Source of the DNA: Bacillus sp. J37
GTDB taxonomy: Bacteria > Bacillota > Bacilli > Bacillales > Bacillaceae
NCBI RefSeq assembly: GCF_000518865.1
Contig: NZ_JAEK01000033.1
Location: forward strand, 1-54,136
Length of the DNA stretch: 54,136 nt
Direction: 5' to 3'
The notes under the pieces were generated by a model. The model was not told the DNA's origin, ran no database searches, and saw only the letters and a list, made by a program, of their open reading frames with translations. Below, piece by piece: positions 1 to 54,136 of this stretch (position 1 is the stretch's first letter; each line of letters opens with the position of its first letter). The translations under genes were made by a program, and so were the position numbers.

Positions 1-47
1 TCAGGCTGTCGAGAAACCTCGGCAGCCTATTATTTTATCTGATTGCT

Positions 48-78
48 TTAACTTTTCACTGCGTTAATTTGGTATAAT
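48..78 (+). promoter_or_regulatory. Putative transposase promoter
   Basis: A perfect -10 box TATAAT lies at 73-78, about 30 bases before the transposase start. The -35 is weak (TTAACT at 48-53 with a long 19-base spacer). Confidence 0.45.
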
Positions 79-107
79 ATAGATAACTAATTGGGAGGGT
101 GATATTT

Positions 108-680
108 ATGTTCAATACAAGAGAAAACACACAAAATGAAGTTGAATTTATAGTAATAGATGACCTTGTTCCTGAAAATCATCTACTTCGAAAAATAGAT
201 AAATATATAGATTTTTCATTCATTCTTGAAAAAGTAAAACCTTATTATTGTGAGGATAATGGACGCCCTTCAATTGATCCTCTAGTTCTTTTTAAAATGA
301 TGTTTGTTGGTTATTTATACGGAATTCGCTCTGAGAGGCAATTAGAAGAAGAAATTAAAATGAATATTGCTTATAGATGGTTTTTAGGGTTGAAATTATC
401 TGATCGAGTTCCTCATCATTCTACAATAAGCTGGAATCGTAGAACTCGTTATGCAGAAACAAATATATTCCAAGAAATCTTTGATGAGATCGTGTTTCAA
501 GCAATGGAACATCGCATGGTAGGAGGAAGAGTTCTCTTTACGGATTCTACTCATTTAAAAGCCAATGCGAATAAGCACAAATTCACCAGAGAAACTGTTG
601 AGGTTGAGACTAGAGATTATATTGAAGACTTAAATAAAGCTATTGAACAAGATCGTAAAGATCACGGAAAAAAGCTCTAA
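108..680 (+). CDS. IS1182-type transposase, N-terminal part
   Basis: This is the DNA-binding half (DUF772/InsH-type N-terminal domain) of a DDE transposase, about 190 residues. It includes a family-like segment around [20 protein letters not shown] and ends just after the first catalytic Asp motif ([14 protein letters not shown], about residue 145). I start it at ATG 108, eight bases after the SD GGGAGGG (93-99); an in-frame GTG at 99 overlaps that SD. The frame stops at 678-680, immediately after an A-AAA-AAG run at 668-674. The rest of the protein continues in the -1 frame, so this ORF alone would lack two of the three catalytic acidic residues. Confidence 0.8.
668..674 (+). promoter_or_regulatory. 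Candidate -1 frameshift heptamer in transposase
   Basis: The heptamer A-AAA-AAG lies in the exact reading register needed for -1 slippage (codons GGA AAA AAG of the first ORF). A -1 slip here joins the two halves seamlessly as ...[14 protein letters not shown]. The alternative is a plain one-base indel in the A6 run, by mutation or sequencing error. Confidence 0.45.
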
Positions 681-694
681 AAGAAAGAGAGGAG

Positions 695-1459
695 GTGGAG
701 GAAACTAAGGAAATACGAGTAAGTTCAACAGATCCTGAAAGTGGATTTATGTCTAGAGATAACAAACAGGAAATGTTCTGTTATCTAGATCATCGAACGA
801 CAGACTTTAAATTCAACATTATAACTGATGCCTATGTTACACCTGGAAATGTCCATGATTCTGTTCCTTATTTATCAAGACTTGACCGCCAAATCCAGCG
901 ATTTGGTTTTAAAGTAGAAGCATCAGCTTTGGATTCAGGATATTTGACTAGTGCTGTTTGTAAGGGGTTATCGGATAGAGGCATATTTGGAGTAATTGCC
1001 CATAGAAGATTTAAACCAACCAAAGGTTTGTTTCCTAAAGCGAAATTTACATATGATAAAGAGAAGGATCTATATATTTGTCCAAATAAGGATGAGTTAA
1101 CTTATCGAACAACTACAAGAGAAGGATATCGAGAATATAAATCTGATCCCAAGAAATGTGCCACATGTCCTCTACTCTCACAGTGTACAAGGTCAAAAAC
1201 CAAACAAAAAGTAATAACTCGACATGTTTGGGAAGACCATAAGGAGCAAGTTAGATTAAATCGCCTTTCCCCATCTGGGAAAGAACTATATAAATTTAGA
1301 AAAGAAAAGGTAGAGCGAAGCTTTGCAGATTCAAAAGAATTGCATGGGCTTCGCTACTGCCGGTTACGGGGATTAAGGAATACAAGTGAGCAGGTGCTTC
1401 TCACCGCAGCCTGCCAGAATATGAAAAAGATTGCCACACACCTAGCTAGGTTAAGCTAG
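695..1459 (+). CDS. IS1182-type transposase, C-terminal catalytic part
   Basis: This is the DDE catalytic half (DDE_Tnp_1_6-like), about 254 residues from GTG 695. The same frame is open from 674, where it joins the upstream ORF. Visible motifs are STDPESGFMSRDNK, the second Asp region SALDSGYLTSA, a cysteine group CATCPLLSQC, and the Glu region KVERSFADSKELHGLRYCRLRG typical of the family's C-terminal block. The SD-like AGGAGG just before GTG 695 could allow separate initiation. A fused product would be about 450 residues, normal for an IS1182 transposase. The stop codon lies inside the terminator hairpin. Confidence 0.8.
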   Translation: MEETKEIRVSSTDPESGFMSRDNKQEMFCYLDHRTTDFKFNIITDAYVTPGNVHDSVPYLSRLDRQIQRFGFKVEASALDSGYLTSAVCKGLSDRGIFGVIAHRRFKPTKGLFPKAKFTYDKEKDLYICPNKDELTYRTTTREGYREYKSDPKKCATCPLLSQCTRSKTKQKVITRHVWEDHKEQVRLNRLSPSGKELYKFRKEKVERSFADSKELHGLRYCRLRGLRNTSEQVLLTAACQNMKKIATHLARLS

Positions 1460-1478
1460 GTGTGTGAGAAGCTTTTTC
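1435..1478 (+). terminator. Transposase terminator
   Basis: A perfect 13-bp stem, CACACACCTAGCT (1435-1447) with AGCTAGGTGTGTG (1454-1466), has a 6-base loop and is followed by a T-rich stretch. It overlaps the transposase stop codon. Confidence 0.8.
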
Positions 1479-1573
1479 TTTGGTTATCTTAGGAAATTTA
1501 TTAATCTTTATAAGAACATTTTAAGAAAATAAAAAAGCTTGTAGAGAAAAACACCCACTTTCTCTACAAGCTG

Positions 1574-1602
1574 ACGAATCACTTTGTGTGATTCGTTTTT
1601 TT
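1574..1602 (+). terminator. Rho-independent terminator at IS right edge
   Basis: The stem ACGAATCAC (1574-1582) pairs with GTGATTCGT (1588-1596) across a 5-base loop, followed by seven T. It lies just outside the IS right tip, so it may be the original terminator of the gene upstream of the insertion, which would put pheT upstream. Confidence 0.75.
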
Positions 1603-1630
1603 ATGTGTGTCGAATTATGTTTAATTTTGT

Positions 1631-1730
1631 CTAATAGTAAATAAAATCTGAAAATCGAAGATAAATTCCAAGAATCGTTGATAAACTTTAGAAATCGTTA
1701 ATAAATTGTCAGAAACGAAAATAAATCCAT
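1631..1730. repeat. Degenerate 20-bp tandem repeat array
   Basis: Five imperfect units of exactly 20 bases run head to tail: 1631-1650, 1651-1670, 1671-1690, 1691-1710 and 1711-1730. The shared core is AATCG(T/A)(T/A)(G/A)ATAAA. A sixth, poorer unit may precede at 1611. The array sits between the terminator and the 3' end of rnhC. No coding potential is seen. The period is close to two helical turns. Confidence 0.7.
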
Positions 1731-1737
1731 CTACTAA

Positions 1738-2670
1738 CTATTTCTTAGCAAGTTTCAAGGCTTTTTCTGTATTGGCAAAATGCTTCTTTGTAATAGAAGC
1801 TAAAAACTCACTACCTTTTTTTTGAAGGATTTTTGCAGCAGCAATATCTACTTGTGCTCCTGCACCTTTTGGAATCACCACACCCGCTTTTTGGGACAAT
1901 TTGTCAAATTCTTGAATAAATGAATAACGGGCAATTATGGATGCAGCCGCAACCGCAAGATGAACACCTTCAGCTTTTGTTGAAAAGTAGATATTTTCTT
2001 TATACACTTTTTTTCCTTGAAGATGGTTGAAATAAACACCCGGCACAGCAAATTGATCGATTAGAACACCATCGGGCTTTTCCGGATCAATCTTCATAAG
2101 TAAATGATTAATAGCCTGGTTATGTAAAATAGCCTTCATTTTTCCTTGTGACATTCCTTGCTGTTGCAGATCATTATATTTTTCATTATGTAAGACAAGC
2201 AAACTATAAGGGATTGTTTGAATCAGATCTTTTGCAATGTCACAAATTTGAGGATCTTTAAGGTTCTTCGAGTCTTTGACACCTAATTCTTTTAAAAGTT
2301 CAATTTGATCGTTCTTAACATATGCTGCAACGACTGTAATTGGGCCGAAAAAATCTCCTGTGCCAACCTCATCAGAACCAATAATAGACAAGTTTGATAT
2401 ATTTGCCGGTGGTTGATATCCATTAGGTGCTTTTGCAATTGAAGGCTGTTTCCTAGTTGCTTGAGCAGCTGTGCCCCATTGCGCAGCCACAGCTTCAGCA
2501 GAATTCCCCTGAAAAAGTACTTTTCCGGATTTGTATGCGGTGATCGTACATCCATTTACTTTCGCGGAAAAAACCGCTCCAGGTGGGGTCTTTTCTATTT
2601 TATTTTTGTTATAATAGCTCTCCATTTTTGTGATTTGTTCTGGCCCTACTTTTATAACGGAATTCGCCAA
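1738..2670 (-). CDS. rnhC: Ribonuclease HIII
   Basis: RNase HIII hydrolyses the RNA strand of RNA/DNA hybrids in the cytoplasm and is used in R-loop and primer removal. The 310 residues show the two-part layout of the family: an N-terminal TBP-like substrate-binding domain (about 1-85) and an RNase H domain starting at IIGSDEVGTGDFFGP. Candidate metal ligands are D100, E101, D205 (LIDQF) and E234 (TKAEGVHLAVAAASIIAR). Start is TTG at 2670, six bases after the SD AAAGGGTG; no better start lies upstream. It is divergent from zapA, as in B. subtilis. Confidence 0.95.
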   Translation of the reverse strand: MANSVIKVGPEQITKMESYYNKNKIEKTPPGAVFSAKVNGCTITAYKSGKVLFQGNSAEAVAAQWGTAAQATRKQPSIAKAPNGYQPPANISNLSIIGSDEVGTGDFFGPITVVAAYVKNDQIELLKELGVKDSKNLKDPQICDIAKDLIQTIPYSLLVLHNEKYNDLQQQGMSQGKMKAILHNQAINHLLMKIDPEKPDGVLIDQFAVPGVYFNHLQGKKVYKENIYFSTKAEGVHLAVAAASIIARYSFIQEFDKLSQKAGVVIPKGAGAQVDIAAAKILQKKGSEFLASITKKHFANTEKALKLAKK

Positions 2671-2802
2671 TTTTTACACCCTTTCTAAATAAAAACTAAC
2701 AATGACTTGTTGCATTTGTTCAAAAAATTGTCCTTCTTCCCATATGATAAAGCTTCATGTTATGATATAAATTAGGATTTGCAGGAAATGGAGGATTTAT
2801 CG

Positions 2803-3060
2803 TTGTCAAAACGTCCTAAGTCTAAAACAACAGTAGACATATATGGTCAACAATTTTCAATTATTGGTTCTGAAAGCACAAGCCATATTCGAGCTGTTGC
2901 TGCAATGGTTGATGATAAAATGAGAGAGATTAATAGTAAAAATCCGTCTCTTGATATAAATAAATTGGCAGTGTTAACAGCTGTTAACGTTGTCCATGAC
3001 TATTTAAAGCTAAAAGAAGAGTATGAAAAACTCGAGAAACAATTATTTGAAAAGGATTGA
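2803..3060 (+). CDS. zapA: Cell division protein ZapA
   Basis: ZapA is a small cytoplasmic protein that binds FtsZ and promotes Z-ring bundling at midcell. The first half ([19 protein letters not shown]) is the conserved ZapA head; the second half is a predicted coiled coil ending in [14 protein letters not shown] start it at TTG 2803, eight bases after GGAGGA (2789-2794), which gives 85 residues, the family length. The frame is open upstream to TTG 2779, but that start would place the SD inside the coding region. It is followed closely by cvpA, with which it probably shares a transcript. Confidence 0.92.
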
Positions 3061-3069
3061 AGCTGAAAT

Positions 3070-3609
3070 ATGCTAGATTTTGTTTTGTTTATTATTCTAT
3101 TATTCGGAATATTGGTCGGCTTAAAACGTGGATTTATTCTCCAGTTTATTCACTTAGCCGGATTTATCATTTCTTATATTGTAGCATACCAATATTTTGA
3201 TGATCTTGCACCAAAATTAAAGCTGTGGGTTCCTTACCCGGTATCAGGAGAAGGTCCAACAATATTAACATTACTCAGTGGCGATGACCTTGAGGGAGCT
3301 TATTACCGAGCTGTTGCATTTGTATTATTATTCATTGGGACAAAAATTGTTATGCAGATTATTGGATCAATGCTGGACTTTGTGGCACTTCTTCCGATTT
3401 TAAAGCAATTAAATAGGGCTGCTGGATCAATACTTGGATTTTTAGAGTCATATCTTGTTTTATTTATTATCCTATTTATTGCAGCGTTAATTCCAATGGA
3501 ACAAATTCAAAGTGCATTGGACCATTCGGTATTAGCAAATCTTATTGTGAACCACACACCTTATTTTTCTGATAAAGTAAATGAACTTTGGATTCAATAC
3601 ATGTCTTAA
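3070..3609 (+). CDS. cvpA: CvpA family membrane protein (YshB)
   Basis: This is a 179-residue integral membrane protein of the colicin V production (CvpA) family, with about four hydrophobic spans: residues 1-20, 22-42, 75-100 and 115-142. The family is widespread but its molecular role in Bacillus is not settled. The N-terminal block LDFVLFIILLFGILVGLKRGF is the family signature region. It starts nine bases after the zapA stop, so translational coupling is likely. Confidence 0.88.
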   Translation: MLDFVLFIILLFGILVGLKRGFILQFIHLAGFIISYIVAYQYFDDLAPKLKLWVPYPVSGEGPTILTLLSGDDLEGAYYRAVAFVLLFIGTKIVMQIIGSMLDFVALLPILKQLNRAAGSILGFLESYLVLFIILFIAALIPMEQIQSALDHSVLANLIVNHTPYFSDKVNELWIQYMS

Positions 3610-3727
3610 AAGAGGCTGACTTAAAGAGGGTAATTCTTTCATCACTCGTATATATTGACTACATCCAAGTTTTGTAGAATATATAATGGTGCAGGTGGAC
3701 TTACCCTTAGTTTAAGTCAGTCTCTTT
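3608..3727. repeat. Long fold-back sequence after cvpA (terminator or MITE-like)
   Basis: This is a 120-bp nested inverted repeat. The outer stem is AGAGGCTGACTTAAA (3611-3625) with TTTAAGTCAGTCTCTTT (3711-3727). A middle stem pairs GAGGGTAA with TTACCCTT, and an inner stem pairs ATATATT (3650-3656) with AATATAT (3678-3684). It probably ends the zapA-cvpA transcript, though it lacks a long T run. The length and nesting would also fit a small non-autonomous element. Confidence 0.55.
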
Positions 3728-3811
3728 CCGTAAGAAGTGACTTAAGAATTGTACTTTTTCTTAAATATTGTATCATTTTTATAGAAAGTGCTAGATAAAG
3801 AGGTGGAATAA

Positions 3812-5536
3812 ATGAACATTCATAAAAAAGATGTTATCCGATTATTAGAAAAGATCGCGGTTTTAATGGAATTAAAAGGGGAAAATCCTTTTAAAATATC
3901 TGCGTTTCGAAAAGCTGCTAACGCTTTAGAAGTGGATGATAGAAGCTTAGCATTAATTGATGATTTTACGAAGATTCCCGGTATAGGAAAAGGGACTTCA
4001 GCCGTTATTAAAGAATTTGTGGAAACGGAAAAATCAGAGGTTCTTGAGCAATTACAAGCGGAAGTGCCTGCAGGTTTACTTCCTTTATTAAAACTGCCAG
4101 GTTTAGGTGGTAAAAAGATTGCAAAGCTATATAAGGAATTACACATCGATAGTGTTGAAGCGCTTAAATTAGCCTGTGAAGAAAATAAGATACAAAGTTT
4201 AGCGGGATTTGGAAAAAAATCAGAAGAAAAGATTTTAGCTGCGATTGAAGAAATCGGAAGTCGTCCAGAACGCTTACCAATTTCGTTTATGCTTCCAATT
4301 GCACAGGAAATTGAGTCATATCTTGAAAAATGTAAAGATATTGAAAGCTACTCACGTGCTGGCAGTCTGAGACGTATGCGTGAAACTATTAAAGATTTAG
4401 ATTTTATTATATCGACAAATGAACCCAAACATGTAAGGGAACAACTGTTGAACATTCCTAATATTTCGGATGTTATCGCAAGCGGTGATACAAAGGTATC
4501 TGTCCAGCTTACATATGACTATGAGGTAAGTGTAGATTTTAGACTAGTTAAACCAGCGGAATTTGCCACAACTCTGCATCATTTCACAGGATCGAAGGAC
4601 CATAATGTCAGAATGAGACAGCTTGCAAAAGACCGTGGAGAAAAGATTAGTGAATATGGCGTAGAAAATGTTGAGACAAACGAAGTGAAAACATTTGAAA
4701 CAGAAGAGGATTTTTATCAGTATTTTAATCTTCCTCATTTCTCTCCTGAAATTCGAGAAGATGGAACAGAGGTTGATTCTTTCCATCATGACATCAAGCT
4801 TGTACACTTGGAGGATATAAAAGGAGATCTTCATATGCACTCTACCTGGAGTGATGGAGCTTTTACTATTCGTGAAATGGTTGAAGCGTGTCGCAATAAA
4901 GGGTATCGTTATATCGCCATTACGGACCATTCCCAATATTTAAAGGTAGCAAATGGATTAACACCTGAGAGACTAAGGGCTCAACGGCAGGAAATAGATG
5001 CCTTAAACGAAGAATATGATGATATTACAATTCTTGCCGGAGTTGAGATGGATATTTTGCCTGATGCTACATTAGATTATGATGACGAATTGCTAGCCGA
5101 GATGGATCTTGTCATTGCCTCCATTCATTCAAGTTTTTCTCAATCACAGGAAGTGATCATGGAACGTCTAAAAACAGCGTTACACAATCATCATGTTGAC
5201 ATCATTGCACATCCAACTGGTCGAATCATCGGCAAGCGAAAAGGTTATGATGTAAACATAGATTTACTTATTCAACTTGCAAAGGAAACAGACACAGTAT
5301 TAGAGTTAAATGCGAACCCTCAGCGTTTAGACTTGAGTGCAGAACATATTCGCAAGGCCCAAGAAGCGGGTGTGAAAGTTGTCATTAATACAGATGCACA
5401 TAATATAGACATGTTAGACGATATGGATATTGGTATTTCTACAGCCAAAAAAGGCTGGATTGAACGCGATACAGTTATTAATACATGGGACATTGACCAG
5501 CTAAAAGCATTTTTAAACAGACATCATAAGGAATAG
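3812..5536 (+). CDS. polX: DNA polymerase X with PHP domain
   Basis: This is a family X DNA polymerase for gap-filling in base excision repair, carrying a C-terminal PHP phosphoesterase (3'-5' exonuclease and AP endonuclease in the B. subtilis enzyme). The 574 residues show helix-hairpin-helix motifs near the N-terminus (IPGIGKGTSAVIKEF, LPGLGGKKIAKLY), catalytic Asp motifs in KDLDFIIST and SVDFRLV, and the PHP domain beginning at GDLHMHSTWSDGAF (about residue 335) with later ITDHS, HPTGR and NTDAHN metal-ligand motifs. Length matches B. subtilis YshC. The SD AAAGAGGTGG supports ATG 3812. Confidence 0.95.
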   Translation: MNIHKKDVIRLLEKIAVLMELKGENPFKISAFRKAANALEVDDRSLALIDDFTKIPGIGKGTSAVIKEFVETEKSEVLEQLQAEVPAGLLPLLKLPGLGGKKIAKLYKELHIDSVEALKLACEENKIQSLAGFGKKSEEKILAAIEEIGSRPERLPISFMLPIAQEIESYLEKCKDIESYSRAGSLRRMRETIKDLDFIISTNEPKHVREQLLNIPNISDVIASGDTKVSVQLTYDYEVSVDFRLVKPAEFATTLHHFTGSKDHNVRMRQLAKDRGEKISEYGVENVETNEVKTFETEEDFYQYFNLPHFSPEIREDGTEVDSFHHDIKLVHLEDIKGDLHMHSTWSDGAFTIREMVEACRNKGYRYIAITDHSQYLKVANGLTPERLRAQRQEIDALNEEYDDITILAGVEMDILPDATLDYDDELLAEMDLVIASIHSSFSQSQEVIMERLKTALHNHHVDIIAHPTGRIIGKRKGYDVNIDLLIQLAKETDTVLELNANPQRLDLSAEHIRKAQEAGVKVVINTDAHNIDMLDDMDIGISTAKKGWIERDTVINTWDIDQLKAFLNRHHKE

Positions 5537-5594
5537 CAAATTATATTTATGATTGAATATTGAAGGCTGTGTAATTATTAGGAGGTAGACCGAA

Positions 5595-7955
5595 TTGCAG
5601 CAGAAAGTTTTGCATGTACTTGAATATGAAAAAGTGAAAGAGCAGCTTATTAAGCATGCTTCATCAACACTTGGCAAAGAAAAAGTTAAAGCGCTCGTCC
5701 CTTCTAGTGAGTACCAGGAAGTGGCTGTTTCTCAGGAACAAACAGATGAGGCTGCAAAAGTACTCCGACTCAAAGGAAATATCCCATTGGGTGGACTTGT
5801 TGACATTAGAGCAACAGTCAAGCGAGCAAAAATCGGCGGAATGCTCAGTTCAGTTGAGCTTATTGAAGTTGCAGGCACTTTATATGCAGGCAGGCAAATG
5901 AAACGTTTTATTGAAAAAATGATAGAGGAAGAAATTGAATTATCTCATTTGCCAATCCTTGCTGAGCAAATTGTTGTCATTCATGACTTGGAGAGAAGGA
6001 TTTCCGAATGTATAGATGATAATGGGTATGTATTGGACAGTGCAAGTGAAACATTAAAAGGCATTCGCCAGCAGCTTAGAACAACCGAGGCAAGAGTAAG
6101 AGATAAACTAGAATCAATGATTCGTTCTTCTAATGCATCAAAAATGCTATCTGATGCGATCATTACGATTCGAAATGATCGTTTTGTATTGCCTGTAAAA
6201 CAGGAGTATAGAGGATCATACGGTGGGATCGTTCATGATCAATCCAGTTCAGGGGCAACTCTTTTTATCGAACCTCAAGTCGTAGTTGACCTAAACAACA
6301 CTCTTCAACAAGCAAAAGTGAGGGAAAAGGTAGAAATCGACCGCATTCTAGCAAAACTGTCAAATGAAGTAGCCGAAAATAGTGATGATCTCCTGCAGAA
6401 TGTTGAATGCTTGGCCATTATGGATTTTATGTTCACAAAGGCGAAGTATGCAAAACAAATAAAAGGGATAAAGCCTATTGTCAATCAAGAAGGTGTTATC
6501 CGCTTGTTTAAAGCAAGACACCCCCTATTACCTGAAAGTGAAGTTGTACCGAATGATATTGAATTAGGTACAGACTTTACAACCATAGTTATTACAGGAC
6601 CAAATACCGGTGGGAAGACCGTTGCACTTAAAACACTTGGATTATGTACATTAATGGCTCAATCAGGTTTGCACATTCCGGCACTTGACGGATCAGAGGT
6701 TGCGGTCTTCAAGGAGGTTTATGCAGATATCGGTGACGAACAATCGATTGAACAAAGCTTAAGTACGTTTTCTTCACATATGGTTAATATTGTGGATATC
6801 CTTCATAAAGTGGATGACGAAAGTCTTGTGTTATTTGATGAGCTTGGAGCCGGAACAGATCCACAAGAAGGGGCTGCGCTTGCTATCTCTATATTGGATG
6901 AAGTGTACAGTCGTGGAGCGAGAGTGGTTGCAACAACTCACTATCCGGAGCTAAAAGCGTACGGATATAACCGAGATGGTGTCATTAATGCAAGTGTAGA
7001 ATTTGATATCACAACTTTGAGTCCAACATATAAACTTTTAATAGGTGTCCCGGGCCGTAGTAATGCGTTTGAAATCTCAAAACGACTGGGCCTGCAGGAA
7101 AATGTTATACAAAAGGCAAGGTCACAAATGAGTGATGAGAGCAATGAAGTAGACACGATGATCGCTTCATTAGAATCCAGCAAAAAAACAGCTGAAATTG
7201 AGTTAATGGAATCAAAAAAAATCCGGCATGAAGCAGAAAAACTTCATAAGGAGCTTCAAAGACAGATCATTGAATTCAATGAACAACGTGATGCCCTTTT
7301 TGAAAAAGCGGAACGAAAGGCTTCAGAAAAATTAGAAGAAGCAAACCGGGAAGCGGAAAACATTATAAGAGATTTAAGGAAACTTCGAAAAGAACAGCAT
7401 GCTCAAGTAAAAGAGCATGAGTTGATCGATGCGAAAAAGCGTCTTGAAGAGGCACAGCCTTATTTCGAAAAATCGAAAAAGGTTGAGAAGAAACAACCTG
7501 TTAAACATGAACTTCTGCCTGGTGATGAAGTAAAAGTCATTAGTTTTGATCAAAAGGGATATTTGGTTGAAAGGGTAAATGATAAGGAGTGGCAGGTTCA
7601 AATGGGAATCTTAAAAATGAAGGTAAAAGAAAAAGATCTTGAATATATTAAGAGACCTAAGCAACAGGTGCAAGAAAAGCCTTTGGCTGCTGTTAAAGGA
7701 AAGGATTACCATGTTTCATTGGAATTAGATTTACGAGGGGAACGATTTGAAAATGCATTACTAAGAGTTGAGAAATACTTAGATGATGCTGTTTTAGCCG
7801 GCTATCCAAGGGTTTCAATTATTCATGGTAAAGGAACAGGTGCACTTCGAACTGGTGTGAAAGAATTGTTAAAAAATCATCGAAGTGTAAAAAGCACTCG
7901 GTTTGGGGAAGCGGGTGAAGGCGGAACAGGCGTCACAATTGTGGAGCTTAAATAG
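5595..7955 (+). CDS. mutS2: Endonuclease MutS2
   Basis: MutS2 is a MutS-like ATPase with a nuclease domain, involved in handling recombination intermediates and, in B. subtilis, in rescuing collided ribosomes. The 786 residues contain the MutS core without the mismatch-recognition domain, Walker A GPNTGGKT at 335-342, [11 protein letters not shown] (Walker B/signature), a long charged coiled coil (about 515-630), and a C-terminal Smr domain with [12 protein letters not shown] and [12 protein letters not shown]. Start is TTG 5595 after the SD TAGGAGGTAG. The stop codon is close to the yshE start, so the two are coupled. Confidence 0.95.
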
Positions 7956-7969
7956 TGGGGGGGAAGAGC

Positions 7970-8374
7970 GTGAGTACATTTTGGGAGAATGATTGGGTTC
8001 AAATTGCTGCCTACTATAGCGTTGTAGTTCTAAGTATCATTTTATTTTTAACCATTTTTGAACTTGTCACAAAGTATAAAAATTGGGAAGAGATTCAAAA
8101 TGGTAATTTAGCTGTTGCGATGGCAACAGGAGGGAAAATTTTTGGAATAGCAAATATTTTTCGGTTTTCAATTCAGCAACATGAGAGTCTTCTAGAAATG
8201 TTGGGGTCTGGAGTATATGGATTCGTTTTACTTTTATTAGGCTATTTTATATACGAATTTATGACACCGAAGTTTAGCATTGATGATGAGATTCAGAAAG
8301 ACAATCGTGCAGTTGGATTTATATCCCTTGTTATTTCAGTTGGTTTATCATTTGTTATCGGTGAGGCTTTATAA
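7970..8374 (+). CDS. yshE: DUF350 family membrane protein (YshE)
   Basis: This is a 134-residue membrane protein with four hydrophobic spans separated by short loops (for example YYSVVVLSIILFLTIFEL, GFVLLLLGYFIYEF and GFISLVISVGLSFVIG), a DUF350 pattern with no known function. I choose GTG 7970 rather than the in-frame GTG 7955: the run GGGGGGAAG lies between them and serves as the SD for 7970. It directly follows mutS2 and precedes a tiny membrane peptide gene. Confidence 0.85.
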   Translation: MSTFWENDWVQIAAYYSVVVLSIILFLTIFELVTKYKNWEEIQNGNLAVAMATGGKIFGIANIFRFSIQQHESLLEMLGSGVYGFVLLLLGYFIYEFMTPKFSIDDEIQKDNRAVGFISLVISVGLSFVIGEAL

Positions 8375-8386
8375 GGAGAGTGTAGA

Positions 8387-8467
8387 GTGGAGACGTTGGC
8401 GAAAGTGATGTTTGGTTTATGCGGGTTGTTTGTGTTGATTGGCATTATTTATTTAGCTTTCTTTTAA
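8387..8467 (+). CDS. 26-residue hydrophobic peptide
   Basis: A short ORF begins at GTG 8387, seven bases after a good SD (AAGGAGAG, 8373-8380), twelve bases after yshE. It encodes 26 residues: a short polar head METLAKV followed by one membrane span rich in L, I, V and F, ending IIYLAFF. A Rho-independent terminator follows at once. The SD, spacing, hydrophobic span and terminator suggest a real gene at the end of the mutS2-yshE transcript. Function is unknown; it could be a small membrane-associated modulator. Confidence 0.6.
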   Translation: METLAKVMFGLCGLFVLIGIIYLAFF

Positions 8468-8475
8468 ATACAAGT

Positions 8476-8510
8476 AAAGGGCCTGATTCATAAAATCTGG
8501 CCCTTTTTTA
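8476..8510 (+). terminator. Terminator of the mutS2-yshE unit
   Basis: AAAGGGCC (8476-8483) pairs with GGCCCTTT across a loop that has further pairing, followed by six T. Confidence 0.85.
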
Positions 8511-8520
8511 TTATTTTATA

Positions 8521-8549
8521 TTTCTGAAAACACAAAAAGCTGATATACT
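8521..8549 (+). promoter_or_regulatory. Putative lcfA promoter with extended -10
   Basis: TTTCTG (8521-8526), a 17-base spacer and TATACT (8544-8549), preceded by TGA, form an extended -10 promoter. The leader would be about 110 bases. I see no FadR palindrome here. Confidence 0.5.
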
Positions 8550-8666
8550 TTTTTATAAGCGTGAAAAAATGATTTGTTTATCGGTTTTAACATGTATGTA
8601 TGTCCTCTTTTATTCCTTTCTAACCAATCTGTCATTTTATATTTCCCTCAAAAGGAGGAGAAAAAA

Positions 8667-10349
8667 ATGGAAAGTCAAAAACCTTGGTTAAATCTTTACC
8701 CAGCAGAAATCCCTCATACCATGAAAAGCGATGAAAAACCGTTGTACTATTATCTCGAACAATCTGCTTTAGAATTTCCATCTCAAATCGCCATCCATTT
8801 TCTAGGTAAAGAACTAACCTATACAGACCTTTATCAACAGTCTCTAAAAATGGCTAACTATCTACAGTCTCTAGGCTTACAAAAGGGTGACAGGGTATCG
8901 ATCATGCTGCCGAATTGTCCTCAAGCCGTGATTTCCTATTATGGTGTCTTATTAGCTGGCGGTATCGTCGTTCAAACGAATCCGTTATATATGGAAAGAG
9001 AGCTGGAGTATCAATTAAATGATAGCGAGTCCACGTTTATCGTAACGCTTGATTTATTATATCCGAGAGTCTCTAAAATGAAAGCGTTAACAAAGTTGAA
9101 TCATATTATTGTAACAAGTATAAAAGACTATTTACCATTTCCTAAGAATCTTTTATATCCATTTGTTCAAAAAAAGCAAAATCAAATGGTTATTAAAGTA
9201 GAACATCAAGGCAATACTCATTTGTTCCCAAAAATCATGGAATTAGCTGAACCGACTGTTGAGGAATATAAATACATTCCATCCGAAGATATTGCATTAC
9301 TTCAATATACAGGAGGAACAACTGGTTTCCCTAAGGGTGTTATGTTATCACATGACAATGTTGCTCTGAATACAAAAATGTGTTCTGCGTGGATGTATAA
9401 ATCAAAACGAGGGAAAGAATCTATTTTAGGCATTATTCCATTCTTCCATGTGTATGGAATGACGACAGTGATGAATTTATCAGTTATGCAAGGATATAAA
9501 ATGATTCTGTTACCTAAATTTGATCCATCCGACACATTAAAAACGATTCATAAATTAAAACCAACGTTATTTCCCGGTGCACCAACAATTTATATTGCTT
9601 TATTAAATCATCCAGATCTTCAAAAATATAATTTGTCATCAATTGAATGCTGTATAAGCGGTTCTGCACCATTACCCGCTGAGATACAAGAGAAGTTTGA
9701 GCGTGTTACAGGTGGTAAACTTGTAGAAGGTTATGGTTTATCTGAGGCATCCCCTGTTACTCATGCTAATTTCATTTGGAAGAAAAGAAAAAAGGGAAGT
9801 GTCGGCGTTCCTTGGCCAAGTACAGATGCTGTGATCCTGTCATATGAACATGGAGGAATAGCCGAGCCGAATGAGCTTGGTGAGATAGCAGTACGGGGTC
9901 CACAGGTTATGCTTGGGTATTGGAATAAAAAAGAAGAAACAGAAGAAGCCTTGAAAAATGATTGGCTTTTGACCGGAGATATTGGATACATGGATGAAGA
10001 AGGATATTTCTATATTGTAGACCGTAAAAAAGATATGATTATTGCTGGAGGATTTAATATTTATCCACGTGAAATCGAGGAAGTCCTCTATGAGCATGAA
10101 AAAGTAAAGGAAGTTGTTGTAGCAGGTATACCTGATCCATACAGAGGTGAAACAGTAAAAGCCTATATTGTATTAAAAGAAAATCAGCAGGCCACGTCAG
10201 AGGAATTTAATGAATATGCCCGCAAACATTTAGCGGCGTATAAAGTGCCGCATATTTATGAATTTAGAGATGAATTACCTAAGACAGCTGTGGGGAAAAT
10301 ACTAAGACGTGCATTAATTGAAGAGGAAAAAGTAAAGAACGCTAATTGA
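8667..10349 (+). CDS. lcfA: Long-chain fatty acid-CoA ligase
   Basis: LcfA activates fatty acids to acyl-CoA using ATP, the entry step of beta-oxidation. The 560 residues match the B. subtilis LcfA length and show the ANL superfamily P-loop YTGGTTGFPKG (about 213-223), the GYGLSEASPV motif, LTGDIGYMDEEGYFYIVDRKKD (hinge region) and the C-terminal catalytic Lys in LPKTAVGKILRR. ATG 8667 follows the strong SD AAAGGAGG; the frame extends upstream to 8574 but without support. It leads the lcfA-fadR-fadB-etfBA cluster for fatty acid degradation. Confidence 0.93.
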   Translation: MESQKPWLNLYPAEIPHTMKSDEKPLYYYLEQSALEFPSQIAIHFLGKELTYTDLYQQSLKMANYLQSLGLQKGDRVSIMLPNCPQAVISYYGVLLAGGIVVQTNPLYMERELEYQLNDSESTFIVTLDLLYPRVSKMKALTKLNHIIVTSIKDYLPFPKNLLYPFVQKKQNQMVIKVEHQGNTHLFPKIMELAEPTVEEYKYIPSEDIALLQYTGGTTGFPKGVMLSHDNVALNTKMCSAWMYKSKRGKESILGIIPFFHVYGMTTVMNLSVMQGYKMILLPKFDPSDTLKTIHKLKPTLFPGAPTIYIALLNHPDLQKYNLSSIECCISGSAPLPAEIQEKFERVTGGKLVEGYGLSEASPVTHANFIWKKRKKGSVGVPWPSTDAVILSYEHGGIAEPNELGEIAVRGPQVMLGYWNKKEETEEALKNDWLLTGDIGYMDEEGYFYIVDRKKDMIIAGGFNIYPREIEEVLYEHEKVKEVVVAGIPDPYRGETVKAYIVLKENQQATSEEFNEYARKHLAAYKVPHIYEFRDELPKTAVGKILRRALIEEEKVKNAN

Positions 10350-10403
10350 TCGTATATTGGAGGGGCTTCTGTCTCTCCAATTATGAAAAAAACAGATGAG
10401 GGC

Positions 10404-10457
10404 TTGACAGAAAGGAAAGGAAATTCTATGATTAAATTATGAATGATGATTCATTCA
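10404..10457 (+). promoter_or_regulatory. fadR promoter with FadR operator
   Basis: The promoter is TTGACA (10404-10409), 17 bases, TATGAT (10427-10432). Right at the expected transcription start lies the palindrome TGAATGATGATTCATTCA (10440-10457), which fits the B. subtilis FadR consensus TGAATGANTANTCATTCA with one mismatch. Binding here would block initiation of fadR-fadB-etfBA, giving autoregulation that acyl-CoA relieves. Confidence 0.82.
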
Positions 10458-10484
10458 TTAACTGAAAGGGAGTCGAACATTACA

Positions 10485-11075
10485 TTGAGACAGAAGAAAC
10501 CAAAATATATACAAATCATTGATGCAGCAGTTATTGTCATAGCAGAAAATGGTTACCACCAAGCACAAGTTTCAAAAATAGCCAAGCAGGCTGGAGTGGC
10601 GGATGGGACAATCTACTTATATTTTAAGAACAAAGAAGATATTCTTGTATCACTCTTTCAAGAAAAAATGGGCGTCTTTATTGAAAAAATTGAAGAAGAG
10701 ATAAAAAGCAAAAAAAAGGCAGCAGACAAACTATATTCGTTAATTGATAAGCATTTTACCTTATTATCTGAAGATCACCACCTTGCAATTGTAACACAGT
10801 TAGAATTAAGGCAATCAAATAAGGATTTACGCCTTCGAATAAATGAAGTGCTAAAGGGATACTTAAATGTAGTGGATAAGATTATAAGTGATGGTAAAGA
10901 GAATGGCGAATTCAGAGAAGAACTTGATGTAAGGCTGGCCAGACAAATGATCTTCGGCACAATTGATGAAACCGTCACAACATGGGTTATGAATGATCAG
11001 AAATATAGGTTAACAGATCAAACAAAGAAAGTTCATGATTTATTTGTTAACGGTCTTTCAACTAAAAATTTATAG
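10485..11075 (+). CDS. fadR: Fatty acid degradation regulator FadR (TetR family)
   Basis: FadR is the TetR-type repressor of Bacillus beta-oxidation genes; long-chain acyl-CoA releases it from DNA. The helix-turn-helix lies in AENGYHQAQVSKIAKQAGVADGTIYLYFKNKEDIL (about 20-55), and the C-terminal ligand domain includes the conserved RLARQMIFGTIDETVTTWVMNDQKY. I start it at TTG 10485 (MRQKKPKYIQIIDAAV, aligning with B. subtilis FadR), giving 196 residues. The in-frame ATG at 10443 lies inside the operator palindrome and has no SD. The SD GGGAG sits somewhat far, about 12 bases upstream. Confidence 0.92.
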   Translation: MRQKKPKYIQIIDAAVIVIAENGYHQAQVSKIAKQAGVADGTIYLYFKNKEDILVSLFQEKMGVFIEKIEEEIKSKKKAADKLYSLIDKHFTLLSEDHHLAIVTQLELRQSNKDLRLRINEVLKGYLNVVDKIISDGKENGEFREELDVRLARQMIFGTIDETVTTWVMNDQKYRLTDQTKKVHDLFVNGLSTKNL

Positions 11076-11175
11076 CTAGTGAAATGGCATGATTGTCATT
11101 CGCTTCATATAAGTTATTTTTCGTTTGTAAATGAAATACATTTTAAGTATGTATGATGAAGCAGGGAGGAAAAAA

Positions 11176-11952
11176 ATGAAGTATTTACAAATAAAAAAAG
11201 AGAACAGAGTTGCAGTTGTATCTATTAATCACGAACCTGCAAATGCATTATCATCAAATGTGTTGAAAGATATTTCTGCGATGCTGGACCATATTCTGGA
11301 AGACAATAAAATTCGAGCTGTCATTCTTCACGGGGAAGGCAGATTTTTCTCAGCAGGTGCAGACATAAAAGAATTTGTTGAATTTGCTAAAAGTGGTGGA
11401 GTGTTTTCGCAACTTGCTGAATCAGGGCAACAATTATTTGAACGAATCGAAAAATTTCCAGTCCCAATTATTGCAGCTATTCATGGAGCTGCGTTAGGTG
11501 GAGGACTTGAGTTAGCAATGTCTTGTCATCTGCGTCTTGTAGCTGAAGATGCTAAACTTGGTCTTCCTGAGCTTCAACTTGGTATTATACCTGGTTTTGG
11601 AGGAACTCAACGTTTACCCAAATATATTGGTACTGGCCGAGCCTTAGAAATGCTGCTTACAAGTGAGGCGATTTCAGGTCAGGAGGCAGTGAAACTGGGC
11701 CTTGCCAGTCATGCCTATCCTCAGGAAAAACTCTTAGAGGAAGCGAAAGCTTTAGCACAGAAATTTGCTGCAAAAAGTCCAGGTTCTGTGAAGGCTGTCA
11801 TATCGTTATTACATTCACATAAAACATTAACCTATCAGGAAGGAATGGATCTCGAGGCAAAACTTTTTGGAGAACTTTTTAAAAGTGGAGATGCAAGAGA
11901 AGGTATTTCAGCTTTTATTGAAAAAAGAAAGCCGAATTTCAAAGGCAACTAA
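11176..11952 (+). CDS. fadB: Enoyl-CoA hydratase
   Basis: FadB hydrates trans-2-enoyl-CoA to 3-hydroxyacyl-CoA in beta-oxidation. The 258-residue crotonase fold shows the oxyanion-hole segments SAGADIKEF and HGAALGGGLELAM and the catalytic-Glu region LGLPELQLGIIPGFGGTQRLPKYIG. ATG 11176 has a strong SD (GGGAGGA). The in-frame ATG at 11131 has no SD. It lies between fadR and etfB in the same orientation. Confidence 0.92.
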   Translation: MKYLQIKKENRVAVVSINHEPANALSSNVLKDISAMLDHILEDNKIRAVILHGEGRFFSAGADIKEFVEFAKSGGVFSQLAESGQQLFERIEKFPVPIIAAIHGAALGGGLELAMSCHLRLVAEDAKLGLPELQLGIIPGFGGTQRLPKYIGTGRALEMLLTSEAISGQEAVKLGLASHAYPQEKLLEEAKALAQKFAAKSPGSVKAVISLLHSHKTLTYQEGMDLEAKLFGELFKSGDAREGISAFIEKRKPNFKGN

Positions 11953-11995
11953 AACGAAACGGGAAACTATGTTATTTACAATGGGGGATGGGAAA

Positions 11996-12769
11996 ATGAA
12001 TATTTATGTCATGATGAAAAGAACCTTCGATACAGAAGAAAAAATCACCATAAACAATGGTGCAATTAGCGAAGATGGTGCGGAATATATTATCAACCCT
12101 TATGATGAATACGCAATTGAAGAAGCAATCCAATTACGTGATAAAAACGGAGGCGAAGTAACCGTTATCACAATTGGCGGGGAAGAATCTGAAAAAGAAT
12201 TAAGAACAGCATTAGCTATGGGATGTGACAAGGCGGTATTGATTAACCCGGAAGATGATGTGGAAGACGGTGATCAATACACAACATCAAGAATTTTGGC
12301 TGAGTATTTTAAGGAAAAAGATGTAGATTTAATTTTAGGGGGAAATGTGGCGATTGATGGGGGATCTGGTCAAGTAGGACCACGATTAGCCGAATTACTA
12401 GATATCGCTTATGTCACAACGATTACAAAGCTTGATATTGATGGAAACAAGGCAACAGTTGTACGTGATGTTGAGGGAGATTCTGAGGTGATTGAAACAT
12501 CCTTACCATTACTGGTAACAGCTCAACAGGGATTAAACGAACCTCGCTATCCATCATTACCAGGAATCATGAAGGCAAAGAAAAAACCGTTGGAAGAGTT
12601 GGAAATCGATGATCTGGATTTAGCGGATAATGACGTAGAACCAAAAACAAAGACAATTGAAATCTATTTACCACCTAAAAAAGAAGCGGGAAAGGTATTA
12701 GAGGGTGAAGTAGAAGATCAAGTAAAAGAATTGGTATCTTTGCTTAGAAATGAGGCAAAAGTCATCTAG
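11996..12769 (+). CDS. etfB: Electron transfer flavoprotein beta subunit
   Basis: EtfB is the small subunit (AMP-binding) of the soluble flavoprotein that takes electrons from acyl-CoA dehydrogenases. The 257 residues start MNIYVMMKRTFDTEEKI and carry the family blocks INPYDEYAIEEAI, DGGSGQVGPRLAELL and LPLLVTAQQGLNEPRYPSLPGIMKAKKK. ATG 11996 follows GGGGGATGGG. The longer in-frame extension back to 11867 overlaps fadB and is not used. Confidence 0.94.
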   Translation: MNIYVMMKRTFDTEEKITINNGAISEDGAEYIINPYDEYAIEEAIQLRDKNGGEVTVITIGGEESEKELRTALAMGCDKAVLINPEDDVEDGDQYTTSRILAEYFKEKDVDLILGGNVAIDGGSGQVGPRLAELLDIAYVTTITKLDIDGNKATVVRDVEGDSEVIETSLPLLVTAQQGLNEPRYPSLPGIMKAKKKPLEELEIDDLDLADNDVEPKTKTIEIYLPPKKEAGKVLEGEVEDQVKELVSLLRNEAKVI

Positions 12770-12816
12770 ACGTTTTAGGGAGAGGGAAAAGGTCAAATAC
12801 GGAAACAGGGGGAAAA

Positions 12817-13797
12817 ATGATGTCAAGAAAAGTGCTCGTTTTAGGTGAGGTTCGAGATCAACAGTTAAGAAATGTATCGTTTGAAGCCATTTCTGCCGGA
12901 AAAACGATTTCAGAAGGTGGAGAAGTTGTCGCAGTTTTAGTAGGAGAAAATGTAGCTTCCTTAACTTCAGAGCTATTCCACTATGGTGCTGATCGGGTGG
13001 TGACTGTAGAAAATGAAAAATTGCTAAACTATACACCGGACGGCTATTCACAGGCAATCCTATCGGTCATTAAAGAAGAGAAGCCGGAAGGGATTGTATT
13101 TGGTCATACCTCTTTAGGGAAGGATTTATCACCAAAGATTGCTGCCAAGTTAGATTCGGGATTAATTTCTGATGCAACAGCCATTGAAATTGCAGGAGGT
13201 AATATTGTCTTTACTCGCCCAATTTATTCTGGAAAAGCATTCGAAAAGAAAATAGTTACTGATGGACTAATTTTTGCTACGATCCGCCCAAATAATATAA
13301 ATCCACTAAAAAAAGATGAAACAAAAACTGGTGAGACTTCTTCCCTTTCAGTTGAAATAAAAGACCTTAGGACAATTGTAAAAGAAGTAGTCCGTAAAGC
13401 ATCAGAAGGTGTGGATTTATCAGAGGCAAAGGTAGTCATCGCGGGGGGACGCGGTGTAAAAAGTGAAGAAGGATTTGAGCCATTAAAGGAACTAGCCAAT
13501 GTTTTGGGGGGAGCGGTAGGAGCATCACGTGGAGCTTGTGACGCAGATTATTGCGACTATTCACTGCAAATTGGTCAAACGGGTAAAGTTGTCACACCGG
13601 ATTTATATATTGCATGTGGTATTTCCGGAGCTATTCAGCATTTGGCAGGTATGTCAAACTCGAAGGTAATTGTCGCGATTAATAAAGATCCAGAAGCGAA
13701 TATTTTCAAAGTAGCTGATTATGGAATTGTCGGTGACCTCTTCGAAGTTGTCCCATTATTAACGGAGGAATTCAGGAAATTACAAATTCATGCATAG
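12817..13797 (+). CDS. etfA: Electron transfer flavoprotein alpha subunit
   Basis: EtfA is the FAD-carrying large subunit that pairs with EtfB and passes electrons on toward the quinone pool. The 326 residues end in the FAD-binding domain: AGGRGVKSEEGFEPL, LGGAVGASRGACDADY, QIGQTGKVVTPDLYIACGISGAIQHLAGM, and SKVIVAINKDPEANIFKVADYGIVGDLFEVVP. Tandem ATGs at 12817 and 12820 follow a GGGGG SD; I take the first. It ends the fatty acid cluster before a clear terminator. Confidence 0.94.
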   Translation: MMSRKVLVLGEVRDQQLRNVSFEAISAGKTISEGGEVVAVLVGENVASLTSELFHYGADRVVTVENEKLLNYTPDGYSQAILSVIKEEKPEGIVFGHTSLGKDLSPKIAAKLDSGLISDATAIEIAGGNIVFTRPIYSGKAFEKKIVTDGLIFATIRPNNINPLKKDETKTGETSSLSVEIKDLRTIVKEVVRKASEGVDLSEAKVVIAGGRGVKSEEGFEPLKELANVLGGAVGASRGACDADYCDYSLQIGQTGKVVTPDLYIACGISGAIQHLAGMSNSKVIVAINKDPEANIFKVADYGIVGDLFEVVPLLTEEFRKLQIHA

Positions 13798-13807
13798 GTA
13801 AGAACCT

Positions 13808-13836
13808 AAAGCACGTTGCATTGCGTGCTTTTTCTA
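13808..13836 (+). terminator. Terminator after etfA
   Basis: AAAGCACG and CGTGCTTT form an 8-bp stem around an 8-base loop, followed by five T. Confidence 0.85.
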
Positions 13837-13975
13837 ATAGCTCATCATATTAAAAAACATGTTTTTCTTCTTGTACATAGGGAAAAGTAAGGAAGAAGCA
13901 AATTATTAGCTAACTTTGCAGCTGGATGCTATACTTTAAACATATTTAACCCTTATTATTTAGGAGGAATTACAA

Positions 13976-14290
13976 ATGGCAATTGCACATGTAACAGATC
14001 AAACATTTTCAAGTGAAACGAACGAAGGCGTTGTATTAGTCGATTTTTGGGCACCTTGGTGTGGACCATGTAAAATGATTGCTCCAGTTCTAGAAGAACT
14101 TGATTCAGATATGGGAGATAAAGTGAAAATCGTCAAAGTTGATGTAGATGAAAACCAGGAAACAGCTGGAAAATTTGGTGTTATGAGCATTCCAACTTTA
14201 TTAGTTCTAAAAAATGGCGAAGTTGTTGACAAAGCTGTTGGTTATCAACCAAAAGAAGCTCTTGCTGAGGTTCTAAACAAGCATATCTAA
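13976..14290 (+). CDS. trxA: Thioredoxin
   Basis: TrxA is the main cytoplasmic thioredoxin, reducing protein disulfides with electrons from thioredoxin reductase. The 104 residues carry the active site WCGPC at 28-32, the cis-proline segment MSIPTLLV, and the full thioredoxin fold. SD TAGGAGGAATT. A -10-like TATACT lies at 13930-13935 but the -35 is poor. It is monocistronic, flanked by terminators. Confidence 0.97.
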
Positions 14291-14294
14291 TTCG

Positions 14295-14325
14295 AAAAGG
14301 ATTGACAGCAGTCAATCCTTTTTCA
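14295..14325 (+). terminator. Terminator after trxA
   Basis: AAAAGGATTGAC and GTCAATCCTTTT form a 12-bp stem with an AGCA loop and a T tail. Confidence 0.88.
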
Positions 14326-14377
14326 ATGTAATTATTTACAACGACGAAATATATAGAACATGATAAAATAAACATAT

Positions 14378-14430
14378 AGGCAGTAATTCGCTATTTTAAT
14401 TTATTTGATTAAAATGGGGAATTACTGCCT
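14378..14430. repeat. Nested inverted repeat in the uvrC leader
   Basis: AGGCAGTAATTC (14378-14389) is a perfect inverted repeat of GAATTACTGCCT (14419-14430). Inside it ATTTTAAT (14393-14400) pairs with ATTAAAAT (14408-14415). There is no T tail, so a regulatory stem or cruciform fits better than a terminator. It ends about 20 bases before the uvrC SD. Confidence 0.6.
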
Positions 14431-14465
14431 ATCTAATCGCAGCAAAAAAAGGGGAGTGTTTGGCT

Positions 14466-16244
14466 ATGAGAGATCACATAAAAGAAAAGCTTGCACTTCT
14501 TCCAGATCAACCAGGCTGTTATATTATGAAGGATCGTCAAGGAACAGTCATTTACGTCGGGAAGGCAAAAGTGCTCAAAAATCGCGTGCGTTCTTATTTT
14601 ACCGGTTCTCATGATGGGAAAACATTAAGGCTTGTAAATGAGATCACAGATTTTGAATATATTGTGACATCTTCAAATTTAGAGGCATTAATTCTCGAGT
14701 TAAATTTAATTAAGAAATATGACCCAAAATATAATGTCATGCTAAAAGATGATAAGACCTATCCGTTTATTAAGATTACAAATGAACGTCACCCGCGTCT
14801 TTTGGTAACAAGACAAGTAAAAAAAGATAAAGGAAAGTACTTCGGGCCTTATCCAAACGTTCAATCTGCCCGAGAGACAATTAAGCTTTTAGACCGTTTA
14901 TATCCGTTAAGAAAATGCTCGACTCTACCTGATCGTGTATGTCTTTACTATCATATGGGACAATGTTTAGCACCATGTGTACATGATGTCTCAGAAGAAA
15001 CGAATAGACAAATGGTGGAGGGAATTTCGAAATTTCTTAATGGAGGCTATAAAGGTATTAAAGAGGAATTGTCGATAAAGATGACAAAAGCAGCTGAAGG
15101 GCTGGAGTTTGAGAGAGCTAAGGAGTTTAGGGATCAAATTCTTCATATCGAAGCCACAATGGAAAAACAGAAGATGACTTTAAATGACTTTATTGATCGA
15201 GATGTATTTGGATATGCTTATGACAAAGGGTGGATGTGTGTTCAAGTCTTTTTTATTCGACAGGGAAAATTGATAGAGCGTGATGTGTCAATGTTTCCTA
15301 TTTATGATAATCCTGAAGAAGAGTTCCTAACGTTTTTAGGACAATTCTACTCCAAGTCTAACCATTTTCTTCCAAAGGAAATTCTTTTACCGGACAGTAT
15401 TGAATATGACTTAGTGGAACAGCTATTAGATGTGACAACTCTTCAGCCTAAACGTGGGAAAAAGAAGGATCTAATTTTATTAGCGCATAAGAATGCAAAA
15501 ATCGCTTTGAAAGAAAAATTTCTATTAATTGAAAGAGACGAAGAACGCACTATTAAGGCTGTAGAAAATCTTGGTGATAAACTAGGTATTCATACACCAA
15601 ATCGAATCGAGGCATTTGATAATTCAAATATACAAGGAACAGATCCTGTTTCGGCAATGGTCGTGTTTGAAGATGGAAAGCCTGCCAAAAAACACTACCG
15701 TAAATATAAAATTAAAGATGTAAAAGGTCCGGATGACTATGACTCAATGCGTGAGGTTGTGAGGAGACGCTACAGCCGTGTATTAAAAGAACAACTTCCA
15801 CTTCCAGATCTCATTATTATTGATGGAGGAAAAGGACATTTATCCGCGGCTCAAGATGTGCTGGAAAATGAGCTGGGTCTGGATATCCCGGTAGCAGGAT
15901 TAGTAAAAGATGATAAGCATCGAACATCAGAACTTATTATTGGATCACCTCCGGAATTTATACAACTTGAAAGAAACAGTCAGGAATTTTATTTACTTCA
16001 AAGAATTCAAGATGAAGTGCATCGGTTTGCGATTACATTTCACCGTCAACTTCGGGGGAAAAATGCATTTCAATCCATATTGGATGATATACCGGGAGTT
16101 GGTGAACAACGAAAAAAATCATTACTAAAGCATTTTGGTTCTGTAAAAAAAATGAAGGAAGCTAGTGTGGATGATCTTAAAAGAGCAGGTATCCCTGATA
16201 ACATTGCCAACAATATATTAGAGCATCTCCACAAAGAGAGCTAA
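14466..16244 (+). CDS. uvrC: UvrABC system protein C
   Basis: UvrC makes the two incisions around a DNA lesion in nucleotide excision repair, with UvrA and UvrB. The 592 residues show the GIY-YIG 3' nuclease ([26 protein letters not shown]), a Cys cluster ([23 protein letters not shown]), the UvrB-binding UVR motif near 200-230, the RNase H-like 5' nuclease ([21 protein letters not shown]), and a C-terminal double helix-hairpin-helix ([17 protein letters not shown]). I choose ATG 14466, nine bases after GGGGAG; TTG 14460 is only three bases away from that SD. Confidence 0.95.
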
Positions 16245-16254
16245 AAATATATTC

Positions 16255-16283
16255 TTGCCTTTTAAAGGAATGTCTGATAAGAT
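16255..16283 (+). promoter_or_regulatory. Putative lysC promoter
   Basis: TTGCCT (16255-16260), a 17-base spacer and TAAGAT (16278-16283) lie just after uvrC, with the expected start a few bases before the riboswitch P1 helix. Confidence 0.55.
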
Positions 16284-16315
16284 TTTATTAATTTGATATT
16301 GATCGTTAGTTTGTA

Positions 16316-16556
16316 AATGATGGTAGAGGTGCGACCATTAAGAGTAGCCGGTTTGAGGAAAAATGGATTCCGATGACAATTGGTGAAAGGAATGTTCGCC
16401 GAAGTGATAATTGCACCATTTGCTTTTATCGCTGGTTTTACATTTAAGAAATGTAAAATTGTCAAGAAACGATATGTTCTTGGAGAGCTATCTCATTGTA
16501 TAAACGAAATTTTTCGTTTAATTAGCAATGGGATGTTTTTGTCTCATTGCTTTTTT
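16316..16556 (+). promoter_or_regulatory. Lysine riboswitch (L-box) controlling lysC
   Basis: The L-box signature appears in order: GAGGTGCGAC (16326-16335), AGAGTAGCC, GAAAGGAATGTTCGCCGAAG, CTTTTATCGCTGG and TCTTGGAGAGCTATCTC. P1 pairs AATGA..GGTAG (from 16316) with CTATCTCATT. The same 3' strand, ATCTCATTG (16490-16498), can instead pair with CAATGGGAT (16526-16534) around a 9-bp hairpin (16501-16519) to form the antiterminator. The competing terminator is GCAATGGGA (16525-16533) with TCTCATTGC (16542-16550) and six T. Lysine binding stabilises P1 and so termination, repressing lysC. Confidence 0.93.
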
Positions 16557-16659
16557 ATTTTTGCAATGATTAAGAAAACATCTCTATATCCAATTCTTGC
16601 TCATTTATTAAAACAGATAATAAACGATCATAGAAAAACAACTGAAAGGTGAGATTTCA

Positions 16660-17889
16660 TTGGGTATTATCGTACAAAAATTTGGCGGTACTTCAGTTGG
16701 CTCTGTTGAAAGAATTTTAAATGTTGCCAACCGAGTAATTCAGGAAAAAGAAGCTGGAAATGATGTAGTAGTTGTTGTTTCAGCAATGGGAAAATCTACA
16801 GATGAATTAGTAAGACTTGCAGCACAATTAACTTCAAAGCCAAGTAAGCGGGAAATGGATATGCTTTTAACAACAGGGGAACAAGTGACCATATCGTTGT
16901 TGTCCATGGCTTTAATTGAAAAGGGATATGATGCCATTTCTTTTACAGGTTGGCAGGCCGGTATTGAAACAGAATCAGCACATGGAAATGCCAGAATAAC
17001 CAATATTAAAACCGAACAGCTAAGTAGTGAGTTAGGAAAAGGTAAAATTGTTGTAGTTGCAGGGTTCCAAGGTCTTTCTATTGATCACCAAATTACTACT
17101 TTAGGAAGAGGAGGATCTGACACTACAGCAGTTGCTCTTGCTGCAGCTTTAGGTGCTGATAAGTGCGATATCTATACAGATGTAACAGGTGTGTACACAA
17201 CTGACCCCCGTTTTGTAAAAAGGGCCAGAAAATTAGAAGCTATTTCCTATGATGAAATGTTAGAATTGGCCAATTTGGGAGCAGGGGTTCTACACCCGCG
17301 GGCAGTTGAATTCGCAAAGAATTATAATGTGCCCCTAGAGGTAAGATCAAGTATGAAAAATGAACGTGGGACAATGATCGAGGAGGAAACTGAAATGGAA
17401 CAAAATTTAATTGTTAGAGGAATTGCGTTTGAAGATCAAGTGACGAGAGTATCGGTTATCGGATTACCGAATGAATTAACGACATTGTCCACAATCTTTA
17501 CGACATTAGCTAAAAATAACGTAAATGTTGATATTATTATTCAAAACACAACAAGTGATAACAAAACAACAATATCATTTTCAGTTAAAACAAGTGATTT
17601 AGAGGATACCTTGCAAGTTTTAGAACAACATAAGAATGAGCTTCAATTTGAACGTATCGAATCGGAAAGTGGTCTAGCAAAGGTTTCAATTGTTGGATCT
17701 GGTATGGTTTCTAATCCGGGAGTTGCAGCAGAAATGTTTGATGTATTAGCGAAAGAAAATATAGAAGTAAAAATGGTAAGTACATCTGAAATAAAAGTAT
17801 CAACTGTCATCTCTCAGCAGCACATGGTATCGGCAGTTGATATTCTTCACACAGCGTTTGAATTATCAAAAACAACTGCAAGGGTATAA
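16660..17889 (+). CDS. lysC: Aspartokinase II, alpha subunit
   Basis: LysC phosphorylates aspartate, the first step toward lysine, diaminopimelate, methionine and threonine. The 409 residues show the kinase motif KFGGTSV (7-13), SAMGKSTDEL, TTGEQVTISLL, LGRGGSDTTAVALAAAL and two C-terminal ACT domains (about 265-400) for lysine feedback. Start is TTG 16660 after the SD GAAAGGTGAG. Expression is controlled by the riboswitch directly upstream. An internal start gives the beta subunit. A hairpin terminator follows. Confidence 0.95.
   Translation: MGIIVQKFGGTSVGSVERILNVANRVIQEKEAGNDVVVVVSAMGKSTDELVRLAAQLTSKPSKREMDMLLTTGEQVTISLLSMALIEKGYDAISFTGWQAGIETESAHGNARITNIKTEQLSSELGKGKIVVVAGFQGLSIDHQITTLGRGGSDTTAVALAAALGADKCDIYTDVTGVYTTDPRFVKRARKLEAISYDEMLELANLGAGVLHPRAVEFAKNYNVPLEVRSSMKNERGTMIEEETEMEQNLIVRGIAFEDQVTRVSVIGLPNELTTLSTIFTTLAKNNVNVDIIIQNTTSDNKTTISFSVKTSDLEDTLQVLEQHKNELQFERIESESGLAKVSIVGSGMVSNPGVAAEMFDVLAKENIEVKMVSTSEIKVSTVISQQHMVSAVDILHTAFELSKTTARV
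17395..17889 (+). CDS. lysC: Aspartokinase II, beta subunit (internal start)
   Basis: An in-frame ATG at 17395 (codon 246 of lysC) follows a strong SD, GAGGAGGA (17380-17387). B. subtilis lysC is known to make a separate beta chain from the matching internal start, and the alpha2-beta2 enzyme needs it. The 164-residue product would be the regulatory ACT region alone. The SD inside coding sequence is directly visible; its use is inferred from the known family case. Confidence 0.8.
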   Translation: MEQNLIVRGIAFEDQVTRVSVIGLPNELTTLSTIFTTLAKNNVNVDIIIQNTTSDNKTTISFSVKTSDLEDTLQVLEQHKNELQFERIESESGLAKVSIVGSGMVSNPGVAAEMFDVLAKENIEVKMVSTSEIKVSTVISQQHMVSAVDILHTAFELSKTTARV

Positions 17890-17895
17890 TTTTTA

Positions 17896-17935
17896 AGTGA
17901 TAAGGGAGATGTTTCCCTTATCACTACCTTTTACT
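17896..17935. terminator. Shared terminator between lysC and yslB
   Basis: AGTGATAAGGGA (17896-17907) pairs with TCCCTTATCACT (17914-17925). It lies between convergent genes and overlaps the yslB stop codon, so it can serve both strands. Confidence 0.7.
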
Positions 17936-18406
17936 TCTTTTTCCAAGTGGAACTTCTTCCAGAACATCTTTATGATCCCATTTTACTGTAAACACAACTT
18001 TATTCGCACGTTTTTTCACTTGTTCATATGTTTCGGTAATTTGATTGTTCATCATTTGCAGTTGTTCTGCAATAAAACCTGCTTCTAATTGAAACGTACA
18101 TTCATTTACTTTTTTAAAACGGTTTGAAATCAGCTCACCGCTTAATTCAAATTCCATTTCATTTTTCTTCTTATGAAGTAAAACCAGGTCTCCCCAACCG
18201 GCTGCTGTAAAAAAGTTGGCTAGTTCATCAAGTGAAGTGACTGGGTATTTTCTTGCTAAGCCTTTTCCAGCCCAATAAAGCATCTGAGGAAAGTCTTGAC
18301 CAAGCAAATCTGGAATTAACACTTCCCGTAATAGTTCGAATCCAAAAGCTGGCATTTGCATATGTTCTAGTTCATCGGTATTTAGTAAAGCTGATTGTTT
18401 GTTCAC
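17924..18406 (-). CDS. yslB: YslB family protein (DUF2507)
   Basis: This is a cytoplasmic protein of 160 residues resembling B. subtilis YslB, of unsettled function. It belongs to the same V4R-like fold class as small-molecule-binding adaptors; that assignment is from memory. Recognisable blocks are FGFELLREVLIPDLLGQDFPQMLYWAGKGLARKYP, FELSGELISNRF, and FQLEAGFIAEQLQMMNNQITETYEQVKKRANKVVFTVKWD. Start is GTG 18406 after AAAGAGGGG; the 18 upstream in-frame codons have no SD. It is convergent with lysC and divergent from sdhC. Confidence 0.85.
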   Translation of the reverse strand: MNKQSALLNTDELEHMQMPAFGFELLREVLIPDLLGQDFPQMLYWAGKGLARKYPVTSLDELANFFTAAGWGDLVLLHKKKNEMEFELSGELISNRFKKVNECTFQLEAGFIAEQLQMMNNQITETYEQVKKRANKVVFTVKWDHKDVLEEVPLGKRSKR

Positions 18407-18611
18407 GGTATTCCCCTCTTTCTCATTAATATTATATATCAACACAACCGTTAAACACATGTAATATTAAGCAAAATTGAAACAATCGTTCAAATGTTCT
18501 ATACATAATCCTTAATTTTTAAAAATAAGCTACGAAAGATGGTTATCAAAATTTAATGTATATTGATAAAATAAAATGTGAAGGAAAACAGTTGTCGAAA
18601 AATTGTAATTT

Positions 18612-18653
18612 ATGAACGCGTTTTCTTGACGCTCTTTCTTTAAGGGAGTAAAA
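18612..18653 (+). promoter_or_regulatory. sdhCAB promoter with CcpA site
   Basis: The promoter TTGACG (18625-18630), 17 bases, TAAAAT (18648-18653) is close to ideal. TGAACGCGTTTTCT (18612-18625) matches the cre consensus TGAAARCGYTTTCW at all but one position and touches the -35 box, so CcpA binding would block RNA polymerase. The leader is about 190 bases, with no strong structure that I can assign. The rest of the 370-base gap before it is AT-rich and holds nothing I recognise. Confidence 0.72.
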
Positions 18654-18849
18654 TGTACTTGTTACAATTATCTCAATTAATCAGACAGATAATTTCATAG
18701 ACTGTCAGCTTCATACTAGTAATTTTTACTAATCTTAATAGTTGACCATTATGTAGAATAGTAAATTTTATTAGGAAAGGATTAATTAGGTAAAAATAAG
18801 GGTTTATTACAAAAGTGAGCGCATTATTGATACTAGGGGGTAAGTTTTT

Positions 18850-19458
18850 ATGGCTGGAAACCGAGAGTTTATTAATCGTAGACTGCACTCATTACTAGGA
18901 GTCATTCCGGTAGGAATCTTTTTGATTCAACATCTTATTGTCAATCATTTTGCCACAAGAGGTGCAGAGGCTTTTAACAAAGCTGCACATTTTATGGAGA
19001 TGTTGCCATTTAGGTATGTGTTAGAGATCGTCATCATTTTCCTTCCAATTTTATACCATGCTATTTACGGAGTTTATATTGCATTTACAGCAAAAAACAA
19101 TGTGAGTAATTACGGTTATCTTCGAAATTGGTTGTTTATGCTGCAGCGTGTTACAGGGATTATAACGTTTATCTTTATCGCTTGGCATGTTTGGGAAACA
19201 AGGATTGCTGCTGCACTTGGAGCAGAAGTGAATTATGATATGATGGCTTCGATTTTAAGTAGTCCATTTATGCTTGTGTTCTATTTAGTGGGTGTTATTT
19301 CAACAGTCTTCCACTTTGCTAACGGTTTATGGTCTTTCGCAGTAAGTTGGGGGATTACCGTTACTCCTCGCTCACAAGTCATTTCTACATATGTTACGCT
19401 CGCAATCTTTTTAGCGCTTTCATATGTAGGTGTTCGAGCAATATTTGCATTCGTCTAA
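18850..19458 (+). CDS. sdhC: Succinate dehydrogenase cytochrome b558 subunit
   Basis: SdhC is the membrane anchor of complex II. It binds haem and passes electrons from SdhB to menaquinone. The 202 residues have five hydrophobic spans and several conserved His (RRLHSLLGVIP, FLIQHLIVNHF, ILYHAIYGVY, FIFIAWHVWE, STVFHFANGLW), the expected ligands of two haems. The SD is a G-rich TAGGGGGTAAG; in B. subtilis the small RNA FsrA represses sdh by pairing with such a site, which is an inference here. It is first in sdhCAB. Confidence 0.95.
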   Translation: MAGNREFINRRLHSLLGVIPVGIFLIQHLIVNHFATRGAEAFNKAAHFMEMLPFRYVLEIVIIFLPILYHAIYGVYIAFTAKNNVSNYGYLRNWLFMLQRVTGIITFIFIAWHVWETRIAAALGAEVNYDMMASILSSPFMLVFYLVGVISTVFHFANGLWSFAVSWGITVTPRSQVISTYVTLAIFLALSYVGVRAIFAFV

Positions 19459-19490
19459 TCCAGTAATAGCTATTAAAGGGAGTGGGCTTT

Positions 19491-21254
19491 ATGAGTAAGA
19501 ATAAAATCATCGTTGTTGGGGGCGGATTAGCAGGTTTAATGGCTACAATTAAAGCTGCTGAAGCCGGCGTTCAAGTAGATCTTTTTTCATTAGTTCCTGT
19601 TAAACGGTCACACTCAGTGTGTGCACAAGGTGGAATTAATGGAGCAGTTAATACAAAAGGTGAGGGAGATTCACCGTGGGAACACTTTGATGATACAGTT
19701 TATGGCGGAGATTTTTTAGCGAACCAACCACCTGTTAAAGCAATGACAGAAGCGGCACCTGCCATCATTCACTTATTAGACCGAATGGGTGTAATGTTTA
19801 ACAGAACGCCAGAAGGATTGTTGGACTTTAGAAGATTTGGCGGTACACAGCATCACCGGACAGCATTTGCTGGTGCTACAACTGGCCAACAATTGCTTTA
19901 CGCTTTAGATGAGCAGGTAAGACGTTACGAGGTTGCTGGTCTTGTAACAAAGTACGAAGGATGGGAATTTTTAGGTGCGGTAATTGATGATGATCAAGTT
20001 TGCCGTGGGATTACAGCACAAAACCTTACTTCGATGCAAATTGAATCATTCCGCTCAGATGCTGTGATTATGGCTACCGGCGGCCCAGGAATCATTTTTG
20101 GTAAATCTACTAACTCAGTTATCAATACAGGGTCAGCTGCATCTATTGTTTATCAACAAGGTGTTTATTATGCGAATGGTGAGTTCATTCAAATCCACCC
20201 AACCGCTATTCCGGGAGACGATAAACTCCGTTTAATGAGTGAATCTGCTCGTGGAGAAGGTGGACGAGTTTGGACATATAAAGATGGAAAACCGTGGTAT
20301 TTCCTTGAAGAGAAATATCCGGCATATGGTAACCTTGTTCCTCGTGATATTGCAACACGTGAAATTTTTGATGTTTGTGTTGAGCAAAAGCTAGGTATTA
20401 ACGGTGAGAACATGGTATATCTAGACTTGTCTCATAAAGATCCTAAGGAACTTGATATTAAACTTGGCGGTATTATTGAAATCTATGAAAAATTCATGGG
20501 TGACGATCCACGTAAAGTTCCAATGAAAATTTTCCCGGCCGTTCATTATTCAATGGGTGGACTTTGGGTTGATTATGATCAAATGACAAATATTCCAGGT
20601 CTCTTTGCTGCAGGTGAATGTGATTATTCTATGCACGGAGCAAACCGTTTAGGTGCTAACTCACTTTTATCAGCTATTTACGGTGGAATGGTTGCCGGAC
20701 CTAACGCTGTTAAATATATAAATGGCTTAGAAAAGAGTGCAGATGATTTATCTTCTACTCTGTTTGAAGGACATGTTAAGCAGGAAGAAGATAAGTGGAA
20801 TAATATTATGAGCTTAGATGGTAACGAAAATGCTTATATCCTTCATAAGGAATTAGGTGAATGGATGACAGATAACGTTACGGTAGTTAGACATAATGAT
20901 AAACTTTTAAAAACAGATGAAAAGATTCAAGAGCTTATCGAAAGATTTGATAATATCAATATTAATGATACAGCTAAGTGGAGTAACCAAGGGGCGGCAT
21001 TCACACGTCAATTAAAAAACATGCTTCAATTATCGCGTGTTGTGACACTTGGTGCCTATAACCGTAATGAAAGTCGCGGAGCACATTATAAGCCTGAATT
21101 CCCTGATCGTAATGATGAGGAATTCTTAAAAACAACAATGGCTAAATATACAGGTGACCGTACTGCACCAGAATTCCACTATGATGATGTTGATGTTTCA
21201 TTAATCAAACCAAGAAAACGTGACTATTCAAAAAGCAAAAAGGGGGAGAACTAA
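19491..21254 (+). CDS. sdhA: Succinate dehydrogenase flavoprotein subunit
   Basis: SdhA oxidises succinate to fumarate with covalently bound FAD. The 587 residues show the dinucleotide motif VVGGGLAGLMA at the N-terminus, RSHSVCAQGGINGA with His41 as the likely FAD-linked residue, the active-site stretch RLMSESARGEGGRVW, HYSMGGLWVD, and GANRLGANSLLSAIYGG. I choose ATG 19491, eight bases after GGGAG; the frame extends to 19482 without benefit. It lies 32 bases after sdhC and one base before sdhB. Confidence 0.96.
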   Translation: MSKNKIIVVGGGLAGLMATIKAAEAGVQVDLFSLVPVKRSHSVCAQGGINGAVNTKGEGDSPWEHFDDTVYGGDFLANQPPVKAMTEAAPAIIHLLDRMGVMFNRTPEGLLDFRRFGGTQHHRTAFAGATTGQQLLYALDEQVRRYEVAGLVTKYEGWEFLGAVIDDDQVCRGITAQNLTSMQIESFRSDAVIMATGGPGIIFGKSTNSVINTGSAASIVYQQGVYYANGEFIQIHPTAIPGDDKLRLMSESARGEGGRVWTYKDGKPWYFLEEKYPAYGNLVPRDIATREIFDVCVEQKLGINGENMVYLDLSHKDPKELDIKLGGIIEIYEKFMGDDPRKVPMKIFPAVHYSMGGLWVDYDQMTNIPGLFAAGECDYSMHGANRLGANSLLSAIYGGMVAGPNAVKYINGLEKSADDLSSTLFEGHVKQEEDKWNNIMSLDGNENAYILHKELGEWMTDNVTVVRHNDKLLKTDEKIQELIERFDNININDTAKWSNQGAAFTRQLKNMLQLSRVVTLGAYNRNESRGAHYKPEFPDRNDEEFLKTTMAKYTGDRTAPEFHYDDVDVSLIKPRKRDYSKSKKGEN

Positions 21255-22016
21255 ATGAGCGAGAATAAAGTAGTTCAATTTATTATTACGCGACAAGAAT
21301 CACCTGAAGCAGCCCCTTATCAGGAAAAATTTGAAATTCCTTATCGTCCTAACATGAATGTTATATCGGCTTTAATGGAAATTAGACGAAATCCTGTAAA
21401 TGCTGATGGTAAGCAATCAACACCAATTAATTGGGATATGAACTGTTTAGAGGAAGTATGTGGAGCATGTTCGATGGTGATTAATGGTAAGCCTCGTCAA
21501 TCTTGTACAGCATTAGTTGACCAGCTTGAACAACCGATTCGCCTTGAGCCGATGCGTACATTCCCGGTGGTTCGCGATTTGCAAGTTGACCGAAAACGTA
21601 TGTTTGACTCATTAAAGAAAGTGAAAGCATGGATTCCTGTTGATGGAACGTATGATTTAGGGCCTGGACCACGTATGCCAGAGAAAAAACGTCAATGGGC
21701 TTATGAGTTATCGAAATGTATGACTTGTGGTGTATGCTTGGAAGCTTGTCCTAACGTTAATAGTAAATCAAACTTTATTGGGCCTGCTCCATTATCGCAA
21801 GTACGACTATTTAATGCACACCCAACTGGTGAAATGAATCGTTCTGAGCGACTTGAGGCGATTATGGGAGATGGTGGTTTAGCGAACTGTGGTAACTCTC
21901 AAAACTGTGTTCAATCTTGTCCAAAGGGTATTCCTTTAACAACATCAATTGCAGCACTAAACAGAGATACAGCCATCCAATCCTTCCGTAATTTCTTCGG
22001 TAGTGACCAAGTATAA
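21255..22016 (+). CDS. sdhB: Succinate dehydrogenase iron-sulfur subunit
   Basis: SdhB carries electrons from SdhA to SdhC through three iron-sulfur centres. The 253 residues include the 2Fe-2S cysteines in CLEEVCGACSMVINGKPRQSC, and the 4Fe-4S and 3Fe-4S ligands in CMTCGVCLEACP and CGNSQNCVQSCPKGIP. The SD AAAGGGGGAG overlaps the end of sdhA. It is last in the operon and is followed by a terminator. Confidence 0.96.
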   Translation: MSENKVVQFIITRQESPEAAPYQEKFEIPYRPNMNVISALMEIRRNPVNADGKQSTPINWDMNCLEEVCGACSMVINGKPRQSCTALVDQLEQPIRLEPMRTFPVVRDLQVDRKRMFDSLKKVKAWIPVDGTYDLGPGPRMPEKKRQWAYELSKCMTCGVCLEACPNVNSKSNFIGPAPLSQVRLFNAHPTGEMNRSERLEAIMGDGGLANCGNSQNCVQSCPKGIPLTTSIAALNRDTAIQSFRNFFGSDQV

Positions 22017-22026
22017 GGATTGAGTG

Positions 22027-22061
22027 AAAGAGACTGACTTATTAATAGTTAGTCTCTTTTT
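22027..22061 (+). terminator. Terminator after sdhB
   Basis: AAAGAGACTGAC pairs imperfectly with GTTAGTCTCTTT, followed by T residues. Confidence 0.8.
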
Positions 22062-22139
22062 GTATGTAAGGTACTTTTCTAAAGGGTCTTTTCAAAAGAA
22101 TTGTTGTGTTTTAATAAGTTTTTTGAACACAACTGATTA

Positions 22140-22269
22140 GGTTGATTGGAGCGGAAGGTGCGAGACTCCAGTGGGAGTAGCGGGGCAGGTGAGACCCCGT
22201 AGGCGATAGCACCGAGGGAGGCTCACCGCTCGCCCCACGGAAAGCAGCGTCCTGTAGCGGAAATCAACC
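22140..22269. repeat. 130-bp GC-rich intergenic repeat (type A)
   Basis: The element is bounded by GGTTGATT (22140-22147) and its exact complement AATCAACC (22262-22269). It is much richer in G and C than its surroundings and holds several nested stems, such as ACTCC/GGAGT, CGGGG/CCCCG and GGTGAG/CTCACC. I recognise the sequence type as one scattered between genes in many Bacillaceae, but I cannot verify this here. It lies between the sdhB terminator and ysmA and has no coding frame. Confidence 0.65.
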
Positions 22270-22345
22270 ACCCTACAACATTTTACATAGCAACAAACTT
22301 TGCGAATAATGCATCATGTAAATACAAGCTGAAAGGATGAGTGTA

Positions 22346-22798
22346 ATGAAAAAAGTCTCTTTTATTAAAGTCTTTAATGATGAGTATAAAAACAGCTTTT
22401 CTTTTTCCCATCAAATAAAAATTAGATTTTCTGAAACAGATATGTTTGGACATATGAACAATACGGCTCCTTTTACATACTTTGAAGAAGGAAGGATAGA
22501 ATTTTTTAAAAACAATGGATTGATGCAAAAATGGTTAGATCCCAAAGGAGAAACTATTCCTGTTGTAGCAGATCTCCAATGTGAATTCTTACATCAAACC
22601 TATTTTGATGAAAAGATCACGTTAAATGTAAAAATTAACCGAGTTGGAACATCATCCGTTGATCTACATTATCTAGGAATAAACGAACTGGGAGAGAGTC
22701 TTTTTGCAGGCAGAGGAGCAATTGTACAAATAAACAAGCATACAGGCAAAAGTGTTCCATGGACAGAGAGAGAAAAAGAAATGCTAAGTGGTGCATAG
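22346..22798 (+). CDS. ysmA: Acyl-CoA thioesterase, YbgC/FadM type (YsmA)
   Basis: This is a single hotdog-fold thioesterase of 150 residues, predicted to cleave short or medium acyl-CoA thioesters in the cytoplasm. The family motif is IRFSETDMFGHMNNTAPFTYFEEGR, with the Asp-x-x-Gly-His-x-Asn catalytic pattern (here TDMFGHMNN). ATG 22346 is nine bases after AAAGG; the in-frame ATG 22337 overlaps that SD. It holds the same position as ysmA in B. subtilis, between sdhB and gerE. Substrate is not known. Confidence 0.85.
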   Translation: MKKVSFIKVFNDEYKNSFSFSHQIKIRFSETDMFGHMNNTAPFTYFEEGRIEFFKNNGLMQKWLDPKGETIPVVADLQCEFLHQTYFDEKITLNVKINRVGTSSVDLHYLGINELGESLFAGRGAIVQINKHTGKSVPWTEREKEMLSGA

Positions 22799-22852
22799 AA
22801 CATGACTACATAAAATGGACGTAGTCAATCATCTTTTCCGTATGAATTGTGT

Positions 22853-22881
22853 CACAGTGCTTCGCGGCTTCACATAGTATA
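22853..22881 (+). promoter_or_regulatory. Sigma-K type promoter of gerE
   Basis: CACA (22853-22856), a 16-base spacer and CATAGTATA (22873-22881) match the mother-cell sigma-K pattern (mACm, 16-17, CATAnnnTA). B. subtilis gerE is sigma-K dependent. Confidence 0.75.
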
Positions 22882-22945
22882 TGTTGACTAAATATATACC
22901 CATCCGTTAGACCAGCTCTCACCTTAGCAAGGAGGGTTACAATAC

Positions 22946-23170
22946 TTGAAAGAGAAAGAGTTTCAATCAAAGCCACTACTCACGAAAAGAGAGAGAGAAG
23001 TATTCGAATTGTTAGTGCAAGACAAAACAACGAAAGAGATTGCTAGTGAGCTCTTTATTAGTGAAAAAACGGTTCGAAATCATATCTCAAATGCGATGCA
23101 AAAGCTTGGTGTTAAGGGACGCTCTCAAGCGGTTGTTGAGCTCCTTCGAATGGGTGAACTCGAGCTCTAA
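22946..23170 (+). CDS. gerE: Late mother-cell transcription factor GerE
   Basis: GerE is a LuxR-type DNA-binding protein that switches spore-coat gene expression late in sporulation. The 74 residues are almost wholly a helix-turn-helix domain: [61 protein letters not shown]. The sequence looks identical or nearly identical to B. subtilis GerE as I remember it. TTG start at 22946 after AAGGAGGG. A sigma-K type promoter is upstream and a terminator downstream, so it is probably monocistronic. Confidence 0.97.
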
Positions 23171-23175
23171 CCAAT

Positions 23176-23215
23176 ACCGGCTCTCCTTTTTAAAAAAGGA
23201 AGCCGGTTATTATTT
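23176..23215 (+). terminator. Terminator after gerE
   Basis: ACCGGCT and AGCCGGT enclose CCTTTTT/AAAAAGG, giving a long stem with a short loop, followed by TATTATTTT. Confidence 0.8.
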
Positions 23216-23337
23216 TGTCTTATATTTCTAGAAAAATCTCTAACTTGCAATTTAAGAAAAAAACATGGAAAATAAAATGGATATAAAGGTTCACAAAAAA
23301 TGAGGCATACAAGAATAATATAAGCGAGGGTGAAAGA

Positions 23338-23787
23338 TTGAGCAGCATAAATCAAGCAAATGATCGAAAGAAAACAGTAGCTGATCTTGAAAGGGCGCTT
23401 CGTCATATATCAGGAATTATTAAACAAAAGGGTCGGGACATTTTAAATGATTATCATATAACACCTCCACAGTTTGTTGCCTTACAATGGTTGTGGGAAA
23501 ATGGTGACTTAACAATTGGAGAACTTTCTACTAAAATGTTTTTAGCATGCAGTACCACAACAGACTTAATTGACCGTATGGAGAAAAATAAGCTTGTCTT
23601 AAGAGTAAAAGACCCTCAAGATCGAAGAGTGGTGAGAATTCACTTGTTAGATGAGGGTGAACGTATAATTGAAGAAGTCATACAAAAAAGGCAACACTAT
23701 CTGAATGATATGATTATAAACTTCGATCAAGATGAATTGCATGCTCTAGAGAAATCACTGATTAAACTACAACAAGAAATGAGTTAA
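23338..23787 (+). CDS. ysmB: MarR family transcriptional regulator (YsmB)
   Basis: This is a winged-helix regulator of 149 residues. The recognition region is ITPPQFVALQWLWENGDLTIGELSTKMFLACSTTTDLIDRMEKNKLVLRVKDPQDRRVVRIHLLDEG, with the DxRxR wing motif (here DPQDRRVVRIHL). Start is TTG 23338 after GCGAGGGTG. It sits 15 bases before racE, as ysmB does in B. subtilis, and may be cotranscribed with it. The ligand and target genes are unknown. Confidence 0.9.
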   Translation: MSSINQANDRKKTVADLERALRHISGIIKQKGRDILNDYHITPPQFVALQWLWENGDLTIGELSTKMFLACSTTTDLIDRMEKNKLVLRVKDPQDRRVVRIHLLDEGERIIEEVIQKRQHYLNDMIINFDQDELHALEKSLIKLQQEMS

Positions 23788-23802
23788 GAATGAGGCGATG
23801 AA

Positions 23803-24612
23803 TTGAAAAGACCGATTGGTGTCATTGATTCCGGAGTAGGCGGACTTACTGTTGCAAAGGAAATCATGAGACAATTACCAAAAGAAGAAATCATCTACTT
23901 AGGTGATACAGCACGCTGTCCCTATGGACCACGTCCGGAAGAAGAAGTCCGGAAGTTCACATGGGAAATGACAAAATACTTACTTGAAAATCATCATATT
24001 AAAATGCTTGTTATCGCATGTAATACAGCAACAGCCATTGCTCTACAGGAAATTCAAGATACTGTAGATATCCCGGTTATTGGCGTTGTCTTCCCCGGTG
24101 CCAGAACAGCTGTAAAAGTTACAAAGAATGATTATATTGGCGTTATTGGCACGTTTAACACAATTAAAAGCTCTGCTTATGAAACAGCACTTAAAACATT
24201 AAATAATTGCCTAACTATTGAAAGCTTAGCTTGTCCGAAATTTGTCCCGTTAGTAGAAAGCGGGGAATATGAAGGGGAAGAAGCAAAAGCGATCGTGGAG
24301 GAGTCTCTGGCACCTTTTAAGGACAGTAAAATTGATACATTAATTTTAGGTTGCACACACTATCCTATTCTTCAAAACCAAATTGAAGAATTTATGGGAC
24401 CAGCTGTGAAAATAATTTGTTCCGGAGATGAAACGGCTCGTGAGGTAAGTACAATTTTATCCTTTAATAAAACCCTTAATCAATCATCAGGCGAAAAAGA
24501 GCACAAATTTCTAACAACAGGTCCAAAGCAGTTGTTTGAAAAAATAGCTTCAAAATGGTTTGAACATCCGATTCAACATGTTGAGTCCATTTCGTTAGAT
24601 AATATGAATTGA
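23803..24612 (+). CDS. racE: Glutamate racemase
   Basis: RacE converts L-glutamate to D-glutamate for peptidoglycan. The 269 residues have the paired catalytic cysteines at C73 (VIACNTATA) and C184 (LGCTHYPIL), plus the N-terminal [13 protein letters not shown] and the [10 protein letters not shown] loop. TTG start at 23803 after GAGGCGATG. It is preceded by ysmB and followed by a terminator. The symbol murI is equally valid for the function. Confidence 0.95.
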
Positions 24613-24621
24613 AAAGAATCG

Positions 24622-24657
24622 AAAAACACAGTGCGAATGCGTAACTGTGTTTTTTAT
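24622..24657 (+). terminator. Terminator after racE
   Basis: AAAAACACAGT and ACTGTGTTTTT form an 11-bp stem with a long T tail. Confidence 0.88.
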
Positions 24658-24699
24658 TTACAGGTAAGAAAGCATAAAGTTTTGTACTTAGTGTAGGTA

Positions 24700-24815
24700 T
24701 CTAGCCCCAGCGCCTAGCCCCTCTTGGGTCTAGCCAATTTAGAATTGAAGGCAAAGAACGCCTTCTATTCTAAATTGGCTTATTTGCCCTAGGCTGATCA
24801 AGGCGCTTGCCCTTT
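24700..24815 (+). repeat. Structured intergenic repeat, copy 1 (type B)
   Basis: The central hairpin is AGCCAATTTAGAAT (24732-24745) with ATTCTAAATTGGCT (24767-24780), capped by AAGGC/GCCTT around an AAAGAAC loop. An outer stem pairs AGCGCCT (24709-24715) with AGGCGCT (24801-24807). A second copy with the same design lies at 49846-49955. Copy 1 is between racE and gerM, in the same orientation as both. Confidence 0.75.
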
Positions 24816-24920
24816 TGTTCTTCTCACCAAAAGTAAAAAATAAGTTTGTACAAAAAGTCGGTCTAAAATAGAGAATAGCTCGTATACATAGTAGTACAAA
24901 CTGCCTTTGGAGGGATTGAA

Positions 24921-25979
24921 ATGTCTAAATACAACAAACAGATTGCAGTTACTGTACTTGCCTCATCATTGCTCCTATCTGGTTGTGGATTGTTCAATGC
25001 GGAACAAGCAACAAAGGAAATTGATCCACCACAAGATGTTACGATTACAGAAGAAGGGGCCAAAGTAGAAACTGAAAATGTAAAATCAGATCAAGCTGAA
25101 GAAACGATCACTAGTCAACTTTATTTAATTGATAAGAGTGGTTTTGTTGTCCCTTATTCAATGAATCTTCCCAAAACGGATAGTGTTGCAAAACAATCAC
25201 TAGAGTATTTGGTAGAAGGAGGGCCGGTATCTAATATGCTGCCTAATGGATTCAAAGCGGTATTACCGGCTGATACGCAAGTTCTAGGTGTGAATATAAA
25301 AGACGGGACAGCTGTTGCAGATTTTTCTAAAGAATTTAATAACTATAAAAAAGAAGATGAAGCAAAAATCCTTCAAGCTATTACATGGACATTAACACAA
25401 TTTGATAATGTAGAAAAAGTGAAAATTTGGGTGAACGGCCATGAACAGAAAGAAATGCCTGTTAACAGTACACCAATTCAGGATGGCGTGAGTAGAGAAG
25501 ATGGCATTAATCATGACTCGACTGATGTTGTAGATATAACAAATACTAAGCCATTAACTGTATACTATATGGCGGAGTCAGATGGTCAACAGTATTATGT
25601 TCCTGTAACAAAGCGTATTAGCAATGAAGAGACAGATCCAATTGTTTCTGCTGTGAATGAACTAACTGAAGGTCCATCTCCTTCATTAGGATTAATGAGT
25701 GATTTCCAAGACGGAGTAGAATTGCTAAGTGCTCCGAAATATGAAGATGGAAAAGTGACACTTGATTTTAATGAATCAATCTATGGCAGCTTTGATGAAG
25801 AACAAAAGATTATTTCTTCGGACGTATTAAATACTTTGGTCTTAACATTAACTGAACAAGAAGGTATTGAAAGTGTGGCAGTAACTGTTAATGGAAAGGC
25901 AGAGTTAATTAATGAAAATGGGGAAAAACTAACAGAACCTGTCACTAGACCGGCCAAAGTGAATACGGGTAGTTTTTAA
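24921..25979 (+). CDS. gerM: Germination lipoprotein GerM
   Basis: GerM is a sporulation and germination protein anchored as a lipoprotein. The 352 residues begin with a signal peptide and lipobox LSGC with the lipidated Cys at 22. Two GerMN-type domains follow, about 60-165 (LYLIDKSGFVVPYSMNLP...) and 210-335 (VYYMAESDGQQYYVPVTKRI...), each with the GPS/LP...KVTLDFN-like pattern. SD TTTGGAGGG. A possible sigma-E promoter is present: TATACATA at 24883-24890 with a weak upstream element near 24861. A terminator follows at 26015. Confidence 0.9.
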   Translation: MSKYNKQIAVTVLASSLLLSGCGLFNAEQATKEIDPPQDVTITEEGAKVETENVKSDQAEETITSQLYLIDKSGFVVPYSMNLPKTDSVAKQSLEYLVEGGPVSNMLPNGFKAVLPADTQVLGVNIKDGTAVADFSKEFNNYKKEDEAKILQAITWTLTQFDNVEKVKIWVNGHEQKEMPVNSTPIQDGVSREDGINHDSTDVVDITNTKPLTVYYMAESDGQQYYVPVTKRISNEETDPIVSAVNELTEGPSPSLGLMSDFQDGVELLSAPKYEDGKVTLDFNESIYGSFDEEQKIISSDVLNTLVLTLTEQEGIESVAVTVNGKAELINENGEKLTEPVTRPAKVNTGSF

Positions 25980-26014
25980 TCATATGTTTTTGATATACTA
26001 GATAGAGGGTATAG

Positions 26015-26052
26015 AGAGGTATGCTTATAACAAGGCTACCTCTTATTTCTTG
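26015..26052 (+). terminator. Terminator after gerM
   Basis: AGAGGTA (26015-26021) pairs with TACCTCT (26037-26043), followed by a T-rich stretch. It explains why the in-frame extension of rph back to 26021 is not coding. Confidence 0.65.
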
Positions 26053-26083
26053 TTTACAAAAGTTTCATTGGAGGGAAAGAAAA

Positions 26084-26851
26084 ATGAGACATGATGAACG
26101 TAAAGCAGATCAATTAAGGAAAGTTGACATTATAAAGGACTTTGTCATTCATCCTGAAGGTTCTGTATTAATCACTGTTGGGAATACAAAGGTTATTTGT
26201 AATGCAAGTGTCGAAGATCGTGTACCACCGTTTATGAGAGGCGAAGGGAAGGGCTGGATTACGGCCGAGTATTCGATGTTACCAAGAGCGACAGAACAAC
26301 GGACGATAAGAGAATCGTCAAAAGGAAAAATTACAGGTCGTACAATGGAGATCCAACGTTTAATCGGCAGATCACTAAGAGCAGTTGTAAATTTAAATGA
26401 GCTTGGAGAGAGAACGATTTGGGTCGACTGTGATGTGATTCAGGCAGATGGAGGAACAAGAACAGCTTCAATAACAGGTGCATATGTGGCAATGGTTATC
26501 GCATTAGAAAAACTTGTGAAAGCAGGAAAAATCAAATCACTGCCAATTACAGGTTTTCTTGCAGCAGTGTCAGTAGGAGTAGATTCTCAAGTTGGTGAAA
26601 TTTTAGACCTAAATTACATAGAAGACTCAAATGCATTAGTAGATATGAATATCATCATGACATCTTCAGGTCAACTTGTTGAGGTTCAAGGAACCGGGGA
26701 GGAAGCAACATTCACTCGAAATGAATTAAACAGCATGTTAGACCTAGCTGAGAAAGGAATCAAATCACTTATTGAACATCAGAAGGAAGTGCTGGGAGAT
26801 ATCTCTTTGCTTATCGAAGACAATGAAAAGAAGCAGGTTTTGTCAAAGTGA
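26084..26851 (+). CDS. rph: Ribonuclease PH
   Basis: RNase PH is a phosphate-dependent 3'-5' exoribonuclease that trims tRNA 3' ends. The 255 residues contain the family blocks [95 protein letters not shown] and [28 protein letters not shown] 26084 follows GGAGGGAAAG. The last codons overlap the rdgB start, so rph, rdgB and ysnB form one unit. Confidence 0.95.
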
Positions 26852-27432
26852 ATAATATAATTATTGCAACAAAAAACCAAGGTAAAGTTAAAGAATTTCA
26901 AGCTATGCTTGCTCCATTTGGATATCAAGTTCAATCATTATTGGATTTTCCAGATTCAATTGATGTTGACGAAACAGGTCAGACATTTGAAGAAAATAGT
27001 ATCCTAAAAGCTGAAGCTATTTCTAAGCAATATCAGCTAATAACCATTGCTGATGATTCGGGATTAGAAATCGATTACTTAAATGGTGAGCCGGGAGTCT
27101 ACTCTGCAAGATATGCAGGTCCTGAAAGAGATGATCAAGCAAACATAGATGCTGTGCTCAAGAAGCTTGAGAATGTAGAGATGAATCAGAGAACGGCAAG
27201 ATTTGTTTGTGCATTAGCCCTGTCAGTACCTGGGCTAAAAACTAAAACAGTTGTTGGAACATGTGAAGGATATATTGCGAAAGAAAGAAAAGGTCAAGGT
27301 GGATTTGGCTATGATCCGATTTTTTGTATAGATAGCACAGGTAAAACAATGGCAGAATTAACAAAAGATGAGAAAAACAAGATTAGTCATAGGGCAGATG
27401 CGTTAAGAAAAATAAAAGAACTAATGAAATGA
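26848..27432 (+). CDS. rdgB: XTP/dITP diphosphatase (YsnA)
   Basis: This Ham1/RdgB enzyme hydrolyses ITP, XTP and their deoxy forms to monophosphates and so keeps non-canonical purines out of DNA. The 194 residues show the N-terminal [18 protein letters not shown], the [15 protein letters not shown] block, [26 protein letters not shown] and [11 protein letters not shown]. It starts at GTG 26848, overlapping the rph stop by four bases. Confidence 0.94.
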
Positions 27433-27455
27433 ATTTAAAACGGAGCGAAGGTAGC

Positions 27456-27968
27456 ATGAAGATTTTAATAATGAGTGACAGTCATGGATTGACCTCAGAA
27501 ATTATAGACATTAAAAATAGGCATCAAGATGAAGTTGACTTGATGTTGCATTGTGGTGATTCAGAGTTACCTTACGATTGTGAAGAGTTAAGCGGTTTTA
27601 TTGGTGTTAAAGGGAATTGTGATTTTGGTTCAAGTTTACCAAATGAAGTTATTGAAGATTTACATGGAACTACTTTATATATGACTCATGGGCATTTATA
27701 TAATGTAAAGATGTCGCTCATGAATCTGAAATATCGGGCGATCGAAACAAATGCTAAAATTGCCTGTTACGGGCATTCTCATATTGCAGGTGCTGAGTTA
27801 ATTGATGGTGTAGTACTGATAAACCCCGGCAGTATTCGTCTTCCAGTGCTGCGCAGACAGAAGACATATGCTATACTGGAAATTAAGGAGAACCTTGTTA
27901 ATGTTACGTTTTTTGAAGTAAATGGTCATATTGTAAATGAGCTTACTAAAGAATTCTCAATAAAGTGA
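27456..27968 (+). CDS. ysnB: Metallophosphoesterase (YsnB, YfcE/MJ0936 family)
   Basis: This is a small calcineurin-like phosphodiesterase of 170 residues with the metal-binding motifs MSDSHG (N-terminus), HCGDSE, VKGNCDF, MTHGHLY and CYGHSHIAG, and the later INPGSIRLPVLRR block. The physiological substrate is unknown. I start it at ATG 27456 (MKILIMSDSHG), after the SD GGAGCGAAGG; the in-frame ATG 27429 overlaps the rdgB stop region. It ends the rph-rdgB-ysnB unit; a short hairpin follows (27967-27986) without a T run. Confidence 0.9.
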   Translation: MKILIMSDSHGLTSEIIDIKNRHQDEVDLMLHCGDSELPYDCEELSGFIGVKGNCDFGSSLPNEVIEDLHGTTLYMTHGHLYNVKMSLMNLKYRAIETNAKIACYGHSHIAGAELIDGVVLINPGSIRLPVLRRQKTYAILEIKENLVNVTFFEVNGHIVNELTKEFSIK

Positions 27969-28010
27969 GGGAGATGTTTCTCCCTCCTTATAAAAAATCT
28001 TAAAAATCTA

Positions 28011-28039
28011 TTGACTTTTATCATAACGAGAAATATAAT
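28011..28039 (+). promoter_or_regulatory. tRNA-Arg promoter
   Basis: TTGACT (28011-28016), a 17-base spacer and TATAAT (28034-28039) form a near-ideal vegetative promoter 40 bases before the tRNA. Confidence 0.85.
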
Positions 28040-28079
28040 AATAAATGTCGCTGCCACTTATGTTTAGCTTTAATGCAAT

Positions 28080-28156
<77 letters not shown>

Positions 28157-28171
28157 TTCATACATACATAC

Positions 28172-28203
28172 AACCTTTCATCTTTTGATGGAAGGTTTTT
28201 TGT
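28172..28203 (+). terminator. Terminator after tRNA-Arg
   Basis: AACCTTTCATC pairs with GATGGAAGGTT around TTTT, followed by TTTTTTG. Confidence 0.88.
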
Positions 28204-28295
28204 TTTCTTTAGCATGAGTCACCAAAAAAATATGTTAGATTATCTTACACTTTTGTTTTACTTAAATAAAAAGAGTTGTAAGATGTTCTTAAATG

Positions 28296-28457
28296 TTAAA
28301 CACTAAATTCTCCACTTGGATAAATCCCCTCGAAAATTTCTTTGTACAAAGATCTATACATATGCGGATTTTTAAAAAATTCACAATTTTTTTTAGGAAT
28401 AGCCTTTCCAATTATACCAACGATGTAAGCGGATACAATAAAAAAGAGTAATCTAAA
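28296..28457 (-). pseudogene. Possible 3' fragment of a lost gene
   Basis: On the minus strand a frame of 53 codons between two stops reads like real protein. It opens with a hydrophobic stretch, FRLLFFIVSAYIVGIIGKAIP, and ends in a polar tail ending MYRSLYKEIFEGIYPSGEFSV. There is no start codon near its head, and upstream sequence in this frame is closed by TAA. It may be the C-terminal end of a decayed membrane protein gene. The rest of the gap between the tRNA and ilvE (28204-28482) is AT-rich. Family not recognised. Confidence 0.35.
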
Positions 28458-28482
28458 TTATCAAATAATTCGTGAAACACTG

Positions 28483-28511
28483 TTGACACTTGGATTTATT
28501 GAGCGTAATAT
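28483..28511 (+). promoter_or_regulatory. ilvE promoter
   Basis: TTGACA (28483-28488), a 17-base spacer and TAATAT (28506-28511) give a strong vegetative promoter. The leader is about 120 bases. Confidence 0.75.
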
Positions 28512-28640
28512 AAGTTCAAATAAAAGTTACACGAACATTTTAAAAAGTATGGAAAATTCAAAATTCCTTTTATAATTTCCTTTCCAAATATAATGTTCAG
28601 TGGTTTAATTTTTGAACTTTTTAAAGAAAGGCGTGCTCTT

Positions 28641-29546
28641 ATGGGTGACCAGTGGATCTTTCTTAATGACAATTTTGTAAAGAAAGAAGATGCGAAAATT
28701 TCAGTTTATGATCACGGGTTTTTATACGGTGATGGAGTATTTGAAGGTATTAGAGTTTACAGTGGAAATATCTTCAGAATGAAAGAGCATATGGATCGGC
28801 TTTATCAATCGGCAAAATCGATTATGCTAACCATACCATACTCACAAGACGAACTAACTGGATTAGTCGTTGAAACTGTCAAAAAGAACGGTTTGAGCGA
28901 TGCGTACATTCGATTAGTTGTCTCAAGAGGAACTGGTGACCTAGGATTAGATCCTTATAATTGTAAACGGGCAAATACTGTTATTATTGTCGAACCACTA
29001 TCAATATTCCCTAAGCATTTGTATGAAACTGGTATTGAAATTGTGACGGTGGCAACGAGAAGAAATAGACCTGATGTATTAAGTCCAAAAGTAAAATCTC
29101 TAAATTATTTAAACAATGTATTGGTAAAAATCGAAGCACATTTGGCCAACGTGAGTGAAGCATTAATGTTAAACGACCAGGGCTATGTTGCAGAAGGTTC
29201 TGCCGACAATGTCTTTATCTTAAAAAATGGGAAGTTATTAACTCCCCCTGGATATATAGGTGCTCTAGAAGGAATTACACGAAATGCCATTATTGATATA
29301 GCAGCTGAAATGGGCTATGAAGTGCGCGAAGAGCCATTTACCCGTCACGATGTGTATACAGCTGACGAGGTTTTCCTAACTGGCACAGCGGCAGAAGTTA
29401 TTGCTGTTGTTAAAGTGGATGGACGTACGATTGGTCAAGGTGTTCCTGGAGAGGAAACGAAAAAGCTTCTAGTAGCTTTTCGTAAGTTAGTTGTTGAAGA
29501 AGGTATCAAGGTTGAAAACATACCTGAAAATCTTCATGTAATCTAA
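28641..29546 (+). CDS. ilvE: Branched-chain amino acid aminotransferase
   Basis: IlvE is a PLP fold-type IV transaminase that makes valine, leucine and isoleucine from their 2-oxo acids. The 301 residues show VYDHGFLYGDGVFEGIRVY, RLVVSRGTGDLGLDP, the PLP-lysine region SPKVKSLNYLNNVLVKIEA, EGSADNVFILKNGKLLTPP and the GITRNAIIDIA block. ATG 28641 is nine bases after GAAAGG; the extension to 28593 has no SD. It lies just upstream of the T-box controlled ilvB operon; in B. subtilis the equivalent genes are elsewhere. Confidence 0.9.
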   Translation: MGDQWIFLNDNFVKKEDAKISVYDHGFLYGDGVFEGIRVYSGNIFRMKEHMDRLYQSAKSIMLTIPYSQDELTGLVVETVKKNGLSDAYIRLVVSRGTGDLGLDPYNCKRANTVIIVEPLSIFPKHLYETGIEIVTVATRRNRPDVLSPKVKSLNYLNNVLVKIEAHLANVSEALMLNDQGYVAEGSADNVFILKNGKLLTPPGYIGALEGITRNAIIDIAAEMGYEVREEPFTRHDVYTADEVFLTGTAAEVIAVVKVDGRTIGQGVPGEETKKLLVAFRKLVVEEGIKVENIPENLHVI

Positions 29547-29561
29547 TGATTTGCATATAGT
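29533..29561 (+). promoter_or_regulatory. Putative promoter of the ilvB T-box transcript
   Basis: TTCATG (29533-29538), a 17-base spacer and TATAGT (29556-29561) overlap the end of ilvE and would start RNA right at the T-box. Confidence 0.5.
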
Positions 29562-29564
29562 AAA

Positions 29565-29856
29565 ACGGTGAAGAGGAAAAGTAGTTTTTGGAAAAGTATC
29601 TACAGAGAACCGGGGTAGCTGGAAGCCGGTGATATTCCCAAAGATGAACTCGCCTCTGAGTGTTAACCTGAAATATAGTAGGGTTAGCCGAGTCCCATTC
29701 TTCGGTACTCGTTATCAAAGTGAACAGATGATCTGTTCGTAAGGTGGTCAACAATGACCATGAAGAAGGGTGGTACCGCGAAAAAGTTTATTAACCTTTT
29801 CGCCCCTTTGGCACACAATTTATGTGGAGTCTTATGAGGGGTGGGAAGGTTTTTTA
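29565..29856 (+). promoter_or_regulatory. T-box riboswitch, leucine specifier
   Basis: The invariant T-box AAGGGTGGTACCGCG is at 29766-29780. The stem I specifier loop presents CTC (29649-29651, in GAACTCGCC), a leucine codon. The terminator is AACCTTTTCGCCCCT (29793-29807) with AGGGGTGGGAAGGTT (29837-29851) through several G-U pairs, followed by six T. Uncharged tRNA-Leu would hold the antiterminator and allow ilvBHC-leuBCD transcription. Confidence 0.93.
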
Positions 29857-29925
29857 TATGCTGAATTAATTGAATTTTTGTAAAAAATATAAAGGGCTAA
29901 TATGCCAGGAAAGGGAGGAAAGAAA

Positions 29926-31647
29926 ATGAGTACAAATGTACAGTTGAACAGCTCAACTGCCAAATGTACAAACACAATGTCAGGGTCACAAATGCTTGTG
30001 GAAGCTTTAAAGCAGGAAAAGGTTGAAGTTATTTTTGGTTATCCCGGTGGTGCTGTATTACCAATCTATGATAGCTTATATGATTCAGGTTTATTCCATG
30101 TTTTAACTCGCCATGAGCAAGGAGGAATTCATGCTGCTGAAGGCTATGCACGAGTTTCGGGAAGACCGGGAGTAGTGATTGCTACATCTGGACCAGGTGC
30201 TACAAATCTTGTCACCGGATTAGCAGATGCGATGATAGATTCACTACCATTAGTTGTTTTTACAGGGCAGGTTGCATCTTCTGTGATTGGATCTGATGCT
30301 TTCCAGGAAGCGGATATCTTAGGAATTACTACTCCAATTACAAAACATAATTACCAGGTTCGTGAAGTGAATGATCTACCAAGAATTGTTAAAGAGGCAT
30401 TTCATATTGCCACTACGGGAAGACCAGGCCCGGTATTAATCGATATCCCTAAAGATATCGCTACAATTGAAGGGGATTTCTCATATGATATGGAAGTAAA
30501 TCTTCCAGGATATCAACCTACTAATGAGCCGAATTACCTTCAAATCCGTAAATTGGTCGAGGCTGTAAGTCGAGCGAAAAAACCTGTTATTTTGGCTGGT
30601 GCAGGTGTATTACATGCAAACGGCCATGAGGAATTAAGACAATATGCAGAACAACAGCAAATTCCTATCGCAAATACTTTACTTGGTTTAGGTGGATTCC
30701 CATCAAATCATCCATTGTTTTTAGGGATGGCGGGAATGCATGGAACGTACACAGCAAACATGGCCATTTATGACTGTGATTTATTGATCAGTGTTGGTGC
30801 CAGATTTGATGATCGTGTAACAGGAAATCTTCAACATTTTGCGAAAAAGGCAATCATTGCTCATATCGATATTGACCCGGCTGAAATCGGTAAGAATGTC
30901 CCAACTCAAATTCCAATTGTGGGAGATGCAAAATTAGTTCTTCAACAATTATTAAAACAAGATGGTAAACAAGGTGATAACAAAGAGTGGAATGAACAGT
31001 TGGCTTCAAATAAGAAAGAATATCCACTTGTTTATCGAGAAAGTGATTCAGAGTTAAAGCCGCAGAACATTTTAGAGCTTATCCACAAATGGACGAATGG
31101 CGAAGCAATCGTAACGACGGATGTTGGTCAGCATCAAATGTGGGCAGCACAATATTACAACTTTAATAATCCGAATAGATGGGTAACATCAGGTGGCCTT
31201 GGAACAATGGGCTTCGGTTTACCATCAGCGATTGGAGCTCAACTTGCAGACCGTAACTCCACTGTAATTGCTGTTATTGGTGACGGTGGATTCCAAATGA
31301 CTCTTCAGGAGTTATCAGTTATACATGAATTAAACTTACCAATAAAAGTTGTAATATTAAATAATGGAGCTCTTGGAATGGTTAGACAATGGCAAGAGCT
31401 ATTCTATGAAGAAAGATATTCTCATTCTAAGTTTGTTTCACAACCTGATTTCGTAAAATTATCAGAAGCTTATGGCATGACTGGGGTTCGAATTGTAAAA
31501 GAAGATGGTTGGGAAGAAAAATTAAAAGCTGCAATTTTATCAGACGAACCAGTATTACTTGATATTCACGTATGCAAGGATGAGAACGTGTATCCAATGG
31601 TTGCTACAGGCAAAGGGCTACATGAAATGGTAGGTGTTAAACTATGA
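29926..31647 (+). CDS. ilvB: Acetolactate synthase, large subunit
   Basis: IlvB is the thiamine-diphosphate enzyme that makes acetolactate and acetohydroxybutyrate, the common first step of branched-chain synthesis. The 573 residues carry the catalytic-Glu region [28 protein letters not shown], and the ThDP motif [32 protein letters not shown] 29926 follows GGGAGGAAAG; eight upstream in-frame codons are excluded because they include the SD. Its stop overlaps ilvH. Controlled by the T-box. Confidence 0.96.
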
Positions 31648-32159
31648 AAAGGATCCTCTCATTAACGGTTTTGAACCAAACCGGGGTTTTAAATAGAATT
31701 ACAGGGTTGTTTACAAAAAGACATTACAATATTGAAAGCATTACAGTAGGTCATGCTGAAACAGAAGGTGTTTCAAGAATGACAGTTGTTGTAAATGTCC
31801 AAGAGGAAAAAGAAGTTGAACAAATCACGAAGCAATTAAATAAACAAATAGATGTTCTTAAAGTAACAGATATTACTTCTCACTCCATTGTATCCAGAGA
31901 ATTGGCATTAATAAAAGTAATGTCAACACCAGCAACAAGAATGGAGATTCAAGGACTTATTCAGCCATTTAGAGCAACAGTTATTGATGTAAGTCGAGAA
32001 AGTGTTGTTGTGCAGGTTACTGGTGAGCCTGAGAAAATTGAAGTTCTTATCGATTTATTAAAACCATATGGCATTAAAGAAATTGCCCGTACCGGAACTA
32101 CTGCATTTACGCGTGGTACGCAAAGAGCATCAAAAGAAGTTCCTATTTCAATTGTTTAA
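31644..32159 (+). CDS. ilvH: Acetolactate synthase, small regulatory subunit
   Basis: IlvH activates IlvB and mediates valine feedback. The 171 residues have an N-terminal ACT domain ([32 protein letters not shown]) and a C-terminal ACT-like half ([60 protein letters not shown]). It starts at ATG 31644 in an ATGA overlap with ilvB, a sign of coupled translation. Confidence 0.95.
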
Positions 32160-32245
32160 TTTGTTTGCAATCTTGCCTGATTAAGCCAGGTTTAAAAGAT
32201 TCATATATAGCAAGAAACCTAATTTAATTCTAAAAAAAGATTTGA

Positions 32246-33286
<1,041 letters not shown>

Positions 33287-33498
33287 TCTGTTTGATATAA
33301 ATCTCTGTGATTGTGAGCAATCTCCAGGTTCGTATTTTATTTTGTAAAAAAGCTGGAGATTGCTAAATTATTAGAAAAACTCAGATTAAATCATCATGAA
33401 GCAGGTGTTCCTGTTACGTTAAAGTTGATGTAGCAGCAGTGCAACATGTACTAAAATTTAAAAACAGGTCTACAAAATTAAGAAACTTAGAGTGAAGG
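33287..33498 (+). pseudogene. leuA: Decayed remnant of leuA (2-isopropylmalate synthase)
   Basis: The gap between ilvC and leuB still reads as the LeuA N-terminus in three frames. 33291-33329 gives FDINLCDCEQSPG, matching FDTTLRDGEQSPG. 33350-33412 gives KLEIAKLLEKLRLNHHEAGVP, matching KIEIAKQLEKLGVDIIEAGFP. 33427 onward gives DVAAVQHV..K.KNRS, matching GDFEAVQ..I.KNCS. The joins are short by one base each (20 instead of 21; 14 instead of 15). The start codon and SD are gone, and everything after about codon 85 (over 400 codons) is deleted up to the leuB SD. Reference residues are from my memory of Bacillus LeuA. Confidence 0.85.
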
Positions 33499-33508
33499 GG
33501 GATAGAAC

Positions 33509-34621
33509 ATGAAAAAAACAATCGCATTGCTACCGGGTGATGGAATTGGTAAAGAAGTAGTTGATGTAACTGTCGAAATATTAAAAGCTGTCGCTGAACA
33601 TTTCAATCATCAATTTCAATTTAACTATGGTTTGATAGGTGGTACGGCCATTGATCAAAAAGGCAATCCACTGCCACAAGAAACAATTGAAATTTGTAAA
33701 AAATCTGATGCCATCATTCTAGGAGCTGTTGGAGGTCCGAAATGGGATCAAAATCCTGTTGAACTTCGACCGGAACGTGGTCTACTAGCATTGCGTAAGG
33801 AATTAGACTTATTTGCTAACTTACGCCCGATTACAACATTTGATAGTTTGTTAGATTCTTCCCCTTTGAAGAGGGAGTATGTTAATGGAGTGGATTTTGT
33901 TATCGTACGAGAACTAACAGGCGGGTTATATTTCGGTAAGCCAAGTGAGCGTGTCGTTAAAGATGGTGAAGATGCAGTTGTCGATACCTTGTTCTATAAG
34001 AGAAAGGAAATCGAGAGAATTCTTGTTACAGCATTTGAGATCGCCGGGAAACGTCGTAAGCATGTGACATCTGTTGATAAAGCAAATGTTCTGGAGTCAA
34101 GTAGAGTATGGCGTGAAGTAGCAGAAGAAGTAGCTGCAAGATACCCTGAAGTAACGTTAGAGCATATGTTAGTTGATAATGCGGCAATGCAGCTTATCCG
34201 CTCGCCTCGACAATTTGATGTTATTGTGACGGAAAATATGTTTGGGGATATTTTAAGTGATGAAGCATCTATGATTACAGGTTCCCTAGGAATGCTATCA
34301 TCTGCCAGTCTATCTTCAACAGGTTTGCATTTATATGAACCAATTCACGGTTCAGCGCCAGATATAGCTGGTAAAGATCAAGCAAACCCAATTGCTACAA
34401 TTCTTTCAGCAGCCATGATGCTTCGCCAATCTTTTGGAATGGAAGAAGAAGCAAAGGCGATTGAAAAAGCTGTTGATAACGTCTTAAACTCAGGCGCACG
34501 TACAGCTGATCTTGCAAATGGCGAAAAAGCTATTTCAACTACGCAAATGGCTGAAGAAATAAAAAATGCAATATCCGATGACCATGCAATTATTAATATT
34601 ATGGAGGCTTACTCTAAGTAA
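33509..34621 (+). CDS. leuB: 3-isopropylmalate dehydrogenase
   Basis: LeuB oxidises and decarboxylates 3-isopropylmalate in leucine synthesis. The 370 residues show IALLPGDGIGKEVV, AIILGAVGGPKWD, FVIVRELTGGLYFGKPSER, SVDKANVLESSRVWREV, LVDNAAMQLI and the signature NMFGDILSDEASMITGSLGMLSSASL. SD GAAGGGGGAT before ATG 33509. The gene looks fully intact although its upstream partner leuA is gone. Confidence 0.95.
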   Translation: MKKTIALLPGDGIGKEVVDVTVEILKAVAEHFNHQFQFNYGLIGGTAIDQKGNPLPQETIEICKKSDAIILGAVGGPKWDQNPVELRPERGLLALRKELDLFANLRPITTFDSLLDSSPLKREYVNGVDFVIVRELTGGLYFGKPSERVVKDGEDAVVDTLFYKRKEIERILVTAFEIAGKRRKHVTSVDKANVLESSRVWREVAEEVAARYPEVTLEHMLVDNAAMQLIRSPRQFDVIVTENMFGDILSDEASMITGSLGMLSSASLSSTGLHLYEPIHGSAPDIAGKDQANPIATILSAAMMLRQSFGMEEEAKAIEKAVDNVLNSGARTADLANGEKAISTTQMAEEIKNAISDDHAIINIMEAYSK

Positions 34622-34674
34622 GTTTACCGACTATAAAATCCGGGTGCAGGTATTCAGCATTTTGCATCAGGGCC

Positions 34675-34715
34675 TGAGGGGTATGACAATTATGATTGTC
34701 AGCCCCTCATTTTCC
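34675..34715 (+). terminator. Terminator-like hairpin between leuB and leuC
   Basis: TGAGGGG (34675-34681) pairs with CCCCTCA (34703-34709), enclosing a GACAAT/ATTGTC inner stem, followed by TTTT. It lies inside an operon, so it may reduce rather than stop readthrough into leuC. Confidence 0.6.
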
Positions 34716-34739
34716 ATCTATTAAAGGAGGTTTATGACC

Positions 34740-36167
34740 ATGAAGCCAAGAACGATCATAGAAAAGATCTATGACGAACATATCGTCCAACAAGAACAGG
34801 GAAAGCCGGATCTTTTATATATCGACCTACACTTAATTCATGAAGTAACATCACCACAGGCTTTTGAAGGGTTACGAGAGAAAAATCGTAAAGTAAGAAG
34901 ACCCGACCGAACATTTGCAACAATGGATCACAATGTCCCAACTGTCAATCGTTTTGTAATCAAAGATGAGGTTGCGAAAAACCAAATTAGTGCTTTGGAA
35001 AGAAACTGTCAGGAATTCGGTATCCGGTTAGCTGACCTGCAAAGTGAAGATCAAGGAATTGTTCACGTAATTGGACCGGAACTAGGGCTAACACTACCTG
35101 GAAAAACAATTGTTTGTGGAGACAGCCACACTTCAACTCATGGTGCATTTGGTGCGATTGCTTTTGGAATTGGAACTAGTGAGGTTGAACATGTACTAGC
35201 AACTCAAACATTATGGAGACAGCGTCCTAAAACGTTAAATATTCATGTACCAGGTAAGCTTCAAAAGGGAGTAACAGCAAAGGATGTTATTCTTGCTGTT
35301 ATAGGTAAATATGGTGTTCGCTTTGGTACTGGCTATATTATTGAATATACAGGTGAAGTCATTGAAAGTCTTTCAATGGATGAAAGAATGACTATCTGTA
35401 ACATGTCAATTGAGGCAGGAGCCAGAGCCGGTCTTATTGCACCTGATGAAACAACTTTCTCTTACATTAAAGGTAGAAAGTATGCTCCTAAAGGTGAAGA
35501 GTTTGATCGTGCAGTAGAATACTGGAAAACGTTAAGAACAGATGAAGGTGCCGAGTATGATCAAGTTATAACGCTAAAGGGTGAAGAAATTGCACCAATG
35601 GTTACTTGGGGAACAAATCCAGGCATGTCAGTAGGTGTTCATGAAAAAACCCCTGATTTAAATGATTTCCAAAATGCTGAAGAACTTGATGAAGCAAATC
35701 GTGCTTTTAGCTATATGGGATTACAACCAAATACTAAGATTGAAGAGATTACAATTGAGCACGTCTTTATTGGATCCTGTACAAACTCTCGCTTAACAGA
35801 CCTAAGACAGGCTGCAGAAATTATACAAAGCTTTAAAGGGCAAAAGGTACCGGAAAATGTAAGAGCTATTGTTGTACCGGGTTCTCAAAAAGTAAAAAGA
35901 GTAGCAGAAGAAGAAGGTCTGGATGTAATCTTTAAAGAAGCAGGCTTTGAATGGCGAGAATCAGGGTGCAGTATGTGTCTTAGTATGAATAATGACGTTG
36001 TTCCAGAAGGTGAACGTTGTGCTTCAACTTCAAATCGTAACTTTGAAGGAAGACAAGGTAAAGGAGCTAGGACACATCTAGTAAGCCCTGCAATGGCAGC
36101 AGCAGCAGCTTTACATGGACGATTTGTGGATGTCCGTCATATTCAAAAAAATGCGATGAGCATCTAA
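34740..36167 (+). CDS. leuC: 3-isopropylmalate dehydratase, large subunit
   Basis: LeuC is the iron-sulfur half of isopropylmalate isomerase. The 475 residues include [36 protein letters not shown], and the cluster cysteines in [14 protein letters not shown] and [35 protein letters not shown] choose ATG 34740, nine bases after AAAGGAGG; ATG 34734 is only three bases from it. It pairs with leuD immediately downstream. Confidence 0.95.
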
Positions 36168-36191
36168 AAGTACAACATTAGGAGGGACAAC

Positions 36192-36785
36192 ATGCAACCT
36201 TTTACTACACATACAGGTAAAGTAGCTGTATTAAATAGAACAAATGTAGATACAGATCAAATCATTCCAAAACAATTCTTAAAAAGAATAGAAAAAACAG
36301 GTTATGGTCGTTTTGCATTTTTTGATTGGAGATATTTAGACGATGGATCTGAAAACCCTGAGTTTGAACTAAACCAGGAAAAAAGCAAAGGAGCCACAAT
36401 CTTACTTGCAGGTGAAAACTTTGGCTGCGGATCATCGCGTGAACACGCTCCATGGGCCCTGTCTGATTATGGCTTTCAAGTCATTCTTGCGCCGTCTTAT
36501 GCAGATATCTTTCATCAGAACTGTCTTAAAAACGGTTTATTGCCTATAACATTAGAACAATCAGATTTAGATGTGATACGTGAGAAGACCAATGATGACA
36601 ACTATGTGTTAACGATTAATCTTAGAGAACAATTAATTTCTGATAATCATGGGTTGTCAAAATCATTTGAGGTAGACGCTTATTGGAAAGATATGCTTCT
36701 ATATGGAAAAGATGAAATCGATCTAACTTTAAATTATGATGAAGAAATTAAACAGTTTGAAGAAAGAAGAGCATCATTTTTATAA
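36192..36785 (+). CDS. leuD: 3-isopropylmalate dehydratase, small subunit
   Basis: LeuD is the swivel-domain partner of LeuC. The 197 residues show NRTNVDTDQIIPKQFLKRI, LLAGENFGCGSSREHAPWALSDYGFQVILAPSYADIFHQNCLKNGLLPI and the C-terminal DAYWKDMLLYGKDEIDLTL. SD TTAGGAGGG before ATG 36192. It ends the ilv-leu operon; the terminator stem overlaps its last codons. Confidence 0.95.
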   Translation: MQPFTTHTGKVAVLNRTNVDTDQIIPKQFLKRIEKTGYGRFAFFDWRYLDDGSENPEFELNQEKSKGATILLAGENFGCGSSREHAPWALSDYGFQVILAPSYADIFHQNCLKNGLLPITLEQSDLDVIREKTNDDNYVLTINLREQLISDNHGLSKSFEVDAYWKDMLLYGKDEIDLTLNYDEEIKQFEERRASFL

Positions 36786-36806
36786 TGATTGCTCTTCTTC
36801 TTTTGG
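36765..36806 (+). terminator. Terminator at the end of leuD
   Basis: AGAAGAGCATCATT and AATGATTGCTCTTCT pair with one bulge across the stop codon, followed by TCTTTT. Confidence 0.75.
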
Positions 36807-36814
36807 ATTCTTTT

Positions 36815-36858
36815 AAAATGCTGTAAGTTAATTCTCACTTTTGCAGCATTTTCTTTGT
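36815..36858 (+). terminator. Second hairpin after leuD
   Basis: AAAATGCTG (36815-36823) pairs with CAGCATTTT (36844-36852), followed by CTTTG; probably a backup terminator. Confidence 0.6.
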
Positions 36859-36941
36859 AAAAATGACCCACACCACAAACTTTTTATAAACCATGATGTC
36901 TGAAAATCATTGTAATCAGCCGTATTCAATGACACCCAAAC

Positions 36942-36970
36942 TTGTTTTCCACCTGTTGGATTGATACACT
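36942..36970 (+). promoter_or_regulatory. Putative ysoA promoter
   Basis: TTGTTT (36942-36947), a 17-base spacer and TACACT (36965-36970) precede the ysoA start by 36 bases. Confidence 0.45.
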
Positions 36971-37005
36971 TGTATGCAAAGATAGGGTGCTGGAGTTGAC
37001 CATAT

Positions 37006-38016
37006 ATGAAACAAAAAAAGGACAATGTTGTATTATTTCCAAATTTAAAAGAGCGTTATCTTGATAAAGGAATGGCTCTTTTAAAAGAAAAGAAATATCA
37101 CGCAGCATTAGATATGTTCGCAGAAGCGAAAAAGTTAAAAGAAGACAAAGCGGAAATCCATCTAGGGATGGCTATTTGTTTGATGGAACTCGGAGAACTA
37201 AGTGAGGCGAAAGACATTTGTAAAAAAATGCTGCAGGAGGATATCGGGCATTATTTTACCGTACTACAAATCTATTTGACGATATTAATTCAACTTCGGG
37301 AATACCAGGAAGTCCAGTCAACAATTGAAGCGGTTCTAGAAGAAAACCATCTTCCTGCAGAAAGTGCCGAACACTTTTATAAGTTATTGGAATTTAGTCG
37401 TAGAATGAATCAAAATAGTGAAGAGATACTGGTAGAGGAAGAAGACGAAGAAAGTAATGAAGAAATGTACGTTGAAGATTTATTACAAGATCCTCAAAAA
37501 CAAATGGGATATGTGCATTCGTTGAGAGACAGAAATATAAATAAGCATATTAACACTCTCAGACTCCTATTGGAAGGAGAAGAAGTACATCCAACAATTA
37601 AATCGATGATCTTACATGTTATGATCGAGCATGAGTTAGAGAAGGAAGTAACGGTTGTAAAGTTTGGGGAAGCGATGAATGTTGTACCTGCAAAACTAAA
37701 GGATCCAGCTGATGTCCCGTTTGCAAAAAAAGTATTAAATTACTTAGATGATACATTGGGCAGTGAAAATCCTACCCTTTTTGAAGCTGTAAAAGAGGTA
37801 TGGATTAGACATTTATATGTTTTGTACCCTTTTTTACCACAGCCTGAGGATGTAAAACTATGGGCAGCAGCCTTACATGTTGTAGGTTATTCACTACATG
37901 GAATTTCTATTGAAGATGAAGAAATTGAACAAATTTACGCCAAGTCTGCGATATCTTTACAAGAAGCTTGTGAAAAAATATATAAAATAGAAGAAATTTC
38001 TTATTTTCAAATATGA
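37006..38016 (+). CDS. ysoA: TPR repeat protein (YsoA)
   Basis: This is a cytoplasmic protein of 336 residues with N-terminal tetratricopeptide repeats (YLDKGMALLKEKKYHAALDMFAEAKKLKEDKAEIHLGMAICLMELGELSEAKDICKKML, about 15-80). An acidic linker (EEEDEESNEEMYVEDLL, near 140-160) and a helical C-terminal part follow. It lies between leuD and tig, as ysoA does in B. subtilis. TPR repeats imply a protein-binding role; the partner is unknown. Confidence 0.88.
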   Translation: MKQKKDNVVLFPNLKERYLDKGMALLKEKKYHAALDMFAEAKKLKEDKAEIHLGMAICLMELGELSEAKDICKKMLQEDIGHYFTVLQIYLTILIQLREYQEVQSTIEAVLEENHLPAESAEHFYKLLEFSRRMNQNSEEILVEEEDEESNEEMYVEDLLQDPQKQMGYVHSLRDRNINKHINTLRLLLEGEEVHPTIKSMILHVMIEHELEKEVTVVKFGEAMNVVPAKLKDPADVPFAKKVLNYLDDTLGSENPTLFEAVKEVWIRHLYVLYPFLPQPEDVKLWAAALHVVGYSLHGISIEDEEIEQIYAKSAISLQEACEKIYKIEEISYFQI

Positions 38017-38024
38017 GCTATATG

Positions 38025-38052
38025 TTGAAAGGAATTCATTCTATGTTATAAT
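38025..38052 (+). promoter_or_regulatory. Trigger factor promoter
   Basis: TTGAAA (38025-38030), a 16-base spacer and TATAAT (38047-38052). The leader is about 220 bases and contains an AAGGTC/GACCTT hairpin (38082-38113) with a pyrimidine tail, possibly an attenuator. Confidence 0.65.
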
Positions 38053-38280
38053 AAAATGGTTGCAAAATAGTGATCATCGTAATTAAGGTCTATTGAATTT
38101 TGGACAAATTGACCTTCTTTCTTATGCGAAATCCTAAGCATGTTTAGTATTCGGTTACTTTTACCGTACATAAAAACAGGTATATGTTAGTGGGCGATTG
38201 TTTAAACTGTGACAAGCAGCCACAATTTACCTATCACTTATTCGCACAAATCATGATAGATCTTTGGAGGGACAGCAAAT

Positions 38281-39570
38281 ATGTCAGTTAAATTTGAAAA
38301 ATTAGAGGGGAACGAAGGCGTTCTTACGGTTGAAGTTTCTGCAGAGGACTTCACACAAGCTCTTGATGAAGCATTTAAAAAAGTAGTAAAACAAGTTTCA
38401 ATTCCTGGATTCCGTAAAGGCAAAATTCCACGTGGAATGTTCGAACAACGTTTTGGTGTAGAATCTTTATATCAGGATGCGTTAGATATTATTTTACCAA
38501 CAGCATATCCAAATGCAGTTGATGAAGCTGGTATTGAGCCGGTTGATCGTCCGGAAATCGATGTAGAACAAATCGAAAAAGGCAAAAGCTTAATTTTCAC
38601 TGCAAAAGTAACTGTTAAACCTGAAGTGAAATTAGGTGAATACAAAGGTCTAGAAGTTGAAAAATTAGACGATACTGTAACAGACGAAGATGTTGAAAGC
38701 GAACTAAAACAATTACAAGAGCGCCATGCTGAATTAGTTGTAAAAGAAGAAGGTACAATTGAAAATGGTGATACGGCTGTAATCGATTTTGACGGTTATG
38801 TAGACGGTGAAGCATTCGAAGGCGGAGCTGCTGAAAACTATTCATTAGAAATCGGTTCAGGTTCTTTCATTCCAGGGTTTGAAGAGCAACTAGTTGGTTT
38901 GGAAGCTGGAGCAGAAAAAGAAGTGGAAGTAACATTCCCTGAAGAATACCATGCTGAAAACCTTGCAGGTAAACCAGCAGTATTCAAAGTGAAAGTCCAT
39001 GAAATTAAAACAAAAGAACTTCCGGCATTAGATGATGAGTTTGCTAAGGACGTTAATGAAGAGGTTGAAACTCTTGATGAATTAAAAGCTCAAACAAGAA
39101 CTCGCCTTGAAGAAGCAAAAAAATCCGAATCAGAAAACAATCTGCGTGATACTTTAGTAGAAAAAGCTGCTGAGGGTGTTGAAGTTGATATTCCAAGTGC
39201 TTTAATTGACAATGAAATTTCTCGCATGATGCAAGAATTTGAACAACGTCTACAAATGCAAGGAATGAATCTAGAGTTATACTTCCAATTCTCTGGTCAA
39301 GACGAAGAGGCTTTAAAAGCTCAAATGAAGGAGGATGCTGAGAAGCGTGTGAAATATAACTTAACTCTAGAAGCAATTGCTAAAGCTGAAAACATCGAAG
39401 TTTCTGATGAAGATGTAGAAGAAGAATTAGCAAAAATGGCTGAAATGTACAACATGCCGATTGAAAACATCAAACAAGCTTTAGGTGGAAACGCTGAAGG
39501 ACTTAAAGAAGATCTAAAAGTTCGTAAAGCAATCGATTTTCTTGTGGAAAACAGCAAAGTTGTTGCATAA
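38281..39570 (+). CDS. tig: Trigger factor
   Basis: Trigger factor is the ribosome-bound chaperone and prolyl isomerase that meets nascent chains. The 429 residues show the ribosome-docking signature GFRKGKIPR at 43-51, an FKBP-type PPIase domain (about 160-245, [46 protein letters not shown]) and a helical, Glu/Lys-rich C-terminal chaperone domain. SD TTGGAGGG before ATG 38281. It is monocistronic, followed by two hairpins. Confidence 0.96.
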
Positions 39571-39590
39571 TATAATAAAGTGAGACTCCT

Positions 39591-39618
39591 ATCATTGGGG
39601 CGTTTTTTCCCCAATGAT
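39591..39618 (+). terminator. Hairpin after tig with T run in the loop
   Basis: ATCATTGGGG (39591-39600) pairs perfectly with CCCCAATGAT (39609-39618). The six T are in the loop rather than after the stem, so its strength as a terminator is uncertain. Confidence 0.5.
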
Positions 39619-39727
39619 GATAGTGAAACTTATCGAATCTTTACGTGGAGTTTTCCCAGAACTATATTATTTTTTACTTGAATCTTCAAGAAGGAATAAT
39701 GCTGCACGTTAAGAATGGGATATAAGA

Positions 39728-39760
39728 ACAAGGCGCGAGCAGATCGTGCCTTGTTTTATA
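39728..39760 (+). terminator. Terminator before the clpX leader
   Basis: ACAAGGCGCGA pairs with TCGTGCCTTGT (one mismatch), followed by TTTATA. Confidence 0.75.
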
Positions 39761-40144
39761 CAATCATGTTTTATTTATATTCCTTTGGGAATGATATTAG
39801 AAAGTCAATACATACATATAGTAAAAGTAAAATTAAATGGAGCAATAAACAAAAAGGTTTGTAAGCTTTTTCAATTTGCTCAAGTGGTATTATTACCTTT
39901 TAGTGTTCCAGTTATGGTAAAATGCAGTACATACTTATTTATAACTGTCAAAAAGTTTCAAGCTTTAAAGTTGACAGTAGTAAGAAAAACTAAGGGCTCC
40001 GCCTTAGGCATTGGCGTCCAGTCAAGTTTTTCTAGACAATTGTTTTTCTTTGGTCCATCTTCATCTACCTATTTTCCTGTTTGTAAAAGCAATAAGGGTA
40101 AGATGGAATAGCTTGTTTGAGATAAAGATATAAGGGGTGAAACA
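39761..40144 (+). other. Long non-coding gap before clpX
   Basis: This stretch of about 380 bases has no convincing gene. An open frame of 121 codons spans it but has no SD and begins in the previous terminator. Visible structures are CTAAGG/CCTTAG (around 39991-40008) and TCCATCTT (40054-40061) with AAGATGGA (40100-40107). An extended -10, TGGTAAAAT, lies near 39925. It may be the clpX leader plus remnants of an intergenic repeat. Confidence 0.4.
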
Positions 40145-41410
40145 ATGTTTAAATTTAACGATGAAAAAGGACAATTAAAATGTTCGTTTTGCGGAAAAAC
40201 TCAAGATCAGGTTCGTAAGCTTGTAGCTGGACCTGGAGTCTATATATGTGATGAATGTATTGAGCTTTGCACTGAGATTGTGGAAGAAGAGTTGGGAACA
40301 GAGGAAGAAGTTGAATTTAAAGATGTACCGAAGCCAAGAGAAATCCAAGAGATCCTGAATGAATATGTAATTGGTCAAGATCAAGCAAAGAAATCATTAG
40401 CTGTGGCCGTGTATAATCACTATAAACGGATTAACTCTAATAGTAAAATTGATGATGTTGAGCTATCAAAAAGTAATATTTCGATGATCGGGCCAACTGG
40501 TAGCGGGAAAACTTTACTAGCTCAAACTTTAGCCAGAATATTAAATGTTCCATTCGCGATTGCTGATGCTACGTCACTAACTGAAGCAGGATATGTTGGA
40601 GAAGATGTTGAAAATATTTTACTTAAACTTATTCAAGCTGCAGATTACGATGTAGAAAAGGCTGAAAAAGGAATCATCTATATTGATGAAATTGATAAGG
40701 TAGCCCGTAAATCCGAAAACCCATCGATAACACGTGATGTATCCGGTGAAGGTGTTCAACAGGCACTCTTGAAAATTCTTGAAGGTACAGTGGCGAGCGT
40801 TCCTCCACAAGGTGGTAGAAAGCATCCACATCAGGAATTTATTCAAATTGATACAACAAATATCTTATTTATTTGTGGGGGAGCATTTGATGGGATTGAG
40901 CAAATTATCAAACGTCGCCTCGGACGCAAAGTAATTGGCTTTGGTTCAGATAACAAAAATGCTGATCTTGATAAGAAAGCATTACTTTCCCAGGTACTAC
41001 CGGAAGACTTATTAAAATTTGGTTTAATACCTGAATTTATTGGTCGTTTACCTGTTATTGCAAGTTTAGAGCCGCTAGATGAAGAGGCATTAGTTGAAAT
41101 CTTAACTAAGCCAAAGAATGCACTTGTAAAGCAATACCAAAAAATGCTTGATTTAGATGGTGTTGAACTTGAATTTGAAGATGGAGCTCTTTTAGAAATT
41201 GCTAAAAAAGCGATTGAAAGAAAAACAGGTGCACGTGGTTTAAGGTCAATTATTGAGGGCATTATGCTTGATATGATGTTTGACTTACCATCACGTGAAG
41301 ATATTGTTAAAGCTATCATCACAGCTGAAACTGTGTTGGGAGAAACACCTCCTAAACTTGTTTTAAGTGATGGAACTGTTATCCAAGAAGACAAAAAGAC
41401 ATCTGCATAA
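40145..41410 (+). CDS. clpX: ATP-dependent Clp protease ATP-binding subunit ClpX
   Basis: ClpX unfolds tagged or specific substrates and feeds them into ClpP. The 421 residues have an N-terminal zinc finger (C13, C16, C35, C38), Walker A GPTGSGKT at 116-123, Walker [11 protein letters not shown], the pore-loop GYVGEDV, the sensor and ClpP-docking IGF loop (RKVIGFGS), and the C-terminal [22 protein letters not shown]. The SD is AAGGGG before ATG 40145. A strong terminator follows. Confidence 0.97.
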
Positions 41411-41419
41411 CATATATAC

Positions 41420-41455
41420 AAAAGGAAGCCGCATTCTTACCGGCTTCCTTTTTTG
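41420..41455 (+). terminator. Terminator after clpX
   Basis: AAAAGGAAGCCG and CGGCTTCCTTTT form a 12-bp stem with a T tail. Confidence 0.9.
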
Positions 41456-41569
41456 TACGTTAGAGCTTATTCTACCGCAATAACTAATGAGTTTCCTTTA
41501 TACGTATTCATAAGCTAAAACTTTCCTTAGAGTGATGTTTATTCCAAAGAAACAAAGGAGATACTAGCT

Positions 41570-41674
41570 ATAAATAACCGCTTCTACAAAAAGATGGCAA
41601 GCAAAGCTTGCCCTATTGTCCATCTATGGGGAGATGATCTTCCTATACATATAGAAAAAACAGATCATATTTAA
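41570..41674 (+). other. Small open frame with SD but no standard start
   Basis: An AAAGGAG (41554-41560) is followed nine bases later by ATA, then 34 open codons ending at TAA 41672. An internal ATG at 41594 would give 26 residues (MASKACPIVHLWGDDL...) but has no SD. The segment also holds a perfect GGCAAGC/GCTTGCC hairpin (41596-41612). The rest of the clpX-lonB gap (41456-41777) shows nothing else I can name. Confidence 0.2.
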
Positions 41675-41777
41675 TAAGTTAGTGAAAAAATTGACTAGGG
41701 CAAAGGATTGGAAAAGTATATGTAGTTTTATTTCCATCGTAGCGGTAAGACGACATCATGGTAGGAGGGACCGACAA

Positions 41778-43454
41778 ATGAGCTGGACTAGTATCGCTTT
41801 GTTTATTCAATTATTTTTTGGGATAGTTATTGGATTGTATTTTTGGAACTTATTAAAAAATCAGCGAACTCAAAAGATTTCAATTGATCGAGAATCTAAA
41901 AAAGAAATGGAACAGCTAAGGAAGATGAGGGCTATTAGACTTACAGAACCTTTAGCTGAGAAAGTTCGTCCAAAGAGCTTTCAAGATATAGTAGGACAAC
42001 AAGATGGGATTCGTTCCTTGCGTGCTGCCCTCTGTGGATCTAATCCTCAGCATGTTATTGTATATGGACCACCTGGAGTTGGAAAAACAGCAGCGGCGAG
42101 ATTGGTATTAGAAGAAGCAAAACGTAATAAAAGATCACCTTTCAAAGAAAATGCTGTTTTTGTTGAACTCGATGCGACAACAGCGAGGTTTGATGAAAGG
42201 GGAATTGCAGATCCGTTAATCGGATCAGTTCATGATCCTATTTATCAAGGAGCCGGGGCTATGGGACAGGCTGGAATTCCCCAACCAAAACAAGGTGCAG
42301 TTTCACACGCACATGGCGGCGTCTTATTTATTGATGAAATTGGAGAATTACATCCAATTCAGATGAATAAGCTATTAAAGGTGTTAGAGGATCGGAAAGT
42401 TTTCTTAGAAAGTGCTTATTACAACGAAGAGAACACACAGATTCCAACGCATATTCATGATATCTTTAAAAATGGTCTACCAGCCGATTTCCGCTTAATA
42501 GGAGCTACTACAAGAACACCAAACGAAATTCCACCGGCAATTCGTTCAAGGTGTCTCGAAGTCTTTTTTAGAGATTTAGAGCAGGAAGAACTTGCTGTTG
42601 TTGCTAGAAAAGCAGCAGATAAGGTGGAAATGGAAGTTAGTGAAGCAGGAATTCACTTGCTGACGTCTTATGTTCGAAATGGACGTGAAGTTGTAAACTT
42701 AATGCAAATTGCTACAGGAATGGCCATGGCAGAAGATCGAAAGGAAATTACTGTTGAAGATATAGAATGGGTCATACATTCAAGTCAATTAACGCCACGT
42801 CATGAAAAGAAAATAGAAGAAACATCAAAAGTTGGTTTAGTAAATGGTCTCGCAGTCTATGGGCCGAATACGGGTGCATTACTCGAAATAGAAGTAACGG
42901 TTATTCCTGCTGAAAAAGAAAAAGGCACAATTAATATTACAGGTATTGTGGAAGAAGAAAGCATAGGTGACCGCTCAAAATCCATTCGCCGAAAAAGTAT
43001 GGCGAAAGGTTCAGTGGAAAATGTGATCACTGTTTTACGCTCGATGGGGATTCAGGCTGCAGATTATGACATTCACGTTAATTTCCCAGGAGGGACACCA
43101 ATTGATGGGCCTTCTGCTGGTATTGCAATGGCAACAGGTATTTTTTCAGCTATCCACAAAATCCCGATCAGCAATAAAGTCGCGATGACTGGAGAGATCA
43201 GTATTCACGGAAATGTTAAGCCGATTGGTGGAGTTATACCAAAGATCAAGGCAGCTAAAAAGGCAGGAGCAGACACTGTGATTATTCCTAAGGAGAATGT
43301 CCAATCGATTCTGAAAGATATTGAAGGAATTACGATTATTCCTGTCACACATTTACAAGAGGTATTTGATATAGCTCTTGTTGATCCGCCAACTGAAATA
43401 CCTAATAGAATTCAAAAAAGTTCACAAAACTTTCCACATCAGGAATCAGTTTAA
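41778..43454 (+). CDS. lonB: Lon-like ATP-dependent protease LonB
   Basis: LonB is the forespore-associated Lon-type protease of Bacillus. The 558 residues start with a membrane or signal-like segment (SIALFIQLFFGIVIGLYFW, about 4-23), then an AAA+ domain with Walker A GPPGVGKT near 97-104 and GGVLFIDEIGELHPIQMNKLL. The C-terminal Lon protease domain has catalytic Ser446 in DGPSAGIAMATG and the Lys in KIKAAKKAGADTVIIP or just before it. ATG 41778 follows GGTAGGAGGGA; 32 upstream in-frame codons lack support. In B. subtilis the gene is sigma-F controlled; a GGTAAGACG near 41741 weakly resembles that -10. Confidence 0.93.
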   Translation: MSWTSIALFIQLFFGIVIGLYFWNLLKNQRTQKISIDRESKKEMEQLRKMRAIRLTEPLAEKVRPKSFQDIVGQQDGIRSLRAALCGSNPQHVIVYGPPGVGKTAAARLVLEEAKRNKRSPFKENAVFVELDATTARFDERGIADPLIGSVHDPIYQGAGAMGQAGIPQPKQGAVSHAHGGVLFIDEIGELHPIQMNKLLKVLEDRKVFLESAYYNEENTQIPTHIHDIFKNGLPADFRLIGATTRTPNEIPPAIRSRCLEVFFRDLEQEELAVVARKAADKVEMEVSEAGIHLLTSYVRNGREVVNLMQIATGMAMAEDRKEITVEDIEWVIHSSQLTPRHEKKIEETSKVGLVNGLAVYGPNTGALLEIEVTVIPAEKEKGTINITGIVEEESIGDRSKSIRRKSMAKGSVENVITVLRSMGIQAADYDIHVNFPGGTPIDGPSAGIAMATGIFSAIHKIPISNKVAMTGEISIHGNVKPIGGVIPKIKAAKKAGADTVIIPKENVQSILKDIEGITIIPVTHLQEVFDIALVDPPTEIPNRIQKSSQNFPHQESV

Positions 43455-43518
43455 TCTCATAAAGGGACCTACCAACTTAAGACCATGTATTGGTCATTAT
43501 AGAAGGAGGTCTCTACTC

Positions 43519-43578
43519 ATGTTTTCATATTTATTCTATAAAATATATTATCTAAGCAGGAATTATAGTGTAAAATAG
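43519..43578 (+). CDS. Possible 19-residue peptide between lonB and lonA
   Basis: ATG 43519 is nine bases after a strong SD (AAGGAGG, 43503-43509) and opens 19 codons (MFSYLFYKIYYLSRNYSVK). The SD is part of a hairpin: GGGACCT (43464-43470) can pair with AGGTCTC (43507-43513), so initiation could be regulated. The peptide is rich in Tyr, Phe and basic residues. It may also be chance in AT-rich DNA. Confidence 0.35.
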   Translation: MFSYLFYKIYYLSRNYSVK

Positions 43579-43760
43579 GCATTATTCTTTTTCTTAATAC
43601 TATATGAGTTTAACCAATGCTTCATCTATCACAATTTTTTTCAGGTAGATTAGTTTAGGGTATACTACCTATTGACTAAAAGTGGTTAAAATAGACACTA
43701 TAAAAAGAATAAGATAGAATTGTACAAGAATGAACTATATTGTCATGGAGGTGTAAACGC

Positions 43761-46085
43761 ATGGCGAAATCAACTACTCAAATCGTACCCCTCCTACCAT
43801 TAAGAGGCTTGTTAGTATATCCAACAATGGTACTACATCTTGATGTAGGGAGAGATAAATCTGTACAGGCGTTAGAAAAGGCAATGATGGATGATCATAT
43901 TATCTTTTTAACGACACAAAAAGAGATTTCGATAGATGAGCCAAAAAAAGAAGATATTTATGAAATTGGAACATTAACGAAAATTAAGCAAATGTTAAAA
44001 TTACCTAACGGGACAATTCGTGTGCTTGTTGAGGGATTAGAGCGTGGGGAAATCCAACGCTTTGTAGATGAAGAAGAATATTACGCTGTTGAAGTTGCCG
44101 TATACCCGGACCCGGAAGAAAAAAGTGTTGAAGAAGAAGCGTTAATGAGAACCATGCTAGAATATTTTGAGCAATACATAAAGCTTTCGAAGAAGATTTC
44201 AGCAGAAACATATGCAACAGTATCTGATATCACAGAACCTGGAAGAATGGCAGACATTATCACCTCACATCTACCTTTAAAACTTAAAGATAAGCAGGAG
44301 GTACTAGAGACTCTTGATGTGACAGAGCGTTTAAATAAAGTGATCTCAATCCTCCATAATGAAAAAGAAGTTGTCCAACTTGAGAAAAAAATCGGTCAAC
44401 GTGTAAAAAAGTCAATGGAACGAACACAAAAAGAATACTATTTACGTGAACAAATGAAGGCAATCCAAAAAGAGCTTGGTGAAAAGGAAGGAAAGCTAGG
44501 GGAAGTTTCCGCACTTAAAGAGCGTTTAGATGAAGTTGGGATGCCGGAACATGTGAAGGAAGTTGCTTTAAAGGAACTTGATCGATATGAAAAGGTGCCG
44601 TCAAGCTCTGCTGAAAGTGCCGTTATTCGAAATTATATTGAATGGCTAATCTCATTACCATGGACAAAAGCAACTGAAGATCGTCTAGATGTGAATGTTG
44701 CGGAAGAAATCTTGAATGAAGAACATTACGGTCTTGAAAAAGTAAAAGACAGGGTAATCGAATATTTGGCTGTCCAACAGTTGACAAACTCGCTAAAAGG
44801 GCCAATTCTTTGCCTTGCAGGACCACCTGGTGTTGGTAAGACATCATTAGCTAAGTCAGTGGCAAAATCATTAAATCGTCATTTTGTCAGAATTTCACTT
44901 GGTGGTGTAAGAGACGAGTCAGAGATACGTGGTCACAGACGAACATATGTAGGAGCAATGCCTGGCAGAATTATTCAAGGTATGAAAAAAGCCGGAACAG
45001 TAAACCCAGTTTTCCTATTAGATGAAATTGACAAAATGTCAAGTGATTTTAGGGGGGATCCTTCATCAGCCTTGCTGGAAGTATTGGATCCAGAGCAAAA
45101 TCATAATTTTAGTGATCATTATATTGAAGAGACATATGATTTATCAAAAGTTATGTTCATTGCAACTGCAAATAACCTTGCTACGATCCCGGGTCCACTT
45201 CGCGATCGTATGGAGATTATAAATATAGCGGGCTATACTGAACTGGAAAAGGTTCACATTGCAAAAGATCACTTATTGCCAAAGCAGTTAAAAGATCACG
45301 GCTTAAAAAAATCACATCTGCAACTACGAGAAGAAGCCATTCAAAGCATTATTCGTTATTACACAAGAGAAGCTGGTGTTCGTAGCTTAGAACGCCAATT
45401 AGCAGGTGTTTGCCGAAAAGCGGCTAAAATGATTGTTAAGCAGGAACGTAAAAAAATCGTCATTACAGATAAAAATATTGAAGATTTTCTAGGGAAGAAA
45501 CGATTTAGATACGGACAGGCGGAATTAGAAGACCAAGTCGGTGTAGCAACTGGCTTAGCTTATACAACTGTAGGCGGTGACACACTTTCAATTGAAGTGT
45601 CAGTAGCACCTGGTAAAGGGAAGCTCATTCTTACAGGGAAGCTTGGAGATGTTATGAAAGAATCAGCTCAGGCTGCGTTTAGTTATATCCGCTCCCGCGC
45701 TGAAGAGCTTCATATTGATCGTGATTTCCATGAAAAGAATGACATCCATATTCATGTACCAGAAGGTGCTGTACCAAAGGATGGGCCATCAGCAGGTATC
45801 ACAATGGCAACAGCGTTGATTTCAGCATTAACCGGCAGAGCAGTTCGTAAAGAAGTTGGGATGACTGGTGAAATAACACTGCGTGGACGGGTACTGCCAA
45901 TTGGCGGGTTAAAAGAAAAAACACTTAGTGCACATCGGGCAGGATTAACAAAAATCATTGCACCAAAGGATAATGAAAAAGACTTGGACGATATTCCGGA
46001 AAGTGTCCGAAAAGAATTGACCTTTGTCCTTGTCTCACATTTAGATGAAGTGTTAAAACATGCGCTAACAGAGGAGAAAGAATGA
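43761..46085 (+). CDS. lonA: ATP-dependent protease LonA
   Basis: LonA is the cytoplasmic AAA+ Ser-Lys protease for damaged and regulatory proteins. The 774 residues match the B. subtilis length: an N-terminal substrate-binding domain ([27 protein letters not shown]) and central coiled coil, Walker A GPPGVGKT at 354-361, FLLDEIDKM, and the protease domain with Ser677 ([14 protein letters not shown]) and Lys720 ([14 protein letters not shown]). ATG 43761 follows ATGGAGGTG; seven upstream in-frame codons are excluded. It overlaps engB by four bases. Confidence 0.97.
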
Positions 46086-46669
46086 AGGTTACAAGTTCAG
46101 AAATTGTGATTAGTGCTGTTAAGCCACAACAATATCCAGAAGGAGATTTACCTGAGATTGCTTTAGCTGGTAGATCGAATGTTGGAAAGTCTTCCTTTAT
46201 TAATAAAATGCTAGGTAGGAAAGCTCTAGCTAGAATTTCATCAAAGCCAGGGAAAACCCAAACGTTAAACTTTTATATTATTAACGAACAACTACATTTT
46301 GTAGATGTACCTGGTTATGGATATGCAAAGGTTAGTAAAAAAGAGAGAGAAGCTTGGGGGAAAATGATTGAAACATATATTACGTCCCGTGAGCAGCTTC
46401 GAGCCGTCATTTTGCTGATCGACCTTCGCCATCCGCCTACAAATGATGACATGTTAATGTATGATTTCCTAAAGCATTATGACATCCCAACTATAATAGT
46501 CGGAACGAAAGCGGACAAAATCCCAAAAGGAAAATGGCAAAAGCACGCAAAAGTAATTAAAGACTCCTTGAATATGGAAAAATCCGATGAATTTGTTATT
46601 TTCTCATCTGAAACAGGATTAGGAAAAGACGAAGCCTGGAAGATAATCGGAGAATATACATCGGAATAA
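46082..46669 (+). CDS. engB: Ribosome biogenesis GTPase EngB (YsxC)
   Basis: This is an essential Era/Obg-class GTPase for large ribosomal subunit assembly. The 195 residues show G1 GRSNVGKS (30-37), the G2 region [12 protein letters not shown]3 DVPGYGYA, G4 TKAD and a SAK-like G5 [11 protein letters not shown]. The start ATG 46082 overlaps the lonA stop (ATGA), so the two are translationally coupled. Confidence 0.95.
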
Positions 46670-46767
46670 TTTAGAAAAACTTGGCTTTTCGCAAAGTCCT
46701 AATGGCAAAGCCTTAGTTTTTCTTATACGATTATCTACAAAATTTATATACTTTCTGATAGTACAAA

Positions 46768-46804
46768 AAGAGACTCTGGTCATAACCAGAGTCTCTTACT
46801 TTTT
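46768..46804. terminator. Bidirectional terminator between engB and ysxD
   Basis: AAGAGACTCTGGT and ACCAGAGTCTCTT form a perfect 13-bp stem with a CATA loop and T runs on both sides, serving converging engB and ysxD. A weaker AAAAACT/AGTTTTT hairpin lies at 46675-46720. Confidence 0.9.
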
Positions 46805-47284
46805 ACGTATAACGACTAATAGAACACCGCCAATAACAACAAATAAAAATGGCCAGTATGTTTCAATGCTGTTCACTCCATTTTCAACAATAGAGAGGGA
46901 CCCCATTATTGCAGGAAAAAAGTGTAAAAACAAGCCGATTGCAAGTAAGATTATCCCTTGTAAATACCCGGACTTTGTTTTTATTGCTGTTAAAATAAGT
47001 CCGACTGAGATAATAAATAAAAATGAAGCTGAATGTGCCGGCCATGATGGAACTTTTTCATAAAAGAAAAAATGGACTCCGACTCCCGCTAAAATAATTC
47101 CAGGTAAAATAGCACTTGAATCCTGTTCGAAATGGCCGCTAATTAAAAATGCAAAGCCAAGTAAAATTAATAAAAATTCCCAGCTGCTTTGTCCTTCAAA
47201 TAAATGAATATTTAATTTTTGGATAGAATAAAAAATGCCAACACTAAACAATATAATAGTTGGTAATAATGTGATTTTTTTCAT
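46796..47284 (-). CDS. ysxD: Membrane protein, probably YsxD
   Basis: This is a 162-residue integral membrane protein with about six hydrophobic spans in pairs (LLPTIILFSVGIFYSI, FLLILLGFAFLISGHF, ILPGIILAGVGVHFFF, ASFLFIISVGLILTAI, GIILLAIGLFLHFFPA and WPFLFVVIGGVLLVVI). The repeated Gly-rich pattern resembles LiaI/LiaF-type membrane domains. B. subtilis ysxD occupies the same place between engB and hemA; the symbol rests on that position and on the membrane character. SD AAGAGGTG before ATG 47284. Function unknown. Confidence 0.8.
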   Translation of the reverse strand: MKKITLLPTIILFSVGIFYSIQKLNIHLFEGQSSWEFLLILLGFAFLISGHFEQDSSAILPGIILAGVGVHFFFYEKVPSWPAHSASFLFIISVGLILTAIKTKSGYLQGIILLAIGLFLHFFPAIMGSLSIVENGVNSIETYWPFLFVVIGGVLLVVIRKK

Positions 47285-47302
47285 TGTGCACCTCTTGTCA
47301 AA

Positions 47303-47317
47303 TAATGATAATCATAA
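47303..47317. promoter_or_regulatory. Fur/PerR-type 7-1-7 box
   Basis: TAATGAT-A-ATCATAA is a near-perfect 7-1-7 palindrome (6 of 7 arm positions symmetric), similar to Fur-family boxes. It lies 19 bases upstream of ysxD in the gap shared with hemA. PerR controls hemA in B. subtilis, but this site is nearer ysxD. Confidence 0.4.
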
Positions 47318-47548
47318 TTGTACATACTAGTAAATACTGTAAGCATATCCAAACCAATAACTTGATTAACAGCATAATATCTGATATTGTACAGAGAGAA
47401 TAGTTGAGAATGGTGTCACACTGTGTAGAATCTTTGTGAAGTATTACACAGATAAAGTGCAACAGTCAAACATACAAACATAAATTATCATAACATACAG
47501 TTTCAAAGACTGTTCACATTTTTTTGAGGGAATTAAAATGAAGAGTGA

Positions 47549-47554
47549 TATACT
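47549..47554 (+). promoter_or_regulatory. Putative hemA -10 region
   Basis: TATACT (47549-47554) preceded by TGA is an extended -10; TTGAGG at 47524-47529 could be the -35, but with a 19-base spacer. A perfect palindrome AATATC-T-GATATT (47376-47388) further upstream is unexplained. Confidence 0.45.
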
Positions 47555-47593
47555 AATAAGTAGAGATCCTTGTACATGGGGGTGTATAAGAAA

Positions 47594-48946
47594 ATGCATA
47601 TACTTGTTGTCGGCTTAAATTATAAAACAGCCCCTGTTGAAATTCGCGAGAAGCTCTCATTTCAACCTAATGAGCTTACTGATGCGATGAAACAGTTAAA
47701 AAAACAAAAAAGTATCCTTGAGAATGTGATCGTGTCGACATGCAATAGAACAGAGATTTATGCTGTCGTAGATCAGCTTCATACAGGGCGTTATTATATA
47801 AAGGCCTTTTTGGCTGATTGGTTCGGATTAGATAAAGAAAACATATCACCATACTTAACGATCCTTGAGCAGGATGGTGCACTTGAACATTTATGTAAAG
47901 TTGCTTGTGGCTTAGATTCAATGATATTGGGAGAAACTCAAATTCTTGGTCAGGTTCGGTCAAGCTTTTTGCAAGCACAAGAGAACCATACTATTGGAAC
48001 GGTTTTCAATCAGTTGTTTAAACAAGTGATTACACTGGCAAAACGTTCCCACTCTGAAACAGAGATTGGCGCAAATGCAGTTTCAGTTAGTTATGCAGCT
48101 GTTGAACTTGCGAAGAAGATTTTTGGTGACCTTCGCTCTAAACATGTACTTATATTAGGTGCCGGGAAAATGGGAGAACTGGCAGCACAGAATTTACATG
48201 GCAGCGGTGTTGGTAAAGTGACTGTTATGAATAGGACTCTTCAAAAGGCAGAGCAGTTGGCAAGTCGATTTGATGGATATGCAAAGGGGATAAATGAACT
48301 TCAATGTGGCCTTATTGAAGCAGATATTCTTATTAGCTCAACAGGTGCAAAAGAATTTGTGATTACAAAAGACATGATGACACATGTTGAGAAAATGAGA
48401 AAAGGTCGACCATTATTCATGGTGGATATTGCTGTACCACGTGACTTAGACCCTAGACTCGCAGAATTAGATAGCGTATTTTTATATGATATTGATGATT
48501 TGCAAGGGATCGTAGAAGCAAATTTACAAGAAAGAAAGATCGCAGCAGAAAAAATTGAACTAATGATCGAAGAAGAAATTGTTCAATTTAAGCAATGGAT
48601 TAATACTCTTGGAGTTGTACCAGTTATTTCAGCTTTACGCCAAAAGGCTTTAGCGATTCAAGCTGAAACTATGGAAAGTATTGAACGTAAAATGCCTAAT
48701 TTAACTGACCGTGAAAGAAAGGTACTGAGCAAGCATACCAAAAGTATTATTAATCAGTTGCTTAGAGATCCAATCGTAAAAGTGAAAGAACTTTCCGGAG
48801 AAGCAAATGCTCAGGAATCATTAGATTTATTTATGAAAATCTTTAATATTGAAGATGCTGTTGAAGAGCAAATGAAAATAGATAAATCAGAGAGTCATGA
48901 GGTTGGTACGAACCAACAGATTTATCGTGCTTCACTTCAATCGTAA
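47594..48946 (+). CDS. hemA: Glutamyl-tRNA reductase
   Basis: HemA reduces glutamyl-tRNA to glutamate-1-semialdehyde with NADPH, the first committed and usually rate-limiting step of haem synthesis. The 450 residues have the nucleophile Cys50 in [21 protein letters not shown], the NADPH fold [27 protein letters not shown] and a C-terminal dimerisation helix region. ATG 47594 ([14 protein letters not shown]) is nine bases after GGGGGTG; eight upstream in-frame codons include that SD. It is first in hemAXCDBL. Confidence 0.96.
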
Positions 48947-48965
48947 GTGAGAGGACTTTTCTTTT

Positions 48966-49796
48966 ATGGAGATGAGCTTAAGTAGAATTAATGAAGTAAC
49001 CATTATTCTTTATGCAGTATGTGTACTTTTATATTTTATAGATTTTTTAAATAACAACCGGAAGGCGAAACAAGCTGCCTTCTGGTTGCTTTCTATTGTT
49101 TGGCTCTTACAAACAATTTTTTTATTTGCACGCATGTTTGAAACAGGAAGATTTCCTGTATTAAATGTTTTTGAGGGATTGTATTTCTATACGTGGGTAC
49201 TCGTTACTTTGTCTGTCGTGTTAAATCGATTCTTAAAAGCAGAATTTATCATCTTCTTTACAAATGTGATTGGGTTTATCATGATGGCTCTACATACCTT
49301 TGCTCCAACGCAATATGAATCAGCTGCTGTTTCAAGTCAGCTCGTATCAGAATTATTGTTGATTCATATTACAATGGCCATTTTATCCTATGGCGCATTT
49401 TCTTTGTCTTTTGTTTTTTCCATTCTTTATACCATTCAATATAATTTATTGAAAAAGAAAAAGTGGGGAAAGCGCCTTCTTAGAATCGAAGATTTGTCAA
49501 AACTTGATCATATGTCATATGTATTAAATGTCATTGGAGTACCAATGCTGTTACTAAGTCTAATACTTGGTATCATTTGGGCTTATATAAAAGTACAAAA
49601 TTTTCATTGGTATGATGCAAAGGTGCTTGGTTCTTTTATGGTCATTTTTACATATGGAGTCTATTTATATATGCGAATTGTAAAGGAATTGCAAGGTAAA
49701 TCTGTGGCCTTACTTAACTTAGCGTCCTTTCTGGTGTTATTAATTAACTTTTTCTTGTTCGGTAGTTTATCAAGATTTCATTTTTGGGATTCGTGA
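48966..49796 (+). CDS. hemX: HemX, membrane modulator of HemA
   Basis: HemX is a membrane protein of the CcsA/cytochrome c assembly fold. In B. subtilis it lowers the cellular level of HemA. The 276 residues have about eight membrane spans, a family-like FEGLYFYTWVLVTLSVVL segment and conserved His residues (LHTFAPTQYE, LLIHITMAILSYG). It starts at ATG 48966, 20 bases after hemA. It is followed by an inserted repeat before hemC. Confidence 0.92.
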   Translation: MEMSLSRINEVTIILYAVCVLLYFIDFLNNNRKAKQAAFWLLSIVWLLQTIFLFARMFETGRFPVLNVFEGLYFYTWVLVTLSVVLNRFLKAEFIIFFTNVIGFIMMALHTFAPTQYESAAVSSQLVSELLLIHITMAILSYGAFSLSFVFSILYTIQYNLLKKKKWGKRLLRIEDLSKLDHMSYVLNVIGVPMLLLSLILGIIWAYIKVQNFHWYDAKVLGSFMVIFTYGVYLYMRIVKELQGKSVALLNLASFLVLLINFFLFGSLSRFHFWDS

Positions 49797-49845
49797 TATG
49801 GCTTTTTAACAGATAAGGAAGTACCAATTTTGTATTTAGTTTGGT

Positions 49846-49955
49846 GTCCAGCTCCTAGCACCTCTAGGGTCTAGTCAATTTGGAATTGAAGGCAAAGAAC
49901 GCCTTCTATTCCAAATCGACTTATTTGCCCGAGGCTGATCAAGGCGCTTGCGCAT
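49846..49955 (+). repeat. Structured intergenic repeat, copy 2 (type B), inside the hem operon
   Basis: The design is the same as at 24700-24815. The central hairpin is AGTCAATTTGGAAT (49873-49886) with ATTCCAAATCGACT (49908-49921), an identical AAGGC-AAAGAAC-GCCTT cap, and the shared tail AGGCTGATCAAGGCGCTTG. The outer 5' stem is partly lost (a gap of about 5 bases against copy 1). It ends six bases before the hemC SD. Confidence 0.75.
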
Positions 49956-49974
49956 TTCAATGTAGGAGGCAATT

Positions 49975-50907
49975 ATGCGAAAAATAGTAGTAGGTTCTAG
50001 ACGTAGTAAATTAGCATTAACTCAAACGAATTGGGTAATCGATCAATTAAAGTCATTTGGATTACCTTTTGAATTTGAAATTAAGGAAATTGTCACGAAA
50101 GGTGACAAAATCCTTGATGTTACATTATCAAAGGTCGGCGGAAAAGGGCTGTTCGTGAAAGAAATTGAACAAGCAATGTTAGAAGGAGACATTGACATGG
50201 CTGTTCATAGTATGAAAGATATGCCGGGAATTCTTCCTGAAGGTTTAACGATTGGGTGTGTACCAAATCGTGAAGACCATAGAGATGTACTTATTTCTAA
50301 AGATCACAAAAAACTTTCTGATTTACCAAGCGGAGCTGTTATCGGAACGAGTAGTTTAAGAAGAAGTGCCCAATTATTAATTGAGCGGCCTGATTTAGAA
50401 ATTAAATGGATTAGAGGAAATATCGACACTAGGCTTGAAAAACTGAAAACAGAAGACTATGATGCAATTATTTTAGCAGCTGCAGGCTTATCAAGAATGG
50501 GTTGGAGTAAAGAAGTTGTAACCGAGTTTTTAGATCCTGAGGTTTGTTTACCAGCAGTTGGACAAGGTGCATTAGCTATTGAATGTCGTGAAAATGATTA
50601 TGAGTTATTAGACTTATTAGCAAAGTTTACAGATGAACCAACACAATTAGCGGTTGCAGCAGAAAGAACCTTTTTAACAAAGATGGAAGGCGGCTGTCAA
50701 GTACCTATCGCTGGTTTTGCTACTGTGAACAAACAAAAAGAAATACAATTTACGGGATTAATTGCTTCACCAGATGGTAAAGAGGTATATAAAGAACAGG
50801 TCTCTGGCACTGATCCTAATGAAATCGGCGGAAAAGTTGCTGAATTTTTAACAAATCAGGGGGCAAAAGCCTTGATTGATCGAGTAAAAGAGGAGCTTGA
50901 TCAATAA
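49975..50907 (+). CDS. hemC: Hydroxymethylbilane synthase (porphobilinogen deaminase)
   Basis: HemC joins four porphobilinogens into hydroxymethylbilane. The 310 residues show [17 protein letters not shown], the [14 protein letters not shown] and VHSMKDMPG blocks, [23 protein letters not shown], and the dipyrromethane cofactor Cys241 in [11 protein letters not shown]. The SD TAGGAGG precedes ATG 49975 and lies just after repeat copy 2. Its stop overlaps the hemD start by one base. Confidence 0.96.
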
Positions 50908-51707
50908 TGGATACTGTTCTTCCATTGCAAGGAAAGAAAGTGTTAATAACTAGAGCTAAAGCTCAGGTGGAAGAGTTTATTCAAAAGATTGAAGAAGTGG
51001 GAGGGGTTGCGATTTCCACTCCGCTGCTTGAAATCAAGAGGAATGAGACGAACGAAGAAAATATAAAACAAACATTAAATTGTTTGGACGAGTTTGATTG
51101 TATTGTCTTTACTAGCGCCAATGGTGTTACATACTTTAAAAAATACCTTGACCAGTGGAAGATACCATATTCTGCTCTCCAACATATGGTTGCCGCATCT
51201 GTTGGAAGAAAAACTAGTAAGCAAATGGAAAAGCTTAATTTAACGGTTACGGTCATACCAGAAGAATTTGTTGCTGAAAAACTAGCTGAAAAAATGAAAG
51301 AGAAGCTTACGCCTGACACAAGAATCCTTGTCATTCGCGGTAATCTCTCAAGACCAGTATTAATCGAAGAATTAACAGCTCATGGATTTGATGTAAAAGA
51401 CTTAGTTGTTTATGAAACAATACATAGTCATTCAGAGACAAGCAAACTATTGTCATATATTGAACGTAATGAAATAGATTTTATAACGTTTACAAGCTCT
51501 TCAACTGTTGATAGCTTTATGAAGGTACTCTATCAAAAGGAATTGCTTGAACAACTTCAAAAAGTAACCTTTATCTGCATAGGTCCAATTACGGGTAATA
51601 CGTTAATGGAGTATGGATTTACCGGGATAATGCCGGATTCTTATACAATAGAGGATATGATAAAAGTGATGATAGAGGCAGCGGAAAATAAGGAGGGTAC
51701 TCAATGA
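50907..51707 (+). CDS. hemD: Uroporphyrinogen-III synthase
   Basis: HemD cyclises hydroxymethylbilane with inversion of ring D. The 266-residue sequence is the least conserved of the pathway, as usual for this family, but shows [59 protein letters not shown] and the [16 protein letters not shown] block. It starts at ATG 50907 with a one-base overlap with hemC, and ends in an ATGA overlap with hemB. Confidence 0.92.
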
Positions 51708-52684
51708 ATATTCAATTTACAAGACACAGAAGATTACGCAGCAGTGATAATTTAAGAACAATGATGAGAGAAACACATCTTCGTCCTGAAGATTTTATTT
51801 ATCCTATTTTTGTTGTAGAAGGAGAAAACAAACAAAATGAAGTGCCATCAATGCCTGGTGTGTTTCATTTGTCATTAGATCTCCTAAATAAAGAAATAGA
51901 AGAGATCGTTTCATTGGGAATTAAATCCATTATTTTGTTCGGGGTTCCAGCCGAGAAAGACGAAGTGGGAACACAAGCTTATCATGATCAAGGGATTGTT
52001 CAAAGAGCAACTAGACAAGTGAAAGAAGCATTTCCCGATTTAGTTGTTGTAGCTGATACGTGCCTATGTCAATACACTGATCATGGACATTGCGGTATCG
52101 TTGAGAACGGTCAGGTGTTAAATGATCCAACACTTGATCTGCTTGCTCGTACGGCAATAAGTCAAGCGAAAGCAGGTGCGGACATCATTGCTCCTTCAAA
52201 CATGATGGATGGCTTTGTAGCTGCAATTAGACATGGATTGGATGAAGCTGGCTTTGAGCATATTCCAATTATGTCATATGCAGTAAAATATGCTAGTGCA
52301 TTCTATGGACCTTTCCGGGATGCAGCACACAGTTCACCGCAGTTTGGGGATCGTAAGACATACCAAATGGATCCTGCTAACCGTGATGAAGCATTGAGAG
52401 AGGCACAGTCAGATCTTGAAGAGGGTGCGGATTTCTTAATCGTGAAGCCTGCTTTAGCATATCTCGATATAATCCGTGATGTGAAAAATCAGTTTAATGT
52501 ACCTGTTGTGGCTTATAATGTAAGTGGAGAATATTCAATGATAAAAGCGGCAGCTCAAAATGGATGGGTAGATGAGAAAGCCATTGTTACAGAAATGCTT
52601 GTCGGAATGAAGCGTGCTGGCGTGGATTTAATGATTACATATTTTGCAAAAGACGTTGCCCGCTGGCTTAAAGAAGAAAACTAA
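51704..52684 (+). CDS. hemB: Delta-aminolevulinic acid dehydratase (porphobilinogen synthase)
   Basis: HemB condenses two 5-aminolevulinates to porphobilinogen. The 326 residues show the zinc-site cysteines in [29 protein letters not shown], the first catalytic Lys region [20 protein letters not shown], and the second in [16 protein letters not shown]. It starts at ATG 51704, overlapping the hemD stop, with SD AAGGAGG. Confidence 0.96.
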
Positions 52685-52721
52685 ACCACCTCTTACAAAA
52701 AGTTGAAAGGAGAACACTCCG

Positions 52722-54008
52722 ATGAATAGTTACGCAAAAAGTGAATCAGCATTTAAGGAAGCACAAACGTTAATGCCAGGAGGAGTAAATAGTCCTGTTA
52801 GAGCCTTCAAATCAGTTGGCATGAATCCAATTTTTATGGAACGGGGAAAAGGCTCAAAAATTTATGACATAGACGGAAACGAGTATATAGATTATGTATT
52901 ATCATGGGGACCACTTATCCACGGTCACTCCAATGATACGGTAGTTGAAGCGATCAAAAAGGTTGTTGAATCAGGGACAAGCTTTGGTGCGCCTACATTA
53001 ATAGAAAATGAGCTTGCAAAGCTTGTCATTGATCGTGTACCTTCAATTGAAGTTGTACGAATGGTCAGCTCAGGAACTGAGGCTACTATGAGTGCTTTGC
53101 GCTTAGCAAGAGGCTTTACTGGCCGTAATAAGATTGTGAAATTTGAAGGGTGCTATCACGGACATGGTGATTCGTTATTAATTAAAGCAGGCTCTGGTGT
53201 AGCGACGCTAGGATTGCCTGATAGCCCGGGTGTTCCGGAAGGAATTGCTAAGAATACAATCACAGTTCCTTATAATGATTTAGAAAGCATTCGATACGCT
53301 TTTGAGCAATTTGGAGAAGATATTGCAGGTGTTATTGTAGAACCGGTAGCAGGTAACATGGGAGTTGTCCCTCCTCAACCAGGCTTTCTAGAGGGCTTAC
53401 GTTCAATAACAGAACAATATGGTTCATTATTGATTTTTGACGAAGTCATGACAGGCTTCCGTGTTGACTATGGATGTGCACAAGATTTTTATGGTGTGAC
53501 TCCAGATTTAACTTGTCTTGGTAAAGTCATAGGTGGAGGTCTACCTGTTGGGGCATATGGCGGGAAAGCGGAAATTATGCAGCAAATCGCTCCAAGTGGT
53601 CCGATTTATCAAGCTGGAACATTATCAGGAAATCCATTAGCCATGACAGCAGGCTATGAAACATTAAAGCAGCTAACAAGAGAATCTTATCAGGAATTTC
53701 ATCGTAAAGCAGACAGACTTGAAGAAGGTTTATCTAAGGCTGCAAAAGAATATGAGATTCCACATACGATCAATCGTGCCGGATCTATGATTGGCTTCTT
53801 CTTTACAAACGAAGATGTAACAAATTATGAAAAAGCCAAAACATCAAATCTGGAGTATTTTGCCAAGTATTATCAAACAATGGCAAATGAAGGAGTATTC
53901 CTTCCTCCTTCACAATTTGAAGGCTTATTCTTGTCTACTGCTCACACAGATGAAGATTTGGATCGTACAATTGAAGCGGCTAATAAAGCATTTTCTTTAT
54001 TAAAATAA
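52722..54008 (+). CDS. hemL: Glutamate-1-semialdehyde 2,1-aminomutase
   Basis: HemL is a PLP enzyme that turns glutamate-1-semialdehyde into 5-aminolevulinate, the step after HemA. The 428 residues show [63 protein letters not shown] and the PLP-Lys268 in [26 protein letters not shown] before ATG 52722. It is last in the hem operon seen here. The housekeeping length and motifs are intact. Confidence 0.96.
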
Positions 54009-54012
54009 AAAA

Positions 54013-54042
54013 AGATCCATCACAAAATGTGGTAGATCTCAG
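54013..54042 (+). terminator. Putative terminator after hemL
   Basis: AGATCCATCAC pairs with GTGGTAGATCT (two mismatches) around AAAAT. The T tail is poor. Confidence 0.5.
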
Positions 54043-54084
54043 TTTGTAGACAAAGTAAAATTTGCTAGCCTTTCAGACTGATTG

Positions 54085-54136
54085 CTAACGCTTGCGTATC
54101 AAAGCACGAAGCCTTGTGAGGAGCGGAGTTACCGGT
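54085..54136. repeat. GC-richer tail, possible truncated repeat
   Basis: The last bases (GCTAACGCTTGCGTATC... through GAGGAGCGGAGTTACC) are richer in G and C than the coding neighbours and have no frame. They resemble the style of the intergenic repeats seen elsewhere in the window, but the element is cut by the window edge. Confidence 0.25.

Follow-up and report, generated by a model that had tools for sequence, protein, structure and literature searches.

A relic of leuA in the ilv-leu operon of a Metabacillus strain and its very probable displacement by an unlinked, T-box-controlled class II isopropylmalate synthase

Introduction

The closest described counterpart of the operon investigated here is the ilv-leu operon of Bacillus subtilis, in which the genes are ordered ilvBHC-leuABC(D) behind a T-box leader, the CUC triplet of that leader being named in the title of a reference listed in PMC2494555. 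The operon of Bacillus sp. J37 shares this gene order except for leuA, and it likewise has a T-box leader with a CUC specifier, but it differs in that leuA is a relic and that the corresponding enzyme is encoded elsewhere. The latter enzyme resembles the class II LeuA of Mycobacterium tuberculosis (1sr9; NF002991, yeast-type TIGR00970) in being of full length and in carrying a LeuA_dimer domain, whereas it differs from this reference in falling 10 bits short of the TIGR00970 cut-off and in being placed behind a T-box leader, as are all 40 of the other Bacillales class II loci searched. Two isopropylmalate synthases in a single bacterium are furthermore known from the LeuA1/LeuA2 pair of Leptospira, but according to the part of PMC12345160 drawn on here, LeuA2 has no regulatory domain and is an additional enzyme induced by superoxide, while the second enzyme of the present strain is of full length and appears to have replaced the first. 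In a literature search that covered titles and the starts of abstracts, with most subscription papers outside its scope, we found no account of such a loss of leuA or of a class II LeuA replacing the operon leuA in Bacillaceae.

Judged by its sequence the strain belongs to Metabacillus, its LeuB sharing 99% identity with the protein of M. halosaccharovorans DSM 25387 (L066, genome G005) and 98% with that of strain EaN21-8 (L057, genome G006), where loci and genomes are equated by their contig positions. The latter is labelled M. niabensis, and this label is likely to be wrong, as isolate Q2603 (L062, genome G008), the M. niabensis type strain, is only 85% identical to the window in LeuB; type strain 4T19 is equated with CSUR Q2603 in the portion of PMC8192859 used here.

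Results and Discussion

The gap between ilvC and leuB

In the window, by which we mean the whole stretch of 54,136 nucleotides analysed (contig NZ_JAEK01000033.1), ilvC (end 33286) and leuB (start 33509) are separated by a gap of 222 bases, as compared to about 1575-1580 bases in relatives with an intact leuA. The ORF list of the window contains no frame of 60 or more amino acids that overlaps the gap, which is hence without an open frame of functional length. The gap is collinear with the start of leuA of EaN21-8, to which it aligns locally with a score of 91, and this is far above the values obtained from 500 mononucleotide shuffles (mean 21.6, sd 2.35, maximum 32), just as the score of 107 obtained with the best of seven references is far above the maximum of 29 in 200 shuffles. 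A chance similarity can thus be excluded, and since the homology to class I leuA (TIGR00973) is found at the syntenic place, we can conclude that the gap is what remains of the class I leuA which the ilv-leu operon ancestrally carried, as had been claimed in a first-pass annotation made from the sequence alone.

Several details of that annotation hold as well. Both the R-to-C and the G-to-C loss, each of a catalytic-loop residue, can be read directly by comparing CTCTGTGATTGT with CTCCGTGATGGT, the two one-base losses are present in the alignment together with a loss of three bases, and a usable start codon is indeed lacking; the intact leuA of relatives begins at a GTG overlapping the last bases of ilvC, and the GTG found at this position in the window runs into an in-frame TAA. 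The extent of the relic was however misjudged, since the 5' remnant comprises about 62 codons (about 6-67) rather than the first 85 or so, and since not everything downstream has been deleted: the last codons and the stop of leuA, GTCTACAAAATTAA, survive at 33468-33481, and the deletion is therefore internal and of about 1.3 kb. This 3' remnant is followed by a homologous spacer reaching up to the leuB ribosome-binding site, both having been matched by eye to the 3' end of intact leuA.

Table 1. Features of the ilv-leu region, in coordinates of the window
Feature	Position	Strand	Evidence
ilvE-type branched-chain aminotransferase, upstream of the T-box	28593..29546	+	NF006185 492.7 bits, cut-off 363; TIGR01122 336.9 bits, cut-off 245.55
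T-box leader of the ilv-leu operon, specifier CUC (Leu)	29559..29810	+	RF00230, 114.1 bits; AACTCGC at 29647
ilvB, acetolactate synthase large subunit	29902..31647	+	NF005824, 1093.7 bits, cut-off 976
ilvH, acetolactate synthase small subunit	31644..32159	+	NF008864, 214.8 bits, cut-off 119
ilvC, ketol-acid reductoisomerase	32261..33286	+	NF004017, 562.9 bits, cut-off 336
leuA 5' remnant, about codons 6-67 of the intact gene, frameshifted, without usable start	33287..33467	+	leuA alignment
Hairpin in the fossil, arms 33316-33330 and 33350-33364 (15 nt, 93% complementary)	33316..33364	+	
leuA 3' remnant, last codons and stop	33468..33481	+	collinear with the leuA end of L057, by eye
leuB, 3-isopropylmalate dehydrogenase, intact	33509..34621	+	TIGR00169, 541 bits, cut-off 353.2
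leuC, isopropylmalate dehydratase large subunit, intact	34734..36167	+	TIGR00170, 839.9 bits, cut-off 560.25
leuD, isopropylmalate dehydratase small subunit, intact	36192..36785	+	TIGR00171, 266.2 bits, cut-off 116.25

The remaining leu genes, which the first reading had taken to be intact, match their profiles above the cut-offs (Table 1), and they are under purifying selection, with dN/dS values against L066 and L057 of 0.056 and 0.072 for leuB, 0.060 and 0.043 for leuC and 0.080 and 0.068 for leuD. The spacer between leuB and leuC (34622-34733) contains a further inverted repeat, TGAGGGG ... CCCCTCA, seen by eye. Elsewhere in the window there are a fragment of an IS1182-family transposase (695-1459, profile positions 244-487 of 488 only) and a lysine riboswitch (16316-16498, 133.3 bits).

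A class II isopropylmalate synthase and its leader

The genome of the strain, which is 99.99% complete, encodes four PF00682 proteins, and this search revealed no operon-type (class I) leuA in the assembly. One of the four has a LeuA_dimer domain and is a class II 2-isopropylmalate synthase of 560 residues (G000:C25, locus L001:1429-3108), so that the presence of another isopropylmalate synthase elsewhere, one of three options left by the first-pass annotation, turned out to be correct. The protein scores 791.8 bits with NF002991, above the cut-off of 455, and it is filed under this model because it misses the TIGR00970 equivalog (687.1 bits, cut-off 697.4). It matches M. tuberculosis LeuA 1sr9 with 519 bits, its C-terminal regulatory domain (LeuA_dimer, PF08502) is recognised with 87.4 bits at a cut-off of 24.9, and the motifs LRDGNQ, HPHNDRG and GNGERTGN are all found, while the models for citramalate and homocitrate synthase give only 95.9 bits (cut-off 450) and 98.7 bits (cut-off 462.9). 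The protein is accordingly predicted to catalyse the formation of 2-isopropylmalate from 2-oxoisovalerate and acetyl-CoA. The gene is under purifying selection, with a dN/dS of 0.05-0.075 among four close relatives. The other three PF00682 proteins are a hydroxymethylglutaryl-CoA lyase, a 4-hydroxy-2-oxovalerate aldolase and an aldolase-like protein whose score does not reach its cut-off.

The class II gene is preceded by a T-box leader of its own (RF00230, 118.1 bits), and both this leader and that of the operon exceed the gathering score of 93. Leader alignments place the Leu specifier CUC in both of them. A T-box also lies upstream of each of another 20 class II loci, 19 of them from the genus and one from G024. 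The same holds for all 20 loci searched out of the 23 with class II that the order sample contains beyond the genome of the window itself. AACUC is found at about base 85 in 41 of 41 class II leaders, in 32 by pattern and in nine by eye, the position of the loop not being aligned. Putative tRNA-Leu-dependent antitermination would thus let uncharged tRNA-Leu induce both the operon and the class II leuA.

Leucine supply

The operon leuA is dead and has very probably been displaced by the unlinked class II synthase, which stands under T-box control with the same Leu specifier as the operon. A class II enzyme of the M. tuberculosis/yeast type would have made the class I leuA of the operon redundant, the latter would have been lost after that, and the class II enzyme, behind its Leu-CUC T-box, would feed 2-isopropylmalate to the LeuB, LeuC and LeuD made from the operon. 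We infer that redundancy was the cause of the loss, but it does not force it, since both genes are kept in 12 of the 20 class II carriers of the genus. That the class II gene preceded the loss is supported only for the group made up of the window strain, M. halosaccharovorans, G003 and EaN21-8, the class II genes of these four falling into a single clade (SH-aLRT 99 in a quick tree). Given an intact class II leuA, Leu T-boxes and selection on both this gene and leuBCD, the leucine pathway most likely lacks no step, its first enzyme being provided in trans.

The death of the operon leuA would also be expected if leucine were scavenged, the pathway being broken and leuBCD only starting to decay, which was another option of the first-pass annotation. 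This is however contradicted by the dN/dS of 0.04-0.08 for leuB, leuC and leuD against two close relatives, whereas the fossil and intact leuA disagree at about 30% of their sites, so that leuBCD have outlived leuA under selection; as the genome furthermore holds an intact class II LeuA, we regard scavenging as very improbable. LeuBCD-type enzymes can act on homologous acids, and the last option was that leuBCD are retained for the elongation of another 2-oxo acid, without leucine synthesis; the analysis revealed nothing in its favour. With a class II isopropylmalate synthase present such a role is not needed, and it is hardly to be expected, since the sole LeuA-like enzyme with a regulatory domain scores as an isopropylmalate synthase, far below the cut-offs of the citramalate and homocitrate models, and since both leaders have Leu specifiers. 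The leading explanation, displacement by a homologous enzyme from elsewhere that belongs to the same regulon by way of its T-box, is in itself an ordinary one. What lifts the case above a routine pseudogene is that the loss recurs, that the locus has recombined and that an RNA element may be involved, as described below.

Recurrence in Metabacillus and in the order

Class II LeuA is present in 20 of 21 Metabacillus genomes, the exception, G015, having an operon leuA. A short ilvC-leuB gap without leuA is found in eight of the 21 (G000, G005, G003, G013, G009, G019, G018 and G008), the operon leuA thus being missing in 8 of the 20 class II carriers, while a class I leuA scoring at least 748 bits is present in the other 13 genomes. 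G008 and G018 possess an additional class I variant at another place (624-625 bits). On the best MutS2 tree of the genus the state of the operon leuA has changed at least five times; of the 18 inner branches of this tree 5 are weak, and losses and gains are not told apart by the count. A single origin of class II LeuA in the genus is likewise unsupported, with six changes on the tree, at least three of them forced by starred branches.

The order sample comprises 299 genomes, 24 of which have class II LeuA, the window's own included. Among the 24 class II carriers of other genera (23 of the order sample and G024), class I LeuA over the cut-off is missing in nine, and in each of the nine leuB has been kept and the interval from ilvC to leuB gives no match to leuA; among them, G097 additionally shows a LeuA-like match at 259 bits. 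The non-carriers G038 and G053 have neither a leuA match at 1e-30 nor leuB at 1e-100. In 4 of 12 genomes examined, from four species of other genera, the operon leuA is replaced by a class I LeuA at another place (644-662 bits). Of the 12 short gaps aligned to leuA, 7 hold no recognisable leuA, with scores at or below the shuffle maxima (G019, which is M. malikii, G018, G008, B. dakarensis, B. methanolicus DE0196 and two Robertmurraya). In G049 and G057 (L239 and L248) the match of the operon leuA is confined to positions 1-376 and 1-384 of the 494 in the profile, and the regulatory domain is apparently missing.

A core biosynthetic operon thus repeatedly loses its first committed enzyme while the pathway is kept and an unlinked, tRNA-controlled isozyme takes over, and an annotation that seeks leuA only in the operon would miscall such strains auxotrophs. 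The genus moreover offers leuA fossils at several stages of decay beside intact copies, from which it may be learned what portions of a gene persist once it no longer codes for a protein.

Age of the decay and exchange of the locus

The fossils of the window and of M. halosaccharovorans are 95.7% identical, but they show only 64-71% identity to each of 16 intact leuA rows, in which three genomes stand twice and EaN21-8 is included. In MutS2 the three strains are near equals, with dS values of 0.10-0.15 and a branch of merely 0.0027 (support 86/70) uniting the window and M. halosaccharovorans against EaN21-8, whereas in the fossil tree the stem of the same pair measures 0.69 changes per site and its tips 0.02-0.03. 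A simple loss of leuA after the split from EaN21-8, which has an intact leuA, is ruled out by these branch lengths, and the decay would seem to be far older than that split, although this is less certain than the relic itself. There is furthermore a change of divergence within leuB, where EaN21-8 differs from the window by 10.0% and from M. halosaccharovorans by 12.3% in bases 1-310 but by only 1.8% and 2.1% thereafter, and on the left the divergent tract begins in the last bases of ilvC. With somewhat lower certainty we therefore place a putative recombination boundary about 310 bases into leuB, so that a tract with either the fossil or the intact gene would have been exchanged.

As to the direction of this exchange, we give an even chance to the fossil having been the imported allele. 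It would have come, already dead, from a lineage close to G003, reached the common ancestor that the window strain shares with M. halosaccharovorans, and overwritten a working leuA there. This agrees with the long fossil stem on a minute MutS2 branch and with the drop in divergence from EaN21-8 within leuB. In leuB 1-309 there are moreover 20 sites that part EaN21-8 from the window, M. halosaccharovorans and G003, EaN21-8 differing from the outgroup majority at 17, as against only six that part the window and M. halosaccharovorans from EaN21-8 and G003, and the LeuA of EaN21-8 groups with G020 (97/98), as the species tree asks. The site patterns and the position of EaN21-8 leuA thus lean towards an imported fossil, but the site counts are small and the topology of the 309-base tract yields a p-AU of 0.35 for the trio as one clade, and a donor near the same clade would also put EaN21-8 leuA beside G020. 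The fossils of the window and G003 share three derived bases where 1.84 are expected (p 0.27), which does not support a shared origin of the two. The opposite direction, in which leuA was lost ancestrally and an intact copy came back to EaN21-8 together with the first 310 bases of leuB, explains the same boundary, and it is in agreement with the facts that G003, the next relative, also carries a fossil and that a 6-base deletion in the ilvC tail is common to the window, M. halosaccharovorans and G003. The six sites parting the window and M. halosaccharovorans from the other two are however fewer than the leuB branch length elsewhere leads one to expect, and the distance between EaN21-8 and G003 in the tract is about the usual one (11.6% versus 10.4%), which makes regain by EaN21-8 the less probable direction, if still a serious one.

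A hairpin in the fossil

The fossil contains a hairpin (Table 1), both arms of which belong to its longest unchanged stretches, and the segment 33277-33396 folds with -29.5 kcal/mol (z -4.17). This raises the possibility, which would supplement the displacement by the class II enzyme rather than replace it, that the 5' part of the fossil has been kept as an RNA element, namely a hairpin after ilvC that ends or protects the processed ilvC mRNA and was already embedded in the leuA coding sequence. None of the 22 core arm sites has changed in the window (p 0.0026) or in G003 (p 0.011), and both folds are more stable than in simulations of neutral decay, with p 0.017 for the window (0.042 from the most stable ancestor) and p 0.0012 for G003 (0.0020). 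Intact genes point in the same direction, since in nine Metabacillus leuA the synonymous difference is 0.204 in the first 56 codons (e.g. in L057 from about 2400) versus 0.448 in the rest, a value as low as the former arising in none of 5000 permutations, and the synonymous divergence rises in a step near codon 60. A z below -2 is found just after ilvC in 10 of 21 leuA-less loci. According to the parts of PMC2784878 used here, B. subtilis processes its ilv-leu mRNA and has an antisense transcript overlapping both leuA and ilvC.

Other observations argue against such an element. The fossil of G009 has lost the hairpin (4 of 22 arm sites changed, p 0.77), that of M. bambusae is no better than neutral (p 0.31), that of M. 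halosaccharovorans is borderline (p 0.052-0.11), the 64 leuA genes taken from other Bacillaceae show no synonymous dip (p 0.49), those of the B. subtilis/licheniformis group, 12 in number, show it weakly (p 0.077), and the first 40 codons of leuB dip mildly too (0.35, 0.28). A structured start is moreover not special to leuA-less loci, since 17 of 71 loci with leuA reach a z of -2.0 or lower (L061, L062, L063, L064 and L066, second copies of short-gap loci, being left out), and a hairpin after ilvC fails as a general rule of leuA-less operons, 11 of the 21 being without a z below -2. It should also be mentioned that the arms were picked after the fossil had been seen and that the fossils of the window and G003 are possibly not independent. 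A 3' hairpin of ilvC has reportedly been proposed for B. subtilis (Mader 2004). The RNase J site published for that species (PMC3997798) lies about 99 bases before ilvC and for this very reason says nothing on the ilvC 3' end.

An RNA element in the start of leuA is consequently possible rather than probable, and it may outlive the gene. Unlikely, though worth stating, is the full combination in which the 5' end of Metabacillus leuA is an overlapping RNA hairpin that forms the 3' end of the ilvC mRNA, constrains the live codons and is selectively kept in the dead gene, the dead allele having spread between species by recombination; if true, the fossil would be a gene reduced to its RNA function. 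Strong hairpins unrelated to that of the fossil are found just after ilvC in some operons without leuA, namely in L122 (B. dakarensis, about 3830-4000), L232 and L064, with z values of -6.6, -6.4 and -6.3.
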